This document shows, piece by piece, positions 1 through 64,000 of a stretch of 64,000 nt of DNA. Both the position numbers and the translations under genes were made by a program. The notes below the pieces were generated by a model. The model saw nothing but the letters and a program-made list of their open reading frames with translations, ran no database searches and was not told the origin of the DNA. How positions within the stretch are numbered: position 1 is the first letter of the stretch; each line of letters begins with the position of its first letter. Origin of the DNA: Prosthecobacter vanneervenii (GTDB taxonomy: Bacteria; Verrucomicrobiota; Verrucomicrobiia; Verrucomicrobiales; Verrucomicrobiaceae); contig NZ_JACHIG010000005.1 of assembly GCF_014203095.1 (NCBI RefSeq), forward strand, positions 1 to 64,000, given 5' to 3'.

Positions 1-58
1 CAGCCATCAGCAACTTCATGCCACCCTTGGCCCAAAGGTACAGCAACGTTTTTGTCAC
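1..58 (-). CDS. Possible 5' end of a further gene of the glycan operon (partial)
   Basis: On the minus strand a GTG at 58-56 opens a frame that stays open to the window edge. Its first residues read M-T-K-T-L-L-Y-L-W-A-K-G. A purine-rich stretch (GAGGGGGG) sits about five bases upstream and could serve as ribosome-binding site. It lies in the same direction as the upstream glycan genes, about 135 bases after the stop at 194. Only 19 codons are visible, so no family can be named. The 135-base gap (59-193) otherwise shows nothing convincing. Confidence 0.3.
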   Translation of the reverse strand, partial: MTKTLLYLWAKGGMKLLMA

Positions 59-193
59 ATACCCCCCTCAAACACCATGCCGAACACTACTGGCACTCCT
101 GCCCGTCGATCAGCGCCACCGCAGACACACTTCTGCTGACATCTGCCTCATCAGGCCCGTCAGTGCTGCGGCATTCCATTGGATAAGCCGTTT

Positions 194-1576
194 TTACCTC
201 CTCGGCGCCCCTTTGGCCAGGTAGCCAGCCACAGCTTCGCGCCAGCGCCTGCAGGTCTGGCCGTCTGTGTGCGTCACGGCACGCTCCAGCAGGGCACGGC
301 GTTCTTTGCGGCGCTTTTCGGGATGGCTGACACACTCGGCCAGTGCGGTGCGCAGTTGTTCGTCATTGTGCACCATCCAGGTGGCATCTTCCTGCAGCAC
401 CGGCTGTGCGTGCACATATTTGAAAAACCGCACCACAGAGAGCCACGGCGGCAGATCCAGGTCGCAGTCGTAAGCCAGGTTCACCACTGGAATGTCAAAG
501 CACGCAGCGTCCAAAATGATCGAAGATCCGCTCGTCAGGAGCACATCGGTGTTTTTCAGCGTGGAGGCTCGTTCATAGTCCTCATCTGCCTGAGGGATCC
601 AGGAGTGGCGGCCAAAGGCGCTTCCCTCTCCCAGCGGATACTGCACCGTGGTATGCGGGAGTCCTTCAAATTCCTTGTAGAGCGTGTAAATGTCTTTCGG
701 GCTCACCCGCACCAGCAGATGGCAGGGATGCTCAAACGGCTGCTCTGCAATGATGCGCTGCAGCAGGCGGACGAAGGGCTGGTTGCAGCGGATCACGGCG
801 CTGTCTCCGGTGGCAAACTGGATGATCTTCGTCTCCGGCGCCACGCCGAGCTGCTTGCAGAACTCCTCCCGTGTCATCAGCTTCTCCGGGGAGAAGTAGT
901 TCTCAAAATAGATCACTCCCACGACAGACATGCTGTCTTGTGGCATGCCGTGGCATTGCGCCATCTCCTGCGTCATTTCCGTGGACCAGACGAGCGTGTA
1001 GTCAGGAATGACCGTCAGCGGCCCCTTGGAGGTGGGGTTGTCCCAGCTGGCCACTGCGAGAATAAGCGGGATTTTGTGCCTGCGTGCCTCCTTGAGACAT
1101 TCCAGGTCGGAAGGGATCATGTTGGCAAACACCACCGCATCCGGCTTCACTTCACGGATGAGCTTCTCAAAGTCAGCATCATGGCCAAAATGCTCCATGA
1201 AGCGGATGATCCCCTGCGAGGTGATGCCCATCTGCATGGCCATTCGTGCGATGCCGAGCCGGAAATGCAGGTTCTTGCGCTTGTTGGCCAGGGCTTCGAT
1301 CATGCGCTTCTGCGTGAAGCTGCTCTCCGGCTGCTCCACCGTCCACAGGTCCTTGGCCCATGAAAACAGGAAGGAGGAAAACCAGGTCGGCTTCTTGCGC
1401 TTCAGCGCCACGATGCGCACGCGTTCGTGCTCAAATTCCTTCTGCGTCGCCTCCAGGTTGAAGGTGCAGTAAAGCGTGATGCGGCTGCTCTCATCTGCGA
1501 GCAGCTCCTCCAGCAGCCGGGAACGGAACACATCCCGGTAAAACTGAACGGTATCGACAATCAGGATCAGGTTCAT
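194..1576 (-). CDS. GT-B-fold glycosyltransferase-like surface glycan protein
   Basis: Last complete gene of a minus-strand glycan operon. The product is about 460 residues, with no signal peptide or membrane segment. The C-terminal half has a nucleotide-sugar-binding-like pattern (LLTSGSSIILDAACFDIPVV), as in GT-B enzymes and UDP-GlcNAc 2-epimerase relatives: a glycine/serine turn followed by an acidic helix and a conserved proline. The mid-protein segment VVGVIYFENYF resembles the interdomain region of CDP-glycerol or surface-carbohydrate transferases. The ATG overlaps the TGA of the NeuB-like gene as TGATG; a GTG lies one codon upstream. The context (NeuB-like synthase, epimerase, dehydrogenase) suggests transfer or processing of an acidic sugar in a surface glycan. 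The exact donor and acceptor cannot be read from the sequence. Confidence 0.7.
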   Translation of the reverse strand: MNLILIVDTVQFYRDVFRSRLLEELLADESSRITLYCTFNLEATQKEFEHERVRIVALKRKKPTWFSSFLFSWAKDLWTVEQPESSFTQKRMIEALANKRKNLHFRLGIARMAMQMGITSQGIIRFMEHFGHDADFEKLIREVKPDAVVFANMIPSDLECLKEARRHKIPLILAVASWDNPTSKGPLTVIPDYTLVWSTEMTQEMAQCHGMPQDSMSVVGVIYFENYFSPEKLMTREEFCKQLGVAPETKIIQFATGDSAVIRCNQPFVRLLQRIIAEQPFEHPCHLLVRVSPKDIYTLYKEFEGLPHTTVQYPLGEGSAFGRHSWIPQADEDYERASTLKNTDVLLTSGSSIILDAACFDIPVVNLAYDCDLDLPPWLSVVRFFKYVHAQPVLQEDATWMVHNDEQLRTALAECVSHPEKRRKERRALLERAVTHTDGQTCRRWREAVAGYLAKGAPRR

Positions 1577-2622
1577 CACGCAAAATCTTCCGGCTGCAAA
1601 AACTGCGCGGCCTTCACCGCTTGCTTCAGCTTCCGGCCAATAAGGGAGGTGTAGTCCGCTGCGGCAATGCCATGCCCCGGCTTGCGGCAGGAAAGGTCTT
1701 CACGCTTGAGCACCGTGCCCGCCGGCAGATCCGCCGCCGCCACAAGGCTCTGGCCAAACATGCGGCGCAGCGGCTCCAGCGTCTCAGCCACCGAGTCCTT
1801 GGGGAAAGGGTTTGCCTTCATCGTCTCGATAAAGCGCACACCTGCCACCATCTGCTTGAATTCATCGGTCGTGAGCGATGCAGACACATCCGGCCCGAAC
1901 ATCTCACGGCTGAAGGTGATGTGCACTTCGATCAGTTTCGCGCCCAGGGTGACCGCTGCCAGAGAAGGATACGGCGTTCCAGAATGATCCGAAAGCCCCA
2001 CCGGGCAGTCGTAGCGCTGCATCAGTTCGGAGATCTGGTTCAGCCCGATCTTTTCCGCAGGGCATGGATAAGCCGTGGTGCACTGAAACACCGCCACCGG
2101 AGATCCTGCTGCCTTCAGATGCGCCACCGTGGCATCCATTTCCTCCAGATAGCTCATGCCGCTGGAAACAAGCACCGGCTTGCGCGTATCGATCATGGCA
2201 TCCAAAAAAAGCCGGTTCGTCACTTCACCGGAGGCCACCTTCCAAGCAGGCACGCCAATGCGCTCCAGCAGCCGGATGGCGGCCAGCGAGAAAGGAGAAC
2301 TCAAAAACACGAGCCCTTTTTCCTCCGCATGCTGCTTGAGTTCCACCCATTGCGGTTCGGTGAACTCCATGCGCTTCCAGTAATCGTAGCGCGTGGCGTC
2401 CTGTTTGCTGAATTTCACACGCCAGGTGTCCAGCGCGGAGCTTTCCTCCGCCGCGATGTGGGTCTGAAACTTCACCGCATCAGCACCTGCTGCCGCAGCA
2501 GCATCGATGTAGGCATGCGCGGTGCCGAGGCTGCCGTCATGCGCCTGCGCGACTTCAGCGATGATGAAGCTTGGTGCAGCAGGATTCTGCCAAAGGTCGT
2601 TGATGTCGCGGAGTTGAGCCAT
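1576..2622 (-). CDS. neuB: NeuB-family nonulosonate (sialic acid-like) synthase
   Basis: NeuB-type enzymes condense phosphoenolpyruvate with a six-carbon amino sugar to make a nine-carbon nonulosonic acid. Seen here: an N-terminal TIM-barrel start (IIAEVAQAHDGS) and the strand motif ADAVKFQTH. The segment SDHSGTPYPS is followed by LIEVHIT, which carries the histidine expected to bind the catalytic metal. A C-terminal SAF (antifreeze-like) domain runs over about the last 60 residues (VAAADLPAGTVLKREDLSCRKPG). Length about 348 residues is normal. I chose the ATG at 2622; a TTG at 2646 overlapping the upstream stop would add eight residues. Whether the product is sialic, legionaminic or pseudaminic acid cannot be decided. 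No NeuA-type cytidylyltransferase is in the window. Confidence 0.88.
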   Translation of the reverse strand: MAQLRDINDLWQNPAAPSFIIAEVAQAHDGSLGTAHAYIDAAAAAGADAVKFQTHIAAEESSALDTWRVKFSKQDATRYDYWKRMEFTEPQWVELKQHAEEKGLVFLSSPFSLAAIRLLERIGVPAWKVASGEVTNRLFLDAMIDTRKPVLVSSGMSYLEEMDATVAHLKAAGSPVAVFQCTTAYPCPAEKIGLNQISELMQRYDCPVGLSDHSGTPYPSLAAVTLGAKLIEVHITFSREMFGPDVSASLTTDEFKQMVAGVRFIETMKANPFPKDSVAETLEPLRRMFGQSLVAAADLPAGTVLKREDLSCRKPGHGIAAADYTSLIGRKLKQAVKAAQFLQPEDFA

Positions 2623-2642
2623 GGGAGAGCGTAGCCGGTCGG

Positions 2643-3596
2643 TCAACCTGCCTTGCCGACCTGCTTGTAAAACTCCAGCGTCTGGCGCAGACCTTCCTCC
2701 CAGGCCACCTTCACCTCATAGCCGAGTCCGGCGCGCGCTGCGCTGATGTCTGCAAGTGAGTGCAGCACATCGCCTGCACGTGCAGACTCAAAGCGCGGCT
2801 GCAGTTGCTGGCCCGTGAGCTGGTTGATGTCCTTCACCAGACGGATCAGGTCGATGGAATGACCGGCGGCCACATTAAAAACTTTGCCCGCCGCCTTCTC
2901 CGCCGGGGCCTCCGCCGCCAGCAGATTCGCGGAGACCGCATTGTCCACAAAGGTAAAGTCACGCGCCTGGCTGCCGTCTCCAAAGATGACAGGGGCTTTG
3001 CCTTCGAGCATCAGGGTGCAGAACTTGGCGATCACGCCCGAATACGGCGAATCAAAGGCCTGACGCGGACCGAAGATGTTGAAGTAGCGCAGCGCGATGG
3101 CTTCAAAGCCATAGAGCTGGTGGAAAAGCTGGCAGTAGCGCTCACCGCCGTACTTTTGCAGCGCATAAGGGGAAAGAGGCTGCACGGGAAGGCTTTCGTG
3201 CTTGGAGGGCGCATCCGCGTTTCCGTAGATGGAGGAAGAAGAAGCAAACATCAGGCGCTTCACGCCGGCATCACGTGCGGCCAGCAGCACATTCAGTGTG
3301 CCGTCCAGATTCTGCGCATTGCTTTCCAGCGGCTCGGCGACGGAGCGCGGCACCGAGGGCAGCGCACCCTGGTGAAACACCCAATCCACGCCCGGCATCA
3401 GCTTGGCCAGCAGGTCGCGGTCACGGATGTCTCCCTCGACGAGATCGACTTTGTCCCCGGGTTTTTTCCAGTCCAGGTTCTTGGGATTGCCGAGCGAGAG
3501 ATTGTCCAGCACGATAACCTCCGCCCCTCTGCGGCAGAGCTCCTCCGTGATGTGGGACCCGATGAAACCTGCACCACCTGTGACGAGAGCTTTCAT
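2643..3596 (-). CDS. NAD-dependent nucleotide-sugar epimerase/dehydratase (SDR)
   Basis: Extended short-chain dehydrogenase of 317 residues. The Rossmann motif GGAGFIGSH is at residues 7-15. The serine-rich strand before IYG (about 118-124) and the catalytic pair Y144xxxK148 (YALQK) are present. The pattern is that of UDP-glucose/UDP-GlcNAc 4-epimerases and related uronate epimerases (WbpP, Gne and GalE relatives). It starts inside the stop of the upstream dehydrogenase gene (ATGA, 4-base overlap), so the two are translationally coupled. With a UDP-sugar 6-dehydrogenase upstream, epimerisation of a UDP-HexNAc or UDP-uronate is likely. The exact substrate is inference. Confidence 0.9.
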   Translation of the reverse strand: MKALVTGGAGFIGSHITEELCRRGAEVIVLDNLSLGNPKNLDWKKPGDKVDLVEGDIRDRDLLAKLMPGVDWVFHQGALPSVPRSVAEPLESNAQNLDGTLNVLLAARDAGVKRLMFASSSSIYGNADAPSKHESLPVQPLSPYALQKYGGERYCQLFHQLYGFEAIALRYFNIFGPRQAFDSPYSGVIAKFCTLMLEGKAPVIFGDGSQARDFTFVDNAVSANLLAAEAPAEKAAGKVFNVAAGHSIDLIRLVKDINQLTGQQLQPRFESARAGDVLHSLADISAARAGLGYEVKVAWEEGLRQTLEFYKQVGKAG

Positions 3597-4888
3597 GCTT
3601 TAAAATAGTTTGGTTTGCCCTTCATCAGGGCGCTGAGCGCATTGCGGGAGTCCACCACCAGACGGGAATGCTCGGCCACGAGAGCCACATCCACCGCCTT
3701 GTGGTTGGTGGCCACCAGGACGAGGTCGTATTCAGAGAGTGCCGCAGCCGTGAGCGCCACGCTCTTCCTTCCGGCAAAGTGGGCGTGCTCGCGGGACGGG
3801 CGGATCACAGGCACATGCGGGTCGTGGTAGTCCACCTGGGCGCCCTGCTGCTCCAGCAGCTCCCAGAGCACGTAGGCGGGGCTTTCGCGATCGTCGTCCA
3901 CGTTGGACTTGTAGGCGATGCCGATCATGAGGATGCGGCTGTCGCGGATGGTCAGGTGGAGGGAGGACAGCGCCTCGCCCACACGGGTGATCACGTAGGA
4001 GGGCATGGCGGTGTTCACCTCGCCAGCCAGTTCGATGAAGCGCGTCTCCTGCCCATACTCGCGCGCCTTCCAGGTGAGATAGAAAGGGTCGATGGGGATG
4101 CAGTGGCCGCCGAGACCGGGGCCCGGATAGAAGGGCATGAAGCCAAAGGGCTTGGTCTTCGCTGCCTCAATGACATCCCAGATGTCGATGCCCATGGCGG
4201 CGTACACCACCTTGAGCTCGTTCACCATGGCGATGTTGACCGCACGGAAGATGTTTTCGGTCAGCTTCACCGCCTCCGCCACACGGCAGGACTCCACCGG
4301 CACGAGAGTCTTGATGGCACGGCCATACACGCTCAGGGCGTGCTTCTGGCACTCGGGGGTAAGACCACCAACGACCTTTGGGATCACCGCCACATCGCTC
4401 TGCGGATTGCCCGGGTCTTCACGTTCAGGAGAGAAGGCCAGATGGAAATCCACGCCTGCCTTGAGGTTTGAGCCCGCCTCCAGCACCTCACGCAGTTCGG
4501 TGTCGGTGGTGCCCGGGTAGGTGGTGGATTCCAGCACCACGAGCTGACCCGGCTGCAAATGCGGGGCGATGGCCTTGCCGGTGTTGAGGACGTAGGTCAG
4601 GTCGGGATCGCGATGCTTGGCCAGGGGAGTGGGCACGCAGATGATGATGGCCTCGCACTCCTTCACCCGGGCAAAATCCGTGGTGGCGGAGAAGCGGCCT
4701 GCATCCCGCTGCGTCTTCACAGATTCCCCGGTGATGTGCAGGATGTAGCTCTCTCCGGCTTCCAGGCTGTTGATCTTGGCGGGATCAATGTCGAATCCCA
4801 GCACGGTGCTGCCCGTCCGGGCAAATTGGAGGCTCAATGGCAGGCCCACATAGCCCAGGCCGATGATACCTATGGTGGATGACGTCAT
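3593..4888 (-). CDS. UDP-sugar 6-dehydrogenase (WbpA/WecC-like)
   Basis: Nucleotide-sugar dehydrogenase oxidising the C6 hydroxyl of a UDP-sugar to the uronic acid with two NAD+. The Rossmann motif GLGYVG is at residues 10-15. The catalytic cysteine sits in GPGLGGHCIPIDP near residue 262. The C-terminal UDP-binding domain has the expected GIAYKSNVDDDRESP segment. Length from the ATG at 4888 is 431 residues, normal for the family. An in-frame ATG at 5011 would add 41 residues containing a hydrophobic stretch before the Rossmann fold, which the family does not have, so I reject it. First gene of the four-gene minus-strand operon. UDP-ManNAc/GlcNAc specificity is suggested only by resemblance. 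Confidence 0.9.
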   Translation of the reverse strand: MTSSTIGIIGLGYVGLPLSLQFARTGSTVLGFDIDPAKINSLEAGESYILHITGESVKTQRDAGRFSATTDFARVKECEAIIICVPTPLAKHRDPDLTYVLNTGKAIAPHLQPGQLVVLESTTYPGTTDTELREVLEAGSNLKAGVDFHLAFSPEREDPGNPQSDVAVIPKVVGGLTPECQKHALSVYGRAIKTLVPVESCRVAEAVKLTENIFRAVNIAMVNELKVVYAAMGIDIWDVIEAAKTKPFGFMPFYPGPGLGGHCIPIDPFYLTWKAREYGQETRFIELAGEVNTAMPSYVITRVGEALSSLHLTIRDSRILMIGIAYKSNVDDDRESPAYVLWELLEQQGAQVDYHDPHVPVIRPSREHAHFAGRKSVALTAAALSEYDLVLVATNHKAVDVALVAEHSRLVVDSRNALSALMKGKPNYFKA

Positions 4889-5186
4889 GCAGTAAGTCAG
4901 AAAGGTGAAAACGGATATGAAGGCAAGGCTGGAGGCATGCCAGAACTTTTTTCCAAAAAGCGGCCTCACCTCATTAGTCCGTAGTGCTGAGAACCACGAT
5001 TTGATTTTCATAGCGCTACAACCATGAAAAACTAAGCGCTACTTTTGTGAAGCATTTTGCACTACCTTAAATTGGTATTGATTTTTTAGATGCTTTTTCC
5101 TAAAAACGGGAAAAAGACACCCAACCCACCGCATTGACCAACCCAAAAATATCAATGCAAACCATTGATTTTCATTTTCTTAAACC
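4889..5186. promoter_or_regulatory. AT-rich divergent promoter region with two inverted repeats
   Basis: About 298 bases between the divergent dehydrogenase operon and the first GT4 gene, clearly more AT-rich than its surroundings. It holds a perfect 8-bp inverted repeat with 8-base spacer at 5093-5116 (CTTTTTCC / GGAAAAAG). A perfect 7-bp one with 5-base spacer lies at 5151-5169 (ATCAATG / CATTGAT) and ends 17 bases before the ATG at 5187. Neither is followed by a T-run, so operators are more likely than terminators. No ribosome-binding site is evident for either start. Confidence 0.45.
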
Positions 5187-6353
5187 ATGAAAACCTCATC
5201 ACCCGAACCTTGGCGCATCGTGCATTCAGAAGCCTCTCTCGGCTGGGGTGGGCAGGAGCATCGTGTCATGGCAGAATTGACAGGCTTTCAGCGTCGGGGC
5301 TGTTCTGTTTTCCTGGTCGCGGATCCTCAGAGCCAAATCATGACACGCGCCAAAGCAGCAGGCATTCCCACCATGCCCTGCACGTTTGACCGCAAATGGC
5401 TGCCCTGGGAGGTGCTGCGCCTGGCCCGCTGGCTGCGCCGGGAAAGAATTCAAATCGTCAACACCCACAGCTCACGCGATGGCTTGCAGCTGGGCGTGGC
5501 AGCAAGACTGAGCCACACTCCGCTGGTGGTGCGCACCCGCCACATCGATGTGATTGATCGGAATCCCAAGTTCAGCCGATACAAATTCACCACGCTGGCG
5601 GACCACGCCCTGACCACCAGCCAGAAGATCACCGACTACATCCGCCGCACCTTCCGCCTGCCGGATGACCGTGTGACAACGCTGCCCACAGGAATCGACA
5701 CCGCACTCTATGAGCAGCAGGGCCCGCGTGCCGAGTTGCCCGTGCGAACCGGGCCAGAAGCGGCGCCTGTGGTCGGCATGGTGTCCGTGCTGCGCTCCTG
5801 GAAAGGCCACCCGACCTTTTTTGAGGCTGTGCAAAAACTGCGTGCAGCAGGGCGCAACTTCCAGTTTGTCGTCGTGGGCGGGGGTGTGCCCGTGGAGATC
5901 TACCGGGAGAAAGCGCGCGCTTTTGGGGTGGAAGATCAGGTGCAATTCACCGGGCATCGTGAGGATGTGGCGGATGTGCTGCGCGCGCTCGATGTGCTGT
6001 GCATCCCCTCGCTGGCCCATGAAGGAGTGCCGCAGATCGGCCTGCAGGCGCTGGCCTGCGGCACGGCTGTGGTAGGCAGCGACTGCGGCGGCATCCCGGA
6101 GATCATCCAGGAAGGGAGGACCGGGCGTATTTTCCCCAAAGGCGACGCGACCGCCCTGGCGGCACGGATTGCAGAGGCCATCGACGAACCTGAGCGCACA
6201 CAGCAGATGTGCCGGGCCGGACGGGCGAAGGTGGAAAACGAGCACAGCCTGGAAATCATGCTGGATCGTCTGGACGTGATCTACCGGCGACATCTTGAGC
6301 AGGAGGTCACAGAAAAAAGCGCGTCTCGTCCCCCCTGCCGGGCTTTTTGCTGA
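5187..6353 (+). CDS. GT4-family glycosyltransferase, tandem copy 1
   Basis: Retaining GT-B glycosyltransferase, 388 residues, cytoplasmic. The N-terminal domain opens with HSEASLGWGGQEHR, and the C-terminal GT1-type domain starts near VVGMVSVLRSWKGH. The usual E-x7-E donor-binding motif reads E-x7-Q here (EGVPQIGLQ, about residues 278-286). It shares the same opening signature and overall layout with the next gene, so the two are a tandem duplication. It is divergent from the NeuB-type operon and upstream of an MsbA-like exporter, which suggests assembly of a lipid-linked surface glycan or lipopolysaccharide core. Acceptor and sugar are unknown. The product ends in a cysteine-rich tail (PPCRAFC) absent from its paralogue. 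Confidence 0.9.
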   Translation: MKTSSPEPWRIVHSEASLGWGGQEHRVMAELTGFQRRGCSVFLVADPQSQIMTRAKAAGIPTMPCTFDRKWLPWEVLRLARWLRRERIQIVNTHSSRDGLQLGVAARLSHTPLVVRTRHIDVIDRNPKFSRYKFTTLADHALTTSQKITDYIRRTFRLPDDRVTTLPTGIDTALYEQQGPRAELPVRTGPEAAPVVGMVSVLRSWKGHPTFFEAVQKLRAAGRNFQFVVVGGGVPVEIYREKARAFGVEDQVQFTGHREDVADVLRALDVLCIPSLAHEGVPQIGLQALACGTAVVGSDCGGIPEIIQEGRTGRIFPKGDATALAARIAEAIDEPERTQQMCRAGRAKVENEHSLEIMLDRLDVIYRRHLEQEVTEKSASRPPCRAFC

Positions 6354-6416
6354 AACTTGCGCGCAAAATAAAAGTTTAGTTCGCCGCTGCTTGGGCAATA
6401 GAGCAGTGCGGACTAC

Positions 6417-7538
6417 ATGGCAGACAATCCCCTTTCACATCGCAAATGGCGCATCGTTCACTCTGAAGCCTCCCTCGGCTGGGGCGGGCAGGAGCACCGG
6501 ATCCTGGCTGAGATGACCGGCATGCGCCGCCGAGGCAGCGAGGTCTGGCTGGTGGCTCCGGAAAACAGCCAGATCTACCGTCGTGCGGAGCTGGCAGGCG
6601 TGCCCGTGCTGGCGCAGAATTTCCGGCGGCGACTGCTGCTGCCATTTTACGTAATGCGGCTGGCCTGGTGGCTGAAGCAAAACCGCATCGAGATCGTGAA
6701 CCCCCACAGCTCGCGCGATGGCTGGATGCTCACGCTGGCGGCGCGTGTGGCCCGTGTGCCGCTGATCATCCGCAGCCGCCACTTTGACGTGCCAATTCCC
6801 AACCAGTCGCTCAGCCGGCTGATGTACAAGGAGTGGAGCCACCACATCATCACCACCAGCCCGAAGATCACGGACACGCTGTTGTCCACCTTTAACCTGG
6901 ATCCCGATGAAGTGACCACTCTGCCAACGGGCGTGGATGTGGAACGCTTCCGCCCGGATGGGCCGCGCGCCACGCTGCCGCTGCCTGCACTGCCAGCCGG
7001 CACGCCGCTGGTGGGCATGATCACCGTGATCCGATATGCCAAGGGCACGCAGATTCTGGCCGAAGCCGCAGGGCTGCTGCGTGATCAGGGGCTGCGCATC
7101 CACTGCGTGATCGCGGGAGACGGCCCCTGGCGCAGCTATCTGGAGGCAGTCCTCGAAAAGCTGGGTGTGCAGGACCTCTTCACCCTGGCGGGGCACCGCG
7201 AGGACGTGCCGGACATCATTCGTGCACTGGACATCGTGGCCATTCCCTCCTTTCACGAGGCCATCCCACAGTCCGGACTGCAATCGCTCGCTAGCGGTGT
7301 TCCGGTGGTGGCCAGCAATGTGGGAGGTATACCGAGTATCATCAAAGACGGCGAGACCGGCCGCCTCGTGCCTATGCAGGATGCTGTGGCGCTGGCCAGA
7401 GCCATCCGCGAGACGCTGGAGCAGCGTGAGAAAACGCAGGCGATGTGCGCCGAAGGCCGCAGCTTCATCATGCGTGAGCACAGCCTGGACACCATGCTGG
7501 ACCGCCTGGAGGCCATCTACCACCGCCATCTGGGATAG
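6417..7538 (+). CDS. GT4-family glycosyltransferase, tandem copy 2
   Basis: 373-residue paralogue of the preceding protein, 63 bases downstream and on the same strand. It has the same N-terminal signature (SEASLGWGGQEHR) and the TLPTGVDVERF linker. Its donor-site motif also shows E-x7-Q instead of E-x7-E (EAIPQSGLQ, near residues 280-288). It ends in LDRLEAIYHRHLG, matching LDRLDVIYRRHLE in copy 1. Duplication followed by divergence suggests consecutive additions of similar sugars in one glycan. Probably cytoplasmic or membrane-associated. Donor and acceptor are not known. Confidence 0.9.
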   Translation: MADNPLSHRKWRIVHSEASLGWGGQEHRILAEMTGMRRRGSEVWLVAPENSQIYRRAELAGVPVLAQNFRRRLLLPFYVMRLAWWLKQNRIEIVNPHSSRDGWMLTLAARVARVPLIIRSRHFDVPIPNQSLSRLMYKEWSHHIITTSPKITDTLLSTFNLDPDEVTTLPTGVDVERFRPDGPRATLPLPALPAGTPLVGMITVIRYAKGTQILAEAAGLLRDQGLRIHCVIAGDGPWRSYLEAVLEKLGVQDLFTLAGHREDVPDIIRALDIVAIPSFHEAIPQSGLQSLASGVPVVASNVGGIPSIIKDGETGRLVPMQDAVALARAIRETLEQREKTQAMCAEGRSFIMREHSLDTMLDRLEAIYHRHLG

Positions 7539-7562
7539 ATCCGGCAGCGCAAAAACAGGTCG

Positions 7563-7609
7563 GCACAACGCAATGCATGCCAAAGGCATGACAGACTTCC
7601 CGGTTGTGC
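7563..7609. repeat. Nested inverted repeats upstream of the MsbA-like gene
   Basis: GCACAAC (7563-7569) pairs with GTTGTGC (7603-7609). Inside it CATGCC (7576-7581) pairs with GGCATG (7585-7590) around a 3-base loop. There is no T-run after the structure. It sits in the 113-base gap between the GT4 gene and the exporter, about 40 bases before the ATG at 7652, so it could be a leader structure or a weak terminator. Confidence 0.4.
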
Positions 7610-7651
7610 GAATGATGCCGATGCGGCACTAGTCGGGTTCCTTCCTTTTTC

Positions 7652-9559
7652 ATGTCCAAACCTTCCGCACCACCTCCCCCGGCCAAGATCAACCTGTCCG
7701 ATCCCCAAATCCGTGCGGTGGTGGCGGGCACCCTGCAGGCCATCTGGAAGTATGTGCTGCCATACAAAGGCCGCTTCATCCTCAGCAGCGTGCTCGGCAT
7801 CCTCAGCGGCCTGTTTAATGGCGTGATGATCATCGGCTTCCAGCTCATCTTCTCGCTGGTGCTTCGGGGCAAGACCACCACGCTGGGAGAGACCATCAAG
7901 CTGCCGCTCATTGGTGAACTGAATCCGGCGGAAATTCTCGGTGTGTCCTCAGACACGCCCGTGGGCTTTACGGGGGTGGCGATCGCGTGCGCCTTCATTC
8001 CTGCACTCATTTTCTGCCGTGGCTTCCTCGGTTATCTCTCCAGCTACATGCAGACGTGGGTGACGAGCAAGGTGGTATATCAGATCCGCAATGACGCCTT
8101 CCGCAGCATCATGCGCCAGTCTCCGGGTTATTTTAACAACGCCCGCACCGGCGAGCTGATGCAGACCGTGATCAGCCAGACCGGCGTGGTGCAGCGCAAT
8201 GCCATGCAGCTTATCCAGACGGTGGCGCAGCGCCCGGTGTCCATCATCGCCATTCTGATCCCCCTCTTTGCCAGCGACTGGTTTTTCACGCTCATGTCGC
8301 TGGTCATTTTCCCGGCCTGCCTCTACCCGATTCTGCGCCTGGGCAAGCGCGTGCGCAAAGTGGGTGCCAAGGAGGAGTACGACTCCCGTGCGCTCATGTC
8401 CTCCATGCAGGAGTCCTTTGCCGGCATCCGTCTCGTCAAAGCCTACGGCCGCGAAGCGCATGAGATGGACCGCTTTGACCGCTCCAATGCCAGCATGACG
8501 CAGAATATGGTGCGCTGGGGCAAGGCGCTGGAACTCATCGGGCCGATCGTGGAAACCGTGGCCTCCTTTGGCATCGCCGCCGGGCTGGTGTATGCGTGGT
8601 CCCGCGGCGTGGAGGCGCAGACTTTCTTTGTGCTGGTGATGGCGCTGACGCAGATCTATCCGCCGCTCAAGGAGCTGAGCCGCGTGCAGCTTTTCCTGCA
8701 AAAGACCACCGTCGCCGCAGGCATGGTTTTTGAGATCCTGAACCGCCAGCCGGACATTCAGGATGCGCCGGATGCACTGGCCATCGGCCGCAGCTCGGGT
8801 GCGGTGACTTTCAAGGACATCACCTTCTACTACCGCGACAAGGACGACGTCAAAAAAGACACACCCGCAGTGCAGGACATCAACCTGCAGTTTGAGCCCG
8901 GGAAATTCTACGCCCTCGTGGGCCGCAGTGGCGCGGGCAAGAGCACGCTCTTCTCTCTCATGCTGCGCTTCTACGATCCTGATGCAGGCTCCGTACTGCT
9001 GGATGGCCGCGACATCCGCACCTGCACGCAGCACTCCGTGCGTGCCAACATCGGCATCGTGAGCCAGGACACCTTCCTCTTTCACGACACCATCCGCGAA
9101 AACATCCGCTATGGCCGTCTGGACGCCACCGAGGCGGAGATCATCGCTGCGGCGAAGAAAGCGCATGCGCATGAGTTCATCGAGCAGATCAGCAACGGCT
9201 ACGACGCCATCGTGGGCGAGGGCGGCTGCAATCTCTCCGGCGGCCAGAGGCAGCGCATCTCCATCGCCCGCGCCATCCTGCGCGACTCGCCGGTGCTGCT
9301 TCTCGATGAAGCCACCTCAGCGCTCGACACCGAGAGCGAGAAGATCATCCAGGAGGCCATCCACACGCTGTCAGCAGGCAAGACGGTGGTGGCCATCGCG
9401 CACCGTCTTTCCACCATCCTGGAAGCAGACCAGATCATCGTCATGGAGCAAGGACGCGTGGTTGACCGTGGACCGCATGCCGAACTGCTGGCCCGAAATG
9501 ACATCTACCAAAATCTCTACAACCTGCAGTACAGCTCCGACGAACGCCGTGAGAGCTGA
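7652..9559 (+). CDS. msbA: MsbA-like ABC exporter (half-transporter, fused TM and ATPase)
   Basis: 635-residue ABC exporter. A six-helix membrane domain covers about residues 35-340, followed by an ATPase domain with Walker A GRSGAGKST near 425, signature LSGGQRQR near 527, Walker B VLLLDEATSALD and the H-loop histidine in AIAHRLST. All motifs are intact, so it should be active as a homodimer. Family members flip lipid A/core or other lipids and drugs across the inner membrane. Placement just after two glycosyltransferases favours export of a glycolipid or lipopolysaccharide precursor. The msbA name is a family-level guess; multidrug exporters look alike. Confidence 0.85.
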   Translation: MSKPSAPPPPAKINLSDPQIRAVVAGTLQAIWKYVLPYKGRFILSSVLGILSGLFNGVMIIGFQLIFSLVLRGKTTTLGETIKLPLIGELNPAEILGVSSDTPVGFTGVAIACAFIPALIFCRGFLGYLSSYMQTWVTSKVVYQIRNDAFRSIMRQSPGYFNNARTGELMQTVISQTGVVQRNAMQLIQTVAQRPVSIIAILIPLFASDWFFTLMSLVIFPACLYPILRLGKRVRKVGAKEEYDSRALMSSMQESFAGIRLVKAYGREAHEMDRFDRSNASMTQNMVRWGKALELIGPIVETVASFGIAAGLVYAWSRGVEAQTFFVLVMALTQIYPPLKELSRVQLFLQKTTVAAGMVFEILNRQPDIQDAPDALAIGRSSGAVTFKDITFYYRDKDDVKKDTPAVQDINLQFEPGKFYALVGRSGAGKSTLFSLMLRFYDPDAGSVLLDGRDIRTCTQHSVRANIGIVSQDTFLFHDTIRENIRYGRLDATEAEIIAAAKKAHAHEFIEQISNGYDAIVGEGGCNLSGGQRQRISIARAILRDSPVLLLDEATSALDTESEKIIQEAIHTLSAGKTVVAIAHRLSTILEADQIIVMEQGRVVDRGPHAELLARNDIYQNLYNLQYSSDERRES

Positions 9560-9625
9560 GACAGTACGAAGCCTGTATCGGCGCGGAAATGATCGATGCA
9601 ACCGACGCTGGTGAGAGCGGCGGTT

Positions 9626-9679
9626 TGCCTCGTGGGATAAATGATTTCTTTAGTCGTGCTCATTTATCCTCATGAGGCA
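9626..9679. promoter_or_regulatory. Long inverted repeat in the leader of the cation antiporter gene
   Basis: TGCCTC (9626-9631) and the perfect 10-mer GGATAAATGA (9635-9644) are mirrored by TCATTTATCC (9660-9669) and GAGGCA (9674-9679), with 3 and 4 unpaired bases between the two stems and a 15-base loop. It lies 66 bases after the MsbA-like stop and 58 bases before the antiporter ATG. No T-run follows, so a leader structure or operator is as likely as a terminator. Confidence 0.55.
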
Positions 9680-9737
9680 CAATACCTGCATCCGCGCTTG
9701 ATCTCCCAAACCTGAACAGCGAAGGAGAAATCACCAC

Positions 9738-11432
9738 ATGATACCAGCTTTTACCATAGCCGCCGCCGCCATCCCGCCGCTCTTTGCGTTGCTGGCGCTG
9801 ATGCTTGCGGGCGTGGTGCTGGTGTCGCTGCTGCTGCTGCATTTGAGGCAGTCCCTGCTGGCGGGCTACTTCATCTGCGGCGTGCTGATCGCGAACTCCG
9901 GCATCCTGAACGTGCTGGGCGGCGGGGAGTCGCATGGGCAGGTGTCGCAGATGGCGGAGTTTGGCGTGGTGCTGCTCATGTTTACGCTGGGGCTGGAGTT
10001 CTCCCTCGGAGAGCTGCGCTTTCTGCGCCGTCTGGCCTTTGTGGGCGGCGGCTGGCAGATGGTGCTGTGCATGGCGGCTGCGGCGGCAGCCTCTCTGGCG
10101 CTGCACTCCACCACCTGGCAGGGAGCGGTGCTGCTGGCCGTGTCTCTGGCCATGAGCTCCACGGCGGTGAGCCTGAAGAGCTTTCAGGATCTCGGGCTGG
10201 AGGCCAGCCCGGGTGCGCGAATGTCGCTGGCCGTGGCGATTTTTCAGGACCTTTTCATCATCGTCTTCTTCCTCTTTCTGCCGCTGCTGCTGCCGCATGA
10301 GGGAGAATCCACCGCACTGATGCCGCGGCTGGGCTCGCTGGTGCTGCGTGGAGGTGCCTTCGTCATTCTGGCGGGCGTGGCCGCGCGCTGGGTCATCCCC
10401 TGGCTGCTGAATGCGGTGACGCGCACTCGCAGCCGCGAGCTCTTCACCCTCACGGTGATCGGCAGCTGCGTGGGCCTGGCTTTCGTGGGTGGTCTGCTAG
10501 GACTGGGGCTGGCGCTCGGTGCCTTTGTGGCCGGGCTGGCGGTCAGCGAGTCGATTTTCAAGCACCGCATTTTGGCGGATGTGATGCCGCTGAAGGATCT
10601 CTTCCTCACGCTCTTCTTTGTCTCCGTGGGTCTCATGATCGATGTGAAGGCCGCCTTTGCGCTGTGGCTGCCCATCTGCGCCATCACTGCCGTGCTGATG
10701 CTCAGCAAGGCCGTCATCATCACCTTCATCGCGCGTTACCTCGGGCTCGTGCACAAGCAGGCGCTGCTGGCAGGCATCGGCCTGTGCAGCGCGGGTGAGT
10801 TTTCCCTGGTGCTGCTGCAAAATGCAGGAAGCGCGCATCTCTGGAGCCACGACACGCAGCAGACGCTGCTGGCCGCCAGCGCGCTCTCGATGGGGCTGCT
10901 CCCTGCGCTGCTGAAGTCTGGCATCCCGCTCGGTGACTGGCTGGTGAAGCGTGGCTGGGGCCGCCGCAAGCCGGTAAAGATCGATCCCGGCAATCTGCGC
11001 CAGCGCATCAGCGGCATCACGGACCATGCCATCGTCTGCGGCCACGGCCCGGTGGGCGAAAAAGTAAACAAAGCCCTGCTCGACTCCGGCGTGCGCACGC
11101 TCGTGGTGGAGCTGAACGCCGAGACGGTGCAGCAGCTGCAGCGCCAGGGGCAGGCCGTGCTCTTTGCTGATGCCAGCCACGAGGAGACCTGGGAACTGAC
11201 CAAGCTGAAGCACGCACGCATGGTGGCCCTGACCTTTCCCGACGCCACGGTGAATGCGCAGGCGCTCGCGATGATCCGCGAGCACCGCCCGGACATCTCC
11301 GTGCTGGCCCGCGCCCGATTTAGCTCGGACGTAGAACGGCTCAAGCGCCTCGGCGCCACCCAGGTGATCAATGACGAGACCGAAGCCAGCCGCGCGATGG
11401 AGGATGCGGCGATCACACTGCAAGGAGCGTGA
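9738..11432 (+). CDS. CPA2-family K+(Na+)/H+ antiporter with TrkA-N domain (KefB/YbaL-like)
   Basis: 564-residue monovalent cation:proton antiporter of the CPA2 family. About 12 membrane segments (residues roughly 5-400) include the Glu/Asp-bearing core ALGAFVAGLAVSES. A C-terminal Rossmann RCK/TrkA-N domain follows (HAIVCGHGPVGEKV, near residue 430 on) that would bind NAD(H) or a similar ligand and gate transport. It probably effluxes K+ or Na+ in exchange for protons. A good ribosome-binding site (AGGAG at 9723-9727) supports the ATG at 9738. A large inverted repeat in the leader hints at regulated expression. No KefF/KefG-type ancillary gene is adjacent. Confidence 0.88.
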   Translation: MIPAFTIAAAAIPPLFALLALMLAGVVLVSLLLLHLRQSLLAGYFICGVLIANSGILNVLGGGESHGQVSQMAEFGVVLLMFTLGLEFSLGELRFLRRLAFVGGGWQMVLCMAAAAAASLALHSTTWQGAVLLAVSLAMSSTAVSLKSFQDLGLEASPGARMSLAVAIFQDLFIIVFFLFLPLLLPHEGESTALMPRLGSLVLRGGAFVILAGVAARWVIPWLLNAVTRTRSRELFTLTVIGSCVGLAFVGGLLGLGLALGAFVAGLAVSESIFKHRILADVMPLKDLFLTLFFVSVGLMIDVKAAFALWLPICAITAVLMLSKAVIITFIARYLGLVHKQALLAGIGLCSAGEFSLVLLQNAGSAHLWSHDTQQTLLAASALSMGLLPALLKSGIPLGDWLVKRGWGRRKPVKIDPGNLRQRISGITDHAIVCGHGPVGEKVNKALLDSGVRTLVVELNAETVQQLQRQGQAVLFADASHEETWELTKLKHARMVALTFPDATVNAQALAMIREHRPDISVLARARFSSDVERLKRLGATQVINDETEASRAMEDAAITLQGA

Positions 11433-11469
11433 GGTGCCGAATGGAAACACTGGTGTCCGCGGCGCGGGC

Positions 11470-11566
11470 GAATGACGAATGAGTAAATCCGAATGACGAA
11501 TGGCCGGAATTTCGGCATTCGGCCTTCATCATTATTTCGGCATTCGGATTTCGACATTCGTCATTC
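11470..11566. repeat. Dispersed intergenic repeat, paired inverted copy
   Basis: Two 30-base arms, 11471-11500 and 11536-11565, are reverse complements of each other with about four mismatches. The loop holds a second inverted repeat (GGCCG / CGGCC). The left arm matches the complement of 63397-63426 at 29 of 30 bases, and 11537-11553 is identical to 40567-40583. It lies in the 207-base gap between the antiporter and polA. It is composed of ATTCG and GAATGACG-type words and has no coding potential. Confidence 0.75.
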
Positions 11567-11639
11567 TTTTCAGACAAAGCGCGAAACCTCCCCAGACCTT
11601 CATTTGCGCCCCTCATCCCTCTCTCTAGTCTGAGGCTCA

Positions 11640-14441
11640 ATGTCCCAACGCCTCTTCCTCCTCGATGGCATGGCGCTGCTTTACCGCGCGCACTTTGCCT
11701 TCATCAAAGCCCCCATTCGCACCAGCGACGGCGTGAACACGTCTGCGCTCTACGGCTTTGCCAACACGCTGCTCGACATCCTGAAAAACCAGCAGCCCAC
11801 GCATCTGGCGGTGGCGCTGGACACTTCCGCGCCGACGCCGCGCCACGAGATGTTTCCGGCCTACAAGGCGCAGCGCGAGGAGATGCCCGAGGACATCAGC
11901 ATGGCCATCCCACAGATCAAGCGGCTCATGGAGGCCATGAACGTACCCATCCTGGTGCGCGACGGCTACGAGGCGGACGACATCATCGGCATCATGGCCA
12001 AGCGTGCCGAGAAGGAAGGCATCGAGACCTTCATGGTCACGCCTGACAAGGACTTTGGCCAGCTCGTCTCCGAGCATGTGAAGATCTACAAGCCGGGCCG
12101 CTCCGGAGCGGATACAGAGATCCTTGGTGTGAAGGAAGTGTGCGAGCGCTGGGGCATCGAGCGCCCGGAACAGGTCATCGACATTCTCGCGCTCATGGGA
12201 GACGCGGTGGACAACATCCCCGGCGTGAAAGGCTTTGGCGAAAAGACCGCCACCTCTCTCATCCAGCAGTTTGGCAGCGTGGAAAATCTGCTGGCCAACG
12301 TAGGCCAGCTCAAAGGCAAGCAGAAGGAGAAGCTGGAGGCCAGCAAGGAGGATGCTATGCTCTCCAAGAAACTGGCCACCATCTTCCACGATGCCCCCTA
12401 TGAGGTGCAGGTGGCGGATCTCGTGGTGAAACCGCACAACGATGAAGTGCTGAAGGCCTTCTTCACCGAATTTGAATTCAACGCGCTGGGCCGTCGCCTG
12501 TATGGCGATGACTTCAAAGCAGGCCGCAGCCGTAAGATGGAGGCCGCGGGCTCCGCGCCTGCAGAGGCGCCTGCGCAGGACGATCTCTTTGCCGCAGCCA
12601 CCCCAGCCAAGCTCAGCACCATCGCTGACACGCAGCACACCTATCATCTGGTGCAGACTGCGGAGGAGCGGCAGAAGCTCATCGCGCAGCTTGCTTCACT
12701 TTCATCCTTCTGTTTTGACCTGGAGACCACAGGCCTTGATCCGCGCGACACGCAGATCGTCGGCATCGCATTCTCCTGGCAGGCTCATGAGGGCTGGTTT
12801 GTGCATTTCCCGCGCGACAAAGCGGCGGCCAAGGCAGTGCTGGAAGAATTCCGCGAGGTGCTCACACGGCCCGGGGTGGAGAAGATCGGGCACAATCTGA
12901 AATTTGATCTGAGTGTACTGCTCGCGCATGGCGTGGAGGTCAGCGGACCGTTCTTTGATTCCATGCTGGCGCACTCGCTAATCGACGCCGAGCAGCGCCA
13001 CGGCATGGACTACCTCTCGGAGGTGTATCTGCACTACACGCCCGTGCCCATCTCCAGCCTCATCGGCACGGAGAAAGATGATCTCTTCAGCCAGGCCACC
13101 ATGGCCGACGTGGCTGAAAAGGACGCCCGCAAGGTGGCCGACTACGCCGCCGAAGATGCGGATGTGACGTGGCAGCTGGCCACCAAAATGCGCCCTGAAT
13201 TGAAAGAGCAGCAGTATGTCTTCGACAAAGTCGAGTGCCCGCTGCTGCCCGTGCTGACGAAGATGGAAAACTTTGGCGTGAAGATCGATGTGCAGGCGCT
13301 GCGCGAGTATGGTCTGGAGTTGGAAAAGAAGGCGCAGGAGCTGCAGCGCCGCATTCAGGAATATGCAGGCGCGCCCTTCAATCTCAACAGCCCCAAGCAG
13401 CTCGGCGAAGTGCTGTTTGAGCGCCTCAAACTTCTCGAAAAACCCAAGAAGACCGCCACAGGTCAGTATCAGACCAATGAGCAGGTGCTGCAGTCACTCA
13501 TGGGGCTGCACCCCATCATTCAGGACATCCTGGACTACCGCGAAGTGACCAAGCTGAACAGCACCTATGTCGAAGCGCTGCCGCATGCGGTCTCCAAGGT
13601 CACGGGTCGGGTGCATACCACCTTCCACCAGCTCATGGCCGCCACGGGCCGCATGGCCTCGACCAACCCCAATCTGCAGAACATCCCCATCCGCAGCGAT
13701 CTCGGCCGCGAAATCCGCAAGGCCTTCGTGCCGGGCTTTGATGGCTGGGTGCTTCTAAGCGCTGACTACTCGCAGATCGAGCTGCGCGTCATGGCCGCCC
13801 TCAGCGGGGACAAGGCCATGATGGAGGCCTTTGCCAACGGCCACGACATTCACCAAGCCACCGCCGCACGCGTGTATGGTGTGGAGCTGGATGGCGTGCT
13901 GCCCGAAATGCGCCGCACCGCCAAGATGGTGAACTTCGGCATCATCTACGGCATCTCCGCCTTCGGCCTCAGCCAGCGACTGGGCATTCCGCGCGGTGAA
14001 GCCGCCACCATCATCGAGAACTATTTCAAGCAGTTCCCCGGCATCAAACGCTTCATGGAGAAGATCGTCGAAGACGCCAAAAAGAGCGGCTACGTGGAGA
14101 CCCTCACCGGCCGCCGCCGCGTCATCCGCGATCTCACCAGCGCCAATGCCACCGTGCGCGGCCAGGCCGAGCGCGTGGCCATGAACACCCCCATCCAAGG
14201 CACCGCCGCCGACATGATCAAGCTGGCCATGATCCACGTGGACGCCGCCCTGACCAAGGCCGGACTGCAGGCTCGCATGCTCCTCCAGGTGCACGACGAA
14301 CTCCTCTTCGAAATGCCCGCCAGCGAAGTGGAGCAGGCCCGCCCCCTCATTCTCGAAGCCATGAAAAACGCCCTGTCGCTGGAAGGCGTGCCGGTGGAGG
14401 TGGAAGCAGGGACTGGCCTGAACTGGCTGCAGGCGCATTGA
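11640..14441 (+). CDS. polA: DNA polymerase I
   Basis: 933 residues with all three domains. The N-terminal 5' nuclease (about 1-290) has YEADDIIG and the helix-hairpin-helix NIPGVKGFGEKTA. The 3'-5' exonuclease has an intact catalytic set: FDLETTGLD near residue 359, GHNLKFD, and the late aspartate in YAAEDADVTW. The polymerase domain carries motif A (SADYSQIELRVMA), motif B (RRTAKMVNFGIIYG) and motif C (QVHDELLFE). It should therefore proofread, unlike Thermus-type Pol I. Role: Okazaki fragment processing and repair synthesis. GAGG four bases before the ATG is the likely ribosome-binding site. It converges on a toxin-antitoxin pair only nine bases downstream, with no terminator visible between them. 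Confidence 0.98.
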   Translation: MSQRLFLLDGMALLYRAHFAFIKAPIRTSDGVNTSALYGFANTLLDILKNQQPTHLAVALDTSAPTPRHEMFPAYKAQREEMPEDISMAIPQIKRLMEAMNVPILVRDGYEADDIIGIMAKRAEKEGIETFMVTPDKDFGQLVSEHVKIYKPGRSGADTEILGVKEVCERWGIERPEQVIDILALMGDAVDNIPGVKGFGEKTATSLIQQFGSVENLLANVGQLKGKQKEKLEASKEDAMLSKKLATIFHDAPYEVQVADLVVKPHNDEVLKAFFTEFEFNALGRRLYGDDFKAGRSRKMEAAGSAPAEAPAQDDLFAAATPAKLSTIADTQHTYHLVQTAEERQKLIAQLASLSSFCFDLETTGLDPRDTQIVGIAFSWQAHEGWFVHFPRDKAAAKAVLEEFREVLTRPGVEKIGHNLKFDLSVLLAHGVEVSGPFFDSMLAHSLIDAEQRHGMDYLSEVYLHYTPVPISSLIGTEKDDLFSQATMADVAEKDARKVADYAAEDADVTWQLATKMRPELKEQQYVFDKVECPLLPVLTKMENFGVKIDVQALREYGLELEKKAQELQRRIQEYAGAPFNLNSPKQLGEVLFERLKLLEKPKKTATGQYQTNEQVLQSLMGLHPIIQDILDYREVTKLNSTYVEALPHAVSKVTGRVHTTFHQLMAATGRMASTNPNLQNIPIRSDLGREIRKAFVPGFDGWVLLSADYSQIELRVMAALSGDKAMMEAFANGHDIHQATAARVYGVELDGVLPEMRRTAKMVNFGIIYGISAFGLSQRLGIPRGEAATIIENYFKQFPGIKRFMEKIVEDAKKSGYVETLTGRRRVIRDLTSANATVRGQAERVAMNTPIQGTAADMIKLAMIHVDAALTKAGLQARMLLQVHDELLFEMPASEVEQARPLILEAMKNALSLEGVPVEVEAGTGLNWLQAH

Positions 14442-14450
14442 ACGCCCGGA

Positions 14451-14780
14451 TCAAAACATGTCCTTCGCTTCTCCAATGCGCTGCCGCCAGTAATAGGGGC
14501 GGCGCTTTGCGTGTGCGACTGCGAGAATGACGACCTTCTGCCGCCAGATCATGTAGGCGATGTAGTACTCGCTGAACCGGGGCTTGAGGTTGGCACGGCG
14601 CACAGACATGCGGCGGATGTTGTAGAGAAGCGGACTAGCCACAATGGCGTCAGTGTAACGATAAAACGTTGTTTCAAAATCAATGGCTAGCGAATGATCT
14701 TCAGCAACGCTGGCATAATAGCGAATGGCGTCATGCAGTTCCTCACGAGCTGCAGGATGAATATTAAAATCATCGCTCAT
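14451..14780 (-). CDS. RelE/ParE-superfamily toxin
   Basis: 109-residue small basic protein with the ParE/RelE-like layout: FNIHPAAREELHDAIRYYA at the N-terminus (strand, then an alpha-helical hairpin), a conserved RR near RRMSVRRANLKPRF, and a C-terminal strand set VVILAVAHAKRRPYYW. The tail HAKRRPYYW is characteristic of this family. It overlaps the antitoxin gene by four bases (ATGA), antitoxin first, as is usual for type II modules. The target (ribosome-bound mRNA or gyrase) cannot be told from sequence. GC is lower than in neighbouring housekeeping genes, in keeping with mobility. Confidence 0.87.
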   Translation of the reverse strand: MSDDFNIHPAAREELHDAIRYYASVAEDHSLAIDFETTFYRYTDAIVASPLLYNIRRMSVRRANLKPRFSEYYIAYMIWRQKVVILAVAHAKRRPYYWRQRIGEAKDMF

Positions 14781-15046
14781 GCAAGACGCTTGAGTCCAAG
14801 CTCTTCCATCAGCGCATCCGTGCTGCGGCGTAGTTCTTCTCCAGAAATCAGCTCCACTTTACCCTCCTCAATCTCCCGCACACGGCGGTCGATCTCGGCA
14901 TCCCACTCGGCTTCGATGGAGGCCTCGTCGTCTCCAGCGGGAGAGGGCATGGAGTATTCGTTTTGAAGATCGCGCAGCAGTTCATCCACCTCTTCAGGAG
15001 CAAGGCTGCGGATTTCCTGTTTGATGCGTTCGACAGTGGCTGTCAT
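14777..15046 (-). CDS. Addiction-module antitoxin component
   Basis: 89-residue acidic protein with a leading amphipathic helix (VERIKQEIRSLAPEEVDELLRDL), a disordered acidic middle and the C-terminal toxin-binding segment ISGEELRRSTDALMEELG. This is the pattern of the 'addiction module component' antitoxins (Unstab_antitox family) paired with RelE/ParE toxins. It lacks an obvious DNA-binding domain, so autoregulation may differ from RelB/ParD systems. First gene of the pair, overlapping the toxin by four bases. Confidence 0.85.
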   Translation of the reverse strand: MTATVERIKQEIRSLAPEEVDELLRDLQNEYSMPSPAGDDEASIEAEWDAEIDRRVREIEEGKVELISGEELRRSTDALMEELGLKRLA

Positions 15047-15143
15047 GGAATCAACCTACTTTAGGAGCGGCATTTGTCGAGAGCCTCGAATACAGCCGCC
15101 TCTTCACGGTTGATACAGAAGGTTTCAGCAGCTATTTTTGCAC

Positions 15144-15407
15144 ATGCAGCCCCCCACTGCCACGCCGTCTGAATCCGCCCAGGTGCTGGAGCGGCTCAGG
15201 CGCTTTTCTGCGGCTGGTGGTCTGGATACGCCGCAGCGGCTGGCAAGGCTGGTGGCCCGGGTGCTTGTGAGCCGGAGACTCAAGGAGCGCCGCAAGTGGT
15301 GCACCGTGGCTCGCGGCGTGGCGGCCGATCCCTGTGTGGAGGACCGTCTGGTCCGCCAGGCCATGCGCTGGCTTTCGGTTCAACCTGGAAAAACCGAGGC
15401 CTCATGA
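15144..15407 (+). CDS. Small helical protein, partner of a nucleotidyltransferase-like gene
   Basis: 87 residues from the ATG at 15144 (a TTG two codons upstream is possible). Rich in arginine and leucine and predicted helical (LARLVARVLVSRRLKERRKW). No family recognised. Its TGA overlaps the ATG of the next gene (ATGA), so the two are coupled. It contains one Trp-Cys near the middle and no signal peptide. By position it could be an antitoxin, a DNA-binding partner or an accessory subunit. That is inference from gene order only. Confidence 0.65.
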   Translation: MQPPTATPSESAQVLERLRRFSAAGGLDTPQRLARLVARVLVSRRLKERRKWCTVARGVAADPCVEDRLVRQAMRWLSVQPGKTEAS

Positions 15408-16129
15408 TGGACTGGCTTCTTCCACCTCCCAACTGGTCATGTGCGGCAGGCCTTGTGCTGGATTCGTTCTTCGCCGGCCTGCGTAAGGAGCTGCCGGAAT
15501 TCACCGGCCCTCTCACCTTGTTTGGCTCAGTACCCATCCAGCTCTGCCTCGATGACTCCTTCACCAGCGCAGATGCGGACATCATGGTTTCAGGAGATCC
15601 TGCACCTCTCCGTGCCGTGGCCAAAAAGCTGGAGCTCACAGCCGGAGGATCTCTGCGCCCGGCATTTGGACTTCAACTCTGCCCGAGCCATTTTTTCCGC
15701 ACCACTGCGCACTACCTCCACCGAGCCCACATGGAAACAAGGCACGGCATCAGGATTGTCGTGCCCCATGTGCGAGACGTGCTGATCGGCAAACTGCATC
15801 GCAGCCGCATGCCGGAGCAGGAAGGCATAGTCCTCAAAGACCTGCGTGCTTTTCAACGCGTTCGCCAGCTCTGCGGAGGGCATCCCAATGAAGATGATCT
15901 CATCAGTGACCTGCTGGAGTGCGGCCCTTATTTCCGCCTGCCTGAGCATGATGATGTAAATCACTTCCGCCTGAATGTGCTGGACTTGTGGCCCAACCTT
16001 TTTGGGCGCAGCCTAGATGTGGAAAAACTCATCCTTCAGCCTTTGCGTAAAATGGAGGCAGAAGCACGCGGCACCAATCATCCATCCGTTTCGCAGATGC
16101 TTGATGATCTGCATCCAACACGAGAGTAA
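15404..16129 (+). CDS. Nucleotidyltransferase-fold protein (DNA pol beta-like / AbiEii-like)
   Basis: 241 residues. The segment LFGSVPIQLCLDD then SADADIMVSGD fits the nucleotidyltransferase signature: GS, followed at a distance by D-x-D with hydrophobic residues around it. The following region (VPHVRDVLIGKLHRSR, then a helical domain) resembles the layout of AbiEii and other minimal NTase toxins or 'nucleotidyl transferase' plasmid-stability proteins. The ATG overlaps the stop of the 87-residue gene. An in-frame ATG at 15296 would overlap that gene over most of its length and is unlikely. A tRNA- or protein-modifying toxin role is possible but unproven. It could also be an antibiotic-type adenylyltransferase relative. 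Confidence 0.7.
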   Translation: MMDWLLPPPNWSCAAGLVLDSFFAGLRKELPEFTGPLTLFGSVPIQLCLDDSFTSADADIMVSGDPAPLRAVAKKLELTAGGSLRPAFGLQLCPSHFFRTTAHYLHRAHMETRHGIRIVVPHVRDVLIGKLHRSRMPEQEGIVLKDLRAFQRVRQLCGGHPNEDDLISDLLECGPYFRLPEHDDVNHFRLNVLDLWPNLFGRSLDVEKLILQPLRKMEAEARGTNHPSVSQMLDDLHPTRE

Positions 16130-16145
16130 TCCAACTTTATCCCCC

Positions 16146-16715
16146 ATGGCCTGGCGACCCAACAAATGCATCGTGCGTGGTGAAATCGACAACACGACCA
16201 AAGGCCGTGTGACCGGGAGGATCTGGCTGCTGGGGCGCGAGGAACCGATGATGCTGGACCTCATCGGCGATGCCTGGCCGGATGTGGCGGGCTCAAAGCT
16301 CAGCTTTGTGAATCCGCATCCTGAAGCCCAGCCGGAGTATGACGAGGGGCTGCGTCTGGTGCAGACAGGCTCCGTTGGAGACATCACCGCCTCGCAGCGG
16401 GTGAAGAAGCTTCTGGCACCCGAGGAGGAATGGATGCAGGCAATCAAGGAAGAGCGGCTGCACGAGATCCCCTGGGTGTGGGCGAATGCCCTCTATCTGG
16501 AATGGTTCAGCGACTTCAACGGACGCATGGTGGTGCAGACCACCGAGTTTGAGATCTCGATCTCCGAGCGCCTGTGGGTGCTGGATGAAGACGAGCATGC
16601 CGCACAGCAGGCCATCAATGAAGCAGACATGGACGCCTACATGGAAAAGCTCGGAGACGCCCTGAGCATGGAAGATTTTGCAGACGACAGCGAGCAGGAT
16701 GAGACGGCGTCCTGA
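16146..16715 (+). CDS. Conserved-looking hypothetical protein
   Basis: 189 residues from the ATG at 16146. No family recognised by eye. It opens with CIVRGEIDNTTKGRVTGRIWLLG, predicted beta-rich. A strongly acidic C-terminus (WVLDEDEHAAQQ to EDFADDSEQDETAS) follows. No signal peptide or membrane segment. 16 bases separate it from the nucleotidyltransferase-like gene, so it may be the third gene of that transcript. It converges on the permease operon with eight bases between stops. The composition matches ordinary genes here. Confidence 0.75.
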   Translation: MAWRPNKCIVRGEIDNTTKGRVTGRIWLLGREEPMMLDLIGDAWPDVAGSKLSFVNPHPEAQPEYDEGLRLVQTGSVGDITASQRVKKLLAPEEEWMQAIKEERLHEIPWVWANALYLEWFSDFNGRMVVQTTEFEISISERLWVLDEDEHAAQQAINEADMDAYMEKLGDALSMEDFADDSEQDETAS

Positions 16716-16723
16716 GGCCTCTT

Positions 16724-17689
16724 TCACTCTCTGCTTTTCGGGTCAAACGCATCGCGCAGGCCATCGCCGAGGAAGTTCAGGGCAAGGAGGCTGGCGGACA
16801 TGAGCAGGGCGGGAAAGACGAGCAGCCACCACTTGCTCTCGATGGGATTGATGACCTGCGCGCCATCCTTGAGCAGAGAGCCCCAGCTTGCGGCGGGATC
16901 TTCGATGCCGAGGCCGAGAAAGCTCAGGAGGGACTCATCCAAAATCACTGCGGGAATGGTGAGCGTGAGGTAAGTGAGGATGATGGTGCTCAGATTGGGC
17001 AGCAGGTGCCGCCACAGCACGCCCCAGGCGCTTTGGCCCATGGCGCGGGAGGCTGTCACAAAGGTCATCTCCCGCAGCACCAGCACCTGTCCGCGTACAA
17101 TGCGCGCCATCGTCAGCCATTCGACGAGGCCGAGTGAAACGACCATCACCAGCACTTTGGAGTAGGCCTTCAAGTCCGTCATCACTTTGGCTGTCCATCC
17201 CCAGCCATGCGCTTCGGCAGAGAGCCGCCAGCCATCCACCCATTCCTTCACATACTCATCCAGCGCGGCGATGAGGATCATGATGAAGAGGATGCGCGGC
17301 ACAGACTGCAGCACCTCGATGGTGCGCATCATCACGCCATCAACACGCCCGCCCGCGTAGCCGCTGATCATTCCATAAAGCGTGCCGATGCCGAGGCTGA
17401 TCAGCGCGCCCACCAAGCCCACACCGAGCGAGACACGCGCGCCGGAGAGCAGGCGGTAGAGCATGTCCTGCCCGTTCACGTCGGTGCCCAGCAGGTGCGC
17501 CGATGAAGGAGGCACGAAGGAGTTGCTGCTGGTGAGCTTCAGCGCCTCAGGCAGCAGCAGGGGCACCACGATGGCGATGAGGGACAGGCACGCGAGAAAC
17601 CCGAGCGCGATGAGCGCCGCGCGGTTGCGCTTCAGGATCTGCCAGCCGTCCGGCCGTGCGATGGCTGCTGGAGCGGCGGCTTCAGGCAT
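16724..17689 (-). CDS. ABC transporter permease, DppC/OppC type
   Basis: 321-residue inner-membrane permease of the peptide/nickel uptake class. An N-terminal OppC-type helix comes first (LIALGFLACLSLIAIVVPLL). Five further helices follow, and the EAA loop (SRAMGQSAWGVLWRHLLPN) docks on the ATPase. It pairs with the DppB-like gene, which it overlaps by eight bases. No ATPase or binding-protein gene lies alongside, so these may be supplied from elsewhere. A long insertion between helices 2 and 3 (EYVKEWVDGWRLSAEAHGWG) is a feature seen in some Verrucomicrobia/Planctomycetes homologues; I state that only as an impression. Confidence 0.9.
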   Translation of the reverse strand: MPEAAAPAAIARPDGWQILKRNRAALIALGFLACLSLIAIVVPLLLPEALKLTSSNSFVPPSSAHLLGTDVNGQDMLYRLLSGARVSLGVGLVGALISLGIGTLYGMISGYAGGRVDGVMMRTIEVLQSVPRILFIMILIAALDEYVKEWVDGWRLSAEAHGWGWTAKVMTDLKAYSKVLVMVVSLGLVEWLTMARIVRGQVLVLREMTFVTASRAMGQSAWGVLWRHLLPNLSTIILTYLTLTIPAVILDESLLSFLGLGIEDPAASWGSLLKDGAQVINPIESKWWLLVFPALLMSASLLALNFLGDGLRDAFDPKSRE

Positions 17690-18602
17690 AGAGTTTGATG
17701 CGTTTGTCCAGCAGCGTGTAGATCACGTCCACCAGCAGATTGAAAAGCACGAGCAGCACGCAGTACACAATGACCGCGCCACCGAGCAGGAAGACATCGC
17801 GGTTCTGGATCGAGTTCACAAAGATCATCCCCGCGCCGGAGATGTTGAAGACGCTTTCCACGATCATCGAGCCCGTGAGCAGATGCGCCGCCAGCGGCCC
17901 GAGAAAGGTGATCACCGGCAGGATGGCCACCTTGACCGCATGCCGCACCACGGCCTGCGTCTCGCTCAGCCCCTTGGCGCGCGCGGTGCGCAGAAAGTCG
18001 CTCTTCAGCACGTCCAGCAGGCTGTTGCGCATCAGCCGCGCCACGTAGGCGATGTAGGGCGCGGCGAGGCAGAGCCCGGGCAGGATCATCTGCTGCACCG
18101 TGCCCCAGCCGCCCACCGGCAGCCAGCCCAGCCCTAGCGCGAAGAGGGCGATCAAAAACGGCCCGCTGACAAAGGAAGGGATGGAGATGGTCAGCAGTGC
18201 AGCGAACATCGCCGAGCGATCGATCCAAGTTTCGCGCTTCATCGCCGCCAGACTGCCGAGCGTGACGCCGGCACAGCTCGCGATCACAAAGGCCAGCGCG
18301 CCCAGCGCAAAGGAATTGGGCATCTTCTGCTTCAGCAGCTCGGCCACGCTCCAGTCACGGTACTTGGTGGAAAGCCCCAGGTCCAGATGCACCAGGGAGG
18401 AGACATAGGAGGTGTACTGCTGCCACAGGGTGCCGCTGAGCTTGTACTTTTTTTCCAGCGCCTCCTTCACGTGCTTGGGGGGCTCCTTCTCCCTGTCAAA
18501 GGGGCCCCCGGGCGTGATCCGCGCCAGCACGAAGGTGATCGAGATCACGCAGAAGATCACGATCACGCTGCTGAAGGCGCGGCGGAGGAGAAACGCAGTC
18601 AT
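17682..18602 (-). CDS. ABC transporter permease, DppB/OppB type
   Basis: 306-residue permease starting with the typical OppB helix (FLLRRAFSSVIVIFCVIS), followed by the periplasmic segment ITPGGPFDREK that marks this class. Six membrane helices and the EAA loop RTARAKGLSETQAVVRHAVK are present. It forms the heterodimeric channel with the DppC-like protein encoded next. The ATG at 18602 is preceded by an in-frame TTG. It is likely to take up di- or oligopeptides, or a similar small substrate. The matching periplasmic binding protein and ATPases are not in the window. Confidence 0.9.
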   Translation of the reverse strand: MTAFLLRRAFSSVIVIFCVISITFVLARITPGGPFDREKEPPKHVKEALEKKYKLSGTLWQQYTSYVSSLVHLDLGLSTKYRDWSVAELLKQKMPNSFALGALAFVIASCAGVTLGSLAAMKRETWIDRSAMFAALLTISIPSFVSGPFLIALFALGLGWLPVGGWGTVQQMILPGLCLAAPYIAYVARLMRNSLLDVLKSDFLRTARAKGLSETQAVVRHAVKVAILPVITFLGPLAAHLLTGSMIVESVFNISGAGMIFVNSIQNRDVFLLGGAVIVYCVLLVLFNLLVDVIYTLLDKRIKLYA

Positions 18603-18645
18603 CAAAGCAATGTCGGATGACGGAGGCAGAATGTCGAATGCTCAA

Positions 18646-19503
18646 TCAGGCCAGCCACCAGGCGTAGCTGCCGCTGGGCACGGGCAGCACACCAGGGCCG
18701 CCGCGCAGCTGCATCTCACCCTGCTCCACCTTGCCGCCGCTGCGGCCAAACTGCTGCAGCAGCAGATGATGCAGAGAGATGGGCGTGAGCTCAGGCGTGT
18801 GGCAGGAGAGCAGCACTCCGAGCGGCTCGGGGGAGATGAGCTTCCCCAGCAGCGTGAGCAGCGGAGGCAGGTCGTTTTCGATCTTGAAGACTTCGCCTTT
18901 GGCGCCGCGCCCGTAGCTGGGCGGGTCGAGGATCAGCAGGTCGTACTGCCGCTCGCGCCGCAGCTCGCGCTCCAGAAACTTCGTCACATCATCCACGATC
19001 CAGCGCACCGGCTTTTCCTCCAGGCCGTTGATCGCGGCGTTTTTGCGCGCCCAGTCCACCATGCCCTTGGAGGCATCCACATGACAGACTTCCGCCCCGG
19101 CATGCGCAGCGGCCAGCGTGCTGCCGCCGGAGTAGGCAAAGAGGTTCAGCACCCGCGCCGGGCGGTTGTGCTTTTTGGCGTATTCCGTGCACACGGCGCG
19201 GATGCGCTGCCATTGGTCGCGCTGCTCGGGAAAGATGCCCAGATGGCCAAAGTCGGTGGAGCTGAGCTGGAACTTGGTGCCGTCCACCTCGATGGCCCAG
19301 GTCTCCGGCAGTTTGTCACGGCCACGCCACTGGTTGCCGCCGTCGCGGAAAAAGGTGGCGGTCACCTGCTGCCAGTCCGCCTTGGGCCGCGTCTGCCGCC
19401 AGACGGCCTGCGCACAGGGGCGTGAGAGCACCACATTGCCAAAGCGCTCCAGCTTCTGGAAAGAGCCGCTGTCGAGGAGTTCGTAACCGTTAGTATCAGC
19501 CAT
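18646..19503 (-). CDS. Class I SAM-dependent methyltransferase (RlmI/RlmK-like)
   Basis: 285 residues from the ATG at 19503. The SAM-binding motif I is VLNLFAYSGGSTLAAAHAGAE, followed by the acidic VDASKGMVDWARKN. Motif IV is LILDPPSYGRG, a DPP(S/A/Y)-type motif of nucleic-acid base methyltransferases. The layout matches the catalytic half of RlmI/RlmK-type 23S rRNA methyltransferases, but the PUA domain is absent. An upstream in-frame ATG would add 47 residues overlapping gpsA and is not used. Ten bases after the gpsA stop, so probably in the plsY-gpsA operon. The target base is uncertain. Confidence 0.85.
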   Translation of the reverse strand: MADTNGYELLDSGSFQKLERFGNVVLSRPCAQAVWRQTRPKADWQQVTATFFRDGGNQWRGRDKLPETWAIEVDGTKFQLSSTDFGHLGIFPEQRDQWQRIRAVCTEYAKKHNRPARVLNLFAYSGGSTLAAAHAGAEVCHVDASKGMVDWARKNAAINGLEEKPVRWIVDDVTKFLERELRRERQYDLLILDPPSYGRGAKGEVFKIENDLPPLLTLLGKLISPEPLGVLLSCHTPELTPISLHHLLLQQFGRSGGKVEQGEMQLRGGPGVLPVPSGSYAWWLA

Positions 19504-19513
19504 GGAAAGGTAG

Positions 19514-20515
19514 TCAGTCCGCCTCAGGGCGGGGATCTCGTGAGAAGAGGGCGCGCATACCCTCAATGGGGGATTTGCCCTGATGCAGCACCGCGTTGAT
19601 CTCGTCCAGCAGCGGCATGCGCACGCCGCGTGCCTGGGCCGCACGGTGCAGGCTGGCGGTGTTCAGCACGCCCTCGGCCACCATGCGTGTGCTGGAGATG
19701 ATCTCATCCAGCGGGCGGCCCTGCCCCAGCATCATGCCCACGCGGTGGTTGCGGCTGTGCTCGGAGTAGCAGGTGCCCATGAGATCACCCACACCGCTGA
19801 GGCCATAGAAAGTCTCCACCTTGCCGCCTTCAGCCACGCCGAGGCGCACCATTTCCGCCAGTGCGCGGGTGACGAGGGCGGCGAGGGTGTTGTCCCCCAT
19901 CTTCAGTCCTTGGGCGATGCCCGCCGCGATGGCGTAGGGGTTCTTCATCGCGCCAGCCCATTCAGCACCCACGATGTCATCCGTCGTATAGCTGCGGAAA
20001 AATGGCAGCGTAAAGCAGGCCTGCACCGCCTTGGCCATCTCGGCATCTGCGCAGGCCACCACGGCAGCGGTGGCCATCTGGCGTGCCACTTCCTCCGCAT
20101 GATTCGGCCCGGTGAGCACGGCCAGCGGCACGCCGGGGATGGCGGAGCCGATCAGCTCCGTCATACGGCGGCCGGTTTCCAGCTCGATGCCCTTGGAGCA
20201 TGATACCAGCACCTTGGCGCGAGACGCCGCGCCACACTGCGCCACGAGCTTCGCCGTGCCGAGCATGGCTTTGGAAGGTACCACAAAGACCAGCATGTCT
20301 GCAGGCTGGAGCGCAGCAAGATCAGACGTGACCCGCACCTGCTTCGGCAACTCCAGATCTGGCAGGTAGCGTGAGCTGCGGCGGGTGTCGCGGAGCTGAG
20401 CCATCAGCTCGGCATCGCGGCCCCAGAACTGCACGTCCAGGCCACGCCAGGACAGCAAAGCAGCAAGTGCGGTGCCCCAGCTCCCGGCACCGATGACGGT
20501 GGCGCTCTGGATCAT
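19514..20515 (-). CDS. gpsA: NAD(P)+-dependent glycerol-3-phosphate dehydrogenase
   Basis: 333 residues, typical for GpsA. The Rossmann motif GAGSWGTALAALL is at residues 8-20. The mid-protein EWAGAMKNPYAIAAGIAQGL holds the catalytic Lys-Asn, and GLSGVGDLMGTCYSEHSRN is present. It reduces dihydroxyacetone phosphate to glycerol-3-phosphate in the cytoplasm, supplying the substrate for the PlsY acyltransferase encoded directly upstream. The start ATG overlaps the plsY stop by four bases (ATGA), and the resulting length is canonical, so upstream starts are unlikely. Confidence 0.96.
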   Translation of the reverse strand: MIQSATVIGAGSWGTALAALLSWRGLDVQFWGRDAELMAQLRDTRRSSRYLPDLELPKQVRVTSDLAALQPADMLVFVVPSKAMLGTAKLVAQCGAASRAKVLVSCSKGIELETGRRMTELIGSAIPGVPLAVLTGPNHAEEVARQMATAAVVACADAEMAKAVQACFTLPFFRSYTTDDIVGAEWAGAMKNPYAIAAGIAQGLKMGDNTLAALVTRALAEMVRLGVAEGGKVETFYGLSGVGDLMGTCYSEHSRNHRVGMMLGQGRPLDEIISSTRMVAEGVLNTASLHRAAQARGVRMPLLDEINAVLHQGKSPIEGMRALFSRDPRPEAD

Positions 20516-21162
20516 GGCTGCGGCTTCTTTTTGGTGAAGGCTTTGCTCTCCGTGCCTGCGAGCAGGCGCTGGATGTTGGAGCGGTGACGCACAAAGGCGA
20601 GGATCATGACCACGATGCCAAAGCCCAGCATGACAAAGTCCCACTGTCCCTCACGATACATCTGGATGGCCATGGCCGTGGGCACGCCCACCGCCGCCGC
20701 CAGCGAGCCGAGCGACACATAGCGGAAGGCAAAGAGAAAGGTCAGGAAGCCGATCCAGCCGCCAAGCATGCCCGCCTTGGAAATACCAAAGAGCACACCA
20801 CCCGTGGTGGCGATGCCTTTGCCGCCTTTAAAGCCCAGCCAGAAGGTGAACATGTGGCCGAGCACGGCAGCAAAACCTGCCAGCACCTTGCCGATGGAGA
20901 TCACCTCCACCGTAGCTCCGGTCTGGGCGATCCAGCCCGCCGCCAGCCACACCGGCAGCCAGCCTTTAACCATGTCCAGGATAAACACCGGGATGCCGAT
21001 CCCCTTCCCCAGCACGCGGATGGCATTGGTGGCACCAATATTGCCGCTGCCATGCTGACGTATGTCGATTCCCTTGAGCTTTCCTGCGAGGTAGCCAAAC
21101 GGCACCGAGCCGCAGAGATAACCGGAGGCAATGCTAAGGATGATGGCAGTGGTCGTGGTCAT
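20512..21162 (-). CDS. plsY: Glycerol-3-phosphate acyltransferase PlsY
   Basis: 216-residue inner-membrane enzyme that transfers an acyl group from acyl-phosphate to glycerol-3-phosphate, first step of phosphatidic acid synthesis. The PlsY signatures are all present: GSVPFGYL near residue 20, RQHGSGNIGATNAIRVLGK, then LGHMFTFWLGFKGGKGIAT with the conserved GGKG, and a late TGGVLFGI-type segment. Five or more membrane helices are visible. It forms a coupled operon with gpsA and lies 77 bases downstream of the cphA stop, on the same strand. No separate promoter element was identified. Confidence 0.96.
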   Translation of the reverse strand: MTTTTAIILSIASGYLCGSVPFGYLAGKLKGIDIRQHGSGNIGATNAIRVLGKGIGIPVFILDMVKGWLPVWLAAGWIAQTGATVEVISIGKVLAGFAAVLGHMFTFWLGFKGGKGIATTGGVLFGISKAGMLGGWIGFLTFLFAFRYVSLGSLAAAVGVPTAMAIQMYREGQWDFVMLGFGIVVMILAFVRHRSNIQRLLAGTESKAFTKKKPQP

Positions 21163-21239
21163 GGGTTGAAATCAACGCCCCTAGTAGCCGAATTCTGCGT
21201 GCTGTGGCAAGCGATTCATCGAATCGGAAACCACTCACC

Positions 21240-23846
21240 TCAGCACGCGCCGTACTTCTCCTTGAGATACTGCACGGTTTCATCCGCCGTATCCGCCTGG
21301 ATCATCACCAAATCTCCCGCCTGTGCGGACTCCATGGCCAGATCCACCGATTTCAGGTGACCGATGATGGACTCCACGCGCCGGGTGCGCGGGGCGTTCT
21401 CCAGCCCCTGGGCCAGGAGGCGCATGATCTCGCCAGACTCACGGCCGCGCACATAGTCGCCCTCGTAGAGCCAGGCCTCGTCAAATTCAGAGGCCAGCAT
21501 GCGGCCCTGCTCGACGATGTCGCTGTCGCGGCGATCTCCCGCAGAGCTGTAAACCACGATGCGGCGCTTGTTTTCAAACTGGCGCAGGCCATCCAGCAGC
21601 GCACGCAGCGCGTCCACGTTGTGGCCGTAGTCCACGATGACGGTGATGCCCTTGAGGTCCAGCACGTTGAAGCGGCCAGCGTTCTGATCCAGGCTGGGCA
21701 CAAAGCTGCGCACGCCCTGGCGGATGAGTTCGTCGTCGATGCCCAGCGCCCAGGCTGCGGCCACAGAGGCCAGCGTGTTTTCCACCTGGAAGCCGATGCG
21801 CCCACCGTGGGTGAGGGGCACCTCGCTCAGCGAAATGAAGACATCCTCATTGGGACCGGAGGCGCGGACGATGCTGCCGTCGCGCACAAAGATGGCGCGC
21901 TCTCCCTTGATGCGGTGCCGCACGATGACGGCGTTCTCGCCATCCAGGGCAAAGAAGATGGTCTTGCGCGGGTAGGTTTCAGACATCTTCACCACCAGCG
22001 GGTCAGCGGCATTCAGCACGGCATGGCCGTCTGCGGGTACGGCAGCCACGATGCACTGCTTCACCTCCGCGAGCTGTTCGGGGGTGTTGATGTCATTGAT
22101 GCCCAGGTGGTCGCCACAGCCGATGTTGGTCACCACGGCCACGTCACAGTGGTCAAAGGCCAGGCCTTCGCGCAGGATGCCACCACGGGCGGTTTCCAGC
22201 ACGGCGGCATCGCACAGCGGATAGGAAAGGATGCTGCGGGCGCTTTTGGGGCCACTGCAGTCGCCGGTGTCGATCATGCGGGAGCCGACGAAAACACCGT
22301 CCGTGCTCGTCATCCCCACGCACCATTGATTCTGGGTCAGCAGATGCGCGATGAAGCGTGTGGTGGTGGTCTTGCCGTTTACGCCGGTCACCGCCACGAT
22401 GGGGATGCGGCCACGGCAGCCGGGGGCAAACATGGTGTCGATCACCGCCTTGCCCACCGGACGGGCTTCGCCCTCTGAGGGGTAAAGATGCATGCGCAGC
22501 CCGGGGCGTGCGTTCAGCTCGATGATGACTCCGTTCTTCGGGCTCAGCGGCTGCGTGATGTCCGGGGCGATCATGTCGAGCCCGCAGATGTCCAGCCCGA
22601 CCATCTGGGCGGCTTCCACAGCGGCGGCGCAAATCGTGGGATGCACCTCGGCAGTACAGTCCACGGCAGTGCCACCGGTGCTGAGGTTCGCATTACGGCG
22701 GATGAGGATCATGCGGTCCTTCTCAGGGATCGACTCAGGCGTGACGCCCTGCTCTGCCAGCACGGCCAGCGCCACGGCATCAATGCGGATGCGGCTCAGC
22801 GCGGCGGCGTGGTCGGCGGCTCGGCGCGGGTCTCGATTTTTCTCAGCCACCAGCTCCTGAATGGTATGCACTCCGTCCCCGATCACATGCGCCGGGTAGC
22901 GGCGGGAGGCGGCGATGAGCTCCTTGCCGATCACGAGCACCCGGTAGTCCTCCCCTTCGGCAAACTGCTCCACAATCACGGAGCGGCTTTCCTCGCGTGC
23001 GGCGGCATAGGCGGTGACCACCTGCTCGCGGGTGTACAAATTGAGCGCCACACCACGGCCTTGGTTGCCGTCCTGCGGTTTCACCACCACCGGCAGGCCG
23101 ATCTCATTGGCGGCAGCCCAGGCGTCCTCGGCGTTTTTCACCGGACGGCCCTGCGGCACCGGCAGGCCGATCTCATTGAGCAGCTTGAGGGTGAAGTCCT
23201 TGTCCTGCACGATGTCCTCGGCGATCGCGCTCGTGTGGCTGGTGGCGGCGGCCAGGATTTTCCGCTGCTTGGAGCCCCAGCCCAGCTGCACCAGGCTGCC
23301 CTCTGTGAGGCGGGTGACCGGGATGCCCCGCACGCGCGCGGCGTCCGCCATGGCACGGGTGCTCGGTCCCAGGCAGATGTCATTCGCCAGGTCATTCAGC
23401 TCCGTAATGGCGGCGTTCACATCCAGCGTCTGTCCGTAAAGAGCTGCATCGAGCATCCGACGAGCAAGCTGAAAGGCGGGGCGTGCCACAGCCTCCTCAT
23501 CATACTGGATGATGATGCGAAGCGTGCGCGGCTCAGCGGTGGGCATGATCTTGCCAAAGCTCAGCAGCAGATCAGAGCGGCTTTGGAGATTGAGCGTGAT
23601 GTGCAGCAGCAGAGAAGCCAGTGCTTCAGGCTGCGGAGTGGCATCGATGGAGCTGAGCTGCGGCTCCAGAGCGGGGAGCCAGGAGAGAAGCCAGGACCGC
23701 CAGTTGGGCACGTAGTCGGTCAGTTCGGGGAATTCCACCCGGCACTCGAGGACCGTTTCACGGGCCCAGAGGTTGGGGCCGCGCAGAGCCAGGATTTTGC
23801 GCACTTGGGTGGAGCGGAGTTCGCTGGATGGAGCAGAGTTTGGCAA
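21240..23846 (-). CDS. cphA: Cyanophycin synthetase (full length)
   Basis: 868 residues with the three-part plan of CphA: an N-terminal domain starting RKILALRGPNLWARETVLE, a central ATP-grasp domain (VVVKPQDGNQGRGV, IIELNARPGLRMH) and a Mur-ligase-like C-terminal half. The latter has a P-loop (GVNGKTTTT near 485) and the C-terminal ligand-binding domain (VDYGHNVDALRALLDGL). It polymerises aspartate and arginine into cyanophycin with ATP, without ribosomes. The TTG at 23846 is the outermost start. A GTG at 23804 would begin just before RKILALRGP, where most CphA proteins begin, and is a real alternative. Divergent from the ABC exporter gene across a short palindrome-bearing promoter region. 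Confidence 0.94.
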   Translation of the reverse strand: MPNSAPSSELRSTQVRKILALRGPNLWARETVLECRVEFPELTDYVPNWRSWLLSWLPALEPQLSSIDATPQPEALASLLLHITLNLQSRSDLLLSFGKIMPTAEPRTLRIIIQYDEEAVARPAFQLARRMLDAALYGQTLDVNAAITELNDLANDICLGPSTRAMADAARVRGIPVTRLTEGSLVQLGWGSKQRKILAAATSHTSAIAEDIVQDKDFTLKLLNEIGLPVPQGRPVKNAEDAWAAANEIGLPVVVKPQDGNQGRGVALNLYTREQVVTAYAAAREESRSVIVEQFAEGEDYRVLVIGKELIAASRRYPAHVIGDGVHTIQELVAEKNRDPRRAADHAAALSRIRIDAVALAVLAEQGVTPESIPEKDRMILIRRNANLSTGGTAVDCTAEVHPTICAAAVEAAQMVGLDICGLDMIAPDITQPLSPKNGVIIELNARPGLRMHLYPSEGEARPVGKAVIDTMFAPGCRGRIPIVAVTGVNGKTTTTRFIAHLLTQNQWCVGMTSTDGVFVGSRMIDTGDCSGPKSARSILSYPLCDAAVLETARGGILREGLAFDHCDVAVVTNIGCGDHLGINDINTPEQLAEVKQCIVAAVPADGHAVLNAADPLVVKMSETYPRKTIFFALDGENAVIVRHRIKGERAIFVRDGSIVRASGPNEDVFISLSEVPLTHGGRIGFQVENTLASVAAAWALGIDDELIRQGVRSFVPSLDQNAGRFNVLDLKGITVIVDYGHNVDALRALLDGLRQFENKRRIVVYSSAGDRRDSDIVEQGRMLASEFDEAWLYEGDYVRGRESGEIMRLLAQGLENAPRTRRVESIIGHLKSVDLAMESAQAGDLVMIQADTADETVQYLKEKYGAC

Positions 23847-23912
23847 GCAGGAAAATGGAAAACGCGGAATAGTCCCCAGACCTGCGCAAGGTCAAGGGAA
23901 AGATCGGCCTTA

Positions 23913-23935
23913 AACCAGTCAGAATCAGACTGGTT
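23913..23935. promoter_or_regulatory. Operator-like palindrome between cphA and the exporter gene
   Basis: AACCAGTC (23913-23920) and GACTGGTT (23928-23935) form a perfect 8-bp inverted repeat with a 7-base spacer. It lies in the 98-base divergent region between the cphA start (23846) and the exporter start (23945). The position suits a regulator controlling both directions. Confidence 0.55.
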
Positions 23936-23944
23936 GCACCCGTT

Positions 23945-26248
23945 TTGGGAAATAACGGCGTCAGTTTGACAAGCTCTCTTAACACGGGACTTTCAGCGGC
24001 TTTACGATCCGTCTCCCTAAACTTGCCCCTTTCCTACCTCCAAGACCTTCCCGATCTCCTGCTTCAGCATGCCGAATCAAGACTGGCATCCGGGGAGCGC
24101 ACGGTGGCCCGTCTGATGACGGACCTGGATGCTGGGCTGCACTTTCGCCATGGGCTGATCGTTCTGACCAACATGCGCCTGCTGCATTTTGAGGACTCCG
24201 GTTCCAAGCAGCCGCGCTTTGTTTCCTGGAAGCTCGCGGACCTGCAGGAGTTCAAGCTGGAGGAGATGGGGGCCACCATCGCTCTGCACCTCATCGGCGG
24301 GGGCACCCTGCTGGGTCAGTGGCGAGTCACCTCCGGCTGCCTGCGTCAGGCGGAGGCCTTTGTGGCACGCTTCCGCGAGCAATGCCGCATCCTCAGCGGA
24401 GAGGACGCCGGTGCAGAGGCCGGAAGCGCCGAAGCAGCCGAAGAGGAGGAAGAAGAGCTTTTTGACTCTGAAGTTTCCGACAGCGCCAACATCCCCGCCG
24501 CCAAGCCACTCTTCCGCCTGCTGACCTTCTGCCGCCCATGGTACCGCCTGCTGCTGCTGGGGCTGACGCTGACCATGGCAAGCACGGGGGCGCAGATGAT
24601 CGCCCCCTGGCTGACGATGTCCCTCGTGGATGATGTGCTGATCCCGCTGCAGAGCCAGACGGAGCATGTGCATGTGCACAAGGTCTATATGTTCATCTCC
24701 GCCCTGGCGCTGGCCGCGCTGCTGACCTGGGCGCTGAACTGGGGCAAGACCTTTGTGGTGGCACGGATCGCCGAGCTGGTGACCAGCCGCATGCGGCGGG
24801 AGACCTTTGAGCACCTTCAGAAGCTCTCCCTGACCTACTTCAACCGCAAACGCACCGGAGACCTCATCTCCCGCATCAGCTCGGACACGGAGCATCTCTC
24901 CCTGTTCATCTCGGTGAACTTCATCGACTTCTTTTGCGATGTGCTGCAGTTCCTCTTCACGGCGGTCATTCTCTTCAGCATCAATCCCCTGCTGGCCGTG
25001 GCCGCGCTGGGCCCGGTGCCCATCATCGCGTGGATGGTGCAGCGTGTGCGCGAGTACCTACGTGGTGGCTTTGCCGCCGCCAGCCGTGCGGGCAGCCAGC
25101 TGACCAGCGTGCTGGCAGACACCATCCCCGGCGTGCGCGTGGTGAAGGCCTTTGCGCAGGAGCAGCGGGAGATCGAGCGCTTCCGCATCGCGGACAAGCA
25201 CATCTTTGACACCAATGACCGCGTGAACAAGACCTGGTCCTTCTTCACGCCCATGATCAAGCTGCTCACAGACATCGGCCTGCTCATCGTCTGGGCCGTG
25301 GGTGCCTGGAGCGTGGCGCATGACAGCATCACCGTGGGGGTGCTGACGGGCTTTGTTCTCTACATCAGCAGCTTCTACGAGCGCATGGACTCCATGAGCC
25401 GCTTCACCGCCTCCATGCAGCGCGCGGCCGCCAGTGCGCACCGCATCTTTGACGTGCTGGATGTGAAGCCGGACGTGCCTGCGCAGCTGAACCCCATCAA
25501 GGTGGGCCGCCTGCGCGGGGAGATCGAGTTCAAGGAGGTGAAATTCCGCCATGGCTCACGTGAGATCATTCGCGGCATCAACCTCAAGATCGCCCCCGGG
25601 GAGATGGTGGGCTTTGTGGGCCCGAGCGGCGCTGGCAAGACCACGCTGGTAAACCTGGCCTGCCGCTTCTTTGAGGTGAGCGAAGGCGCCGTGCTGGTGG
25701 ATGGCCATAATCTGAGCGAGATCGACGTCATGGCCTACCGCCGGAACCTCGGCCTCGTGCTGCAGGAGCCCTATCTCTTCTACGGCACCATCTCCGAAAA
25801 CATCGCCTATGGAAAGCCGGACGCCACGCGCGCCGAGATCGTAGCCGCCGCACATGCGGCACGTGCGCACGACTTCATCATGCGCCTGCCGGATGCCTAC
25901 GACAGCATGGTGGGAGAGCGCGGCCAGGCGCTCTCTGGCGGCGAGCGCCAGCGCATCAGCATCGCCCGTGCGCTGCTGGTGGACCCCGCCATTCTGATTC
26001 TCGATGAAGCCACCTCCGCCGTGGACACGGAGACCGAGCGCGAGATCCAGGCCGCGCTGGACCACCTCGTGAAAGGCCGCACGACCATCGCCATCGCCCA
26101 CCGCCTGGGCACCCTGCGCAAGGCCAACCGCCTGGTGGTCATTGAAGAAGGGCGCATCAAGGAAATCGGCACCCATGAGGAACTGCTTGAGCGCAGCGGC
26201 AGCTATGCCCGCCTGCACCAGGCCATGCTGGAGGTGAACAACGCATGA
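23945..26248 (+). CDS. Cyanophycin-cluster ABC exporter with N-terminal PH-like domain
   Basis: 767 residues. About 150 N-terminal residues form a soluble beta-rich module (LHFRHGLIVLTNMRLLHFED ... FVSWKLADLQEFKLEEMG) resembling a bacterial PH/GRAM-like domain, followed by an acidic linker. A six-helix exporter domain (about 190-490) and an ATPase with Walker A GPSGAGKTT near 558, LSGGERQR near 663 and Walker B ILILDEATSAVD follow. All catalytic motifs are intact. This exporter and the DUF1854 gene recur together next to cyanophycin genes in other bacteria, and both are known from annotation as cyanophycin-metabolism-associated families. The start is uncertain: TTG at 23945, TTG at 24023 or ATG at 24116. 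The substrate is unknown. Confidence 0.85.
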   Translation: MGNNGVSLTSSLNTGLSAALRSVSLNLPLSYLQDLPDLLLQHAESRLASGERTVARLMTDLDAGLHFRHGLIVLTNMRLLHFEDSGSKQPRFVSWKLADLQEFKLEEMGATIALHLIGGGTLLGQWRVTSGCLRQAEAFVARFREQCRILSGEDAGAEAGSAEAAEEEEEELFDSEVSDSANIPAAKPLFRLLTFCRPWYRLLLLGLTLTMASTGAQMIAPWLTMSLVDDVLIPLQSQTEHVHVHKVYMFISALALAALLTWALNWGKTFVVARIAELVTSRMRRETFEHLQKLSLTYFNRKRTGDLISRISSDTEHLSLFISVNFIDFFCDVLQFLFTAVILFSINPLLAVAALGPVPIIAWMVQRVREYLRGGFAAASRAGSQLTSVLADTIPGVRVVKAFAQEQREIERFRIADKHIFDTNDRVNKTWSFFTPMIKLLTDIGLLIVWAVGAWSVAHDSITVGVLTGFVLYISSFYERMDSMSRFTASMQRAAASAHRIFDVLDVKPDVPAQLNPIKVGRLRGEIEFKEVKFRHGSREIIRGINLKIAPGEMVGFVGPSGAGKTTLVNLACRFFEVSEGAVLVDGHNLSEIDVMAYRRNLGLVLQEPYLFYGTISENIAYGKPDATRAEIVAAAHAARAHDFIMRLPDAYDSMVGERGQALSGGERQRISIARALLVDPAILILDEATSAVDTETEREIQAALDHLVKGRTTIAIAHRLGTLRKANRLVVIEEGRIKEIGTHEELLERSGSYARLHQAMLEVNNA

Positions 26249-26724
26249 GCACGACGCCACCACCAGACATCTCCTTTGAGCAGGACGCTCTGGGCCGCCT
26301 CATCCTCATCGCCCCCGGCGGCACACGTCACGTCAATGTGCATCCCGCCAAGATGTTCCCGCTCACGGAGAAAGATCACTGGATCTCCATCCAGTCTGAA
26401 AACTCACGTGAAATCCTCTGTGTGGAGGACCCCCAGACTCTGCCAGAGCCCTCGCGCTCATTGCTGCTCGGCGCGCTGGCGCGGCGCGACTTCGTGCCCA
26501 TCATCCAGGTGATCCACCGCATCGTGCGCATGGCGGACGGCCACCAGTGGCATGTGACCACAGACCGTGGAGACACCACGTTTGAAGTGGAGACGGATGA
26601 GAGCATCCAAAATCTGGGCCACGGCAGACTGGTAATAGTGGACAGACGAAACACTCGCTATCTAATTCCGAGCGTACCCAGCCTCGACCGCGTGAGCAAA
26701 CGCAAGCTGGAGCACTACTATTAA
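26245..26724 (+). CDS. DUF1854 family protein, cyanophycin-associated
   Basis: 159-residue soluble protein, beta-rich, with LILIAPGGTRHVNVHPAKMFPLTE at the N-terminus and VIVDRRNTRYLIPSVPSLDRVSKRKLE near the end, the usual DUF1854 features. It starts inside the exporter stop (4-base overlap), so it is co-translated with the transporter. No membrane segment or catalytic motif is evident. It may be an adaptor or regulator of the exporter. No biochemical function is known to me. Confidence 0.88.
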   Translation: MSTTPPPDISFEQDALGRLILIAPGGTRHVNVHPAKMFPLTEKDHWISIQSENSREILCVEDPQTLPEPSRSLLLGALARRDFVPIIQVIHRIVRMADGHQWHVTTDRGDTTFEVETDESIQNLGHGRLVIVDRRNTRYLIPSVPSLDRVSKRKLEHYY

Positions 26725-26733
26725 CGCCCCCGC

Positions 26734-27915
26734 TTGAACACGAGTTCTCCCGCAACGTCCCCGCGTATCGGTTCCCTGGATGTCTATCGCGGCATCGTCA
26801 TGTTCCTGCTGGGACTGCGCCTGCTGGAGCTGGACGAGGTGGCCAAGAACTTCCCGGACAGCTTCGTCTGGCAGTTTCTCGGTCATCATTCTTCCCACAT
26901 CCCGTGGGTCGGCTGCTCGCTCAATGACCTGATCCATCCGTCCTTCGCCTTTCTCACCGGGGCGTCGATGGTGTTCTCCGTTTCATCCCGCAAGAACAAG
27001 GGGCAGTCCCAGTGGCATACCACGCTGCACGCCCTGTGGCGCTCCGTGGCGCTGATCCTCATCGGCATCTTCCTGCGCAGCGTGGACCACGACATCACGC
27101 ACTGGACCTTTGATGAAACACTGACGCAGACGGGGCTGGGCTACATGGCCGTCTTTGCCCTGGCCTACTGCACGGAGCGCACGCGCTGGATCTGGTTTTC
27201 CATCATCCTCATCGGCACCTGGCTTATCTACGCGCTCTATCCCGTCATCCCGCCGCATGCGGACCCGCAGGCCTTCAACACGCCCGAGGGCTGGCAGCAC
27301 GACTTCACCGGATTCTACGCGCACTGGAACCACAACCGCAACGCCGGCTGGAGCTTTGACATGTGGCTGCTCAACCAGTTCCCCCGCGAGCGTCCCTATG
27401 TGGGCTATCTCGGCGGCTACACCACGCTGAATTTCATCCCCACCATCGCCACCATCACCCTGGGTCTGATGGCGGGCACCTGGCTCAAGCAGGGTGGAAA
27501 CCCGACCCGGAAGCTTTGGATCGCCGGTCTGTCCTGCCTGCTTTTCAGCTTTTTCCTGCACTTCGCCGGCATCTGCCCCATCGTGAAGCGGCTCTGGACT
27601 CCGGCCTGGGTTTTCTTCAGTGGTGGCTGCGCCCTGCTGATCCTCTCCGGCTTGTATCAGATCGTGGATGTCAAACAGCGGCGAGATTGGGCTTTTCCCT
27701 TCCTCGTGGTAGGGGTGAACTCCCTGGCTTTCTATGTCATGCGCCACACTTTGGATGTGTGGTGCTCCGCCACGCTGCGGCAGCACTTTGGTACGCGTAT
27801 TTTCCAGATCTTCGGTCCTGAGCTGCAGCCGGTCACCATCGGGGCCTGCACCTTTGCGCTCTTCTGGCTGGTGGCCTTCTGGATGTACCGCCGCAAGATC
27901 TACATCCGACTGTAG
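26734..27915 (+). CDS. Multi-pass membrane acyltransferase-like protein (DUF5009/HGSNAT-like)
   Basis: 393 residues with about ten membrane helices. It begins SLDVYRGIVMFLLGLRLLEL, the D-x-x-R-G-type opening of heparan-alpha-glucosaminide N-acetyltransferase/NagX and DUF5009 proteins, which acylate sugars or other cell-surface groups across the membrane. The first-helix histidine/aspartate pattern continues at FLGHHSSH and DLIHPSFAFLTGAS. It starts at a TTG only nine bases after the DUF1854 stop and in the same frame, so both genes belong to one transcript and a stop-codon readthrough would fuse them. A role in modifying cyanophycin-derived or surface material is inference. Confidence 0.75.
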   Translation: MNTSSPATSPRIGSLDVYRGIVMFLLGLRLLELDEVAKNFPDSFVWQFLGHHSSHIPWVGCSLNDLIHPSFAFLTGASMVFSVSSRKNKGQSQWHTTLHALWRSVALILIGIFLRSVDHDITHWTFDETLTQTGLGYMAVFALAYCTERTRWIWFSIILIGTWLIYALYPVIPPHADPQAFNTPEGWQHDFTGFYAHWNHNRNAGWSFDMWLLNQFPRERPYVGYLGGYTTLNFIPTIATITLGLMAGTWLKQGGNPTRKLWIAGLSCLLFSFFLHFAGICPIVKRLWTPAWVFFSGGCALLILSGLYQIVDVKQRRDWAFPFLVVGVNSLAFYVMRHTLDVWCSATLRQHFGTRIFQIFGPELQPVTIGACTFALFWLVAFWMYRRKIYIRL

Positions 27916-27925
27916 GCTCGATGCT

Positions 27926-27943
27926 CCGCCAGGGCTCTGGCGG
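27926..27943. terminator. Convergent hairpin between acyltransferase-like gene and second cphA
   Basis: CCGCCAG (27926-27932) pairs with CTGGCGG (27937-27943) around the 4-base loop GGCT. It sits between two converging genes whose stops lie at 27915 and 27964. No T-run, so if it terminates transcription it is bidirectional and weak or Rho-assisted. Confidence 0.5.
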
Positions 27944-27963
27944 TGTCATTCCGGCATCTAAGC

Positions 27964-30123
27964 TCAGGCGTAGCTGCCCAGACCTTCGACGATCGTCTGG
28001 TCTGGCAGGCCATAGGCCCACGCAGCGCCCACGGCAGCGAGCACGTTCTGGAGATTGAACGCCAGATGCCCCGTATGCGGCAGAGCCACGGCGCTGAGCG
28101 CGCAGAGCACGCGCTCCTTGTCCCCTTCGGCCAAGACGATGGAATCCTCTTTCACAAAGAGGGCCTTGCCGCCTTTCTCACGATGCGCGGCGATGATGGG
28201 ATTGTCCGCCACGTGGGAGAAGAACATGACGCTGGCCAGGCAGTGCTCGCTCTCGGCCATCTCCGCCACCAGGGCGTCGTCGGCATTCAGCACGGCCACG
28301 CCTTCCGGCAGCACCACATCCACCACACAGCGCTTCACCTTCACCATCTTTTCCATGGTGTCGGTGTAGCCGAGGCCGAGATGCTCGGTGCCCACATTCA
28401 GCACCACGCCGATCTGGCAGCGGTCATAGCCCAGTCCTTCAAGAATGATAGACTCCGCGCTGCTCTCGCAGATGGCCAGCTCCGTCCACGGGTGCAGCAG
28501 CACACCGCGAGTGCCGCTGGTGCGGTCGCCAGTCTTGGTGGCGGCAAAGCGCTCGCCAAACTGCAGCCCCTCGCTGTGGCAGACGCCCAGGAACTTGCCC
28601 GTGGCCTTCATCAGATGCGCCAGCAGCTTCACGGTGGTGGTCTTGCCATGCGTGCCGGTGACGCCGATCACAGGAATGCGGCCGTTTTTCCCTGCGGGGA
28701 ACATCATGTCGATGATGGCCTCTCCCACCGGGCGCACCTCTCCGGTGGCAGGGCGCAGATGCATCACGAGCCCAGGGCTGGCATTGAGCTCCACCACGGC
28801 GCCGCCCTGCTCTTCCAGCGGCTTGCTGATGTCTGTGCACACCACGTCGATGCCGCAGATGTCCAGCCCCGCCACCTGCGCGGCGATGGTGACATGATCG
28901 CGATTGCGCGGATGCACGAGCCCGGTGACCTCCGTGGACCAGTTGGCAAAGCGGGAGATCAGCACGCGCACACCGTCCTTGGGGATCGAGTCCGGCTGGT
29001 AGTCCTGCTTGTCCAGTTCTGAGAGGATGGCAGCGTCCCACTCCTCGGTGTCGATCTTGGACCAGGGGCAGTAGTCGCTCGTGCCACGCAGCGGATTGGT
29101 GTTAAGCTGGTTTTCCACCAGTGTAGCGATGGTGTCGGTGCCGTTGCCCACGACGACGGCGTGGTCGCCACGGCTGGCGGCGATGAGCTGCCCACCCACC
29201 ACCAGCAGGCGGTGATCGTTGCCGGGGATGAAGCGCTCCACCATCACACCTTCGCCTTCATTGGCGGCGGTCTGGAAGGCGCTCTCGATCTGCTCCCGCG
29301 TGGTCAGATTGATGAACACGCCACGTCCATGGTTGGCGTCCTGCGGCTTCACCACCACGGGGAATCCGATGTCCTCAGCCGCCTCCCAGGCGTCCTCCGG
29401 ATTGGCCACCACTCGGCCCTCGGGCACGGGCACGCCGGCTTTTTTGAGAAGCTGACGGGTCAGGTCCTTGTCCTGCACGATGTGCTCGGCAATGGCCCCG
29501 GTGCGGTCGGTCTCCGCCGTCCAGATGCGGCGCTGATTGGCCCCCTGGCCAAACTGCACCAGGCTGCGCCCTTCCCGTAGGCGACGGAAAGGGATGCCAC
29601 GCTGCTGCGCGGCGGCGATGATGGAATTGGTGCTGGGGCCGAGGGCGTTGCGGTCCACCACGCGCTTCATGCGCGCCACGGCATCCTCGATGTCGTAGTC
29701 TTTGCCAGCGTAGCCAGCCAGCAGGATCTCACGTGCCTCATGCAGACAGGCCTCGGCCACGTTTTCGTCCAGGTATTCGATGACGACTTTGTACAACCCT
29801 TCCACGCAGGTTTCGCGTGCCTTGCCAAAGCCGACGGTATTGCCCGCCAGCGTCTGCAACTCCAGCGTCACGTGCTCCAGGATGTGCCCCGGCCAGGTGC
29901 CGGTGTCGAGGCGCTGAAAGAAGCCGCCGCGTTCGCCGATGCTGCAGCGGTGCTCGATCATGCCGGGAAACCACTTCTTGATCTGCTCCGAGAATCCGGG
30001 GACGATGTCTGACGAAGTGTCCTTCAAGCTGCCGAGATCCACCCAGGCTTCCATCACGGGGTCATTGGTCCAGATGTTGGGGCCGCGCAGAAAGTGGATT
30101 TCACGGATGTCGAGATCGGTCAT
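27964..30123 (-). CDS. Cyanophycin synthetase-like protein lacking the Mur C-terminal domain (CphA')
   Basis: 719 residues. The N-terminal domain (IREIHFLRGPNIWTNDPVM), ATP-grasp domain (VVVKPQDANHGRGV, VVELNASPGLVMH) and Mur-ligase central domain with an intact P-loop (GTHGKTTTV, near 489) are all present. The protein ends at NVLAAVGAAWAYGLPDQTI, just where CphA continues into the C-terminal domain (QNAGRFNVLDL on). No further coding sequence follows before the hairpin at 27926, so the shortening is natural rather than a frameshift. Shorter second synthetases (CphA2 in cyanobacteria, CphA' in Cupriavidus/Ralstonia) are known. CphA2 there uses beta-Asp-Arg dipeptides. Which class this belongs to needs alignment. 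Confidence 0.9.
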   Translation of the reverse strand: MTDLDIREIHFLRGPNIWTNDPVMEAWVDLGSLKDTSSDIVPGFSEQIKKWFPGMIEHRCSIGERGGFFQRLDTGTWPGHILEHVTLELQTLAGNTVGFGKARETCVEGLYKVVIEYLDENVAEACLHEAREILLAGYAGKDYDIEDAVARMKRVVDRNALGPSTNSIIAAAQQRGIPFRRLREGRSLVQFGQGANQRRIWTAETDRTGAIAEHIVQDKDLTRQLLKKAGVPVPEGRVVANPEDAWEAAEDIGFPVVVKPQDANHGRGVFINLTTREQIESAFQTAANEGEGVMVERFIPGNDHRLLVVGGQLIAASRGDHAVVVGNGTDTIATLVENQLNTNPLRGTSDYCPWSKIDTEEWDAAILSELDKQDYQPDSIPKDGVRVLISRFANWSTEVTGLVHPRNRDHVTIAAQVAGLDICGIDVVCTDISKPLEEQGGAVVELNASPGLVMHLRPATGEVRPVGEAIIDMMFPAGKNGRIPVIGVTGTHGKTTTVKLLAHLMKATGKFLGVCHSEGLQFGERFAATKTGDRTSGTRGVLLHPWTELAICESSAESIILEGLGYDRCQIGVVLNVGTEHLGLGYTDTMEKMVKVKRCVVDVVLPEGVAVLNADDALVAEMAESEHCLASVMFFSHVADNPIIAAHREKGGKALFVKEDSIVLAEGDKERVLCALSAVALPHTGHLAFNLQNVLAAVGAAWAYGLPDQTIVEGLGSYA

Positions 30124-30209
30124 GGCGCGCCGATGTTACTAGCGAGTCCGCAGGAGGCAAGGACTCCCCGCTGACAAAGTTTGTGCTTTGCTGATGTGGC
30201 ACATAGGCC

Positions 30210-30226
30210 TTGCCATCCGATGGCAA
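30210..30226. promoter_or_regulatory. Perfect palindrome in the divergent cphA'/MBL gene promoter region
   Basis: TTGCCATC (30210-30217), a central C, and GATGGCAA (30219-30226) make a perfect 8-bp inverted repeat. It lies 20 bases before the ATG at 30246 and 87 bases upstream of the CphA' start at 30123. A weaker 6-bp inverted repeat (GAGTCC/GGACTC, 30144-30166) also lies here. Confidence 0.5.
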
Positions 30227-30245
30227 ACCGCCTTGAATTCGCCCC

Positions 30246-31070
30246 ATGCAGATCCCCCTCGAAGACCTATTTAATGACGTAATCGCCAAATCCATGCGCG
30301 GCCAGGGCATCAGCGATGCCGACCTCGCAGCCCTTTCCGGCATCAGCGCCGAGGAAATCGCCGAGGCCAAAAACGGCAAGGTGGACGACCGCGTGCTGCG
30401 CAAGATCGCCCCCCACCTGCACCTGGATGGCCTCTCCCTGGTGGCCATGGCGCACAACGAGTGGCGCCCCCTGCCCGTGACGCTGACCGGCGTGGAGCAG
30501 TTTAACACCCCCTATCACGACATGACGGTGAACTCCTACCTCGTGTGGGACTCCGAAACCAAGAACGCCGTGGCCTTTGACACCGGGGCAGATGCCGGGC
30601 CGATGATCGACTTCATCCAGCGAAAGGGGCTCAACCTCAGCCTCATTTTCATCACCCACACGCACACAGACCACATTGCCGATCTGGCCAGGCTCTCCGC
30701 CGATGGTGCCGTGACCGTCTTTGTGAATGAAGCGGAGTCCTGCCCCGGGGCCAAGACCTTCAAGCTGGGCGACACCGACTCCTGGGAGTCCGGCGGCCTG
30801 CGCATCGAGCCACGCAGCACCCGGGGCCACTCGAAGGGCGGCATCACCTACGTCGTCACCGGCCTCAAGCGCACTGTGGCCGTGGTGGGAGACGCCCTCT
30901 TTGCCTCCAGCATGGGTGGCGGCATGGTCTCCTATGCGGATGCCCTGGCCACCAACCGCAAAGAAATCTTCTCCCTGCCAGACAACACTGTCATCTGCCC
31001 CGGCCACGGTCCCATGACGACCGTTGGAGAGGAAAAGGCGCACAATCCGTTCTATCCAGAGTTCAAGTAA
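30246..31070 (+). CDS. MBL-fold hydrolase with N-terminal HTH-like domain
   Basis: 274 residues. The first 70 or so residues look like an XRE-type helix-turn-helix (SDADLAALSGISAEEIAEAKNGK). A metallo-beta-lactamase domain with the full zinc motif follows (THTHTDH near 136-142, then H in RSTRGHSKGG, D in VVGDALF, H in CPGHGPM). The layout is that of glyoxalase II/hydroxyacylglutathione hydrolase-like enzymes. Divergent from the second cyanophycin synthetase gene, with a palindrome between them. The substrate is unknown, and the role of the HTH-like part (regulation or dimerisation) is not known. Confidence 0.85.
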   Translation: MQIPLEDLFNDVIAKSMRGQGISDADLAALSGISAEEIAEAKNGKVDDRVLRKIAPHLHLDGLSLVAMAHNEWRPLPVTLTGVEQFNTPYHDMTVNSYLVWDSETKNAVAFDTGADAGPMIDFIQRKGLNLSLIFITHTHTDHIADLARLSADGAVTVFVNEAESCPGAKTFKLGDTDSWESGGLRIEPRSTRGHSKGGITYVVTGLKRTVAVVGDALFASSMGGGMVSYADALATNRKEIFSLPDNTVICPGHGPMTTVGEEKAHNPFYPEFK

Positions 31071-31107
31071 ACCCAACCAACCAGCCCAAGCTTTATTTTT
31101 CATCCTC

Positions 31108-31992
31108 ATGTCCCAGACCGTTGCATTTGTCGGAGTCGGTAAAATGGGGGCCAACATGGCCCGTCGTCTCAAAGATTGTGGCTACAGCGTCACCGCCGTG
31201 CTCGATGTGAACACCCAGGCCGCCGCCGAACTGGCCGCCGAGCTCGGCTGCAAAGCCTGCACCAGCCTCGCAGAAGTCACCGCCGCAGCAGATGTCATCT
31301 TCACTGTGGTGACGAATGACGCCGCCATGCGCGCCATCTTCCTCGGCAGCGGAGACAACCTGCTGACCAACGCCAAGGGCAGGATCTTCATCAACTGCGC
31401 CACCCTTTCCCCCGCCATCCACCGTGAGGTGTATGCCGCCGCTGAAAAAGCCGGCGCCCACAGCCTGGAGGCCTGCATGGCCTCCTCCATCAGCCATGCT
31501 CGCGAGGGCAAACTGTACCTCATGCTCGCAGGAGACGAGGCCATCTACCAGCAGGTGCAGCCGATGATCGAGCAGATGAGCGTGAACCGCCGCTTCATCG
31601 GCGGCCCCGGCCGTGCTGCTGAGGTAAAGGCGCTGGTAAACATGGTCATGAACATCAATACCGCCGGTCTGGCCGAGGGCCTGGGCCTCGCCGCCGCGCT
31701 GGGCCATGACCTGAACATGATCCGCGAGGTCTTCAGCCAGACGGGCGCCAACTCCCGCGTGCTGGAAACCGACAGCGCCGACATGGTGGCCCGCGAGCAC
31801 GACTGCTGGTTCTCCGCCGAGCACGCCGCCAAGGACAGCGGCATCGCCGCCGATGTGGCCAAGACCGTGGGCCTCAGCCTGCCTCTCAACGACGCCACCA
31901 AGGCGCAGTATGAGAAGATGGTATCTCTCGGCCTCGGTGGCCTGGACAAGTCCGGCATCGCCGAACTGACCTTCAAAGGACGCCACGCGTAA
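31108..31992 (+). CDS. 3-hydroxyisobutyrate dehydrogenase-family oxidoreductase
   Basis: 294 residues from the ATG at 31108. N-terminal Rossmann motif VGVGKMGANMARRL, the family segment with a substrate-binding serine pair (EACMASSISHAREGKLY), and the catalytic lysine in KALVNMVMN near residue 171. Members reduce or oxidise short hydroxy acids such as 3-hydroxyisobutyrate, tartronate semialdehyde or succinate semialdehyde. An upstream in-frame ATG (31024) lies within the MBL gene and is not used. The 37-base gap suggests cotranscription with the MBL hydrolase. The precise substrate is open. Confidence 0.9.
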   Translation: MSQTVAFVGVGKMGANMARRLKDCGYSVTAVLDVNTQAAAELAAELGCKACTSLAEVTAAADVIFTVVTNDAAMRAIFLGSGDNLLTNAKGRIFINCATLSPAIHREVYAAAEKAGAHSLEACMASSISHAREGKLYLMLAGDEAIYQQVQPMIEQMSVNRRFIGGPGRAAEVKALVNMVMNINTAGLAEGLGLAAALGHDLNMIREVFSQTGANSRVLETDSADMVAREHDCWFSAEHAAKDSGIAADVAKTVGLSLPLNDATKAQYEKMVSLGLGGLDKSGIAELTFKGRHA

Positions 31993-31998
31993 AGCTGC

Positions 31999-32017
31999 CC
32001 AGTTGCGCCGCAACTGG
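31999..32017. terminator. Convergent hairpin after the dehydrogenase gene
   Basis: CCAGTTGC (31999-32006) and GCAACTGG (32010-32017) form an 8-bp perfect stem with a 3-base loop. It lies 7 bases after the + gene stop (31992) and 27 bases from the stop of the porin gene on the other strand (32044). No T-run. Confidence 0.55.
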
Positions 32018-32043
32018 AGCCCACCCTCTCCATTGCGGCCCTC

Positions 32044-33411
32044 TCAAAACTCCCAGTGCAGGCGCGCCCCAAACACATGCACCGGGCCGCGATCGCGATT
32101 GTAGGCTGGATTCATGGCAAACTGGTAGTCAAAGGCCAGATGCAGCCATGAGGCCACGGCGATGTCGTAGTAGGTTTCGATGATCTTCTCCGCGCCATAG
32201 GACAGCGTGCCGTCTCCCACCAGGATGCCATTACCTCCCTGCTGATGGTAGGCCGCATGCACGCTGGAGATCGCGTTGACGATGCCCGCCATCGCCAGCG
32301 TGTCCGCCGGGCGGTTCCAGGACTTGCCTTTGACGCTGATGCCCAGGGAGGCTGAGCTGTCCACATCGGTGAAGGACCAGGCCTCATCTTTGCCATTGCT
32401 CCAGCCGAGACGGGTGAAGATGCCCACGCCATCCGCGATCTCCTGATCCGCATTCAGGCAGACGCCATACTTCAGGCGATAGGCGCGGCTGTTGGTGATG
32501 TCTGCCGGCCGGATGGGATTGGCCAGCGTCTGCTGAAAGCTGCCCATGTGTGCGCGGTTGGCATACATCAGAAGACGCACCGCTCCGGGACGCCCGCCGA
32601 GCTGATGCTTGTGCTCCAGCTCCAGCACCTGCGCCCAGGCTTTGAACACATGCGGGTCCATGGCGATGCCGTTGGACACATTCGGCACCTGAAAGAAGCC
32701 GTAGCGCAGCACCCAGTCCGTCAAGTACAGCTCCACCGCCCCGCCGGTGGTAAAGCCCAAGCTGTCCGCCGGATAGTCCCATGCGCCATTCGCCATCAGG
32801 CTCCAGTTCATGAACTGCGTGCGCGCGTCATTGGCATACGCATTGCCGTCAAAAATGTCCTTCGCACCAAAGCGGCCCAGCGTGACCACGAGGCGGGACT
32901 TGTGCTGCCTGCCTTTGAGAAAGAGCGAACCCGAGGGGGCATCGTCCATCTCGCTGCCAAAACCAAAGGTCTGGCGGATGAAAGCGCGTGAGATGTTGCC
33001 ATTGGGCTCGCTGGTGCCTTTGCGAAAGGCTTCGCCGTTCGGAAAGCCCGCCATGCCGAGTGCATTGCTCATGCCATAGCCCTGCCACATCATCCCATCC
33101 AGATGCATCTCCGCCCCCTCCCACAGCCGCAGGCCGAATAGGAGGTCCAGCGAAACCGTCTGCCGCATCTGCGGTGCGGAGTTCAGGCTGTCCTGCCCGG
33201 CGTAGGGCGAGCGGATGCCCGTGTGCCCCTGCAGCACATTGGTGTTCTGCATATGGATGCTCCAGTTTTCCACATCCGCCGCAGCAGCCTCTGGGCTCAC
33301 CGCAGGCGCAAGCAAGCCAGGAGCCTGGTGAGCATGCCCCGGACAACAACAGGACAGCGCTGCCAAAATGACAAGACGACGAACAGGGAAAGCCTGGAAG
33401 GAAACAATCAT
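32044..33411 (-). CDS. OprB-type carbohydrate porin (outer membrane)
   Basis: 455 residues with a cleavable signal (RRLVILAALSCCCPGHAHQ) and a beta-barrel. The C-terminal residue is phenylalanine (RLHWEF), as needed for BAM insertion. Typical OprB words: GRFGAKDIFDGNAYANDARTQFMNWSL, SLGISVKGKSWNRPADT, ETYYDIAVASWLHLAFDYQF and NPAYNRDRGPVHVFGARLHW. It lets sugars diffuse across the outer membrane. A strong palindrome 33-60 bases upstream of the start suggests substrate-linked regulation. No sugar kinase or transporter lies alongside. Confidence 0.92.
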   Translation of the reverse strand: MIVSFQAFPVRRLVILAALSCCCPGHAHQAPGLLAPAVSPEAAAADVENWSIHMQNTNVLQGHTGIRSPYAGQDSLNSAPQMRQTVSLDLLFGLRLWEGAEMHLDGMMWQGYGMSNALGMAGFPNGEAFRKGTSEPNGNISRAFIRQTFGFGSEMDDAPSGSLFLKGRQHKSRLVVTLGRFGAKDIFDGNAYANDARTQFMNWSLMANGAWDYPADSLGFTTGGAVELYLTDWVLRYGFFQVPNVSNGIAMDPHVFKAWAQVLELEHKHQLGGRPGAVRLLMYANRAHMGSFQQTLANPIRPADITNSRAYRLKYGVCLNADQEIADGVGIFTRLGWSNGKDEAWSFTDVDSSASLGISVKGKSWNRPADTLAMAGIVNAISSVHAAYHQQGGNGILVGDGTLSYGAEKIIETYYDIAVASWLHLAFDYQFAMNPAYNRDRGPVHVFGARLHWEF

Positions 33412-33443
33412 GGGCGCGTTGGGGTGGATGTTTTTTCACAGCC

Positions 33444-33471
33444 TGCAAAATTAGTCCAGACTAACTTTGCA
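33444..33471. promoter_or_regulatory. 28-base near-perfect palindrome upstream of the porin gene
   Basis: TGCAAA, one unpaired base, TTAGTC, a 2-base centre, GACTAA, one unpaired base, TTTGCA: two 13-base arms with a single mismatched position (33450 and 33465). It lies 33 to 60 bases before the porin ATG (33411). TTAGTC..GACTAA is in the style of GntR-type operators; the family is a guess. Confidence 0.6.
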
Positions 33472-33595
33472 AGATTCACAACCGCGTATCAGCCTCCGAC
33501 CGCGCACGGGCGATTACATTTTTCCATCAATCCTCCACGCCTGGGCGCTATGCCTATCTGCCAGACCGCCTCAGCGTAGGATCCCATCTGCACAC

Positions 33596-33630
33596 AAAAA
33601 ATCCGCAGAGGCCTCATGACCTCTGCGGAT
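33596..33630 (-). terminator. Intrinsic terminator of the secreted hypothetical gene
   Basis: ATCCGCAGAGG (33601-33611) pairs perfectly with CCTCTGCGGAT (33620-33630) around an 8-base loop. On the minus strand it is followed by five T (33596-33600). It sits about 20 bases after the minus-strand stop at 33651. The clearest intrinsic terminator in the window. Confidence 0.85.
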
Positions 33631-33650
33631 GGATGCACTGGGCTGTTGGA

Positions 33651-34199
33651 TTACTTGCCGGTGGCCACGACCACTCCATTCAGGTCCACAATCGAGACGC
33701 TGGTGATGGTGGAGCCAGGGGTGCAGTAGATCTGAGAGGTGCCGGTGGCGCTGCCGCCGGTCACAGTCATGGAACCGCCGAGGAACGGATAGAAGGTGCC
33801 ACCCGCGCCATTGACGACGATGAAGAGAGGCGAGCCGTCAGTGGTGCTCAGAGAGCTCACCGAAACATCCACCGTGATCAGAGAGAGCGTGGGATAGTAG
33901 GGATCAATGCGATAGGTACCGCCGCAGTTCGGAGTGGTGCCATTGTAGCTGCTGGCGGTGAAGGTCAGCGTGCCGGTGACCAGCGGCTGCACAGGCGTGC
34001 TGGGGATCGGAGGCAGCACCACAGGCGTCGTTGATTTTTTGCCGCCACCACCGCCGCCACCACCTGTGTTTGTGGCTCCTTTGCTGGTGCCTGGGATGGG
34101 ATCTGTCGCGCCATTTTTGGCCTGGGCGATGGAGGAGAAGAGCAGGCCGCTGAGCGTGAGGCATGCCATCAGCTTCTGAACGGGGAGGATGTGTTTCAT
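33651..34199 (-). CDS. Secreted hypothetical protein with Gly/Lys linker
   Basis: 182 residues. Signal peptide (QKLMACLTLSGLLFSSIAQAK) then a low-complexity G-rich linker with two lysines and a serine/threonine-proline stretch. A beta-rich C-terminal domain contains two cysteines (PNCGG and QIYCTPG) that could form a disulphide. No recognised family. The layout suggests an exported, possibly envelope-attached beta-sandwich. It has its own terminator (33596-33630) and is preceded by a hairpin-bearing leader, so it is probably monocistronic. The small single-domain size and Gly linker resemble many PVC secreted proteins of unknown role. Confidence 0.8.
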   Translation of the reverse strand: MKHILPVQKLMACLTLSGLLFSSIAQAKNGATDPIPGTSKGATNTGGGGGGGGKKSTTPVVLPPIPSTPVQPLVTGTLTFTASSYNGTTPNCGGTYRIDPYYPTLSLITVDVSVSSLSTTDGSPLFIVVNGAGGTFYPFLGGSMTVTGGSATGTSQIYCTPGSTITSVSIVDLNGVVVATGK

Positions 34200-34235
34200 A
34201 TGCTTGTTGGTTTCGGTGTTAATGCTGACTTTTTC

Positions 34236-34257
34236 TCATCACCAACCGCGGTGATGA
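34236..34257. promoter_or_regulatory. Hairpin in the leader of the secreted hypothetical gene
   Basis: TCATCACC (34236-34243) pairs with GGTGATGA (34250-34257) around a 6-base loop, 37-58 bases upstream of the minus-strand start at 34199. No T-run on either side in the right orientation. The rest of 34200-34372 shows nothing else recognisable. Confidence 0.4.
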
Positions 34258-34372
34258 ATGACATGTGAATTAATATTCCCACGACAGCGAAACCGGAAGC
34301 ACATGACCGTAACGTGGCTGTTACCATCCTTCCAAACTGTTACGCTTTGCTCCTTGCGCAGGAGCGCTGCGC

Positions 34373-35590
34373 TTAAAACCGCACCGTGAGCTGCACTGCC
34401 AGCATGTGGGAGAGCGGCTCGTGGGTGACGTTCTCGTGCTGCAGGCTGTACTGCAGTTTGAGCTGGGTGTGCGCCGTCATGCGGAAGCCCACGGCGGCAT
34501 CCACGCGCCACATGTCTGGAAACCACGGCGAGCTGCCGCCTGCTCCGTCAGACATTCTCGAAAAATGCATCTGGTTCCAGCGCAGCGCACCAAAGAGCTG
34601 CGGGGTAAACTTGTACTTGGCCTCAATGTAATAACCCAGCGTGTCGGCATTGCCGGCATTCGGCACCTGAAACCGTGCCTCAAAGACCTCCGCCCAGATC
34701 TGCAGATGATGCCACGCAAAGCTGATGTCCTGCGCGATCACCTGCTGGTGATAATCCCCCGGCCCTGTGCCTGGAGGCTGTGTGGCAAACGCATGTCCCA
34801 CCAGATAAGCGCCCTCACTGTAGGAGAGGCCCAGATTCCATGCCTGATCCGGGCGGACGCCAATACGCGCGCTGAGCGTGGGATGTGCGAAATTCATGTT
34901 CCGCAGCTCCCAGGATTCGGGACGCGATGACAGGCTGGAGTTCTTGATCTCCGCCGCATAATCAAACTTGCCCAGCATGCCAGAAACAGACGCCCCTGTG
35001 GCATAAGACGGTCCCCACACGACCGGGTTGTAGTCGTAGCGGTCATCCGTGGCCCCGGAGAGAAACTGCTTCGCCGAGGCGGGGATCTCGGCGTCATAGA
35101 TGGCGGTGAAGTTGTCATACAGCATCGGCGCATTGATGAACGGATTTTCCCACGCCAGATGGCGGCCCACCCAGTTGCCCACCACGGTGGCAAACTTGCC
35201 CACCTGGAAATTAAAGCGCCCGTCTTTCCATGGTGTGAGGCGCAGTGCGTATTCATCCAGGCGGAGCTGCGTGGTGTTGTCCCGTGGATTAAAACCACGG
35301 TCAAAGCGTGACTGCACAAAGCCATACAGATGCTCCCCCATCTGCACATCGGCAAACAAGATGAGGCGCGGATTGAAGAAGTCGCGCCGGGAGGTGAAGA
35401 TCGAACCCAGCGGCGTGCCGCTGAAGCGATAGGCCTCCAGATTGGCCAGTCCGCTGATCTTTCCATGCACGTCACCATCAAGGATGCTGAACGCCGAGGC
35501 CTCCTCCACGCGATCGAGAATGTCCTCGGCATGAGCACAGGCACCGCAGACGAGCAGCAGGGAGAGAAGGATGACAAGCAAACGACTCAT
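34373..35590 (-). CDS. Outer-membrane beta-barrel protein, last gene of the cupredoxin operon
   Basis: 405 residues with an N-terminal signal (LLVILLSLLLVCGACAHAE) and alternating beta-strands, ending in phenylalanine (AVQLTVRF), as for BAM-inserted barrels. Motifs such as FNPRLILFADVQMGEHLYGFVQSR, GKFATVVGNWVGRH and IWAEVFEARFQVPNAG suggest a porin-like 16-18-strand barrel. The exact family is not recognised. It overlaps the sensor kinase gene by four bases. The operon context (regulator, cupredoxin, kinase) suggests it handles the same signal or substrate, perhaps metal or small-molecule passage. Confidence 0.8.
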   Translation of the reverse strand: MSRLLVILLSLLLVCGACAHAEDILDRVEEASAFSILDGDVHGKISGLANLEAYRFSGTPLGSIFTSRRDFFNPRLILFADVQMGEHLYGFVQSRFDRGFNPRDNTTQLRLDEYALRLTPWKDGRFNFQVGKFATVVGNWVGRHLAWENPFINAPMLYDNFTAIYDAEIPASAKQFLSGATDDRYDYNPVVWGPSYATGASVSGMLGKFDYAAEIKNSSLSSRPESWELRNMNFAHPTLSARIGVRPDQAWNLGLSYSEGAYLVGHAFATQPPGTGPGDYHQQVIAQDISFAWHHLQIWAEVFEARFQVPNAGNADTLGYYIEAKYKFTPQLFGALRWNQMHFSRMSDGAGGSSPWFPDMWRVDAAVGFRMTAHTQLKLQYSLQHENVTHEPLSHMLAVQLTVRF

Positions 35591-37338
35591 GATGATGACG
35601 CCGCAGTGGCGAGGAGAAAGGTGGCTTCAAATTCGGTCCAGCCCGGCGCAGAGCGCACGAGGCGCAGCTCGCCGCCATGCAATCGCGTCAGCTCACGCGC
35701 CAGGTCCAACCCCAGCCCATGTCCGGGTGTGCCCTCATTGGCTGCAGCGCGGTGGAAGCGCTCAAAGATATGTGGCTGCGCCTGCTGCGGGATGCCGTCG
35801 CCGCTGTTTCCCACGCTCAGGCATACTCGTGTCTGCTCCACCCTGGCGGCAATGCAGATGCGCCCGCCGCGCTCGTTGTACTTCCAGGCGTTCTCCAGCA
35901 GGTTTTGCAGAATGATGGAGGTGTAGCGCTTCTCCCCCTGGATGTGCAGCCCTGCAGGCACGTCCATCTCCACCTCTACATCCGCAGCATCTGGCAGCAC
36001 GCTCAGGTCATCCGCCAGTGAAGCGACGAGCTGCGAGAGATCCACGCTCTCCATATCCAGCCGCAGCCTGCCCGCATCCATGCGCGAGAGCAGCAGCAGA
36101 TCATGGATCATGCTGGTGAGCCGCACGGTCTGGCGGATCAGCGCCTCGATCTCCTCCCGCGACTGCGCAGAGAGCCCCGGCTGCTGCAGCAGCTCCTCCA
36201 GCCCGGCGCGCAGCACGGTCACCGGTGTCTTCAGCTGATGGGAGGCATCCGCTGAAAAACGCACCGAGCGCTGCAGCTCCACACTCGTCATCACCAGCGC
36301 AGCCTCGGCCTGCTCACGCCCGGCGAAGTTCACCGCAGAATCCAGCGCCAGCTTTTCCACCGGCACGGAGAGCCGTGCAGCGATGACATGACTGGCCGCC
36401 AGCCCCAGCAGCAGCAGCAGCCCGCCTGCGGTGAGAATCTGCCAGCGCAGCTGCTGCAGGCGCTGCATGGACGGCGCCAGCGAATGCAGGCTGACCTCAA
36501 ACGCAGGCATAAACATCGAGCCTGGATTCAGCCGCGTGAGAAACGCCTGATGTGGCACCCCCTGAACATCGATCTTCAAACTGCTGATCGCAGCATCTGG
36601 CAGTGAGAGCGCCTCGGCCACCTTCCAAGCCAGCGCAGAAGCCCCTGCTGGATCCACAAGCGCCGGACTCATCCGCCCATCCACCCAAATCGCCCGCTGG
36701 GTGCCCGCATCCTGCGGCTGGTCGGCAAAAGGTTTGAAGCCCAGCACCAGCGCCGCAATGACCTCGTGCGTCTCCGTGGAAATGACCGGCGCGGCGATCA
36801 CGGCATCCACCGTCTCAGCCCCCTCGGCATCACGGCGCAGCAGATAGCCGGTCTGCTGCGTCGCTGGCACCTGCTTGAGCGTCAGCCGGGCTTCCTCCTC
36901 TTCACTGAGCCTTCCCACATTCTCTTCCGGCGGCGGTTTGATCACCTGGCCGCTGGCATCGAGAAAGCGGTAAAAGGTCGCATGCAAGATGCCCACCTCA
37001 TCCGCCGCATCCATGACGTCCCGCAATTCATCGCGAGCGCTCGGGTAGAGCAGATCCAGCGCGTTGTCCTCCAGCGCGGCATGAATGCGCGGACGGTGCA
37101 CCAGCGTCTTGCAGCGTTCCGCCAGCGCCGTATGCCTCAGCTCCTGCAGCCGGTGCATGGCCGCCAGTTCATTGACATAGGCCAGCCTCGAAGCCTGCTC
37201 GGTGTCGCTCACCACCCGGCGCTCTGCGACATATAAAACCACCGCAGTGAGCCCCACCACCACCAGCATCATGCCCACGAGCAGACGCGAGCGAAAGCCC
37301 GCCACATCCTGCCTTGGCTGCTGTGCTGCTTTGCTCAC
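35587..37338 (-). CDS. Sensor histidine kinase
   Basis: 583 residues. A first membrane helix (RLLVGMMLVVVGLTAVVLYV) is followed by a periplasmic sensor of about 260 residues. A second helix comes near 305-325 (ILTAGGLLLLLGLAASHVIAA). Then come HisKA with phospho-acceptor H in SADASHQLKTP (about 367) and a HATPase domain with N-box NLLENAWKYNERGG, GDGIP and GHGLGLDLAREL. No canonical HAMP sequence is obvious. It overlaps the cupredoxin gene and the outer-membrane gene by four bases each, so translation is coupled. The pair with the OmpR-type regulator forms a two-component system. The ligand is not identifiable. Confidence 0.92.
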   Translation of the reverse strand: MSKAAQQPRQDVAGFRSRLLVGMMLVVVGLTAVVLYVAERRVVSDTEQASRLAYVNELAAMHRLQELRHTALAERCKTLVHRPRIHAALEDNALDLLYPSARDELRDVMDAADEVGILHATFYRFLDASGQVIKPPPEENVGRLSEEEEARLTLKQVPATQQTGYLLRRDAEGAETVDAVIAAPVISTETHEVIAALVLGFKPFADQPQDAGTQRAIWVDGRMSPALVDPAGASALAWKVAEALSLPDAAISSLKIDVQGVPHQAFLTRLNPGSMFMPAFEVSLHSLAPSMQRLQQLRWQILTAGGLLLLLGLAASHVIAARLSVPVEKLALDSAVNFAGREQAEAALVMTSVELQRSVRFSADASHQLKTPVTVLRAGLEELLQQPGLSAQSREEIEALIRQTVRLTSMIHDLLLLSRMDAGRLRLDMESVDLSQLVASLADDLSVLPDAADVEVEMDVPAGLHIQGEKRYTSIILQNLLENAWKYNERGGRICIAARVEQTRVCLSVGNSGDGIPQQAQPHIFERFHRAAANEGTPGHGLGLDLARELTRLHGGELRLVRSAPGWTEFEATFLLATAASSS

Positions 37339-37973
37339 GGAAAATTCACTCGCAGCGCAGCTCCGCTGCCGAGGGTGATGGGTTTCTCCAATGTCGTGCG
37401 GCTGCTGATCCAGGCCTTGAGCTTGTAGTTCCCTGCGGGCAGGTTGCTCAGCTTGAAGCTCCCATCTGCCTCGCTCACCACAAAGTAGGGCGTGTCCAGC
37501 ACGAGGATGATGCCGCGCATGTGCTCATGGATGTCGCAGCGCAGCGTGATGAGTCCTGCCTTGTCCAGCAGCTGCGAAGGGATCGGCGTCTCGTCAGAGC
37601 GGTAGCGGCCCAGGTCGAAACGCTTGGCCGGTGAAAACGAAAACACATTGTGGTAGGTGTCATCGAGATTTGGAAACTCCACCTTGGTGCCTGTCTGCAC
37701 TGGCAGCAGCGTGGGCGAAAACATGAAGTCCTTCTGGATCACCTGCTTGACCGGCGGCGCGGCCGGTTTGGGAAAAGCGCCTTCGAGGTACACCACCGCG
37801 AGCGGCGGGTTGGTGGACATGACACCGCCCCTGGTCACGATCTCGTAGCGCTTGTTCATCACCGGCGTGGACCTCGTCTTGGGCAGGGCCACCTTTCCTT
37901 CCACCACAGATTGAGCCAGCGCGCCGCAGGGCATCAGGAGTAACAAGGCCAGCCAGAAAATTGCAGCGTTCAT
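37335..37973 (-). CDS. Secreted amicyanin-like cupredoxin with regulatory beta-sandwich tail
   Basis: 212 residues with a signal peptide (IFWLALLLLMPCGALAQS). A cupredoxin domain keeps all likely type-1 copper ligands: His108 (DTYHNVF), Cys146, His149 and Met152 (CDIHEHM). The C-x2-H-x2-M spacing is that seen in amicyanin. The C-terminal part (ADGSFKLSNLPAGNYKLKAW) is a carboxypeptidase-regulatory-like beta-sandwich. Similar proteins are called methylamine-utilisation (MauL-like), but no MauA/B is here. It lies between the response regulator and the sensor kinase genes, so it may be the periplasmic copper/redox partner of the kinase. That is inference. Confidence 0.88.
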   Translation of the reverse strand: MNAAIFWLALLLLMPCGALAQSVVEGKVALPKTRSTPVMNKRYEIVTRGGVMSTNPPLAVVYLEGAFPKPAAPPVKQVIQKDFMFSPTLLPVQTGTKVEFPNLDDTYHNVFSFSPAKRFDLGRYRSDETPIPSQLLDKAGLITLRCDIHEHMRGIILVLDTPYFVVSEADGSFKLSNLPAGNYKLKAWISSRTTLEKPITLGSGAALRVNFP

Positions 37974-38014
37974 GCGTTTTCAAAATGGGTGCTTTTAAAA
38001 TGAATCAGGCTTCT

Positions 38015-38692
38015 TCAGCCCTGCGCCTTGATCATGTAGCCGACGGCGCGGATGGTGTGAATGAGGGGATGGTCAAAGCCGGCATCCAGCTTCTTGCGCA
38101 GCCGCACGATGAAGATCTCCACGGTGCGCGTGTCATAGCCATGATCCCGCTGCCACACGCGGTCGCACAGCTCGGTGCGTGAAAAGACCCGCCCCGGCTC
38201 CGCCATCAGCACCTGCAGCAGCTCAAACTCGCGCGGCGAAAGCGGAATCTCCTCCCCTGCACGCGTGACGCGTCTGCGGTGCACATCCAGCAGGAGATCG
38301 CCCACCTTCAGCAGATCGCCGGCCTCCGGCGTGGCTGCTCTGCGCCCCAGCGCCTCCACGCGCGCCACCAGCTCATCCATCGAGAAGGGCTTGCCCAGAT
38401 AATCATCCGCACCGGCTTTGAGCCCTTTCACGCGATACTCCACCTCGCCGCGTGCCGTGAGGATGAGCACCCGCGCAGGGCACTGTTTCTGCCGCAGCTG
38501 CGACAGCACGCTGAAGCCGTCCAGCGTGGGCAGGTTCAGATCCAGCACGATGAGATCGGGCGGATCCAGCAGCGCGAACTTCAGCCCCTCCGCCCCATCA
38601 TGCAAAGCGCTGGCGGCATGCCCGTTCCTCGTCAGTGCCGAGCAGATATGCCGGGCCAGCTGACGTTCATCCTCGATCACCAATATGCGCAT
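38015..38692 (-). CDS. OmpR/PhoB-family response regulator
   Basis: 225 residues. Receiver domain with acidic pair ED (IEDE), phospho-acceptor Asp51 (LIVLDLNLP) and the conserved lysine in DDYLGKPF. A winged-helix output domain follows with PLSPREFELLQVLMAEPGRVFSR and RTVEIFIVRLRKKL. First gene of a four-gene operon. The product should be phosphorylated by the kinase encoded two genes downstream and bind direct repeats at target promoters. An inverted repeat immediately before its start codon (38700-38724) is noted separately. Confidence 0.95.
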   Translation of the reverse strand: MRILVIEDERQLARHICSALTRNGHAASALHDGAEGLKFALLDPPDLIVLDLNLPTLDGFSVLSQLRQKQCPARVLILTARGEVEYRVKGLKAGADDYLGKPFSMDELVARVEALGRRAATPEAGDLLKVGDLLLDVHRRRVTRAGEEIPLSPREFELLQVLMAEPGRVFSRTELCDRVWQRDHGYDTRTVEIFIVRLRKKLDAGFDHPLIHTIRAVGYMIKAQG

Positions 38693-38699
38693 GAATATG

Positions 38700-38724
38700 A
38701 CGGTATTTTCCCGAAAAATACCGT
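38700..38724. promoter_or_regulatory. 10-bp perfect inverted repeat just upstream of the regulator start
   Basis: ACGGTATTTT (38700-38709) and AAAATACCGT (38715-38724) with a 5-base loop, ending seven bases before the ATG at 38692. It would cover the ribosome-binding region if folded in the mRNA, or serve as an operator. It also lies 14 bases after the stop of the upstream pyruvyltransferase gene, so a terminator function is possible but no T-run follows. Confidence 0.5.
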
Positions 38725-38737
38725 ACTTATCTGATTC

Positions 38738-39985
38738 TCAGCCCACTGACAAGCATCCCTTCACCACGCCCATGCTGGCGGCAAATTTGGCCATCACCAG
38801 CTCGCGTGCCTTGGCGGCTTTCGCCTTGGAGCCCTCGGGATCTTTCGCCATCGCGAGCACGGCGGCAGCCACCTTTGCCACCTCATCTTCTTTATCGAGG
38901 TCAAAGAGCCACTCACCCAGGCCAATGTCGCGCCACATGTAGCCCTTGCTGGTCTGCTCGGCCCAGCGGCACACAATGGCAGGGATGCCATTGCCGATGC
39001 ACATGATGGGGCTGTGCATCTCATGACCAAACAGCCCGGCGCTGCGGCGGTAGGTGCTGATGGCCTCGTCCGTAAGCCAGTAGCTCTCCCGCCATACCAC
39101 GCGCGCCTTCACTTCTTCCGGCAGCTTGTCATAGAGCATCTCCTTGCCCACCTTCATCTGCGTCTTGTCCTCCGGGCAGAGCAGTATCTTGAGATCGGTG
39201 TTCTTGATCACGCTCACGATGGCATCCAGCAGCGGCTTGCCGTCGTGGTCCATCATGGCCTTGTTGCGTGCGTCCTTCTTCTCATCGATGGTCGCCTTCT
39301 TCTCCGGCAGTGTCCAGTAGGGCGTGTTGCGCAGACGCGGGATGCAGCAGAGGAATTTCCCCTGCTCCAGTCCGTGCTCCTTCAGAAAGGCCTCGGCCTT
39401 CGCGTCATCCTTCAGGTCGACGGCGAAGGCTCCATCCGGCCCGTACTCCATGCGCGGGCAGGTGCAGCCCATCTTCCTTGCCAGCTCCAGGGAAACGGAA
39501 TCGCGGAAATACACAAACTTTGCGCCGCTGAGCACATCCACCGTTTTCACCTGCGGCTGCGTCTTGCTCTTGGAGCTCTGCTGACCGGAGAAGGTGATGC
39601 CGTACACACCATAGGGCTTGCCCGTGGCCTGGCTCCATTTCACCACATCCGCCTGCGCCACCAGCGAGGGGCCGGAGCCGTGCAGGAGGAAATCGCATTC
39701 CTCAAAGGCCTTCTTCACCGCCTCTCCCTGGATCACCTGCACCTTCGGGAAACGCGCCGCCAGCATCTCGGCCACGCCATTGTCCAGCTTGCTCGGCCAC
39801 AGGCGCACCTCCACCTCCGGCAGGTGCTTCTCCAGCAGCGCCAGCACACCCGGCGTGTGGCCGATGTCGCCAATGTTCACCGTCTGCCACGACGAGCGCA
39901 GGATGAGCCTCTTCGGCTTTTCGGCGGCAATGGCGGAGATGAATGGCAGGGCGGCGGCGGAGCGGATGAAATGGCGGCGGTTCAT
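38738..39985 (-). CDS. Polysaccharide pyruvyltransferase-family protein with Tat-like signal
   Basis: 415 residues. The N-terminus [21 protein letters not shown] has the twin-arginine motif of a Tat signal. The mature protein shows the pyruvyltransferase (PS_pyruv_trans) plan: [17 protein letters not shown] near the start, a G-S-G-P loop in [26 protein letters not shown]-type strand-helix and [18 protein letters not shown] near the end. Family members add pyruvate to glycans or are sugar-binding relatives. Export through Tat would put it outside the cytoplasm, odd for a PEP-dependent enzyme, so the function may differ. Divergent from the cytochrome lipoprotein gene. Confidence 0.82.
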
Positions 39986-40087
39986 GTTTGAATGGTTTTA
40001 GCGCAAAGAGCGGCTGAAAGGCAATCCCTCAAAAAAGAAGCAGACATGCGTATTGCGCACGGCCCAGCTCCGTACTCCTGTATGCTC

Positions 40088-40549
40088 ATGAACATCCGCC
40101 GCCTCCCTGCCCTGCTCTGCGTCCTTGCTCTTGCCTCCTGCGCCACGCCTCCTGATTCGGAGACCAAGCCGCTGGGCGAGAACGTGCTGAGCCAAGAAGC
40201 CATCCATGCCGCCAGGCATGGCCCTGTCGATTTCGCAGCACATGTGAAGCCGGTGCTGGAGGCCAAGTGTGTGATGTGCCACAACCGCCAGGCGCTGCCC
40301 GGCCATATCAGTCTGGCCAGCCACAAGGAAGCCCTGCGCACCAAGGCCCTTGGCACCTACATCGTCCCCGGCCATCCGGAGACCAGCCTGATGGTGGTCA
40401 ATGTGAAGACCGTGCACCAGAAAGTCAGCGTCATGCCCGCCGTGGGCGAGCGCCTGACCGCTGATGAATACGCCATCATCAACAAGTGGGTGAAGGAAGG
40501 CGCGGCCTGGCCTGCGGGCAAGGCGGGCACTTTGAAGATCATCCGCTGA
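40088..40549 (+). CDS. Lipoprotein with single-haem cytochrome c domain
   Basis: 153 residues from the ATG at 40088 (40082 is an alternative in-frame ATG). A lipobox LASC follows a hydrophobic signal. A haem motif CVMCH is near residue 64 (LEAKCVMCHNRQALPGH), and a late methionine in KVSVMPAVGE could ligate the iron. It fits the PVC-type cytochrome c fold. It is probably a membrane-anchored electron carrier. Divergent from the pyruvyltransferase-like gene; a 71-base gap then leads to the DapA-family gene. No partner oxidoreductase is evident. Confidence 0.82.
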   Translation: MNIRRLPALLCVLALASCATPPDSETKPLGENVLSQEAIHAARHGPVDFAAHVKPVLEAKCVMCHNRQALPGHISLASHKEALRTKALGTYIVPGHPETSLMVVNVKTVHQKVSVMPAVGERLTADEYAIINKWVKEGAAWPAGKAGTLKIIR

Positions 40550-40566
40550 ATCACATTTTCAGATAG

Positions 40567-40583
40567 TCGGCATTCGGATTTCG
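40567..40583. repeat. Partial copy of the dispersed repeat
   Basis: Seventeen bases identical to 11537-11553, in the gap between the cytochrome lipoprotein and the aldolase-family gene. Too short to prove by itself, but the shared words and intergenic position fit the family at 11470-11566. Confidence 0.5.
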
Positions 40584-40620
40584 TCTTGGTGCGCATGGCG
40601 GTGCGTGCTCTACTGCCCCC

Positions 40621-41757
40621 ATGGCAGACCACCGCGCCCTCATTTCGAATCCCGCAGACTTGCAGCCTTCCACCGCCTGGAATGAAACCGTCTGGGCCTA
40701 CACCAGCGAGGAGGAGCTGGTGGATCATACCACCAAGGCGCGCCTCTGCGTGGCCACGCTGCTGCCCTTCAAGGACAAGAAGCCTGACTGGGACGGCTTC
40801 ACAAAAAGCGTACGCTGGATGCAGCAGTGTGGCGAGCACTACGGCGTGGAGATGGTCTTCGTGCTCAATGCGGACACCGGCTACATCTTTGACCTCAGCA
40901 ACGACCTGTACGCCGAGGTGCTGCGGCGCTTCCGTGCGGAGTTTCCCACGCAGCGCTTCATTGCCGGAGTGACCGCACGCGGCGCGGAAAACGACACCGC
41001 CTTCAAAGCCGAGCGCTACTGGCCGCTGCTCGACATCGCGCAAGAGCACGACAACTGCGAGATGATGATCATGACCAGCAAGCTGCTCAACACGCTGGAA
41101 AACGAGCCCCGACGCGACGCCTATTTTCAGATCGCCGAGCACCTCATCCGCCCCGGAATCGCGCATGCGCTGGAGCCCTCCTTTGTGCCCTGGGCCACGC
41201 CGTTTGATCCGTGGCTGTTCCACCAGATCGCGCTGCATCCGGCGTATGTCGGCGGCAAGGTCAGCACGCTGGACGAGCCGCACTTCCACTACTGGGCCGC
41301 CATGTGCAAAGGGCTGAACCTGCCCTTCTCCCCGCACAGCGGAGACGACTACGGCATCGCCACCGCCATCAAGCTCGGCCTGCCGCTGCTCATCGGCGCA
41401 GGCGTCAGCGCCTGCCCGCTCATCTGCGCCGCCCGCGACATGTGGTTGCTGGACAGCGTGGCCGACAAGAAATTCAAGACCGGCACCGGCCGCTTTGACA
41501 CACGCGTCTACAAGCTCTTCGAGGCCTTCCAGTCTTTTGAAGACATGGTCTTCCGCCTCGACGACCGCATGAGCGCCTCCCCCTACAAACACAGCACCGC
41601 CCACGTACTGCACCAGCTCGGCCTCATCGAGTCACCTGAAGCGCACCCCGACTGCAAAGACCTGCGCGGCGCCGATGAAGCAGCCCGCATGGCCGAAGCA
41701 ATGCGCCGGCCCAAACGCGTGGCGCAGAAGCTGGGGATTCCGTTGTTTGGGGTGTGA
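40621..41757 (+). CDS. DapA/NanA-family aldolase (dihydrodipicolinate synthase-like)
   Basis: 378 residues, cytoplasmic. A TIM-barrel protein with the family pattern ARLCVATLLPFKDKKPDWDGF at the N-terminus. A likely Schiff-base lysine lies in YVGGKVSTLDEPHFHY, and GDDYGIATAIKLGLPLLIGAGVSA follows. It is longer than DapA (about 290), mainly by N- and C-terminal extensions. The classic DapA tyrosine pair is not clearly visible, so lysine biosynthesis is not assured. Other aldolases of this fold act on sugar acids or hydroxyprolines. Confidence 0.8.
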   Translation: MADHRALISNPADLQPSTAWNETVWAYTSEEELVDHTTKARLCVATLLPFKDKKPDWDGFTKSVRWMQQCGEHYGVEMVFVLNADTGYIFDLSNDLYAEVLRRFRAEFPTQRFIAGVTARGAENDTAFKAERYWPLLDIAQEHDNCEMMIMTSKLLNTLENEPRRDAYFQIAEHLIRPGIAHALEPSFVPWATPFDPWLFHQIALHPAYVGGKVSTLDEPHFHYWAAMCKGLNLPFSPHSGDDYGIATAIKLGLPLLIGAGVSACPLICAARDMWLLDSVADKKFKTGTGRFDTRVYKLFEAFQSFEDMVFRLDDRMSASPYKHSTAHVLHQLGLIESPEAHPDCKDLRGADEAARMAEAMRRPKRVAQKLGIPLFGV

Positions 41758-41805
41758 TGGAAAAACAGTCCAGCATGTTCGACAAAATTCAAACTTTTGC
41801 CACTG

Positions 41806-42246
41806 TCACATCCACGTGTCAGGCATCAGATTACGCATCAAATCCTCAGGAAGCTCTGCCATAACTGTATCCCGTGAAACGAAAAGATCATGATCCTCTT
41901 CGCCATCTCGTTGAAGAGTGATGTGCACTTCATAATCTTTTGGAAGAACAGCCATATAAGCGGCTACGGCTTCCAGAACCTGGGACTTAAACATCGTCTC
42001 ACGGGTGAAAGTCACTCCGATACCACGCGACAACATGGCGGTGTCTCCAAGATTGAAGTCTTTATCATCAAAGTCGTCGTGCTCACCAAAACGCTCGAGC
42101 ACAGTCTGCAATCCGTTGCGGACGTCATGCCACTCTTCAAAAAACTCTTCACATGCGGACTCGTCCTCTGCCTTGCAAGCAGGCGGGTTATAGGGCGTGT
42201 CGAGTTTTGTATATAGATCTTTGCGCGTAATGCGGTGAACATTCAT
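41806..42246 (-). CDS. Low-GC hypothetical protein
   Basis: 146 residues, no recognised domain. A hydrophilic, acidic protein (FFEEWHDVRNGLQTVLERFGEHDDFDDKDF), possibly alpha/beta, ending MAELPEDLMRNLMPDTWM. No signal or membrane segment. By eye its DNA is much more AT-rich than the flanking aldolase and folP genes, which suggests recent acquisition. Starts at an ATG after an AT-rich gap. Coding status is supported by the uninterrupted frame and plausible composition. Confidence 0.7.
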   Translation of the reverse strand: MNVHRITRKDLYTKLDTPYNPPACKAEDESACEEFFEEWHDVRNGLQTVLERFGEHDDFDDKDFNLGDTAMLSRGIGVTFTRETMFKSQVLEAVAAYMAVLPKDYEVHITLQRDGEEDHDLFVSRDTVMAELPEDLMRNLMPDTWM

Positions 42247-42296
42247 GCCAGACGATAGTTAAGTCGATCCAAGCATCAAAAAAGCTGTCGCGTCTT

Positions 42297-43136
42297 TCAC
42301 ACCCCGCCCAAAATCGCCTCCATCATCCGCAGCGCATCGCAGTTCGGCTTCACATCATGCACGCGCACAATCCTCGCACCATGCTCGCGGGCATAGGCAC
42401 TCAGCGCAATCGTGGGCCAGAAGCGGTCTTCCATGGCGTCGGAGTGCATGACGCGGGCGATCATGGATTTGCGGGACACGCCCACCAGCAGCGGGCGCCG
42501 GGTGCTGAGCTGCGGCAGGGCGCGCATGAGGGAGAGGTTGTGCTCCAGGGTTTTGCCAAAGCCAAAGCCGGGGTCCAAAACAATGCGCTCGGGGTCGATG
42601 CCCTCGCCTTCCAGCACGCGCAGGCGGTTGTCAAAGTAGTCACCCACAGCCGCCACCACGTCATCGTACTGCGGCTGGTGCTGCATGGTCTGAGGCGTGC
42701 CGGTCATGTGCATGACCACGAGGCCCGCCTGGGTCTCCGCAGCCACGCGCGGCATGGCGGCGTCTCCGCGCAGGCCGGTCACGTCATTGATGATGTCGGC
42801 CCCGGCATCCAGCGCGGCTCGGGCCACGACGGCCTTCATGGTGTCGATGGAAATAAGCGCCTTCGTCTGTGAGCGCACGGCGCGGATGACCGGCAGCACG
42901 CGGCGCAGCTCCTCGGCCTCGCTCACTGGCTCAGCACCTGGGCGGGTGGATTCGCCGCCCACATCCAGAATGTCAGCCCCCTCTGCCAGCAGCGTGAAGG
43001 CATGCTCCACGGCGCGTCCGGGATCGTTGAAACGCCCGCCATCTGAAAAGCTGTCGGGCGTGACATTCACAATGCCCATGATGAGCCCGCGATGGGTGAG
43101 ATCGAGATCGTGGTTGCCGAATCGCCAGCGGAACAT
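42297..43136 (-). CDS. folP: Dihydropteroate synthase
   Basis: 279 residues from the ATG at 43136. Folate pathway enzyme joining para-aminobenzoate to the pterin. All family signatures appear: MGIVNVTPDSFSDGGRF, DVGGESTRPGAEPVS, SIDTMKAVVARAALDAGADIINDVTG, then DPGFGFGKT and VGVSRKSMI. Longer in-frame starts would add residues without family support. It would also be the target of sulfonamides. Divergent from the pseudo-metallopeptidase gene. Confidence 0.95.
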   Translation of the reverse strand: MFRWRFGNHDLDLTHRGLIMGIVNVTPDSFSDGGRFNDPGRAVEHAFTLLAEGADILDVGGESTRPGAEPVSEAEELRRVLPVIRAVRSQTKALISIDTMKAVVARAALDAGADIINDVTGLRGDAAMPRVAAETQAGLVVMHMTGTPQTMQHQPQYDDVVAAVGDYFDNRLRVLEGEGIDPERIVLDPGFGFGKTLEHNLSLMRALPQLSTRRPLLVGVSRKSMIARVMHSDAMEDRFWPTIALSAYAREHGARIVRVHDVKPNCDALRMMEAILGGV

Positions 43137-43197
43137 GGTTGATGCCGGGCGGCTGAGCCCGCTGCCGGGTATGTTGGGGTGGATCGGCGCTGCGCCA

Positions 43198-43252
43198 AGC
43201 GGAAAAGTGAGGGGAAAGCAGCGGGTGATATTGCCCGCGCTGCTTTTCCGCT
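43198..43252. promoter_or_regulatory. Competing hairpins just upstream of the pseudopeptidase start
   Basis: AGCGGAAAAG (43198-43207) pairs perfectly with CTTTTCCGCT (43243-43252). An inner stem joins 43215-43225 with 43234-43246 (11 bp, 2-base bulge), sharing bases with the outer one, so both cannot fully form at once. Ends 15 bases before the ATG at 43268. Confidence 0.5.
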
Positions 43253-43267
43253 GCATGATTTGCACCG

Positions 43268-44755
43268 ATGAAGCCCAACCCCGCCATCCTGCTGCTCATC
43301 CTCCTTTCGCTCGGAGGCGCTGCGGCCTTGTATCTGGCGGGGATGAAACCGGAGGCAACGCCGCCGATCGCGGTGAAGGCCGAGCCCGCCAAGAAATCCA
43401 CGCCCGTGGGGAAACGCGACGTGCCTGTCGAAGAGGTGGCGCTGGTGGAAGACCTGAAAAAGCAGATCGTGCTGCTGGAGGGACAGATCGAGTACCTCCA
43501 GGGCCAGAATGATGTGCTGAAGGATGAAAACGCACAGCTCATCCAGAAGCTGGGCATGCTGGGCGTGAAGGACGCGCAGAAAATGACCGCCACGCCCGTG
43601 AAGGATGAGGATGTGGCTCCCGACTTTGTTGGCATGGGCCTGGACATGATGAAGATGCGAAAGCTGCATGCGCTGCCGCTTGTGACAACGAAGGTGAGCC
43701 AGGAGGAGGTGGAGGCCGTGATCCTCGTCTGGCTCAAGCGCCAGCAGCCGAATGACGAGGCCAAAAAGCTCGCTCGCGGTCTGGCCACACTGGGCTGGAT
43801 CCCCGAGGCCGTCGATCCCCTGCCGCTGCGCGCGGCGCTGCTGGCACGCCAGCTGGGCGGCTGGTATGACGCGGAATCGGAGACCATGTTCACCATCGAT
43901 CCCACCACAGCCAGCGGACCCGAGGTCACCGCGAATGAGCCAATGGGCATCGCCTTTGGCCAGCTGCTGCGCGAGTACGGCAGCACGCTCTTTCAGCCGC
44001 AGCACGGCCCGCTCAAGACGGACATGCGCCTGGCGCGCGAGTCTCTGATCGCCGGAGATGCGGGGCTGACGCGCTTCCTTTTCTCGCTGCAAAATCCCGC
44101 GGCTGCGCCGAAGGACGAGCTCCCCTCCGAAGACCCCGACCACCCGCTGAACCAGGTGCCCATGCCTGCGTATCTGCGTGAGCTGGCGCTCTTCCCCTTC
44201 AGCCGTGGCTTTGAGTTTGCGCAGACGCTGCACAGCGCGGGCAATTTTCCCCAGCTCAATGCCGCCTACAGCCGCCCGCCCATCAGCACGGCGGAGGTCA
44301 TCGAGCCCGAGGTCTATCTCGATCCCGAGCGCCCCGCGCCGGTGGAGATCACGCTGGGCGATGTGAAGCTCAAAGGCGCGCTGCCCTACCTGGACGACAG
44401 CCTGGGCAAATTTGCCTGCGTGACCGCCCTGCGCATGCACAACAATGATGAGGACTCAGCCCTCGGTGCACGTGGTCTGGTAGCTGACCGCCTGCTGGTC
44501 TGGGCCGCTGATGGCGGTGCCAAGCGCGACCACGCCGCCTGGCAGACCGTCTTCATGGACAAGTCCACCGCCGACGCCTTCTACAAGGCCATGCTCAACT
44601 CCCTCCGCGAGACCTACAAGACCAGTGGAGAAAATGAATTCACCGCACAGGGCCGCCATGTGAGCCTGCTGCGCAACCGCGGCGATGCCGGTGTCGTTCT
44701 GCTGGAGACCGCCAGCGAGGAGGCCCGCGCCGCACTCAAGCTTTTGATGAAATGA
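43268..44755 (+). CDS. Membrane-anchored metallopeptidase-like protein without zinc ligands
   Basis: 495 residues. An N-terminal anchor (AILLLILLSLGGAAALYLAG) is followed by a coiled coil (VEDLKKQIVLLEGQIEYLQGQ). The large C-terminal domain follows the pattern of a putative zinc metallopeptidase family: LGGWYDAESETMF, then the helix where others have HExxH (here GIAFGQLLREYGS). Then come DMRLARESLIAGDAGLTRF (others have an E-G-D-A motif), LALFPFSRGFEFAQTL and AEVIEPEVYLDPERPAPV. The His-Glu-His ligands and the late Glu appear to be missing, so it is probably a pseudoenzyme. Coupled to acylphosphatase by a 4-base overlap. Confidence 0.8.
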   Translation: MKPNPAILLLILLSLGGAAALYLAGMKPEATPPIAVKAEPAKKSTPVGKRDVPVEEVALVEDLKKQIVLLEGQIEYLQGQNDVLKDENAQLIQKLGMLGVKDAQKMTATPVKDEDVAPDFVGMGLDMMKMRKLHALPLVTTKVSQEEVEAVILVWLKRQQPNDEAKKLARGLATLGWIPEAVDPLPLRAALLARQLGGWYDAESETMFTIDPTTASGPEVTANEPMGIAFGQLLREYGSTLFQPQHGPLKTDMRLARESLIAGDAGLTRFLFSLQNPAAAPKDELPSEDPDHPLNQVPMPAYLRELALFPFSRGFEFAQTLHSAGNFPQLNAAYSRPPISTAEVIEPEVYLDPERPAPVEITLGDVKLKGALPYLDDSLGKFACVTALRMHNNDEDSALGARGLVADRLLVWAADGGAKRDHAAWQTVFMDKSTADAFYKAMLNSLRETYKTSGENEFTAQGRHVSLLRNRGDAGVVLLETASEEARAALKLLMK

Positions 44756-45030
44756 TGACCGCCAAACATGTTTTCTATTCAGGCCGCGTCCAGGGCGTGG
44801 GCTTTCGTTACAGCACCAAGCGCATCGCCTCCGGCTTTGACGTGACCGGCTGGGTCAAGAACCTGCCCGATGGCCGCGTGGAGATGCTGGCGCAGTCCTT
44901 TGAGCCCGATGAGCTGGACGCCTTCCTGGAAGACATCCAGACGAGCAGCCTGGGCTCCCACATCAAAGAAAGAGAAGTGAATTCCATTGCCGCGCAGCCC
45001 GGACTGCGTGGATTTTCCATCGTGGCGTAA
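44752..45030 (+). CDS. acyP: Acylphosphatase
   Basis: 92 residues, the normal size. Contains the family signature YSGRVQGVGFRYSTKRIA with the catalytic arginine and GWVKNLPDGRVEMLAQ with the asparagine. Hydrolyses acyl phosphates such as carbamoyl phosphate. Starts four bases into the stop of the pseudo-metallopeptidase gene. An ABC transporter operon follows 20 bases later. Confidence 0.95.
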   Translation: MMTAKHVFYSGRVQGVGFRYSTKRIASGFDVTGWVKNLPDGRVEMLAQSFEPDELDAFLEDIQTSSLGSHIKEREVNSIAAQPGLRGFSIVA

Positions 45031-45049
45031 ACCAGCCCCATCCACCCGC

Positions 45050-45913
45050 ATGAGCACCACGCCTGCAGTCTCTGTCAAAAACCTGACCAAGATCTTCAAA
45101 GGCAGTCTTGGCAAAGGTGCCTTCCGTGCCGTGCACGATGTGTCTCTCACCGTGGAGGCCGGAGAGGTTTATGGTCTCATCGGTCCGAACGGCTCCGGCA
45201 AGTCCACCACCATGAAGGTCATCCTGGGCTTGCTGAAGGCCACCGCCGGAGAGACCAGCATCTTCGGCATCCCGAGCACGGAGGTGGCCAGCCGCCACAG
45301 CGTGGGCTTCCTGCCTGAGAACCCGTATTTCTACAAGCACCTCAACGGCCGCGAGACGCTGCTCTTTTACGGCAGGCTCTGCGGCATGAGCGGTGCTGCC
45401 TTGAAATCCCGCGCCGATGAAATGCTGGCGCTGACCGGGCTGGAAGATGCAGCCACGCGCCGTGTGGGCGGCTACTCCAAAGGCATGCTGCAGCGCCTCG
45501 GGCTGGCGCAGGCCCTCATCCATGAGCCACGCCTCCTCGTGCTGGACGAGCCCACCGCCGGTGTGGACCCTGCGGGCTCGCGCATCATCCGCGATCTCAT
45601 CATCGAATTCCGCGCACGTGGCATCACCGTGCTCGTCACCTCCCATCTCTTGGAGCAGATGCAGGAGGTGTGCGACCGCGTGGGCATCATGGCCCACGGA
45701 CGCATGGTCCGCGAGGGGCGGCTGGAGGACCTCATCGCCGTGGAAAACCAGACTGAGATGGTGCTGGAAAACGCCTCCCCCGCCCTGCTGGCCAAGATTG
45801 ATGCGCTGGTGAAGGCCGAGGGCGGAGACACCCGGCTGCTGCGCAGCGGCCACCCGCGCACTACGCTGGAGCGCCTGTTTCTGGAAGCCACCAACGAACC
45901 GAAAAAACCATGA
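45050..45913 (+). CDS. ABC transporter ATP-binding protein (ABC-2 exporter)
   Basis: 287 residues from the ATG at 45050. Walker A GPNGSGKST, signature GGYSKGMLQRLGLAQAL, Walker B LLVLDEPTAGVDP and H-loop VTSHLLEQMQ are all intact. It belongs to the DrrA/Nod/GldA-like exporter ATPase group. The next gene encodes its ABC-2 permease, overlapping by four bases (ATGA). The frame could open at 44987, inside the acylphosphatase gene, but that start is unlikely. The substrate is unknown. Confidence 0.95.
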   Translation: MSTTPAVSVKNLTKIFKGSLGKGAFRAVHDVSLTVEAGEVYGLIGPNGSGKSTTMKVILGLLKATAGETSIFGIPSTEVASRHSVGFLPENPYFYKHLNGRETLLFYGRLCGMSGAALKSRADEMLALTGLEDAATRRVGGYSKGMLQRLGLAQALIHEPRLLVLDEPTAGVDPAGSRIIRDLIIEFRARGITVLVTSHLLEQMQEVCDRVGIMAHGRMVREGRLEDLIAVENQTEMVLENASPALLAKIDALVKAEGGDTRLLRSGHPRTTLERLFLEATNEPKKP

Positions 45914-46836
45914 GCCAGGCCGCCACACAGACTTCCGCCTCCATCAGCACACCCACCGTGCGCTTTTCCCCCGCGCGCGTATGGACGCTGGCCCACGCCA
46001 CCATGACGCAGCTCATGCGCATGAAGATCCTGCCCTTCCTGCTGGTCTTCTGCGTGCTCGTGGTCGTGGTGGGCTTCGGCTTCTCCGTCATCAATCCGGA
46101 GCAGCAGCTCAGCCAGCTCAAGACGGTGTCCCTCGCCGCGCTGCAGATCTTCAGCATCGTCATCGGCGTGGTGTCCACCGCCCTGCTGCTGCCCAAGGAC
46201 ATGGAGGACCGCACGCTCTACACCATCCTGTCCAAGCCCGTGCCGCGCTTTGACTACCTGCTGGGAAAGCTCTGCGGTGTGCTCATGCTCATCGCCAGCG
46301 GGCTGGTCATCATGGACGCCCTGCTCAGCCTCGTGCTGTGGGTCCAGCAGGCCTCCTTGTTTGACGCCGCTGTCGCACAGCTGCACCAGGACAAGCAGGA
46401 CACCCCCGAGGCGCTGACGCAGTTGCGCGAGATCGTGGCCCGACAGGGGCTCACCTGGAATCTGCACTGGGCTGTGTGGGCTATCTTTCTGAAAGCCGCC
46501 GTAGTCACCACCGTGGCGCTGCTGCTCTCCTGCATCGCCAGCTCCACACTCTTCACCATCGTCATCACCTTCTGCATCACCATCATAGGCCATGGCGAAT
46601 CGCTCATCCGCGACTTCCTCTTCCAGCCCTACCTCGGCAGCACCGCCAAGCGCGCCGCCACCCTCATCCTCGCCGCCATCTGCCCGGACCTCTCGCAGTT
46701 CGACATCGTGGACAGCGTGGCCAACGGCCAGATCGTCCCCTGGACCGCAGTCTATGACATGACCGGCATCGCCGCTCTCTACCTCGCCGCCTACCTCTTC
46801 ATCACCCACCTCGTCTTTGTTGAGAAGGAACTCTGA
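45910..46836 (+). CDS. ABC-2 family permease
   Basis: 308-residue membrane protein with six predicted helices (ILPFLLVFCVLVVVVGFGFSV, KTVSLAALQIFSIVIGVV and others), in the ABC-2 permease style with the early motif KDMEDRTLYTILSKP. Forms the transport channel with the ATPase from the previous gene. A loop of about 50 residues with VAQLHQDKQDTPEALTQLREIV faces away from the membrane. Followed at 46885 by a TPR-like gene that is probably part of the same operon. The substrate is unknown. Confidence 0.93.
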   Translation: MSQAATQTSASISTPTVRFSPARVWTLAHATMTQLMRMKILPFLLVFCVLVVVVGFGFSVINPEQQLSQLKTVSLAALQIFSIVIGVVSTALLLPKDMEDRTLYTILSKPVPRFDYLLGKLCGVLMLIASGLVIMDALLSLVLWVQQASLFDAAVAQLHQDKQDTPEALTQLREIVARQGLTWNLHWAVWAIFLKAAVVTTVALLLSCIASSTLFTIVITFCITIIGHGESLIRDFLFQPYLGSTAKRAATLILAAICPDLSQFDIVDSVANGQIVPWTAVYDMTGIAALYLAAYLFITHLVFVEKEL

Positions 46837-46884
46837 TTTTTTGTTCCTTTTTGCGCCTCTTTGCGGCCATCCCTTCCCTCCTTC

Positions 46885-47676
46885 ATGAAACGAAAACTCC
46901 AGGCCCTCGCTGTGCTGCTGGTCTTTGGCGTGCTGAAGCTCCCGCTGGAGCAGCACGTCACGCATGATCTGCGCCGCATGCGGTTGGTGGACGAGCCCCT
47001 GCATCTGGGCACGGAGGAAAACATGGGCCAGATGGGCCTGGCCGCCACGCTGGGCGGGCTGCGCGGCCTGGTGGCCAGCATCTTCCAGCTGCGTGCGCAT
47101 GTGGCCTTTACCGATGTGAACTGGGCCCAGGTGGACAGCTACTACAAGCTCGTGACACGCCTCCAGCCGCGCAATGCCCGCTACTGGGAGGAGGCCTCCT
47201 GGCACATGGCCTACAATGCCGCCTCCTACTACCTCTACAGCGAAGACCTGAAGCCCGGTCTGCGCGGCCAGCTTTACCACGACCACGTGCAGCGCGGCAT
47301 CGACATCCTGACCGAAGGCCTCAAATTCCTGCCCGACAATCCGCGCCTGTGGCAGAAGCTGGGGGACATCCACTGGAACCGCAGCAAGGACTTCAAGGCC
47401 GCCGGAGACGCCTATTTGAGCTCCTTCCAGCACGGCGGGCTGAATTTCACCCAGCGCTTTGCTGCCTATGCCTATGCGCAGTCCACCGACACGGCCTCCT
47501 GGCAAAAGGGCTACAGCATTTTGAAAAAGCTCTACGATGAGAAAAAGGCCACCCCGGGGCTGATCGAATACCTCAAGATGCTGGAGCAAAATCTGCAAAT
47601 CCCCGCCGCCCAGCGCATTCCCGATGCGGCCCCGGTCCGGAAGACAGCAGATCCTCAGGCTGGACCCCTGAGGTGA
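46885..47676 (+). CDS. TPR-like membrane-anchored protein
   Basis: 263 residues with an N-terminal hydrophobic segment (ALAVLLVFGVLKLPL) and helical repeat character afterwards (WAQVDSYYKLVTRLQPRNARYW, ITEGLKFLPDNPRLWQKLGDIHW), resembling tetratricopeptide-like helices. The 48-base spacing after the ABC-2 permease suggests one operon. It could help assemble or regulate the transporter. No precise family is recognised. A T-rich tract (46836-46860) lies in the gap before it. Confidence 0.8.
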   Translation: MKRKLQALAVLLVFGVLKLPLEQHVTHDLRRMRLVDEPLHLGTEENMGQMGLAATLGGLRGLVASIFQLRAHVAFTDVNWAQVDSYYKLVTRLQPRNARYWEEASWHMAYNAASYYLYSEDLKPGLRGQLYHDHVQRGIDILTEGLKFLPDNPRLWQKLGDIHWNRSKDFKAAGDAYLSSFQHGGLNFTQRFAAYAYAQSTDTASWQKGYSILKKLYDEKKATPGLIEYLKMLEQNLQIPAAQRIPDAAPVRKTADPQAGPLR

Positions 47677-47718
47677 TAGGCCTGTAACCTAGCCCCGTTT
47701 GACATTCGTTATGTTTGG

Positions 47719-47730
47719 GTGAATTTTCAC
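47719..47730. promoter_or_regulatory. Rex-operator-like palindrome upstream of rex
   Basis: GTGAA-TT-TTCAC (47719-47730) lies 15 bases before the ATG at 47745. Rex consensus sites read GTGAA-N4-TTCAC, so half-sites match but the spacing is two bases short. A TTGACA (47699-47704) 14 bases upstream could be a -35, putting the palindrome over the -10 region. Confidence 0.4.
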
Positions 47731-47744
47731 ATTGTTCCCCCAAA

Positions 47745-48362
47745 ATGCCCGCCAAAGTAGACATCCCCCGCAAGTCGATCTACCGCCTGTCGATCTACCA
47801 GCGCTGCCTGCAGCGTCTGCGTGAGAATCAGGTGGACACGGTGTCCTCTGCCGCGCTGGCCAAGGCCGCCGGCGTGAAGTCCACGCAGCTGCGCAAAGAC
47901 CTGGCTTACTTTGGCCAGCTGGGCACACGCGGCCTGGGCTACAATGTGGACGCCCTCAGCGGCACCATCGGCGATGTGCTGGGGCAGAACAAACTGCAGC
48001 CCGTGATCCTCGTGGGCGTGGGGAATCTGGGCTCCGCTCTGCTGCGCTACGGCGGCTTCCGCAAGGAGGGCTTTGAAATCGCCGCCGCCTTTGACCTCGC
48101 GCCACGCAAGGTGCCCGGAGTCAATGTGCCGGTGCTGGACATGGCAGACATGGCTGAGTTCATCCGCCGTCAGCATGTCAAGATGGCCATTCTCTCTGTG
48201 CCCGCCAGCGGCGCGCAGTCGGTGGTCAATGACCTGGTGCAGCATGGCATCCAAGCCATCCTGAACTTCTCCCCCACCGTGCTCGACGTACCGGAAAACG
48301 TGGTGGTCAACAGCGTGGATCTGGCCGTGGAGCTGGAGAACCTGAGCTACTTCATCCGCTGA
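47745..48362 (+). CDS. rex: Redox-sensing transcriptional repressor Rex
   Basis: 205 residues, the standard length. N-terminal winged helix (SIYRLSIYQRCLQRL, SAALAKAAGVKSTQLRKDLAYFGQLGTRG) and a Rossmann domain binding NADH/NAD+ (LVGVGNLGSALLRYGGF, DLAPRKVPG). Rex represses respiratory and fermentation genes when NADH is low and releases DNA when NADH is high. A near-consensus GTGAA/TTCAC site lies in its own promoter. No obvious regulated gene other than itself is adjacent. Confidence 0.97.
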   Translation: MPAKVDIPRKSIYRLSIYQRCLQRLRENQVDTVSSAALAKAAGVKSTQLRKDLAYFGQLGTRGLGYNVDALSGTIGDVLGQNKLQPVILVGVGNLGSALLRYGGFRKEGFEIAAAFDLAPRKVPGVNVPVLDMADMAEFIRRQHVKMAILSVPASGAQSVVNDLVQHGIQAILNFSPTVLDVPENVVVNSVDLAVELENLSYFIR

Positions 48363-48383
48363 TAGCAGCCCAGGTGTACAGCA

Positions 48384-49958
48384 TCACTTCTCCTCCGCGA
48401 TCTCCAGACGCGGAAAGAGCGGCACGGGCGCACCGAGCTGGTGGCCGCTGGGCAGCAGGCCCCATTTGAGGTCGCTGACCAGGAAGCCCTCGGGCATCTG
48501 CCAGCCGATCTGCGCGCGGGCGGTGGCCATGGCAGTGGGCATGATGGGGCTTAGCAACACGCTGACATGCGTGAGCGCCTCGGCCAGGTGGTAGAGCACG
48601 CTGTCCAGGCGGGCGGCCTGCGCGGGGTCTTTGGCGAGAGTGAAAGGCTTGGTGCTGTCCACAAACGCATTCGCATGCGTGACGATCTTCCACGCGGCGG
48701 CGATGCCTTCGTGGATGTCCCAGCCGTTCATCTTTTCCAGGTACAGCGGCGTGGCCTCGGCCACGGTCTGGCGCAGCGCCTGGTTGATCTCGTCATCGTA
48801 ATCACCGGGCGTGAGCAGGCCGTTGCGGTACTTCTGCGCCATGTTGATGGAGCGGTTGAGCAGATTGCCCAGGCCGCCGGCCAGCTCCTTGTTGTAGGAC
48901 ATGATGATGCGCTCCTCGCTGAAGTCGGCGTCGTAGCCGGTGGCGATGTCGCGCATGAGGTAGTAGCGCAGACCATCGGGCGTGAAGGTGCCGGAGAGCA
49001 CGTTGGGGTCGATCACATTGCCCAGGCTCTTGCTCATCTTGGCACCCTTCACATTCCACCAGCCGTGCACCACGAGCTTGGGCATTTCCGCGTCGGTGAA
49101 GCCGAGTGCGTGCAGCATGATGGGCCAATAGACGGCATGCGCGGGCATGAGGATGTCCTTGCCGATGATCTCGGCATCCGCAGGCCAGAGCTTCTTAAAA
49201 TCGGGCATGCCTTCGTTGCCCACTTCATCGGCCAGATAACCGGCGAAGCTGATGTAGTTGGAGAGCGCGTCGAACCAGACGAAGTTTACTGAATCTTCAT
49301 CAAAGGGAAGAGGAATGCCCCAGCTGAGGCGGTCCTTGGGGCGCGAGATGCAAAGGTCAATGCCGCCGGAGCCCTCCAGAGCGTTGAGCACATCATTGGC
49401 GCGGTGCGGCGGGTAGATGAATTCGGGATTGCCACGGATGAAGTTTTTCAGCCACTCGGTGTGTTCGCTGAGCTTGAAGTACCAGGCATCTTCCTCACGC
49501 CATTCCACTTCACCCCATTCCTCGCCGAAGTTGCCATCAGGGCCGCGCTCCTTGTCGGTGAGGAATTGCTCCTGGCGTACGCTGTAGTGGCCGGAGTAGC
49601 TCTTTTTGTAGAGCTGGCCGGCGTCGTGCAGCTTTTGCAGCATGGCCTGCACCACGCGCTTGTGCTTGATGTCGGTGGTGGCGGCCCAGCCGTCGTAGCG
49701 GACGTTGAGCTTTTCCCACAGTGCGGTGAAGTGCTGCGTCACGCCATCCACAAACGCCTGCGGTGTCAGCCCAGCCTTTTCGGCGCTCTTCTGCACCTTC
49801 TGCCCGTGCTGGTCCACGCCAGTGAGAAAGTACACCTCACGTCCATTGAGCCGCTGAAAGCGGGCCATGACGTCCGCCAGCACCTTCTCATAAGCGTGGC
49901 CGATGTGCGGCGGCGCGTTGGTGTAGTCGATGGCGGTGGTGATGTAGTAGGGCTTCAT
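48384..49958 (-). CDS. metG: Methionyl-tRNA synthetase
   Basis: 524 residues. HIGH motif at 18-21 (PPHIGHAY) and KMSKS near 306-310 (GAKMSKSLGN). The WFDALSNYISFAG segment and the anticodon-binding helical region (VADAFTLAKDP-type) are present. The zinc-knuckle cysteines and the C-terminal Trbp111-like dimerisation domain of longer MetRS are absent. That fits the shorter class. Its stop is 21 bases from the rex stop on the other strand. Two GYF_2 genes lie upstream on the same strand. Confidence 0.96.
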   Translation of the reverse strand: MKPYYITTAIDYTNAPPHIGHAYEKVLADVMARFQRLNGREVYFLTGVDQHGQKVQKSAEKAGLTPQAFVDGVTQHFTALWEKLNVRYDGWAATTDIKHKRVVQAMLQKLHDAGQLYKKSYSGHYSVRQEQFLTDKERGPDGNFGEEWGEVEWREEDAWYFKLSEHTEWLKNFIRGNPEFIYPPHRANDVLNALEGSGGIDLCISRPKDRLSWGIPLPFDEDSVNFVWFDALSNYISFAGYLADEVGNEGMPDFKKLWPADAEIIGKDILMPAHAVYWPIMLHALGFTDAEMPKLVVHGWWNVKGAKMSKSLGNVIDPNVLSGTFTPDGLRYYLMRDIATGYDADFSEERIIMSYNKELAGGLGNLLNRSINMAQKYRNGLLTPGDYDDEINQALRQTVAEATPLYLEKMNGWDIHEGIAAAWKIVTHANAFVDSTKPFTLAKDPAQAARLDSVLYHLAEALTHVSVLLSPIMPTAMATARAQIGWQMPEGFLVSDLKWGLLPSGHQLGAPVPLFPRLEIAEEK

Positions 49959-50038
49959 GGTCAGGCTCAGTCCTCCACATGCCGCCCTTCCACGCGCAAT
50001 TCAAGTGCCGGTGCGGGTGAAAGCGCAGTCGCCGGGGT

Positions 50039-50674
50039 TTAGAAAAGTCCCTGCCCGATGAAACCCGAGCCTGCAACGATGAGCAGAAAAAGCAGCACCA
50101 TGAAGACGACCAGCAGGATGCCGTGAAACTTCCAAAAGAGCCGCTGCTCCGTGAGCGCTGCCGCCAGATCGGCATGGGACTGCGATTTAACCAGCCGCTC
50201 AATATGCATGGCATACTGCGTCAGCTTCAGCGCCGGATAGAGGGACAAAAGGGCTGAGAGAGCCCCTAGGGCAAGGCGGTTTCCCGTAGCATGCGCCCCT
50301 TCTGCAACAAGGGCAAACCAGGCGGCGAGGACCAGGCCGCAACCGATCCCCATCATGGCGGCAATAAACCGCACCCAAGGGCGCGTGGCGGAAAGCGCTG
50401 CCAGCACGGCGGGAGCCACCACACCGCAGGAGGCAGCGCGGTGCCTGGCGGAAAGCGGAAGATCCAGCGCCGCTGACTTCAGAAGAGATGCACCGGAGGC
50501 AGACGCTGCAGCTTTGTCAGAACCAACGATTTCAAACAGCCCCTGCCAGCCGGAGGCTTCATGCCAGGCCAGATCCGACACGCGAAAAAAGCCGGTCTTC
50601 AGGCCTTTCTCGATCTTGGAGGTTTTGAAGGTGCCGAGTTCCTGACCTTCACGCGTGACCAAATAGGACATCAT
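50039..50674 (-). CDS. GYF_2-domain membrane protein, copy 2
   Basis: 211 residues from the ATG at 50674 (a second ATG is the next codon). N-terminal GYF_2-like domain: SYLVTREGQELGTFKTSKIEKGLKTGFFRVSDLAWHEASGW. Membrane helices follow in the C-terminal half, ending LLVVFMVLLFLLIVAGSGFIGQG. Paralogue of the adjacent 265-residue protein. GYF_2 proteins are common in PVC and related bacteria; the role is unknown. Confidence 0.82.
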   Translation of the reverse strand: MMSYLVTREGQELGTFKTSKIEKGLKTGFFRVSDLAWHEASGWQGLFEIVGSDKAAASASGASLLKSAALDLPLSARHRAASCGVVAPAVLAALSATRPWVRFIAAMMGIGCGLVLAAWFALVAEGAHATGNRLALGALSALLSLYPALKLTQYAMHIERLVKSQSHADLAAALTEQRLFWKFHGILLVVFMVLLFLLIVAGSGFIGQGLF

Positions 50675-50798
50675 AGCTGCCGGGCAATGAGCAGCGAGCA
50701 TGCCCAGACAGTGACGTGTTTTAGCGCATGTGTGTCGAGCATGCGGGGCGGCGCCCGTGCTCAAGGGGCCTCCTATGCCGTGCCTGACCTGCGAAGAC

Positions 50799-51596
50799 TC
50801 AACGTGCAGGAAGATCCATGCTCTGCTGAGCGGAGGGAGCGGAGCCACCGCCGGGGGTGGGGAGCTTGAAGTTCTTGGGCATGAACACCAGCGCGACCAC
50901 GACGGCCAGAACCACACAGCTGATGTAGATCAGGGCGATGACTCCGTAAAACTTCCAGAAGCGGCGCTGCTCAGACAGAGCCTGGGTCAGGTCAAGGTAG
51001 GAGCGTGTCCTGACCAGCGAGGTGATGCGGGAGGCATACTTGGTCAGCCGCAGCGTGGGGTAGAGAAACAGCAGCGTCATGAGGCCATAGCCCACCGTGG
51101 TGCCCATCACATAGGCGCTGCCCAGAGACGTGGCACCAGATGCCTGGGCGATGGCTCCGCTGAACAAAATATTGATCACACACACGCCCACCATGGCCAG
51201 CACGCCCAGCCACATGAAAATGGAGATGAGCCGCACCCAGAAACGTGTGCCCTTCAGCTCCAGCACCACCAGCGGGGGCACGGAACCACCGGTACCCGTA
51301 ATGTCGATGTTGGCCACCGGTGCGGCATAAGGATTGACCCCATCCGGCGCACGAACATCCATTCGTTTGATCGGCGCGCTGAGCGGAGATGAAATGGCGT
51401 TGGCAGGCTTGGGCAGCCCTCCAGGCGGGGGCAGTGCAGGACCGGCGATGTCAGCCAGCACTTTCCAGTCTTCCATCCCTTCCTGCCAGCCCCAGTCCGT
51501 GGGCTGCAGGTGGCCGGATCTCAGTCCATCCTGAATCTGGGGCAGAGTGTAGGTGCCGACTTCCTTGCCTTCGCGGGTGATCAGATATTCGCTCAT
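50799..51596 (-). CDS. GYF_2-domain membrane protein, copy 1
   Basis: 265 residues. N-terminal GYF_2 domain SEYLITREGKEVGTYTLPQIQDGLRSGHLQPTDWGWQEG, closely resembling copy 2, followed by a proline-rich linker and several membrane helices (RLISIFMWLGVLAMVGVCVI and VIALIYISCVVLAVVVALVF). The tail is proline/serine-rich. Tandem with copy 2, 124 bases apart, same strand. The two probably derive from duplication. No enzymatic motif. The 82-base gap upstream (51597-51678) shows nothing recognisable. Confidence 0.82.
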   Translation of the reverse strand: MSEYLITREGKEVGTYTLPQIQDGLRSGHLQPTDWGWQEGMEDWKVLADIAGPALPPPGGLPKPANAISSPLSAPIKRMDVRAPDGVNPYAAPVANIDITGTGGSVPPLVVLELKGTRFWVRLISIFMWLGVLAMVGVCVINILFSGAIAQASGATSLGSAYVMGTTVGYGLMTLLFLYPTLRLTKYASRITSLVRTRSYLDLTQALSEQRRFWKFYGVIALIYISCVVLAVVVALVFMPKNFKLPTPGGGSAPSAQQSMDLPAR

Positions 51597-51678
51597 TCGT
51601 GGCGCACTTTTTACTGGAGCACGGCACGGGAGTCGAGTTGTTTTTAGTCAGAATACTGCAACACGATTGCCAGACGGA

Positions 51679-54600
51679 TTACTTCGGCAGCATGGTGAGA
51701 TACTGGTCGTTCATCTGCTTCACCTTGGTGCGCATGGGCTCCAGCTGCGGCTGCAGCTTGGCCAGCTCAGCGGTGGCTTCGGCGATAATTTTTTCCTTCT
51801 CGGGGATCTCCTTGGTGGCGGCGGCGATGGAGGCCTCGGCGTCGGTTTTCTTCTTCTTGGCGCCTTCAAAGTCGGCGCTGGCTTTGGCGACCTCAGCCTT
51901 TTTGGCGTCGAGCACCTTCTGCTCGGCGTCCAGCTTGCCATGGGCGGCGGCGTAGGCCTGCTCCAGCGGAGGCAGCGCGGTCTTGGCGGCGGCAATGGCG
52001 GCATTCAGCGGCGCCACCTTTTCGGCGAGGGCTTTTTCCAGCGCGGCTGGGGCGGCCTGCTTTTCAGCGAGGGCCTTGCCCTGGGCCTCGATCTCCTTCT
52101 GAATGGCGTCGCGCTGGGCGCGCAGCGGGGCGGCTTTTTTGTCAGCATTCGCCAGCTCGCCCTTCGCCTGCTCCAGCTGCTGCTCGGCGGCTTTCACGGC
52201 GTTCTGCGCTTTGTTCACGCCCTGCGGATTGTTGGCGGCATGAGCGGTGTTCTTGGCGGAGTTGGCCTGGGTTTTGGCCGTGCGCTTGGCATTCAGCTCT
52301 CCTTCAGCAGCCTTGATGGCGGCAGCCACATCGGCGGCGGCTTTTTCGGCCTCGGCCACCTTGGCGGTGAGAGCGGCGTCTCCAGACTTGGCGGCCAGCT
52401 CTTTCTTGGCAGCGGCCAGGGCGTCTGCCGCGGTCTTCTGCTTGGTGCGCGTGTCCTTGAGGGCTTTTTCAGCCGCATCTTCGGCGGCGTTGGCAGCGGC
52501 CAGGGCGGCTTCGGCGTCCTTGTCTGCCTTGGCCTTGGCTGCCAGATCGGCAGTGGCGTCTGCATGCGCTTTTTTGGCGGCGGCCACGGCGGCTTCCTTG
52601 GGAGCGATAGCATCCTGCTTGGCCTTCACGGCCTTCTCAGGGGCGTCCAGCTTGCCAGCCACTTCGGCGAGGCTCTTCTTCTTGCTCTCGATGAGCTTGC
52701 TGATGTCTTCGGCAGCTTTCTTGGCAGCGGCGATGCCTTCGTCCTTGGCCTTCGTGGCGGCGGCGATCTCGGCCTCCTTGGTGGCGATGATGGTCTTCTG
52801 CTCGTTTACCTTGGCAGCAGCGGCGGCATCGGCATCGCGCGTGGGCTTGATGGCGGTTTCCAGACCAGCCTGCTCTCCCTGCGCCTTCTTCAGCGCGGCT
52901 TCGAGTCCAGGCTGTGCGGCGGTGGATTCGGCGATGGCTTTCTTGGAAGCCTCGATACGTGCGGCAGCAGACGTCTTGGCGGCTTCGGCGTCCTTCTTGG
53001 CTTCGGTGAAGTCGTTGAAATCCGCCTCCAGCTTGGCCAGCTTTTCCTTCTCGGCCAGCACGCCAGTGTTGAACTGGGCGGCCTTCAGCGCGGTGGGCAC
53101 TTTTTGCAGCACGCCGATCTCGTCGCTGGCGGACTTCACCGCAAACTGCGCAGCGGCGAGGTTGTTGCGGCCGGTGACGGCGTTGGACTCGGCGTTTTTG
53201 AGGCGATCAGGACCTGCTTTCACCAGCGCGGGCAGCTTGGGCAGTTCGGCCTTCTTGGCGGCGATTCCATCGGCAGTGGCTTTGATCTTGGCGTCGGTTT
53301 CAGTGATGATTTTGTCCAGATCTGCCGGAGCTGCGGGGGCGGCTCCCAGCTCGGACTTGGCCTTGGCCAGTGCGGCGGCGAGCTGGTCGGCCTTGGCCTT
53401 GGCGGGGGCAATCTTCTGCTGCTCGGCCTTGGCGGCGGCGAGCTTGCCTTCAGCGTCCTTCACCTTGGCGGTGAGGGCGGCGTCTCCGGCCTTGGCGGCC
53501 AGTTCCTTCTGAGCGGCTTCGAGTGCGGCGGTGGTGTCTGCCACGGCCTTGTCAGCGGCAGGCAGCTTGGCGGCCTCGGCAGCCACAGGCGCCAGTTCCT
53601 TCTCCTGAGCGGCGATCTTGGCGGACTTTTCCGCATGCGCCTTGATGGCGGCGGTGCGTGCAGCCTTGTCAGCATCTGCCTTGGTGCGTGCGGCCTTGAG
53701 GTCGGCCAGCGCCTTTTCATCGGCGGCGATTTCTCCAGGCAGGTTCTTGCTGCGGGCTTCGGTGGCGGCCACTTCAGCCTTCACCTTGGCCAGGGCTTCT
53801 TCGCGTGCCTTGGCATCGGCCTCGGCGGCCTGTGCGGCGGTTTTCAGAGAGGGGAGCTTGGCGGTCAGCTCAGCCAGTCGCTGCTCCGTCTGCACGATGC
53901 GCTGCGCGATCAGCGAGGGATTGCTGCTAAGCTGCCCGGCCTCCGTGAGCGCAGGGGTGCCGAGGTTCCAGAGCTTGATCTCACCGCGCCAGTTGGCAGA
54001 GATGGCGGACTTGGAGTCAAAGAGCGCCACCACCTTGGTCACGAGGTCGCCCTGGTTCGGGGCTTCGGCCAGCTTGTTGCCATTGATGTCCCAGACGCGC
54101 ACGAGGCCGTCGTTGCCAGAAGAGACGAGCTTGCCGTCCGGAGTGAAGGACACGGACTGCACGCCGCCGTTGTGCGCGGTCCAGTTTTTCACCTGCTTGC
54201 CCTCGCTCATCTCCCAGGTGATGATGGTGCCGTCGGTGGCGCATGAGGCGAGGATGTTGGAATCCGCGCGCCAGGCCACGTCCACGCAGGAGGCCTTGTG
54301 CTGGCCCAGGATGTAGAATTCGCCGCCATTGGCCGCCTCCCACACGTTCACGTTGCCATTGCGGTCACTGGTGGCCAGCAGCACGCCATCAGGGCTGAAG
54401 GCGGTGCTCATGACCCACTCGGTGTGCTTGTTGATGACGTACTCCTCTTCGCCGGTGGCGGTGTCGTAGGCCTTCACCTTCTTGGACGGGCTGCCGATGA
54501 CGATCAGCTTGTGGTCCGGGCTGATGTCCGCAGACATCACCTGATCAAACTCCTTGCCCACTTCGGTGATGCGCTTGCCGGTCTTCACGTCCCACACAAT

Positions 54601-55305
54601 GGCGTGGCCGTTTTTGCCGGCACGGCCGCCACCCATCACGAGCAGGGAGCCATTGCGGCTGAAGCGCAGGCTGTGCGCGTAGCCTTCCGTGTAGGGGAAG
54701 ATGCCCACGAGCTGCTTGGTATCGGTGTCGTAAAGCAGGATCTGCTTGGGCGCAGCCAATGCCATCAGGGATGTCCATGGGCTGGCGGCCATGGCGGTGA
54801 TGGCCGTGGTGTGCTGCGTGACGATGACGGGCTCCAGCAGCACGTGCTCCGGCTTGGCGATGGGGCCTTCGGGCTTGCCGCCGGTGACGGCCACAGCCAT
54901 GTCCACCTTGGGCTTGCTGGATTTTTTGGCGATGCTCGACTTCGTATCCAGGATGCCGCCTTTGATCCATGCGGCGAGGAGGTCGAGATCCTTCTGGCCC
55001 AGCGGCGCGCCTTCCGGCGGCATGAAGGGCTCTTCTTTCTTGGCGCAGGTGGTCCAGAGACGGCTGCTGTCGGAGTTTCCGGCATCCACCACGGAGCCGC
55101 CACCGCCGCCGGCCATCAGCGCGGCAAAGCTCGTCAGGTCCAGATCGCCCTTCTTCTTATCAGGGTTATGGCAGGAGAAGCATTTGTTCTCCAGCAGCGG
55201 GCGGATGTGGTCCTGATACGTGATCTTCTCGCCAGAATCCTGGGCACGAAGAGACACGGCGGCGAGGGCCGCGCATGTCAGCGAAAGGGTGGTTTTAGGC
55301 AGCAT
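51679..55305 (-). CDS. PVC-type cytochrome, WD40 and coiled-coil protein
   Basis: 1208 residues, secreted (SLTCAALAAVSLRAQDSG). A single-haem cytochrome-like domain with CFSCH (KCFSCHNPDKKKGDLDL) is followed by a PPEGAPLGQKDLDLLAAW-type segment. WD40-like repeats follow (about 150-480). The last 700 or so residues are Ala/Lys/Glu-rich coiled coil with an internal duplication: E-L-A-A-K-x-G-D-A-A-L-T-A-K-V occurs twice, about 1.1 kb apart. Cytochrome plus WD40 fusions are typical of Planctomycetes/Verrucomicrobia. The long coil may span the periplasm or form a stalk. The function is not known. High GC and no stops create long antisense frames that are not real genes. Confidence 0.88.
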   Translation of the reverse strand: MLPKTTLSLTCAALAAVSLRAQDSGEKITYQDHIRPLLENKCFSCHNPDKKKGDLDLTSFAALMAGGGGGSVVDAGNSDSSRLWTTCAKKEEPFMPPEGAPLGQKDLDLLAAWIKGGILDTKSSIAKKSSKPKVDMAVAVTGGKPEGPIAKPEHVLLEPVIVTQHTTAITAMAASPWTSLMALAAPKQILLYDTDTKQLVGIFPYTEGYAHSLRFSRNGSLLVMGGGRAGKNGHAIVWDVKTGKRITEVGKEFDQVMSADISPDHKLIVIGSPSKKVKAYDTATGEEEYVINKHTEWVMSTAFSPDGVLLATSDRNGNVNVWEAANGGEFYILGQHKASCVDVAWRADSNILASCATDGTIITWEMSEGKQVKNWTAHNGGVQSVSFTPDGKLVSSGNDGLVRVWDINGNKLAEAPNQGDLVTKVVALFDSKSAISANWRGEIKLWNLGTPALTEAGQLSSNPSLIAQRIVQTEQRLAELTAKLPSLKTAAQAAEADAKAREEALAKVKAEVAATEARSKNLPGEIAADEKALADLKAARTKADADKAARTAAIKAHAEKSAKIAAQEKELAPVAAEAAKLPAADKAVADTTAALEAAQKELAAKAGDAALTAKVKDAEGKLAAAKAEQQKIAPAKAKADQLAAALAKAKSELGAAPAAPADLDKIITETDAKIKATADGIAAKKAELPKLPALVKAGPDRLKNAESNAVTGRNNLAAAQFAVKSASDEIGVLQKVPTALKAAQFNTGVLAEKEKLAKLEADFNDFTEAKKDAEAAKTSAAARIEASKKAIAESTAAQPGLEAALKKAQGEQAGLETAIKPTRDADAAAAAKVNEQKTIIATKEAEIAAATKAKDEGIAAAKKAAEDISKLIESKKKSLAEVAGKLDAPEKAVKAKQDAIAPKEAAVAAAKKAHADATADLAAKAKADKDAEAALAAANAAEDAAEKALKDTRTKQKTAADALAAAKKELAAKSGDAALTAKVAEAEKAAADVAAAIKAAEGELNAKRTAKTQANSAKNTAHAANNPQGVNKAQNAVKAAEQQLEQAKGELANADKKAAPLRAQRDAIQKEIEAQGKALAEKQAAPAALEKALAEKVAPLNAAIAAAKTALPPLEQAYAAAHGKLDAEQKVLDAKKAEVAKASADFEGAKKKKTDAEASIAAATKEIPEKEKIIAEATAELAKLQPQLEPMRTKVKQMNDQYLTMLPK

Positions 55306-55509
55306 AGTTGGGGATACTGCCCTGAAATACGCTGCATAGGCTCAAAGCCTTTCGCGCCTTCCCTTGCGGCAGGTGTGTGAAAATTGCGCCCAGATGCCGT
55401 CTGCGGGTCCGGATTTCAAGCACACATTGCGCAGCCAGCGCGATGGCAGCGGGGTACATCTTTTTCAGCAGACAGTTTCCAAGTCACGGTCCAGTGCTTC
55501 ATTTGCAGG

Positions 55510-55941
55510 ATGATTTCTGACGGACCCCGGCCCTTTGCCCCGCTAAGGCCGCTGCAACACGTGGCGGCTTTTTTGCTGGCCGGGGTGCTGCTGCTCTTTG
55601 TCTGGCTGCGGGAGGAGCCCCGGTTCTGGACGTACGCCGGCGGGTATCCCGTGTGGCTGCAGCAGACGGTGCTGCTGGCCTTTTACCCCCTGCTGCTGGC
55701 CCAGTGTGCGCTGCTGGCCTTTCTGAGCTGGCAGCTCATCAGCAGGCCCTCACGCCAGGCCCGGCTGTGCTGCATGGAGCTGCTGATGATGGTGGTGCAC
55801 TGGGGCATGCTGGGGCTGGTGGTCCTGATGATGGTGGCCAACAACGTGGCCAACCTCATGGACGGCCGCCCGCTGCACGATCATTCGGCCAAGACGAGCG
55901 CGGCTCCGCTACGCAGAGCCGATTCCCCAGCTCGCTCCTGA
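55510..55941 (+). CDS. Small membrane protein of unknown function
   Basis: 143 residues from the ATG at 55510, with about three membrane helices (VAAFLLAGVLLLFVW, QTVLLAFYPLLLAQCALLAFLSW and MVVHWGMLGLVVLMMVAN). No family recognised. The last 20 residues (HSAKTSAAPLRRADSPARS) are coded by a stretch of inverted-repeat-like DNA (55901-55980), so the original stop may have been altered. It is divergent from the cytochrome/WD40 gene across a 200-base gap that shows nothing recognisable. Confidence 0.65.
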   Translation: MISDGPRPFAPLRPLQHVAAFLLAGVLLLFVWLREEPRFWTYAGGYPVWLQQTVLLAFYPLLLAQCALLAFLSWQLISRPSRQARLCCMELLMMVVHWGMLGLVVLMMVANNVANLMDGRPLHDHSAKTSAAPLRRADSPARS

Positions 55942-55980
55942 GAGCCTGCGCTGCAGCCCGGCGGTAAAACGAATGGGGAA
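55901..55980. repeat. Inverted-repeat-like DNA overlapping the end of the membrane protein gene
   Basis: CGGCTC (55901-55906) pairs with GAGCCG (55916-55921), and TTCCCCA (55923-55929) pairs with TGGGGAA (55974-55980). It covers the tail of the membrane protein gene and the gap to the sugar-dehydrogenase gene stop (56017). It could act as a bidirectional terminator. Confidence 0.35.
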
Positions 55981-56016
55981 ATTCGCTCTACGCCGGAAAG
56001 CGTGAAGGAGCGGATG

Positions 56017-57198
56017 TTACTTGCCCAGCTTGTAGATCCCTCCGTTCCAGTCGAGCACGAGCATTTCTCCGGCGGCATTGGCGCAGAAGGCGGTCGGCTT
56101 GACCAGGATGGTGGGCTTCTTCTTGGGATCAGCGGCAGGGGTCTGCGGACTGGTGTAGAGCAGCTCATTGCTCTGCTCCTTGCCGCTGTCGTCGGTCTTG
56201 AGCGCCCAGACCTTTCCGAGCACGAAGTCGCCATACACGTATTTGCCCTGGAGCTCTGGCAGTGACTTGCCGGTATAGACAATGCCGCCGGTGATGCTGA
56301 GTCCGTCGGCGTGGGTGTAGGAGTGGATGGGCTCGATGAACTTGGCGTCGGCGGGCGGGGTGTCGGTCATCAGCGGGAAGGCGGCGGGGCCTTCACGGAA
56401 GTTCCAGCCGTAGTTGCCGCCGTTGGTGATCCAGTTGATCTCCTCATAGATGTCCTGGCCCACGTCGGCGCACCAGAGGTGGCCCTTTGCATCAAAGCTC
56501 AGGCCCCAGGGATTGCGGATGCCATTGGCATAGATCTGCGGCAGGGCATTCACGCCGCTGGCGTAGGGGTTGTCGGCAGGAATGCCGTAGGCCTTGGAGT
56601 AGTCGCGGCTGTCCACGTCGATGCGCAGGATCTTGCCGTAGAGCGTGGCATTGAGCTGAGACATCTTGAGCTCGCCGTTGCGCTTGGAGTTGTCGCCCAC
56701 GCCGATGTAGAGGAAGCCATCCGGGCCGAAGACGATGTTGCCGCCGTGGTGGTTCCAGTTCACCAGCGGGATCTCCAGCAGGGAGCGCTCGGTGCTTTCA
56801 TCGGCCTTGTCGCCATTGGCCTTCATCTCGGTGATGACGAGGCGCTTGGGTTTCTGCAGTGTGTAGCAGAGGTAGAAGAGACCGTTGTCCTTGAACTTCG
56901 GATGGAAGGCCAGGCCGTTGAGCCCTTCTTCAAACAGGCCGTCCTTGGCCTCCATCCCACGCGGGGAGAGATCGAGGAAGGTCTTGGCCTCGCTGCCGGC
57001 CTCGTCCTTCGGCAGGATCAAAATCTGCCCGCGCTGCAGCGCCAGAAACTCACGGCCGCTGCCGTCTTCAGGCACCACCACCGCGATGGGGCGCTCCGTT
57101 TTGAGCTTTTCATAAACACGTGTCAGCTTGTGGGTATCGGCCGCCAGAGCAGCAGAGCCAGCAGCGACGAGGAGGGCAAGGGAGAGCAGGGAGCGCAT
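56017..57198 (-). CDS. PQQ-dependent glucose/sorbosone dehydrogenase-like protein
   Basis: 393 residues with a signal peptide (LLSLALLVAAGSAALAAD) and a six-bladed beta-propeller (GSDH fold). Typical elements: GLNGLAFHPKFKDNGLFYLCYT, NHHGGNIVFGPDGFLYIGVGDN, GIRNPWGLSFDAKGHLWCADVGQD and EINWITNGGNYGWNFREG. Soluble PQQ-dependent aldose/sorbosone dehydrogenase families bind Ca2+ and PQQ at the top of the propeller. Whether all PQQ ligands are present cannot be judged by eye. Periplasmic. The only neighbour gene is the toxin-antitoxin pair upstream. Confidence 0.85.
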   Translation of the reverse strand: MRSLLSLALLVAAGSAALAADTHKLTRVYEKLKTERPIAVVVPEDGSGREFLALQRGQILILPKDEAGSEAKTFLDLSPRGMEAKDGLFEEGLNGLAFHPKFKDNGLFYLCYTLQKPKRLVITEMKANGDKADESTERSLLEIPLVNWNHHGGNIVFGPDGFLYIGVGDNSKRNGELKMSQLNATLYGKILRIDVDSRDYSKAYGIPADNPYASGVNALPQIYANGIRNPWGLSFDAKGHLWCADVGQDIYEEINWITNGGNYGWNFREGPAAFPLMTDTPPADAKFIEPIHSYTHADGLSITGGIVYTGKSLPELQGKYVYGDFVLGKVWALKTDDSGKEQSNELLYTSPQTPAADPKKKPTILVKPTAFCANAAGEMLVLDWNGGIYKLGK

Positions 57199-57319
57199 AA
57201 GAGAAACGAGATAGTCAGTCTATGCGGGCCGAGTCTTGCAGGGCAATCATGATTTTTTCACTGAACACCCTACCAAAGTTCCCATTGCCTTCGCCCCTTG
57301 GAGGAATAGACTTTCCAGC

Positions 57320-57520
57320 ATGAGCCTGGAAACGCTGATGCAAGAAGCCCGCAAGCTGGGCTCTCAGGATCGTCGCCGTCTGGCGGCCTTTCTGACCACG
57401 CTTAGGGAGCCGGGCGAGCCGGGCTTTGCTGAAGAGATGGCCCGCAGGATTGATGACACCACGCCTGGGCATTGGGTGACAGTGGAGGAGATGGCCGCGC
57501 GATACGCGGCTGACTCATGA
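57320..57520 (+). CDS. Antitoxin-like small protein
   Basis: 66 residues (SLETLMQEARKLGSQDRRRLAAFLTTL...). Helical acidic/basic character like antitoxins of the ParE/RelE pairs, with the C-terminal WVTVEEMAARYAAD resembling a toxin-binding tail. Stop overlaps the toxin-like gene start by four bases. It starts at the ATG at 57320; GGAGG at 57299-57303 is farther away than usual. Probable antitoxin, family not assigned. Confidence 0.7.
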   Translation: MSLETLMQEARKLGSQDRRRLAAFLTTLREPGEPGFAEEMARRIDDTTPGHWVTVEEMAARYAADS

Positions 57521-57774
57521 TCGAATATCGGCTGCTGGTGGCGCATGAGGTTATCGTGTTTCTCGACTCCCTCAAGGCTGCGGATCGGAAGCGCTTGATC
57601 AAACGCTTCCTGGAAATCACCAGCTACCCGGCGAACTATGCCGACTATTCAGAACATGATGCCGCAGGGCGCAGGCTCGACGTGCACGTCCATGCAGGCT
57701 ATGCGATTGCCTTCTGGGAGGACTTTGCCGACCGGCACCTGAAGGTCCTCGACGTAAGGCTAGCAGACCATTGA
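57517..57774 (+). CDS. RelE/ParE-like toxin
   Basis: 85 residues. IEYRLLVAHEVIVFLDSLKAADRKRLIKRFLE is the RelE/ParE-style opening (strand, then helical hairpin), and the tail GYAIAFWEDFADRHLKVLDVRLADH ends in strands. It is the second such pair in this window but differs in antitoxin type. Coupled to the upstream antitoxin by a 4-base overlap. The target is unknown. Confidence 0.75.
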   Translation: MIEYRLLVAHEVIVFLDSLKAADRKRLIKRFLEITSYPANYADYSEHDAAGRRLDVHVHAGYAIAFWEDFADRHLKVLDVRLADH

Positions 57775-57814
57775 CCGCCCGCCGAATGCTTCTATCCTGC
57801 GCACCCCAATTCCC

Positions 57815-59329
57815 ATGAGCAACGCCACCGCCATCACCCCCACACGTGCCCAAGACTTTCCCGAATGGTACCAGCAGGTCGTTCGTGCCGCCGACATGGC
57901 GGAGAACTCCGAGGTGCGCGGCTGCATGGTCATCAAGCCCTGGGGCTACGGCCTGTGGGAAAGCATTCAGCGCCAGCTCGATGCCAAGTTCAAGGCCACC
58001 GGCCATGTGAACGCCTACTTCCCCCTCCTCATCCCCCTGAGCTACCTGGAAAAAGAAGCGCAGCATGCGGAAGGCTTCGCCACGGAGTGCGCTGTCGTCA
58101 CGCATCATCGCCTGGAGGCGCAGAAGCAGCCGGACGGCACCACCAAGATGATCCCCACCGGCGAACTGGCCGAGCCCTTCGTGATTCGCCCGACTTCCGA
58201 GACAATTATCGGTGCTGCTTTCGCCCGCTGGGTGGAAAGCTACCGCGACCTGCCGCTGCTGATCAACCAGTGGTGCAACGTCATGCGCTGGGAGATGCGC
58301 CCGCGCCTGTTCCTGCGCACCGCCGAATTCCTCTGGCAGGAAGGCCACACCGCGCATGAGACGGAAGAAGAGGCCATCGTGGAAACCCGCACCATGCACA
58401 AGGTGTATGAGGAATTCCTGCGCGATCATCTGGCCATCCCGGTGATCCCTGGCGAAAAGACGGAGCGCGAGCGCTTCCCCGGTGCGGTGCAGACCTTCAC
58501 CGTCGAAGCCATGGTGCAGGACAAGAAGGCCATCCAGGCCGGCACCTCCCACTACCTGGGGCAGAATTTCTCCAAGGCCGCGAACATCCAGTTCCTCGGC
58601 CGCGACAACACCCGCCAGCTTGCCTACACCACGAGCTGGGGCGTGAGCACCCGCATGATCGGCACGCTGATCATGGCGCATGGCGACGACGACGGCGTGA
58701 TCATCCCACCACGTGTGGCCCCCACGCAGATCGTCATCCTGCCTGTGACTCCGAAGCCCGACACGCGTCAGGAAGTCATCGACGCCTGCGAGGCGCTGGC
58801 GCAGACGCTGCGCACACAGACCTTTGCCGGCGAGCCGCTGCGCGTGCACGTGGACAAACGCGACCTGCAGGGCGGCGCGAAGAACTGGGAATGGATCAAG
58901 AAGGGCGTGCCGATGCGCCTGGAAATGGGACCGCGCGACATCACCAGCCGCAGCGTGGCCGTGTGCCGCCGCGACCAGGGACCGAAGGCCAAGGAATTTG
59001 TGCCCAAGGAAGACCTCATCCAGTCCGTGACCGAGCGCCTGCAGGAGATCCAGGACGCCCTGCTCGCACGCGCCACCGCGCTGCGGGATGCCAACATGAA
59101 GAAGCTGGAGACGCTGGAGGAGTTCAAAGCCTTCTTTGCCGAAGGCTCCGAAGGCGGCTTTGCACTCATGCACTGGGCTGGCAGCAGCGAGGAAGAAGAG
59201 ACTCTCAGCAAGGACATGAAGGTCACCATCCGCTGCATCCCGCACGGCGATCAGTTTGCCGAAGAAGGAAAATGCTTCCTCACCGGCAAGCCCAGCACCC
59301 GCCGCGTGGTGTTTGCGCGGAGTTATTGA
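57815..59329 (+). CDS. proS: Prolyl-tRNA synthetase (archaeal/eukaryotic-type)
   Basis: 504 residues. Class II aaRS motifs: motif 2 region in NQWCNVMRWEMRPRLFLRTAEFLWQEGHTAH and motif 3-like GVSTRMIGTLIMAHGDDDG. VIRPTSETIIGAAFARW binds proline. The C-terminal domain ends TRRVVFARSY with a terminal tyrosine, typical of the archaeal-like ProRS class (no editing INS domain inserted). Charges tRNA-Pro. It is followed by a complex inverted-repeat region and then a minus-strand gene. Confidence 0.96.
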   Translation: MSNATAITPTRAQDFPEWYQQVVRAADMAENSEVRGCMVIKPWGYGLWESIQRQLDAKFKATGHVNAYFPLLIPLSYLEKEAQHAEGFATECAVVTHHRLEAQKQPDGTTKMIPTGELAEPFVIRPTSETIIGAAFARWVESYRDLPLLINQWCNVMRWEMRPRLFLRTAEFLWQEGHTAHETEEEAIVETRTMHKVYEEFLRDHLAIPVIPGEKTERERFPGAVQTFTVEAMVQDKKAIQAGTSHYLGQNFSKAANIQFLGRDNTRQLAYTTSWGVSTRMIGTLIMAHGDDDGVIIPPRVAPTQIVILPVTPKPDTRQEVIDACEALAQTLRTQTFAGEPLRVHVDKRDLQGGAKNWEWIKKGVPMRLEMGPRDITSRSVAVCRRDQGPKAKEFVPKEDLIQSVTERLQEIQDALLARATALRDANMKKLETLEEFKAFFAEGSEGGFALMHWAGSSEEEETLSKDMKVTIRCIPHGDQFAEEGKCFLTGKPSTRRVVFARSY

Positions 59330-59340
59330 GGCAGGTCACA

Positions 59341-59518
59341 GGCTGACGAAATTCGCGACAGCGTCGTGGAGTGCGGTGGCAGAGATGCAAGGCGCAAGCG
59401 TGCATCGACGACACCGCTTTCGTCAGCCGGACAAACGTTTGTCGAACTGTGCGCATTCTTCACCGCCTCGAAAGCGGTGCTGCGCCTAGGCTTGCACCGC
59501 ACTCCAAGACGCTTCGCG
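59341..59518. repeat. Large complex inverted repeat between proS and the propeller gene
   Basis: GGCTGACGAA (59341-59350) pairs with TTCGTCAGCC (59419-59428). A longer imperfect inverted repeat joins 59354-59422 with 59469-59518 (shared words GGAGTGCGGTG and CACCGCTTTCG). A perfect 14-bp palindrome, GACAAACGTTTGTC, is at 59430-59443. The pattern fits a verrucomicrobial intergenic repeat or miniature element. No transposase-like coding sequence is seen. It may double as the terminator for two convergent genes. Confidence 0.7.
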
Positions 59519-59532
59519 CACGCGCCTGCACC

Positions 59533-60426
59533 TCAGCGCAGAATCTCGCCCTTCGCCACATCTCCGGGCACGTCCAGCAGCATGATCTGATTGATGGTCT
59601 TGAACTGCGTGTGGTCAGCCACGCTCCAGACGATCTTCTTGTCTCGCGTGACTTCGATGACCTGGGCCTGCTCGCCGATGTGGCCGTGGCCGAGATAGAC
59701 GCAGAAGACAGTGTTGCCATTCGGCAGGCGCTGGCAGCCAGCCATGAGGCGCAGGGTGTAGCCGGGGATGTCGTTTTCTCCGAGCTCCCACACGATGTTC
59801 TCTTTGGCATCAATCTCGCGCACCTGGTGGCCGTCGCCGCAGGTGATGAGCAGGTGACCCTCCGGCAGCGGCACGACCTCATGCGGATCTCCGGGCACCT
59901 TGATCTGGCGCAGCACTTTGCCCTCGCCATCCAGCTCGACGATTTTGCCCTCGCCTTTGAAGGTCACGAGGTAGTGGCCGTTGGCCAGCTTGCGCGTGCC
60001 ACGGAACTGGTTGTGCAGCTTGATCTCCGGCGCGGTGCTCAGCTTGATCTCCTTGGCGACCTTGCCTGCGCGATCCACCTCGATGATGCGGCTGGTTCCG
60101 CATTCCACCAACATCACCTTGCCATCCGGCAGCGGCTGGCAGGCATGCACCTCCACCTTCACATCCGTGGGAGCCTTGTACTCCCAGACGACCTTCTTGT
60201 CAGGCGTCACCTCCAGCGCGCCGCTGACAAAGCAGAAGAGGTAATTTCCATTCGGCAGCTTCCAGCAGTCCTGCGGGGCTTTGCAGTCCCACTGCCACTC
60301 GATTTTTCCTTCAGCGGAAACCACACACACCTTGCCGCCGCCATAGTCGCAGCAGAGAAACGGATGCGCCGCAGCAGCGGAGGAGACGAGGGCGAGGAAA
60401 GCGGCGAGAAGTCGGAGCGTGGTCAT
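59533..60426 (-). CDS. Secreted beta-propeller protein
   Basis: 297 residues with a signal (LRLLAAFLALVSSAAAAH). Repeats of the type IEVDRAGKVAKEIKLST, IVELDGEGKVLRQIKVPGD, REIDAKENIVWELGEND suggest a six- or seven-bladed propeller of PQQ-like or aryl-sulfotransferase-like type. Cysteines (FLCCDYGGG) sit near the N-terminus. Periplasmic or surface location inferred from the signal. The substrate, if any, is unknown. Divergent from the triple-module gene. Confidence 0.78.
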   Translation of the reverse strand: MTTLRLLAAFLALVSSAAAAHPFLCCDYGGGKVCVVSAEGKIEWQWDCKAPQDCWKLPNGNYLFCFVSGALEVTPDKKVVWEYKAPTDVKVEVHACQPLPDGKVMLVECGTSRIIEVDRAGKVAKEIKLSTAPEIKLHNQFRGTRKLANGHYLVTFKGEGKIVELDGEGKVLRQIKVPGDPHEVVPLPEGHLLITCGDGHQVREIDAKENIVWELGENDIPGYTLRLMAGCQRLPNGNTVFCVYLGHGHIGEQAQVIEVTRDKKIVWSVADHTQFKTINQIMLLDVPGDVAKGEILR

Positions 60427-60583
60427 GAAGTGGATATAAGAGGCTGGCTTTCATCAACGCAGGCTGCAACGCGTTTGATTCATTCCATTCACGGCATGCA
60501 GCAGCTGGCAGATTCTCGGCACCCCCACCCAGTGCAGCATTCCAGGCTCGACATCGCATCGCCGCCCCCCGTAGTCTCGTGAA

Positions 60584-63316
60584 ATGTTCCGTGTGTGCAG
60601 TCTCTTCACGCCACTCGCATTCGCCTCCGTCTTTTGCGCCGAGCCCGTGGCAATGACGACGCGCGAGTTCAAACTCGATTTCGACCTCCGCGCCATGAGC
60701 CGCAGTCTGGCGGCGAGTCAGCCAGCTGCCGATCCCCTTGCCGATGGATCAGATCCATCTTCTGCGGCTGCAAAGGATCCCTTCATCCCTGCCAGCCAAC
60801 CCGGGCTGCCGCTCAAACCGCCGCCCCTCCTGACTTCCCAGAATGTTTTATCTCAAATGGGCATCAGCTTTCCGCCAGGTGCCACAGCATTCTATGACAG
60901 CTGCACCAGAACTCTGCGTGTGCACAACACGCCCGAGATGCTCCACCTCATCCAGGTGCTGGCGGATTCCGCAGGAGAAAACTTCCCCCGCGACGTCGTA
61001 TACTCGCTCACGGTCATCGAGGGCCCGGGAGAAATCATCCGACGGATCAATGAAACCGCCGCACACAAAGCAGATTCTGGCGCAGAGCTCGGCTCGCTGC
61101 TGGCACAGGCGCAGCAGCCCGGCTCCAAAGCACGTGTGATCAGCGATGACTGGATGCAGATCCAGTCCGGCACACGTGCCACATCCACGTCCGCACAAGA
61201 GCGCATCCACACCCTGGGACTGAGCTTTGATGCCAGGAGCCACGCCACATTGAAACGGGAGATGCGTCCGCTCGGAATGCAGCTTGAAATAGAACCCCTC
61301 ATTCACTCTGGCGACACCGCGCTTAAAACCGCCCTCGATTCCACCCTGAGACTCCAGCTGACTCTGGCACCGCCGCAGCTGAGGCCAGTCAGCATCACCG
61401 ATCCTGGCACCGGCAATGCCGCCGAATATTCCACGACCAGCTTTTCCCAGGCGGAGTTTACCACGACAATCTCCAGCGCCAATGGCAGCACCAAGTTGAT
61501 CGGCGTCACTGCTCCATGTGGGCAGGCAGAGGCCCCGCAAGATCTGCTGTGGGCCGTCTTTCTCACCACCACGATTCATGCGCAGGAGCCCGTGCCGGCG
61601 GCTCCGCTGCAGTCGCCACCAATCCCCAAAAACACCCCAAAAGGTCTGCAGGCCGCCTCCCTCCGTGTGCCAGATGGAGTCTTCGTGAATGAATGGGGAG
61701 AGCCCGCTGAGCCGCTGCAAAAGTGGCTGGAGGCAAAAGGAATCCCCGCCATCCAGGGTGCCAGCGCGGCGCAGCAAGACGGCGTGCTGCATCTCATTAA
61801 TACTCCAGACAACATCGAACGTATTGTCATGCTCGTAGATGAAGCGCTGGAAGCGGCCCCCAAATCCATCGCCTGCACACTCCACACAGTGCAGGCTCCT
61901 GCAGCCTTCTTGCGCCATCTCGCCCACGCCTCTGCAGCAGCCAGCGACCATGCTGGGATGTGGGCCCAGGTGGAGGCCGCTGTGGCACGCGGCGAAGGGA
62001 GATTCATCAATTCCGCTTTCATCGAGACTCCATCCGCAGTCCGTGCCAAACACAGCAGCAGCAGCGAACTCCTTTTCGTGCAGGAGTTTGGCCTGGATGC
62101 CAAAGGCCGCTCCATTCCCGGCATCGCCTATCGCGATGTCGGCTCCGTTTTTGAGATTGAGCCCGAGCTGCGGGGAGATGGCCGCACACTCGATGTCATC
62201 CTTTCCTGCATGCTTCATCCCGCCCCGCCAGCCATGCGCCGCGAGACCTTTCGCGATCCCGCCTCCGGGCTGCGTTTTGACCTCCCCGTGCCGGATTTTC
62301 ATGCCACGCAAACCACCACCAAACTCGTGATGACTGCGGGCGGCACCCGGCTGCTGAGCCTGCACCCTCCCACCGGACGCGATGCCGAGGGCATGCTGTG
62401 GGCCACATTTCTGAAGTGCGATGTGGTCACGCAGGTAAAGCCGCGCAAAAGCAACCCGCGCATTGCAGCGCCCACCAGACCACTCGATCCCAAATCCTGG
62501 CACACACAGAGCTACAAAGCCCCGCCTGATTTCCTCTCCTCCGCCAACGTAGAAGGCAAGAAAAAGCCCACCGCACAGTCTGTGCTCGAAGCTGCCGGAA
62601 TTCGCTTTCCAAGAGGAGCCACAGCCATTTTCGATCCCGCACACGCTCTTTTGATCGTGCACAGCACTCAGGAAAACCTCGACCTCGTGGAAGCCTATGT
62701 GACAGGCCTCGATGACAGCCGCAGTCCCAGCACCGTGGCCTACACCGCCCAGATCTTTCAGGGCCCGGGCCCGCTGCTGCGCCAGCTCACCGCCCAGGCC
62801 GCAGTCAAATGCGATCAGCGTGCTGAGCTGGATGCCCTGCTGGCTGCGGTGCAGTCCGGCACCGTGCAGGCGCTCGACACAGCGCGCATCGAGACCCGGT
62901 TCGGCACCCAGGCCACTACCACCCAGGCGCGTGAGCACACCTCCCTGAGCACTGTGAAAGTGAATGACAAAGGTGTGACGGAGTTTGACCAGGATATCAG
63001 GCAGGTCGGTCTCACCCTCTCAATCGAGCCCAAACGACGGGCCGACAATCGTGCGATCGAATCCACCCTCTCGTTAGAATTTCACACCGCCGAGCCCAAA
63101 GAGCATCGCGAGCAGATCATCGACTCCCAAGACCATAAACTGGAGCTGCCTCTCACAGATTACCAGGTCGTCCATCTCAGCACAGGACCCACCATGCCAA
63201 GCGGCACCGCACACCTCGTCGGCCTCTGGAAGCCCGTGGGAAAGCCCGAATTTGAAGAACAAGACATCCTGCAGATGCTTTTCATCACCTGCGATCATCT
63301 GTGGGTGGAGCCTTGA
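60584..63316 (+). CDS. Secreted protein with three tandem secretin-like modules
   Basis: 910 residues, signal peptide MFRVCSLFTPLAFASVFCAEP. Three similar modules follow, at about residues 80-300, 350-620 and 640-905. Each opens with a GI-x-FP-x-GA-x-A-(F/I)-(Y/F)-D pattern and an NTPE/TQEN-type segment with hydrophobic flanks. A YSLTVIEGPGEIIRRI- or TAQIFQGPGPLLRQL-type strand pair follows, then a barrel-like region ending in strings such as LEIEPLIHSGDTALKTALDSTLRLQL. The first and third modules align better with each other than with the second. Such units resemble the N-domain plus secretin-barrel repeats of Verrucomicrobia outer-membrane proteins. The function is unknown. Confidence 0.75.
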   Translation: MFRVCSLFTPLAFASVFCAEPVAMTTREFKLDFDLRAMSRSLAASQPAADPLADGSDPSSAAAKDPFIPASQPGLPLKPPPLLTSQNVLSQMGISFPPGATAFYDSCTRTLRVHNTPEMLHLIQVLADSAGENFPRDVVYSLTVIEGPGEIIRRINETAAHKADSGAELGSLLAQAQQPGSKARVISDDWMQIQSGTRATSTSAQERIHTLGLSFDARSHATLKREMRPLGMQLEIEPLIHSGDTALKTALDSTLRLQLTLAPPQLRPVSITDPGTGNAAEYSTTSFSQAEFTTTISSANGSTKLIGVTAPCGQAEAPQDLLWAVFLTTTIHAQEPVPAAPLQSPPIPKNTPKGLQAASLRVPDGVFVNEWGEPAEPLQKWLEAKGIPAIQGASAAQQDGVLHLINTPDNIERIVMLVDEALEAAPKSIACTLHTVQAPAAFLRHLAHASAAASDHAGMWAQVEAAVARGEGRFINSAFIETPSAVRAKHSSSSELLFVQEFGLDAKGRSIPGIAYRDVGSVFEIEPELRGDGRTLDVILSCMLHPAPPAMRRETFRDPASGLRFDLPVPDFHATQTTTKLVMTAGGTRLLSLHPPTGRDAEGMLWATFLKCDVVTQVKPRKSNPRIAAPTRPLDPKSWHTQSYKAPPDFLSSANVEGKKKPTAQSVLEAAGIRFPRGATAIFDPAHALLIVHSTQENLDLVEAYVTGLDDSRSPSTVAYTAQIFQGPGPLLRQLTAQAAVKCDQRAELDALLAAVQSGTVQALDTARIETRFGTQATTTQAREHTSLSTVKVNDKGVTEFDQDIRQVGLTLSIEPKRRADNRAIESTLSLEFHTAEPKEHREQIIDSQDHKLELPLTDYQVVHLSTGPTMPSGTAHLVGLWKPVGKPEFEEQDILQMLFITCDHLWVEP

Positions 63317-63396
63317 GCGCTAACGCATCCAGCCCGTTTTTGCGCCCTGCACGGCTTTTGCAGCCACTCGCCCGCGCATGCCTCTTCCGGCATTAT

Positions 63397-63426
63397 TTCG
63401 TCATTCGGATTCACTCATTCGTCATT
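63397..63426. repeat. Dispersed intergenic repeat, single arm
   Basis: Complement matches 11471-11500 at 29 of 30 bases. It lies in the 217-base gap between the triple-module gene and carA. The match also extends to the right arm around 11530-11550. Confidence 0.75.
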
Positions 63427-63533
63427 TTCCACCCGGCTTCCATGAGAGACGCGCAGGGATCGAGGAAGAGAGTGAGGACGATTCCCTTCCCCCCTGCCGC
63501 CCTTTCCCTCTTGCACCCCCCGCCCTTCTGGCT

Positions 63534-64000
63534 ATGACCACGGGAGCAACCTTGATGAAGAAAGCCCTCCTCGCCCTCGAAGACGGCCGGGTGTTTGAAG
63601 GCACGGCGTTCGGCGCCGATGCCACCCACACCGGCGAAATCTGCTTTAACACCTCCATGAGCGGTTATCAGGAGGTTCTCACCGATCCCTCCTACCGTGG
63701 TCAGATCGTGACCATGACCTACCCCATGATCGGGAACTACGGCGTGAATCCCCTGGATACGGAGAGCGACCAGCCCCACGTGCGCGGCTTTGTCATCGAG
63801 GAGCTCTGCGAAGTGCCCAGCAACTGGCGCAGCACCCAGAGCCTGGACGCCTACCTCAAGCAGTGGGGCATCCCCGGCATCCAGGGTGTGGACACCCGCG
63901 CCCTCACCAGCCACCTGCGCTCCCGCGGCGCCATGCGCGCCGTCATCACCACCACCGCCACGGCGGAGGAAGCCGTGAAGCAGGCCGCCAGCAGCCCCCC
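63534..64000 (+). CDS. carA: Carbamoyl-phosphate synthase small subunit (partial)
   Basis: Runs off the window end with about 150 residues visible. Opening [65 protein letters not shown] is the CarA N-terminal domain. The ATG at 63534 starts seven codons before an ATG at 63555. GGGAG at 63542-63546 is well placed for the second, so that may be the real start. CarA hydrolyses glutamine to supply ammonia for carbamoyl phosphate made by CarB, for arginine and pyrimidine synthesis. The acylphosphatase gene far upstream could in principle act on carbamoyl phosphate too, but is not nearby. Confidence 0.95.

Follow-up and report, generated by a model that had tools for sequence, protein, structure and literature searches.

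Results

A gene for a protein with three tandem modules

The window, by which we mean the whole 64,000-nucleotide stretch of Prosthecobacter vanneervenii DNA that was analysed, carries an intact ORF at 60584-63316 on the + strand, with an ATG start and a stop codon at 63314-63316, that encodes a 910-aa protein composed of three secretin-like modules. The first 19 residues (60584-60640; MFRVCSLFTPLAFASVFCA|E) read as a likely signal peptide. No convincing lipobox was seen on reading the leader, and equivalent hydrophobic leaders open the sequences of relatives. Export of the protein is likely on these grounds, in agreement with its first-pass annotation as secreted.

The gene is overlapped by an antisense ORF of 696 aa (60848-62938, -). 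Orthologs of the + strand product are 61-69% identical to it, and comparison with two of them gave dN/dS values of 0.25 and 0.35; hence, the + strand is the conserved reading. Homology and dN/dS both favour the + strand, and we rejected the antisense ORF as a true gene; it most likely results from high G+C coding. For the individual modules, dN/dS ranges from 0.15 to 0.35, values that indicate purifying selection on the triple gene.

The neighbouring genes encode a Mala_s_1-like propeller and carA. Pilus genes are not adjacent: a pilM-like/Amuc_1099-1100-like operon lies ~10 kb from other copies of the gene, and not at the copy in the window. For the isolated copies (that in the window, L023 and L024), the adjacent genes are unrelated and no conserved neighbour names a pathway. 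Elsewhere in the window, a 1208-aa protein (51679-55305, -) combines a planctomycete-type cytochrome domain, WD40 repeats and a long Ala/Lys/Glu-rich tail, and a GSDH gene (56017-57198) adjoins it.

The three modules are homologous

The modules span residues ~24-336, ~356-617 and ~637-910, with ~255 homologous residues in each. Within this single protein, Smith-Waterman scores for the three module pairs were 206-279, as compared with 56-63 for the best of 500 shuffles (Z 31, 43 and 34), and BLASTP E values between modules were 1e-19, 4e-30 and 2e-23. Module profiles drawn from 23 relatives aligned end to end by hhalign, with E values of 8.5e-54, 1.1e-63 and 1.8e-59. The proposal of three tandem homologous units is therefore borne out, and the similarity among them is far from the non-significant level that would have counted against it. 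The GI-x-FP-x-GA opening ascribed to every unit is exact in the first (GISFPPGA) and third (GIRFPRGA) but degenerate in the second (GIPAIQGA).

Each module is modelled as a KH-like N-domain, of the kind found as secretin N1/N2, followed by a secretin-domain fold. Module 1 begins with a lead strand, MTTREFKLDFDL, that aligns with TRSYRVPPDFL of PilQ, and a low-confidence linker (together 60653-60832, residues 24-83; pLDDT <50 at residues 41-81). These precede its N-domain (60833-60988, residues 84-135; profile match E 1e-20) and its secretin-like domain (60992-61591, residues 137-336; E 1e-65). In module 2, the lead strand and N-domain occupy 61649-61861 (residues 356-426; profile match at 377-426, E 1e-19) and the secretin-like domain 61862-62434 (residues 427-617; E 3e-74). 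In module 3, the lead strand and KH-like N-domain lie at 62492-62716 (residues 637-711; profile match at 662-711, E 5e-22) and the secretin-like domain at 62729-63313 (residues 716-910; E 2e-77). All of these features are on the + strand.

The modules are related to secretins

Secretins are outer-membrane pores of type II and type III secretion, type IV pili and filamentous phages, with one secretin domain per chain. Pfam Secretin (PF00263) matched the 910-aa protein with an E value of 3e-4 and 20.8 bits, below the cut-off of 27.5, the best stretch being residues 756-852; two paralogs just pass the cut-off, with 27.9 and 28.0 bits. Pfam Secretin_N reached only E 0.05, with its match in the module 3 N-domain, and the Pfam scan detected neither TPR nor STN/N0 domains in the window protein. 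Of the two profile comparisons proposed at first pass, that with Secretin gave a sub-threshold match and that with STN/N0 none in the Pfam scan. NCBIfam NF042912, the model for type IV pilus secretins of the Amuc_1098 family, matched three stretches (E 4.8e-30, 104.3 bits). This score is below the equivalog cut-off of 750, which the true member encoded in the same genome exceeds with 980.6.

Comparison of the full protein with the sequences of solved structures gave chance matches only. An AlphaFold2 model of module 3, built from an alignment of 40 modules from the window and relatives, has a mean pLDDT of 91.4. The first 38 Foldseek matches of this model in the PDB were secretins or secretin complexes, led by InvG (E 5.8e-9), and secretins also filled the top rows of a structural alignment search, with Z mostly 11-13.7. 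Superposition on RcpA gave 3.1 A over 131 residues for the secretin part, and superposition on XcpQ N012 gave 2.3 A over 65 residues (Z 7.5) for the N-domain. For the whole module, rmsd values against secretins are large, mostly 8-12 A; since each part superposes well alone and the whole poorly, the angle of the N-domain is predicted to differ. This model argues against globular modules unrelated to secretins, and the label "secretin-like" is upheld by the fold, the Pfam match, the three Amuc_1098 stretches and a close alignment with the PilQ of the same genome.

The predicted module fold, a KH-like N-domain and then a secretin domain, is that of the secretin superfamily (PF00263 with PF03958; GspD, PilQ, InvG, pIV, RcpA). 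The window protein departs from the superfamily in having three secretin domains in one chain, and in apparently not keeping the pore-forming features. With the Amuc_1098 family it shares the domain order, the N-domain motifs GI-FP-GASA-Y and L-V-NT--NL, and the secretin-domain motifs TKSGTRAT and VG--LE-EPTVGADG. Unlike that family, it has three modules rather than one, lacks the TPR region and N0, has a short, hydrophilic hairpin in its modules, and lacks the PILGDLPIVGRLF motif. The triple protein is built from secretin-superfamily parts, yet fails several features that define secretins or the Amuc_1098 family.

PilQ is the closest relative of the modules

The host genome has eight strong Secretin genes. 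When the module profile was compared with them by hhalign, the match probability was 99.7% for the genome's Amuc_1098-type PilQ (89 columns, in the N-domain) and 99.1% for a second PilQ-like protein (200 columns). No significant match was obtained with the remaining six (at most 5.4%), and the modules therefore come from the PilQ-type branch. The PilQ secretin-domain motifs TKSGTRATMEVTREF, FEMRQTGVRLEAEPTVGADGNTIELTLAPE and VRKVTTGVSIWDGQT have module counterparts of the form ETKSGTRATTxxxxEH, FEMRxVGLxLELEPTVGADGxTxE and TTKxTTGITxPDGT, in which the PilQ-type TKSGTRAT and VGxxLExEPTVGADG are conserved. By sequence, the closest relative of the modules is the genome's own Amuc_1098-type PilQ.

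One paralog (L022:3868-7170) lies ~10 kb from PilQ and keeps an N0/STN domain; this paralog and its close relatives show 46-50% identity with PilQ across 217-249 residues, N0 and N1 included. Nine genomes of the genus have family members at a distance of ~10-11 kb from PilQ, in one case only a fragment. The simplest source of the modules would be a partial PilQ duplication that included the N1-type and secretin domains and, in one paralog, also N0. At L022, the genes that separate the triple gene from the PilQ operon (7257-10527, -) encode a squalene-cyclase-like secreted protein, an unknown protein and a periplasmic protein of sugar-binding type, and they are conserved in place across the genus. 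We considered the squalene-cyclase-like and periplasmic-binding-protein genes as a pathway clue and rejected them, since simple shared synteny fits.

Pore-forming features appear to be missing from the modules

We compared the segment between the last core strands, equivalent to the membrane-spanning hairpin, in 40 modules and in the secretins of the genome. In the modules it is ~41 residues long, with a mean GRAVY of -0.40 and 18% DEKR. In PilQ-type proteins it is 64-73 residues long and rich in hydrophobic and small residues, with a GRAVY of about +0.3 (for PilQ itself, +0.36 and 9% DEKR). Hydropathy is a proxy, and is suggestive rather than proof, because the segment also has a negative GRAVY in two other genuine secretins of this genome. 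The C-terminal hallmark of the type PxLGDxPxxGxLF (PILGDLPIVGRLF of PilQ) is present in the genome's PilQ proteins and in 0/40 modules, by a strict pattern that misses some true secretins plainly carrying a variant; the modules instead carry a shorter stretch of the type SLYKPTGKPEFEKEDILQAIFIT. Since the hairpin segment is short and hydrophilic and the hallmark is missing, an outer-membrane pore formed by the triple protein appears unlikely. The suggestion of an outer-membrane assembly is thus not supported, while a periplasmic assembly, offered with it, is possible.

The triple form probably arose once and is patchily distributed

The search for the same architecture in relatives was successful: the triple form is carried by about 16 of the 35 sampled genomes of the genus, with several copies per genome, and by G108, a genome from a different genus. 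Versions with one or two modules are found in other genera, and a different family of the same order has single-module ORFs. Matches outside the order were mostly to the N-domain within secretin-sized ORFs. In a maximum-likelihood tree of 79 modules, first, second and third modules each form one group (supports 99/86, 95/93 and 93/87), the window gene clusters with L003 and L004, and two-module proteins form a separate group. Because each module position is one group, a single triplication before the family spread into paralogs within the genus is most likely.

Two entries need separate comment. A contig labelled as an Akkermansia muciniphila MAG (CAMCWM010000357.1) has a triple gene that falls within the host genus, and the label or binning of this contig looks wrong. 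In L034, a relative is split into overlapping ORFs of 760 and 180 aa in different frames (7995-10274 and 10199-10738, +), through either an assembly error or a real frameshift.

Related modules occur in other proteins

Two secretin-like modules, each an N-domain with a secretin-like region, are fused to a BlaR1-type M56 metallopeptidase (HEAEH) in a protein encoded on contig C12 of the host genome (L025:1911-4550, -). A BlaI/Penicillinase_R gene lies directly upstream (L025:4547-4993, -). A further BlaR1-type M56 metallopeptidase with two such modules is encoded at L052:3411-6026 (+), and about a dozen genomes of the genus, together with one from a different genus, have the fusion. In these BlaR1/M56 sensor proteins, the related modules make up the extracytoplasmic part. 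The fusions are membrane-anchored protease/sensors beside a repressor gene, whereas the window protein has no M56 domain. A non-exhaustive literature search for BlaR1/M56 proteins with secretin domains returned nothing relevant.

Very long ORFs (~1900-3260 aa; L044:3445-13227, +, L045, L046 and L047:484-9300, -) contain one to three N-domains of the family. That in L044 also matches TPR and STN, and no secretin domain was detected in any of the four.

Arrangement of the modules in the full chain

An AlphaFold2 model of the full chain, made from an alignment of only 14 sequences, has a pLDDT of 78 and a pTM of 0.73. Because each folded module is less than a third of the chain, this pTM suggests that relative placement is predicted with some confidence and that the three modules hold a defined mutual arrangement. 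Structural searches with it returned secretins first and then, weakly, monomeric beta-barrels (OmpG, CymA, FadL, TodX and EspP). The barrel matches span two or three modules (e.g. residues 424-872 and 139-582), with Z 3-4.5 and rmsd mostly 7-15 A; in Foldseek their E values were 0.002-0.02, with low probability. We rejected them as standalone evidence because they are too weak.

Discussion

What might a secretin fold do in triplicate and away from its usual pore? We tentatively favour a PilQ-derived, exported, soluble periplasmic pseudo-secretin that forms no pore, keeps secretin-type packing and acts as a scaffold or partner; this leads the readings considered here, though in our judgement at slightly less than even odds. 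Part of an Amuc_1098-type PilQ, comprising the N1-type and secretin domains, would have been duplicated; the membrane-spanning hairpin and C-terminal secretin motif would have disappeared from the copy, and the copy would have been triplicated once in tandem. The exported product would be soluble in the periplasm, where its modules may pack edge to edge like ring subunits, giving either an arc of three pre-assembled subunits or a closed unit of three modules. Either could serve as a scaffold or binding partner that forms no pore, with PilQ and the pilus apparatus as the most plausible setting. The PilQ of A. muciniphila, which belongs to the Amuc_1098 family, has been described as the most abundant outer-membrane protein there (PMC4960237). 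Several observations weigh against parts of this proposal. Several copies per genome and a patchy presence argue against a core pilus part. The copy in the window is not adjacent to pilus genes, and the PilQ linkage that holds for other copies may reflect no more than the shared ancestry of one locus. In addition, hydropathy alone does not exclude membrane insertion.

The main rival, which we regard as somewhat unlikely, is that these are generic periplasmic binding or sensing modules that recognise ligands or envelope components, with neither ring-type packing nor a link to pili. The pair of related modules that makes up the outer part of BlaR1/M56 proteins beside a BlaI-type repressor gene is consistent with this, as are the related N-domains that very long proteins combine with STN and TPR, the existence of one-, two- and three-module versions, and the isolated copies with unrelated neighbours. 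However, the N-domains and secretin domains of solved relatives pack subunit to subunit, and the pTM of the full-chain model suggests contact between modules.

A bolder version, in our judgement unlikely, is a single-chain secretin, in which the modules close up or form a pre-fused three-subunit arc to give a soluble, pore-less periplasmic ring or barrel. Slightly less probable again is a closed barrel made by one chain, whose three secretin domains would complete a small pseudo-threefold barrel or ring. The full-chain pTM and the beta-barrel matches across two or three modules are in line with such closure. Nonetheless, any curved sheet can yield matches of that quality, the model draws on few sequences, and AlphaFold2 can close repeats artificially.

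We consider a true outer-membrane channel with three subunits per chain quite improbable. The predicted secretin fold would allow it, and a ring of 12 or 15 subunits could conveniently be made from, for example, four or five such three-module chains, but the short, charged hairpin segment and the C-terminal motif missing from 40/40 modules argue against it. Least probable of all is a relict or drifting gene family with no function: patchy distribution and the split relative in L034 fit that view, but most carrier genomes have long intact ORFs and dN/dS is low in every module.

We found no description of tandem secretin domains in the literature searched, which was not exhaustive. If the modules do form a single-chain secretin, it would be, to our knowledge, the first tandem-fused secretin-fold assembly freed from the outer membrane, and the related BlaR1-type sensor modules may read the state of that assembly. 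The M56/BlaI link leads to a testable idea, namely envelope or pilus surveillance. Fixed three-module fusions are also a natural tool for studies of secretin subunit packing. More generally, a triplicated and seemingly membrane-freed secretin family would be a case of the fold put to use away from pores: a pilus-channel domain, in shortened form, has apparently been taken over as three consecutive copies for a new role in the cell envelope.
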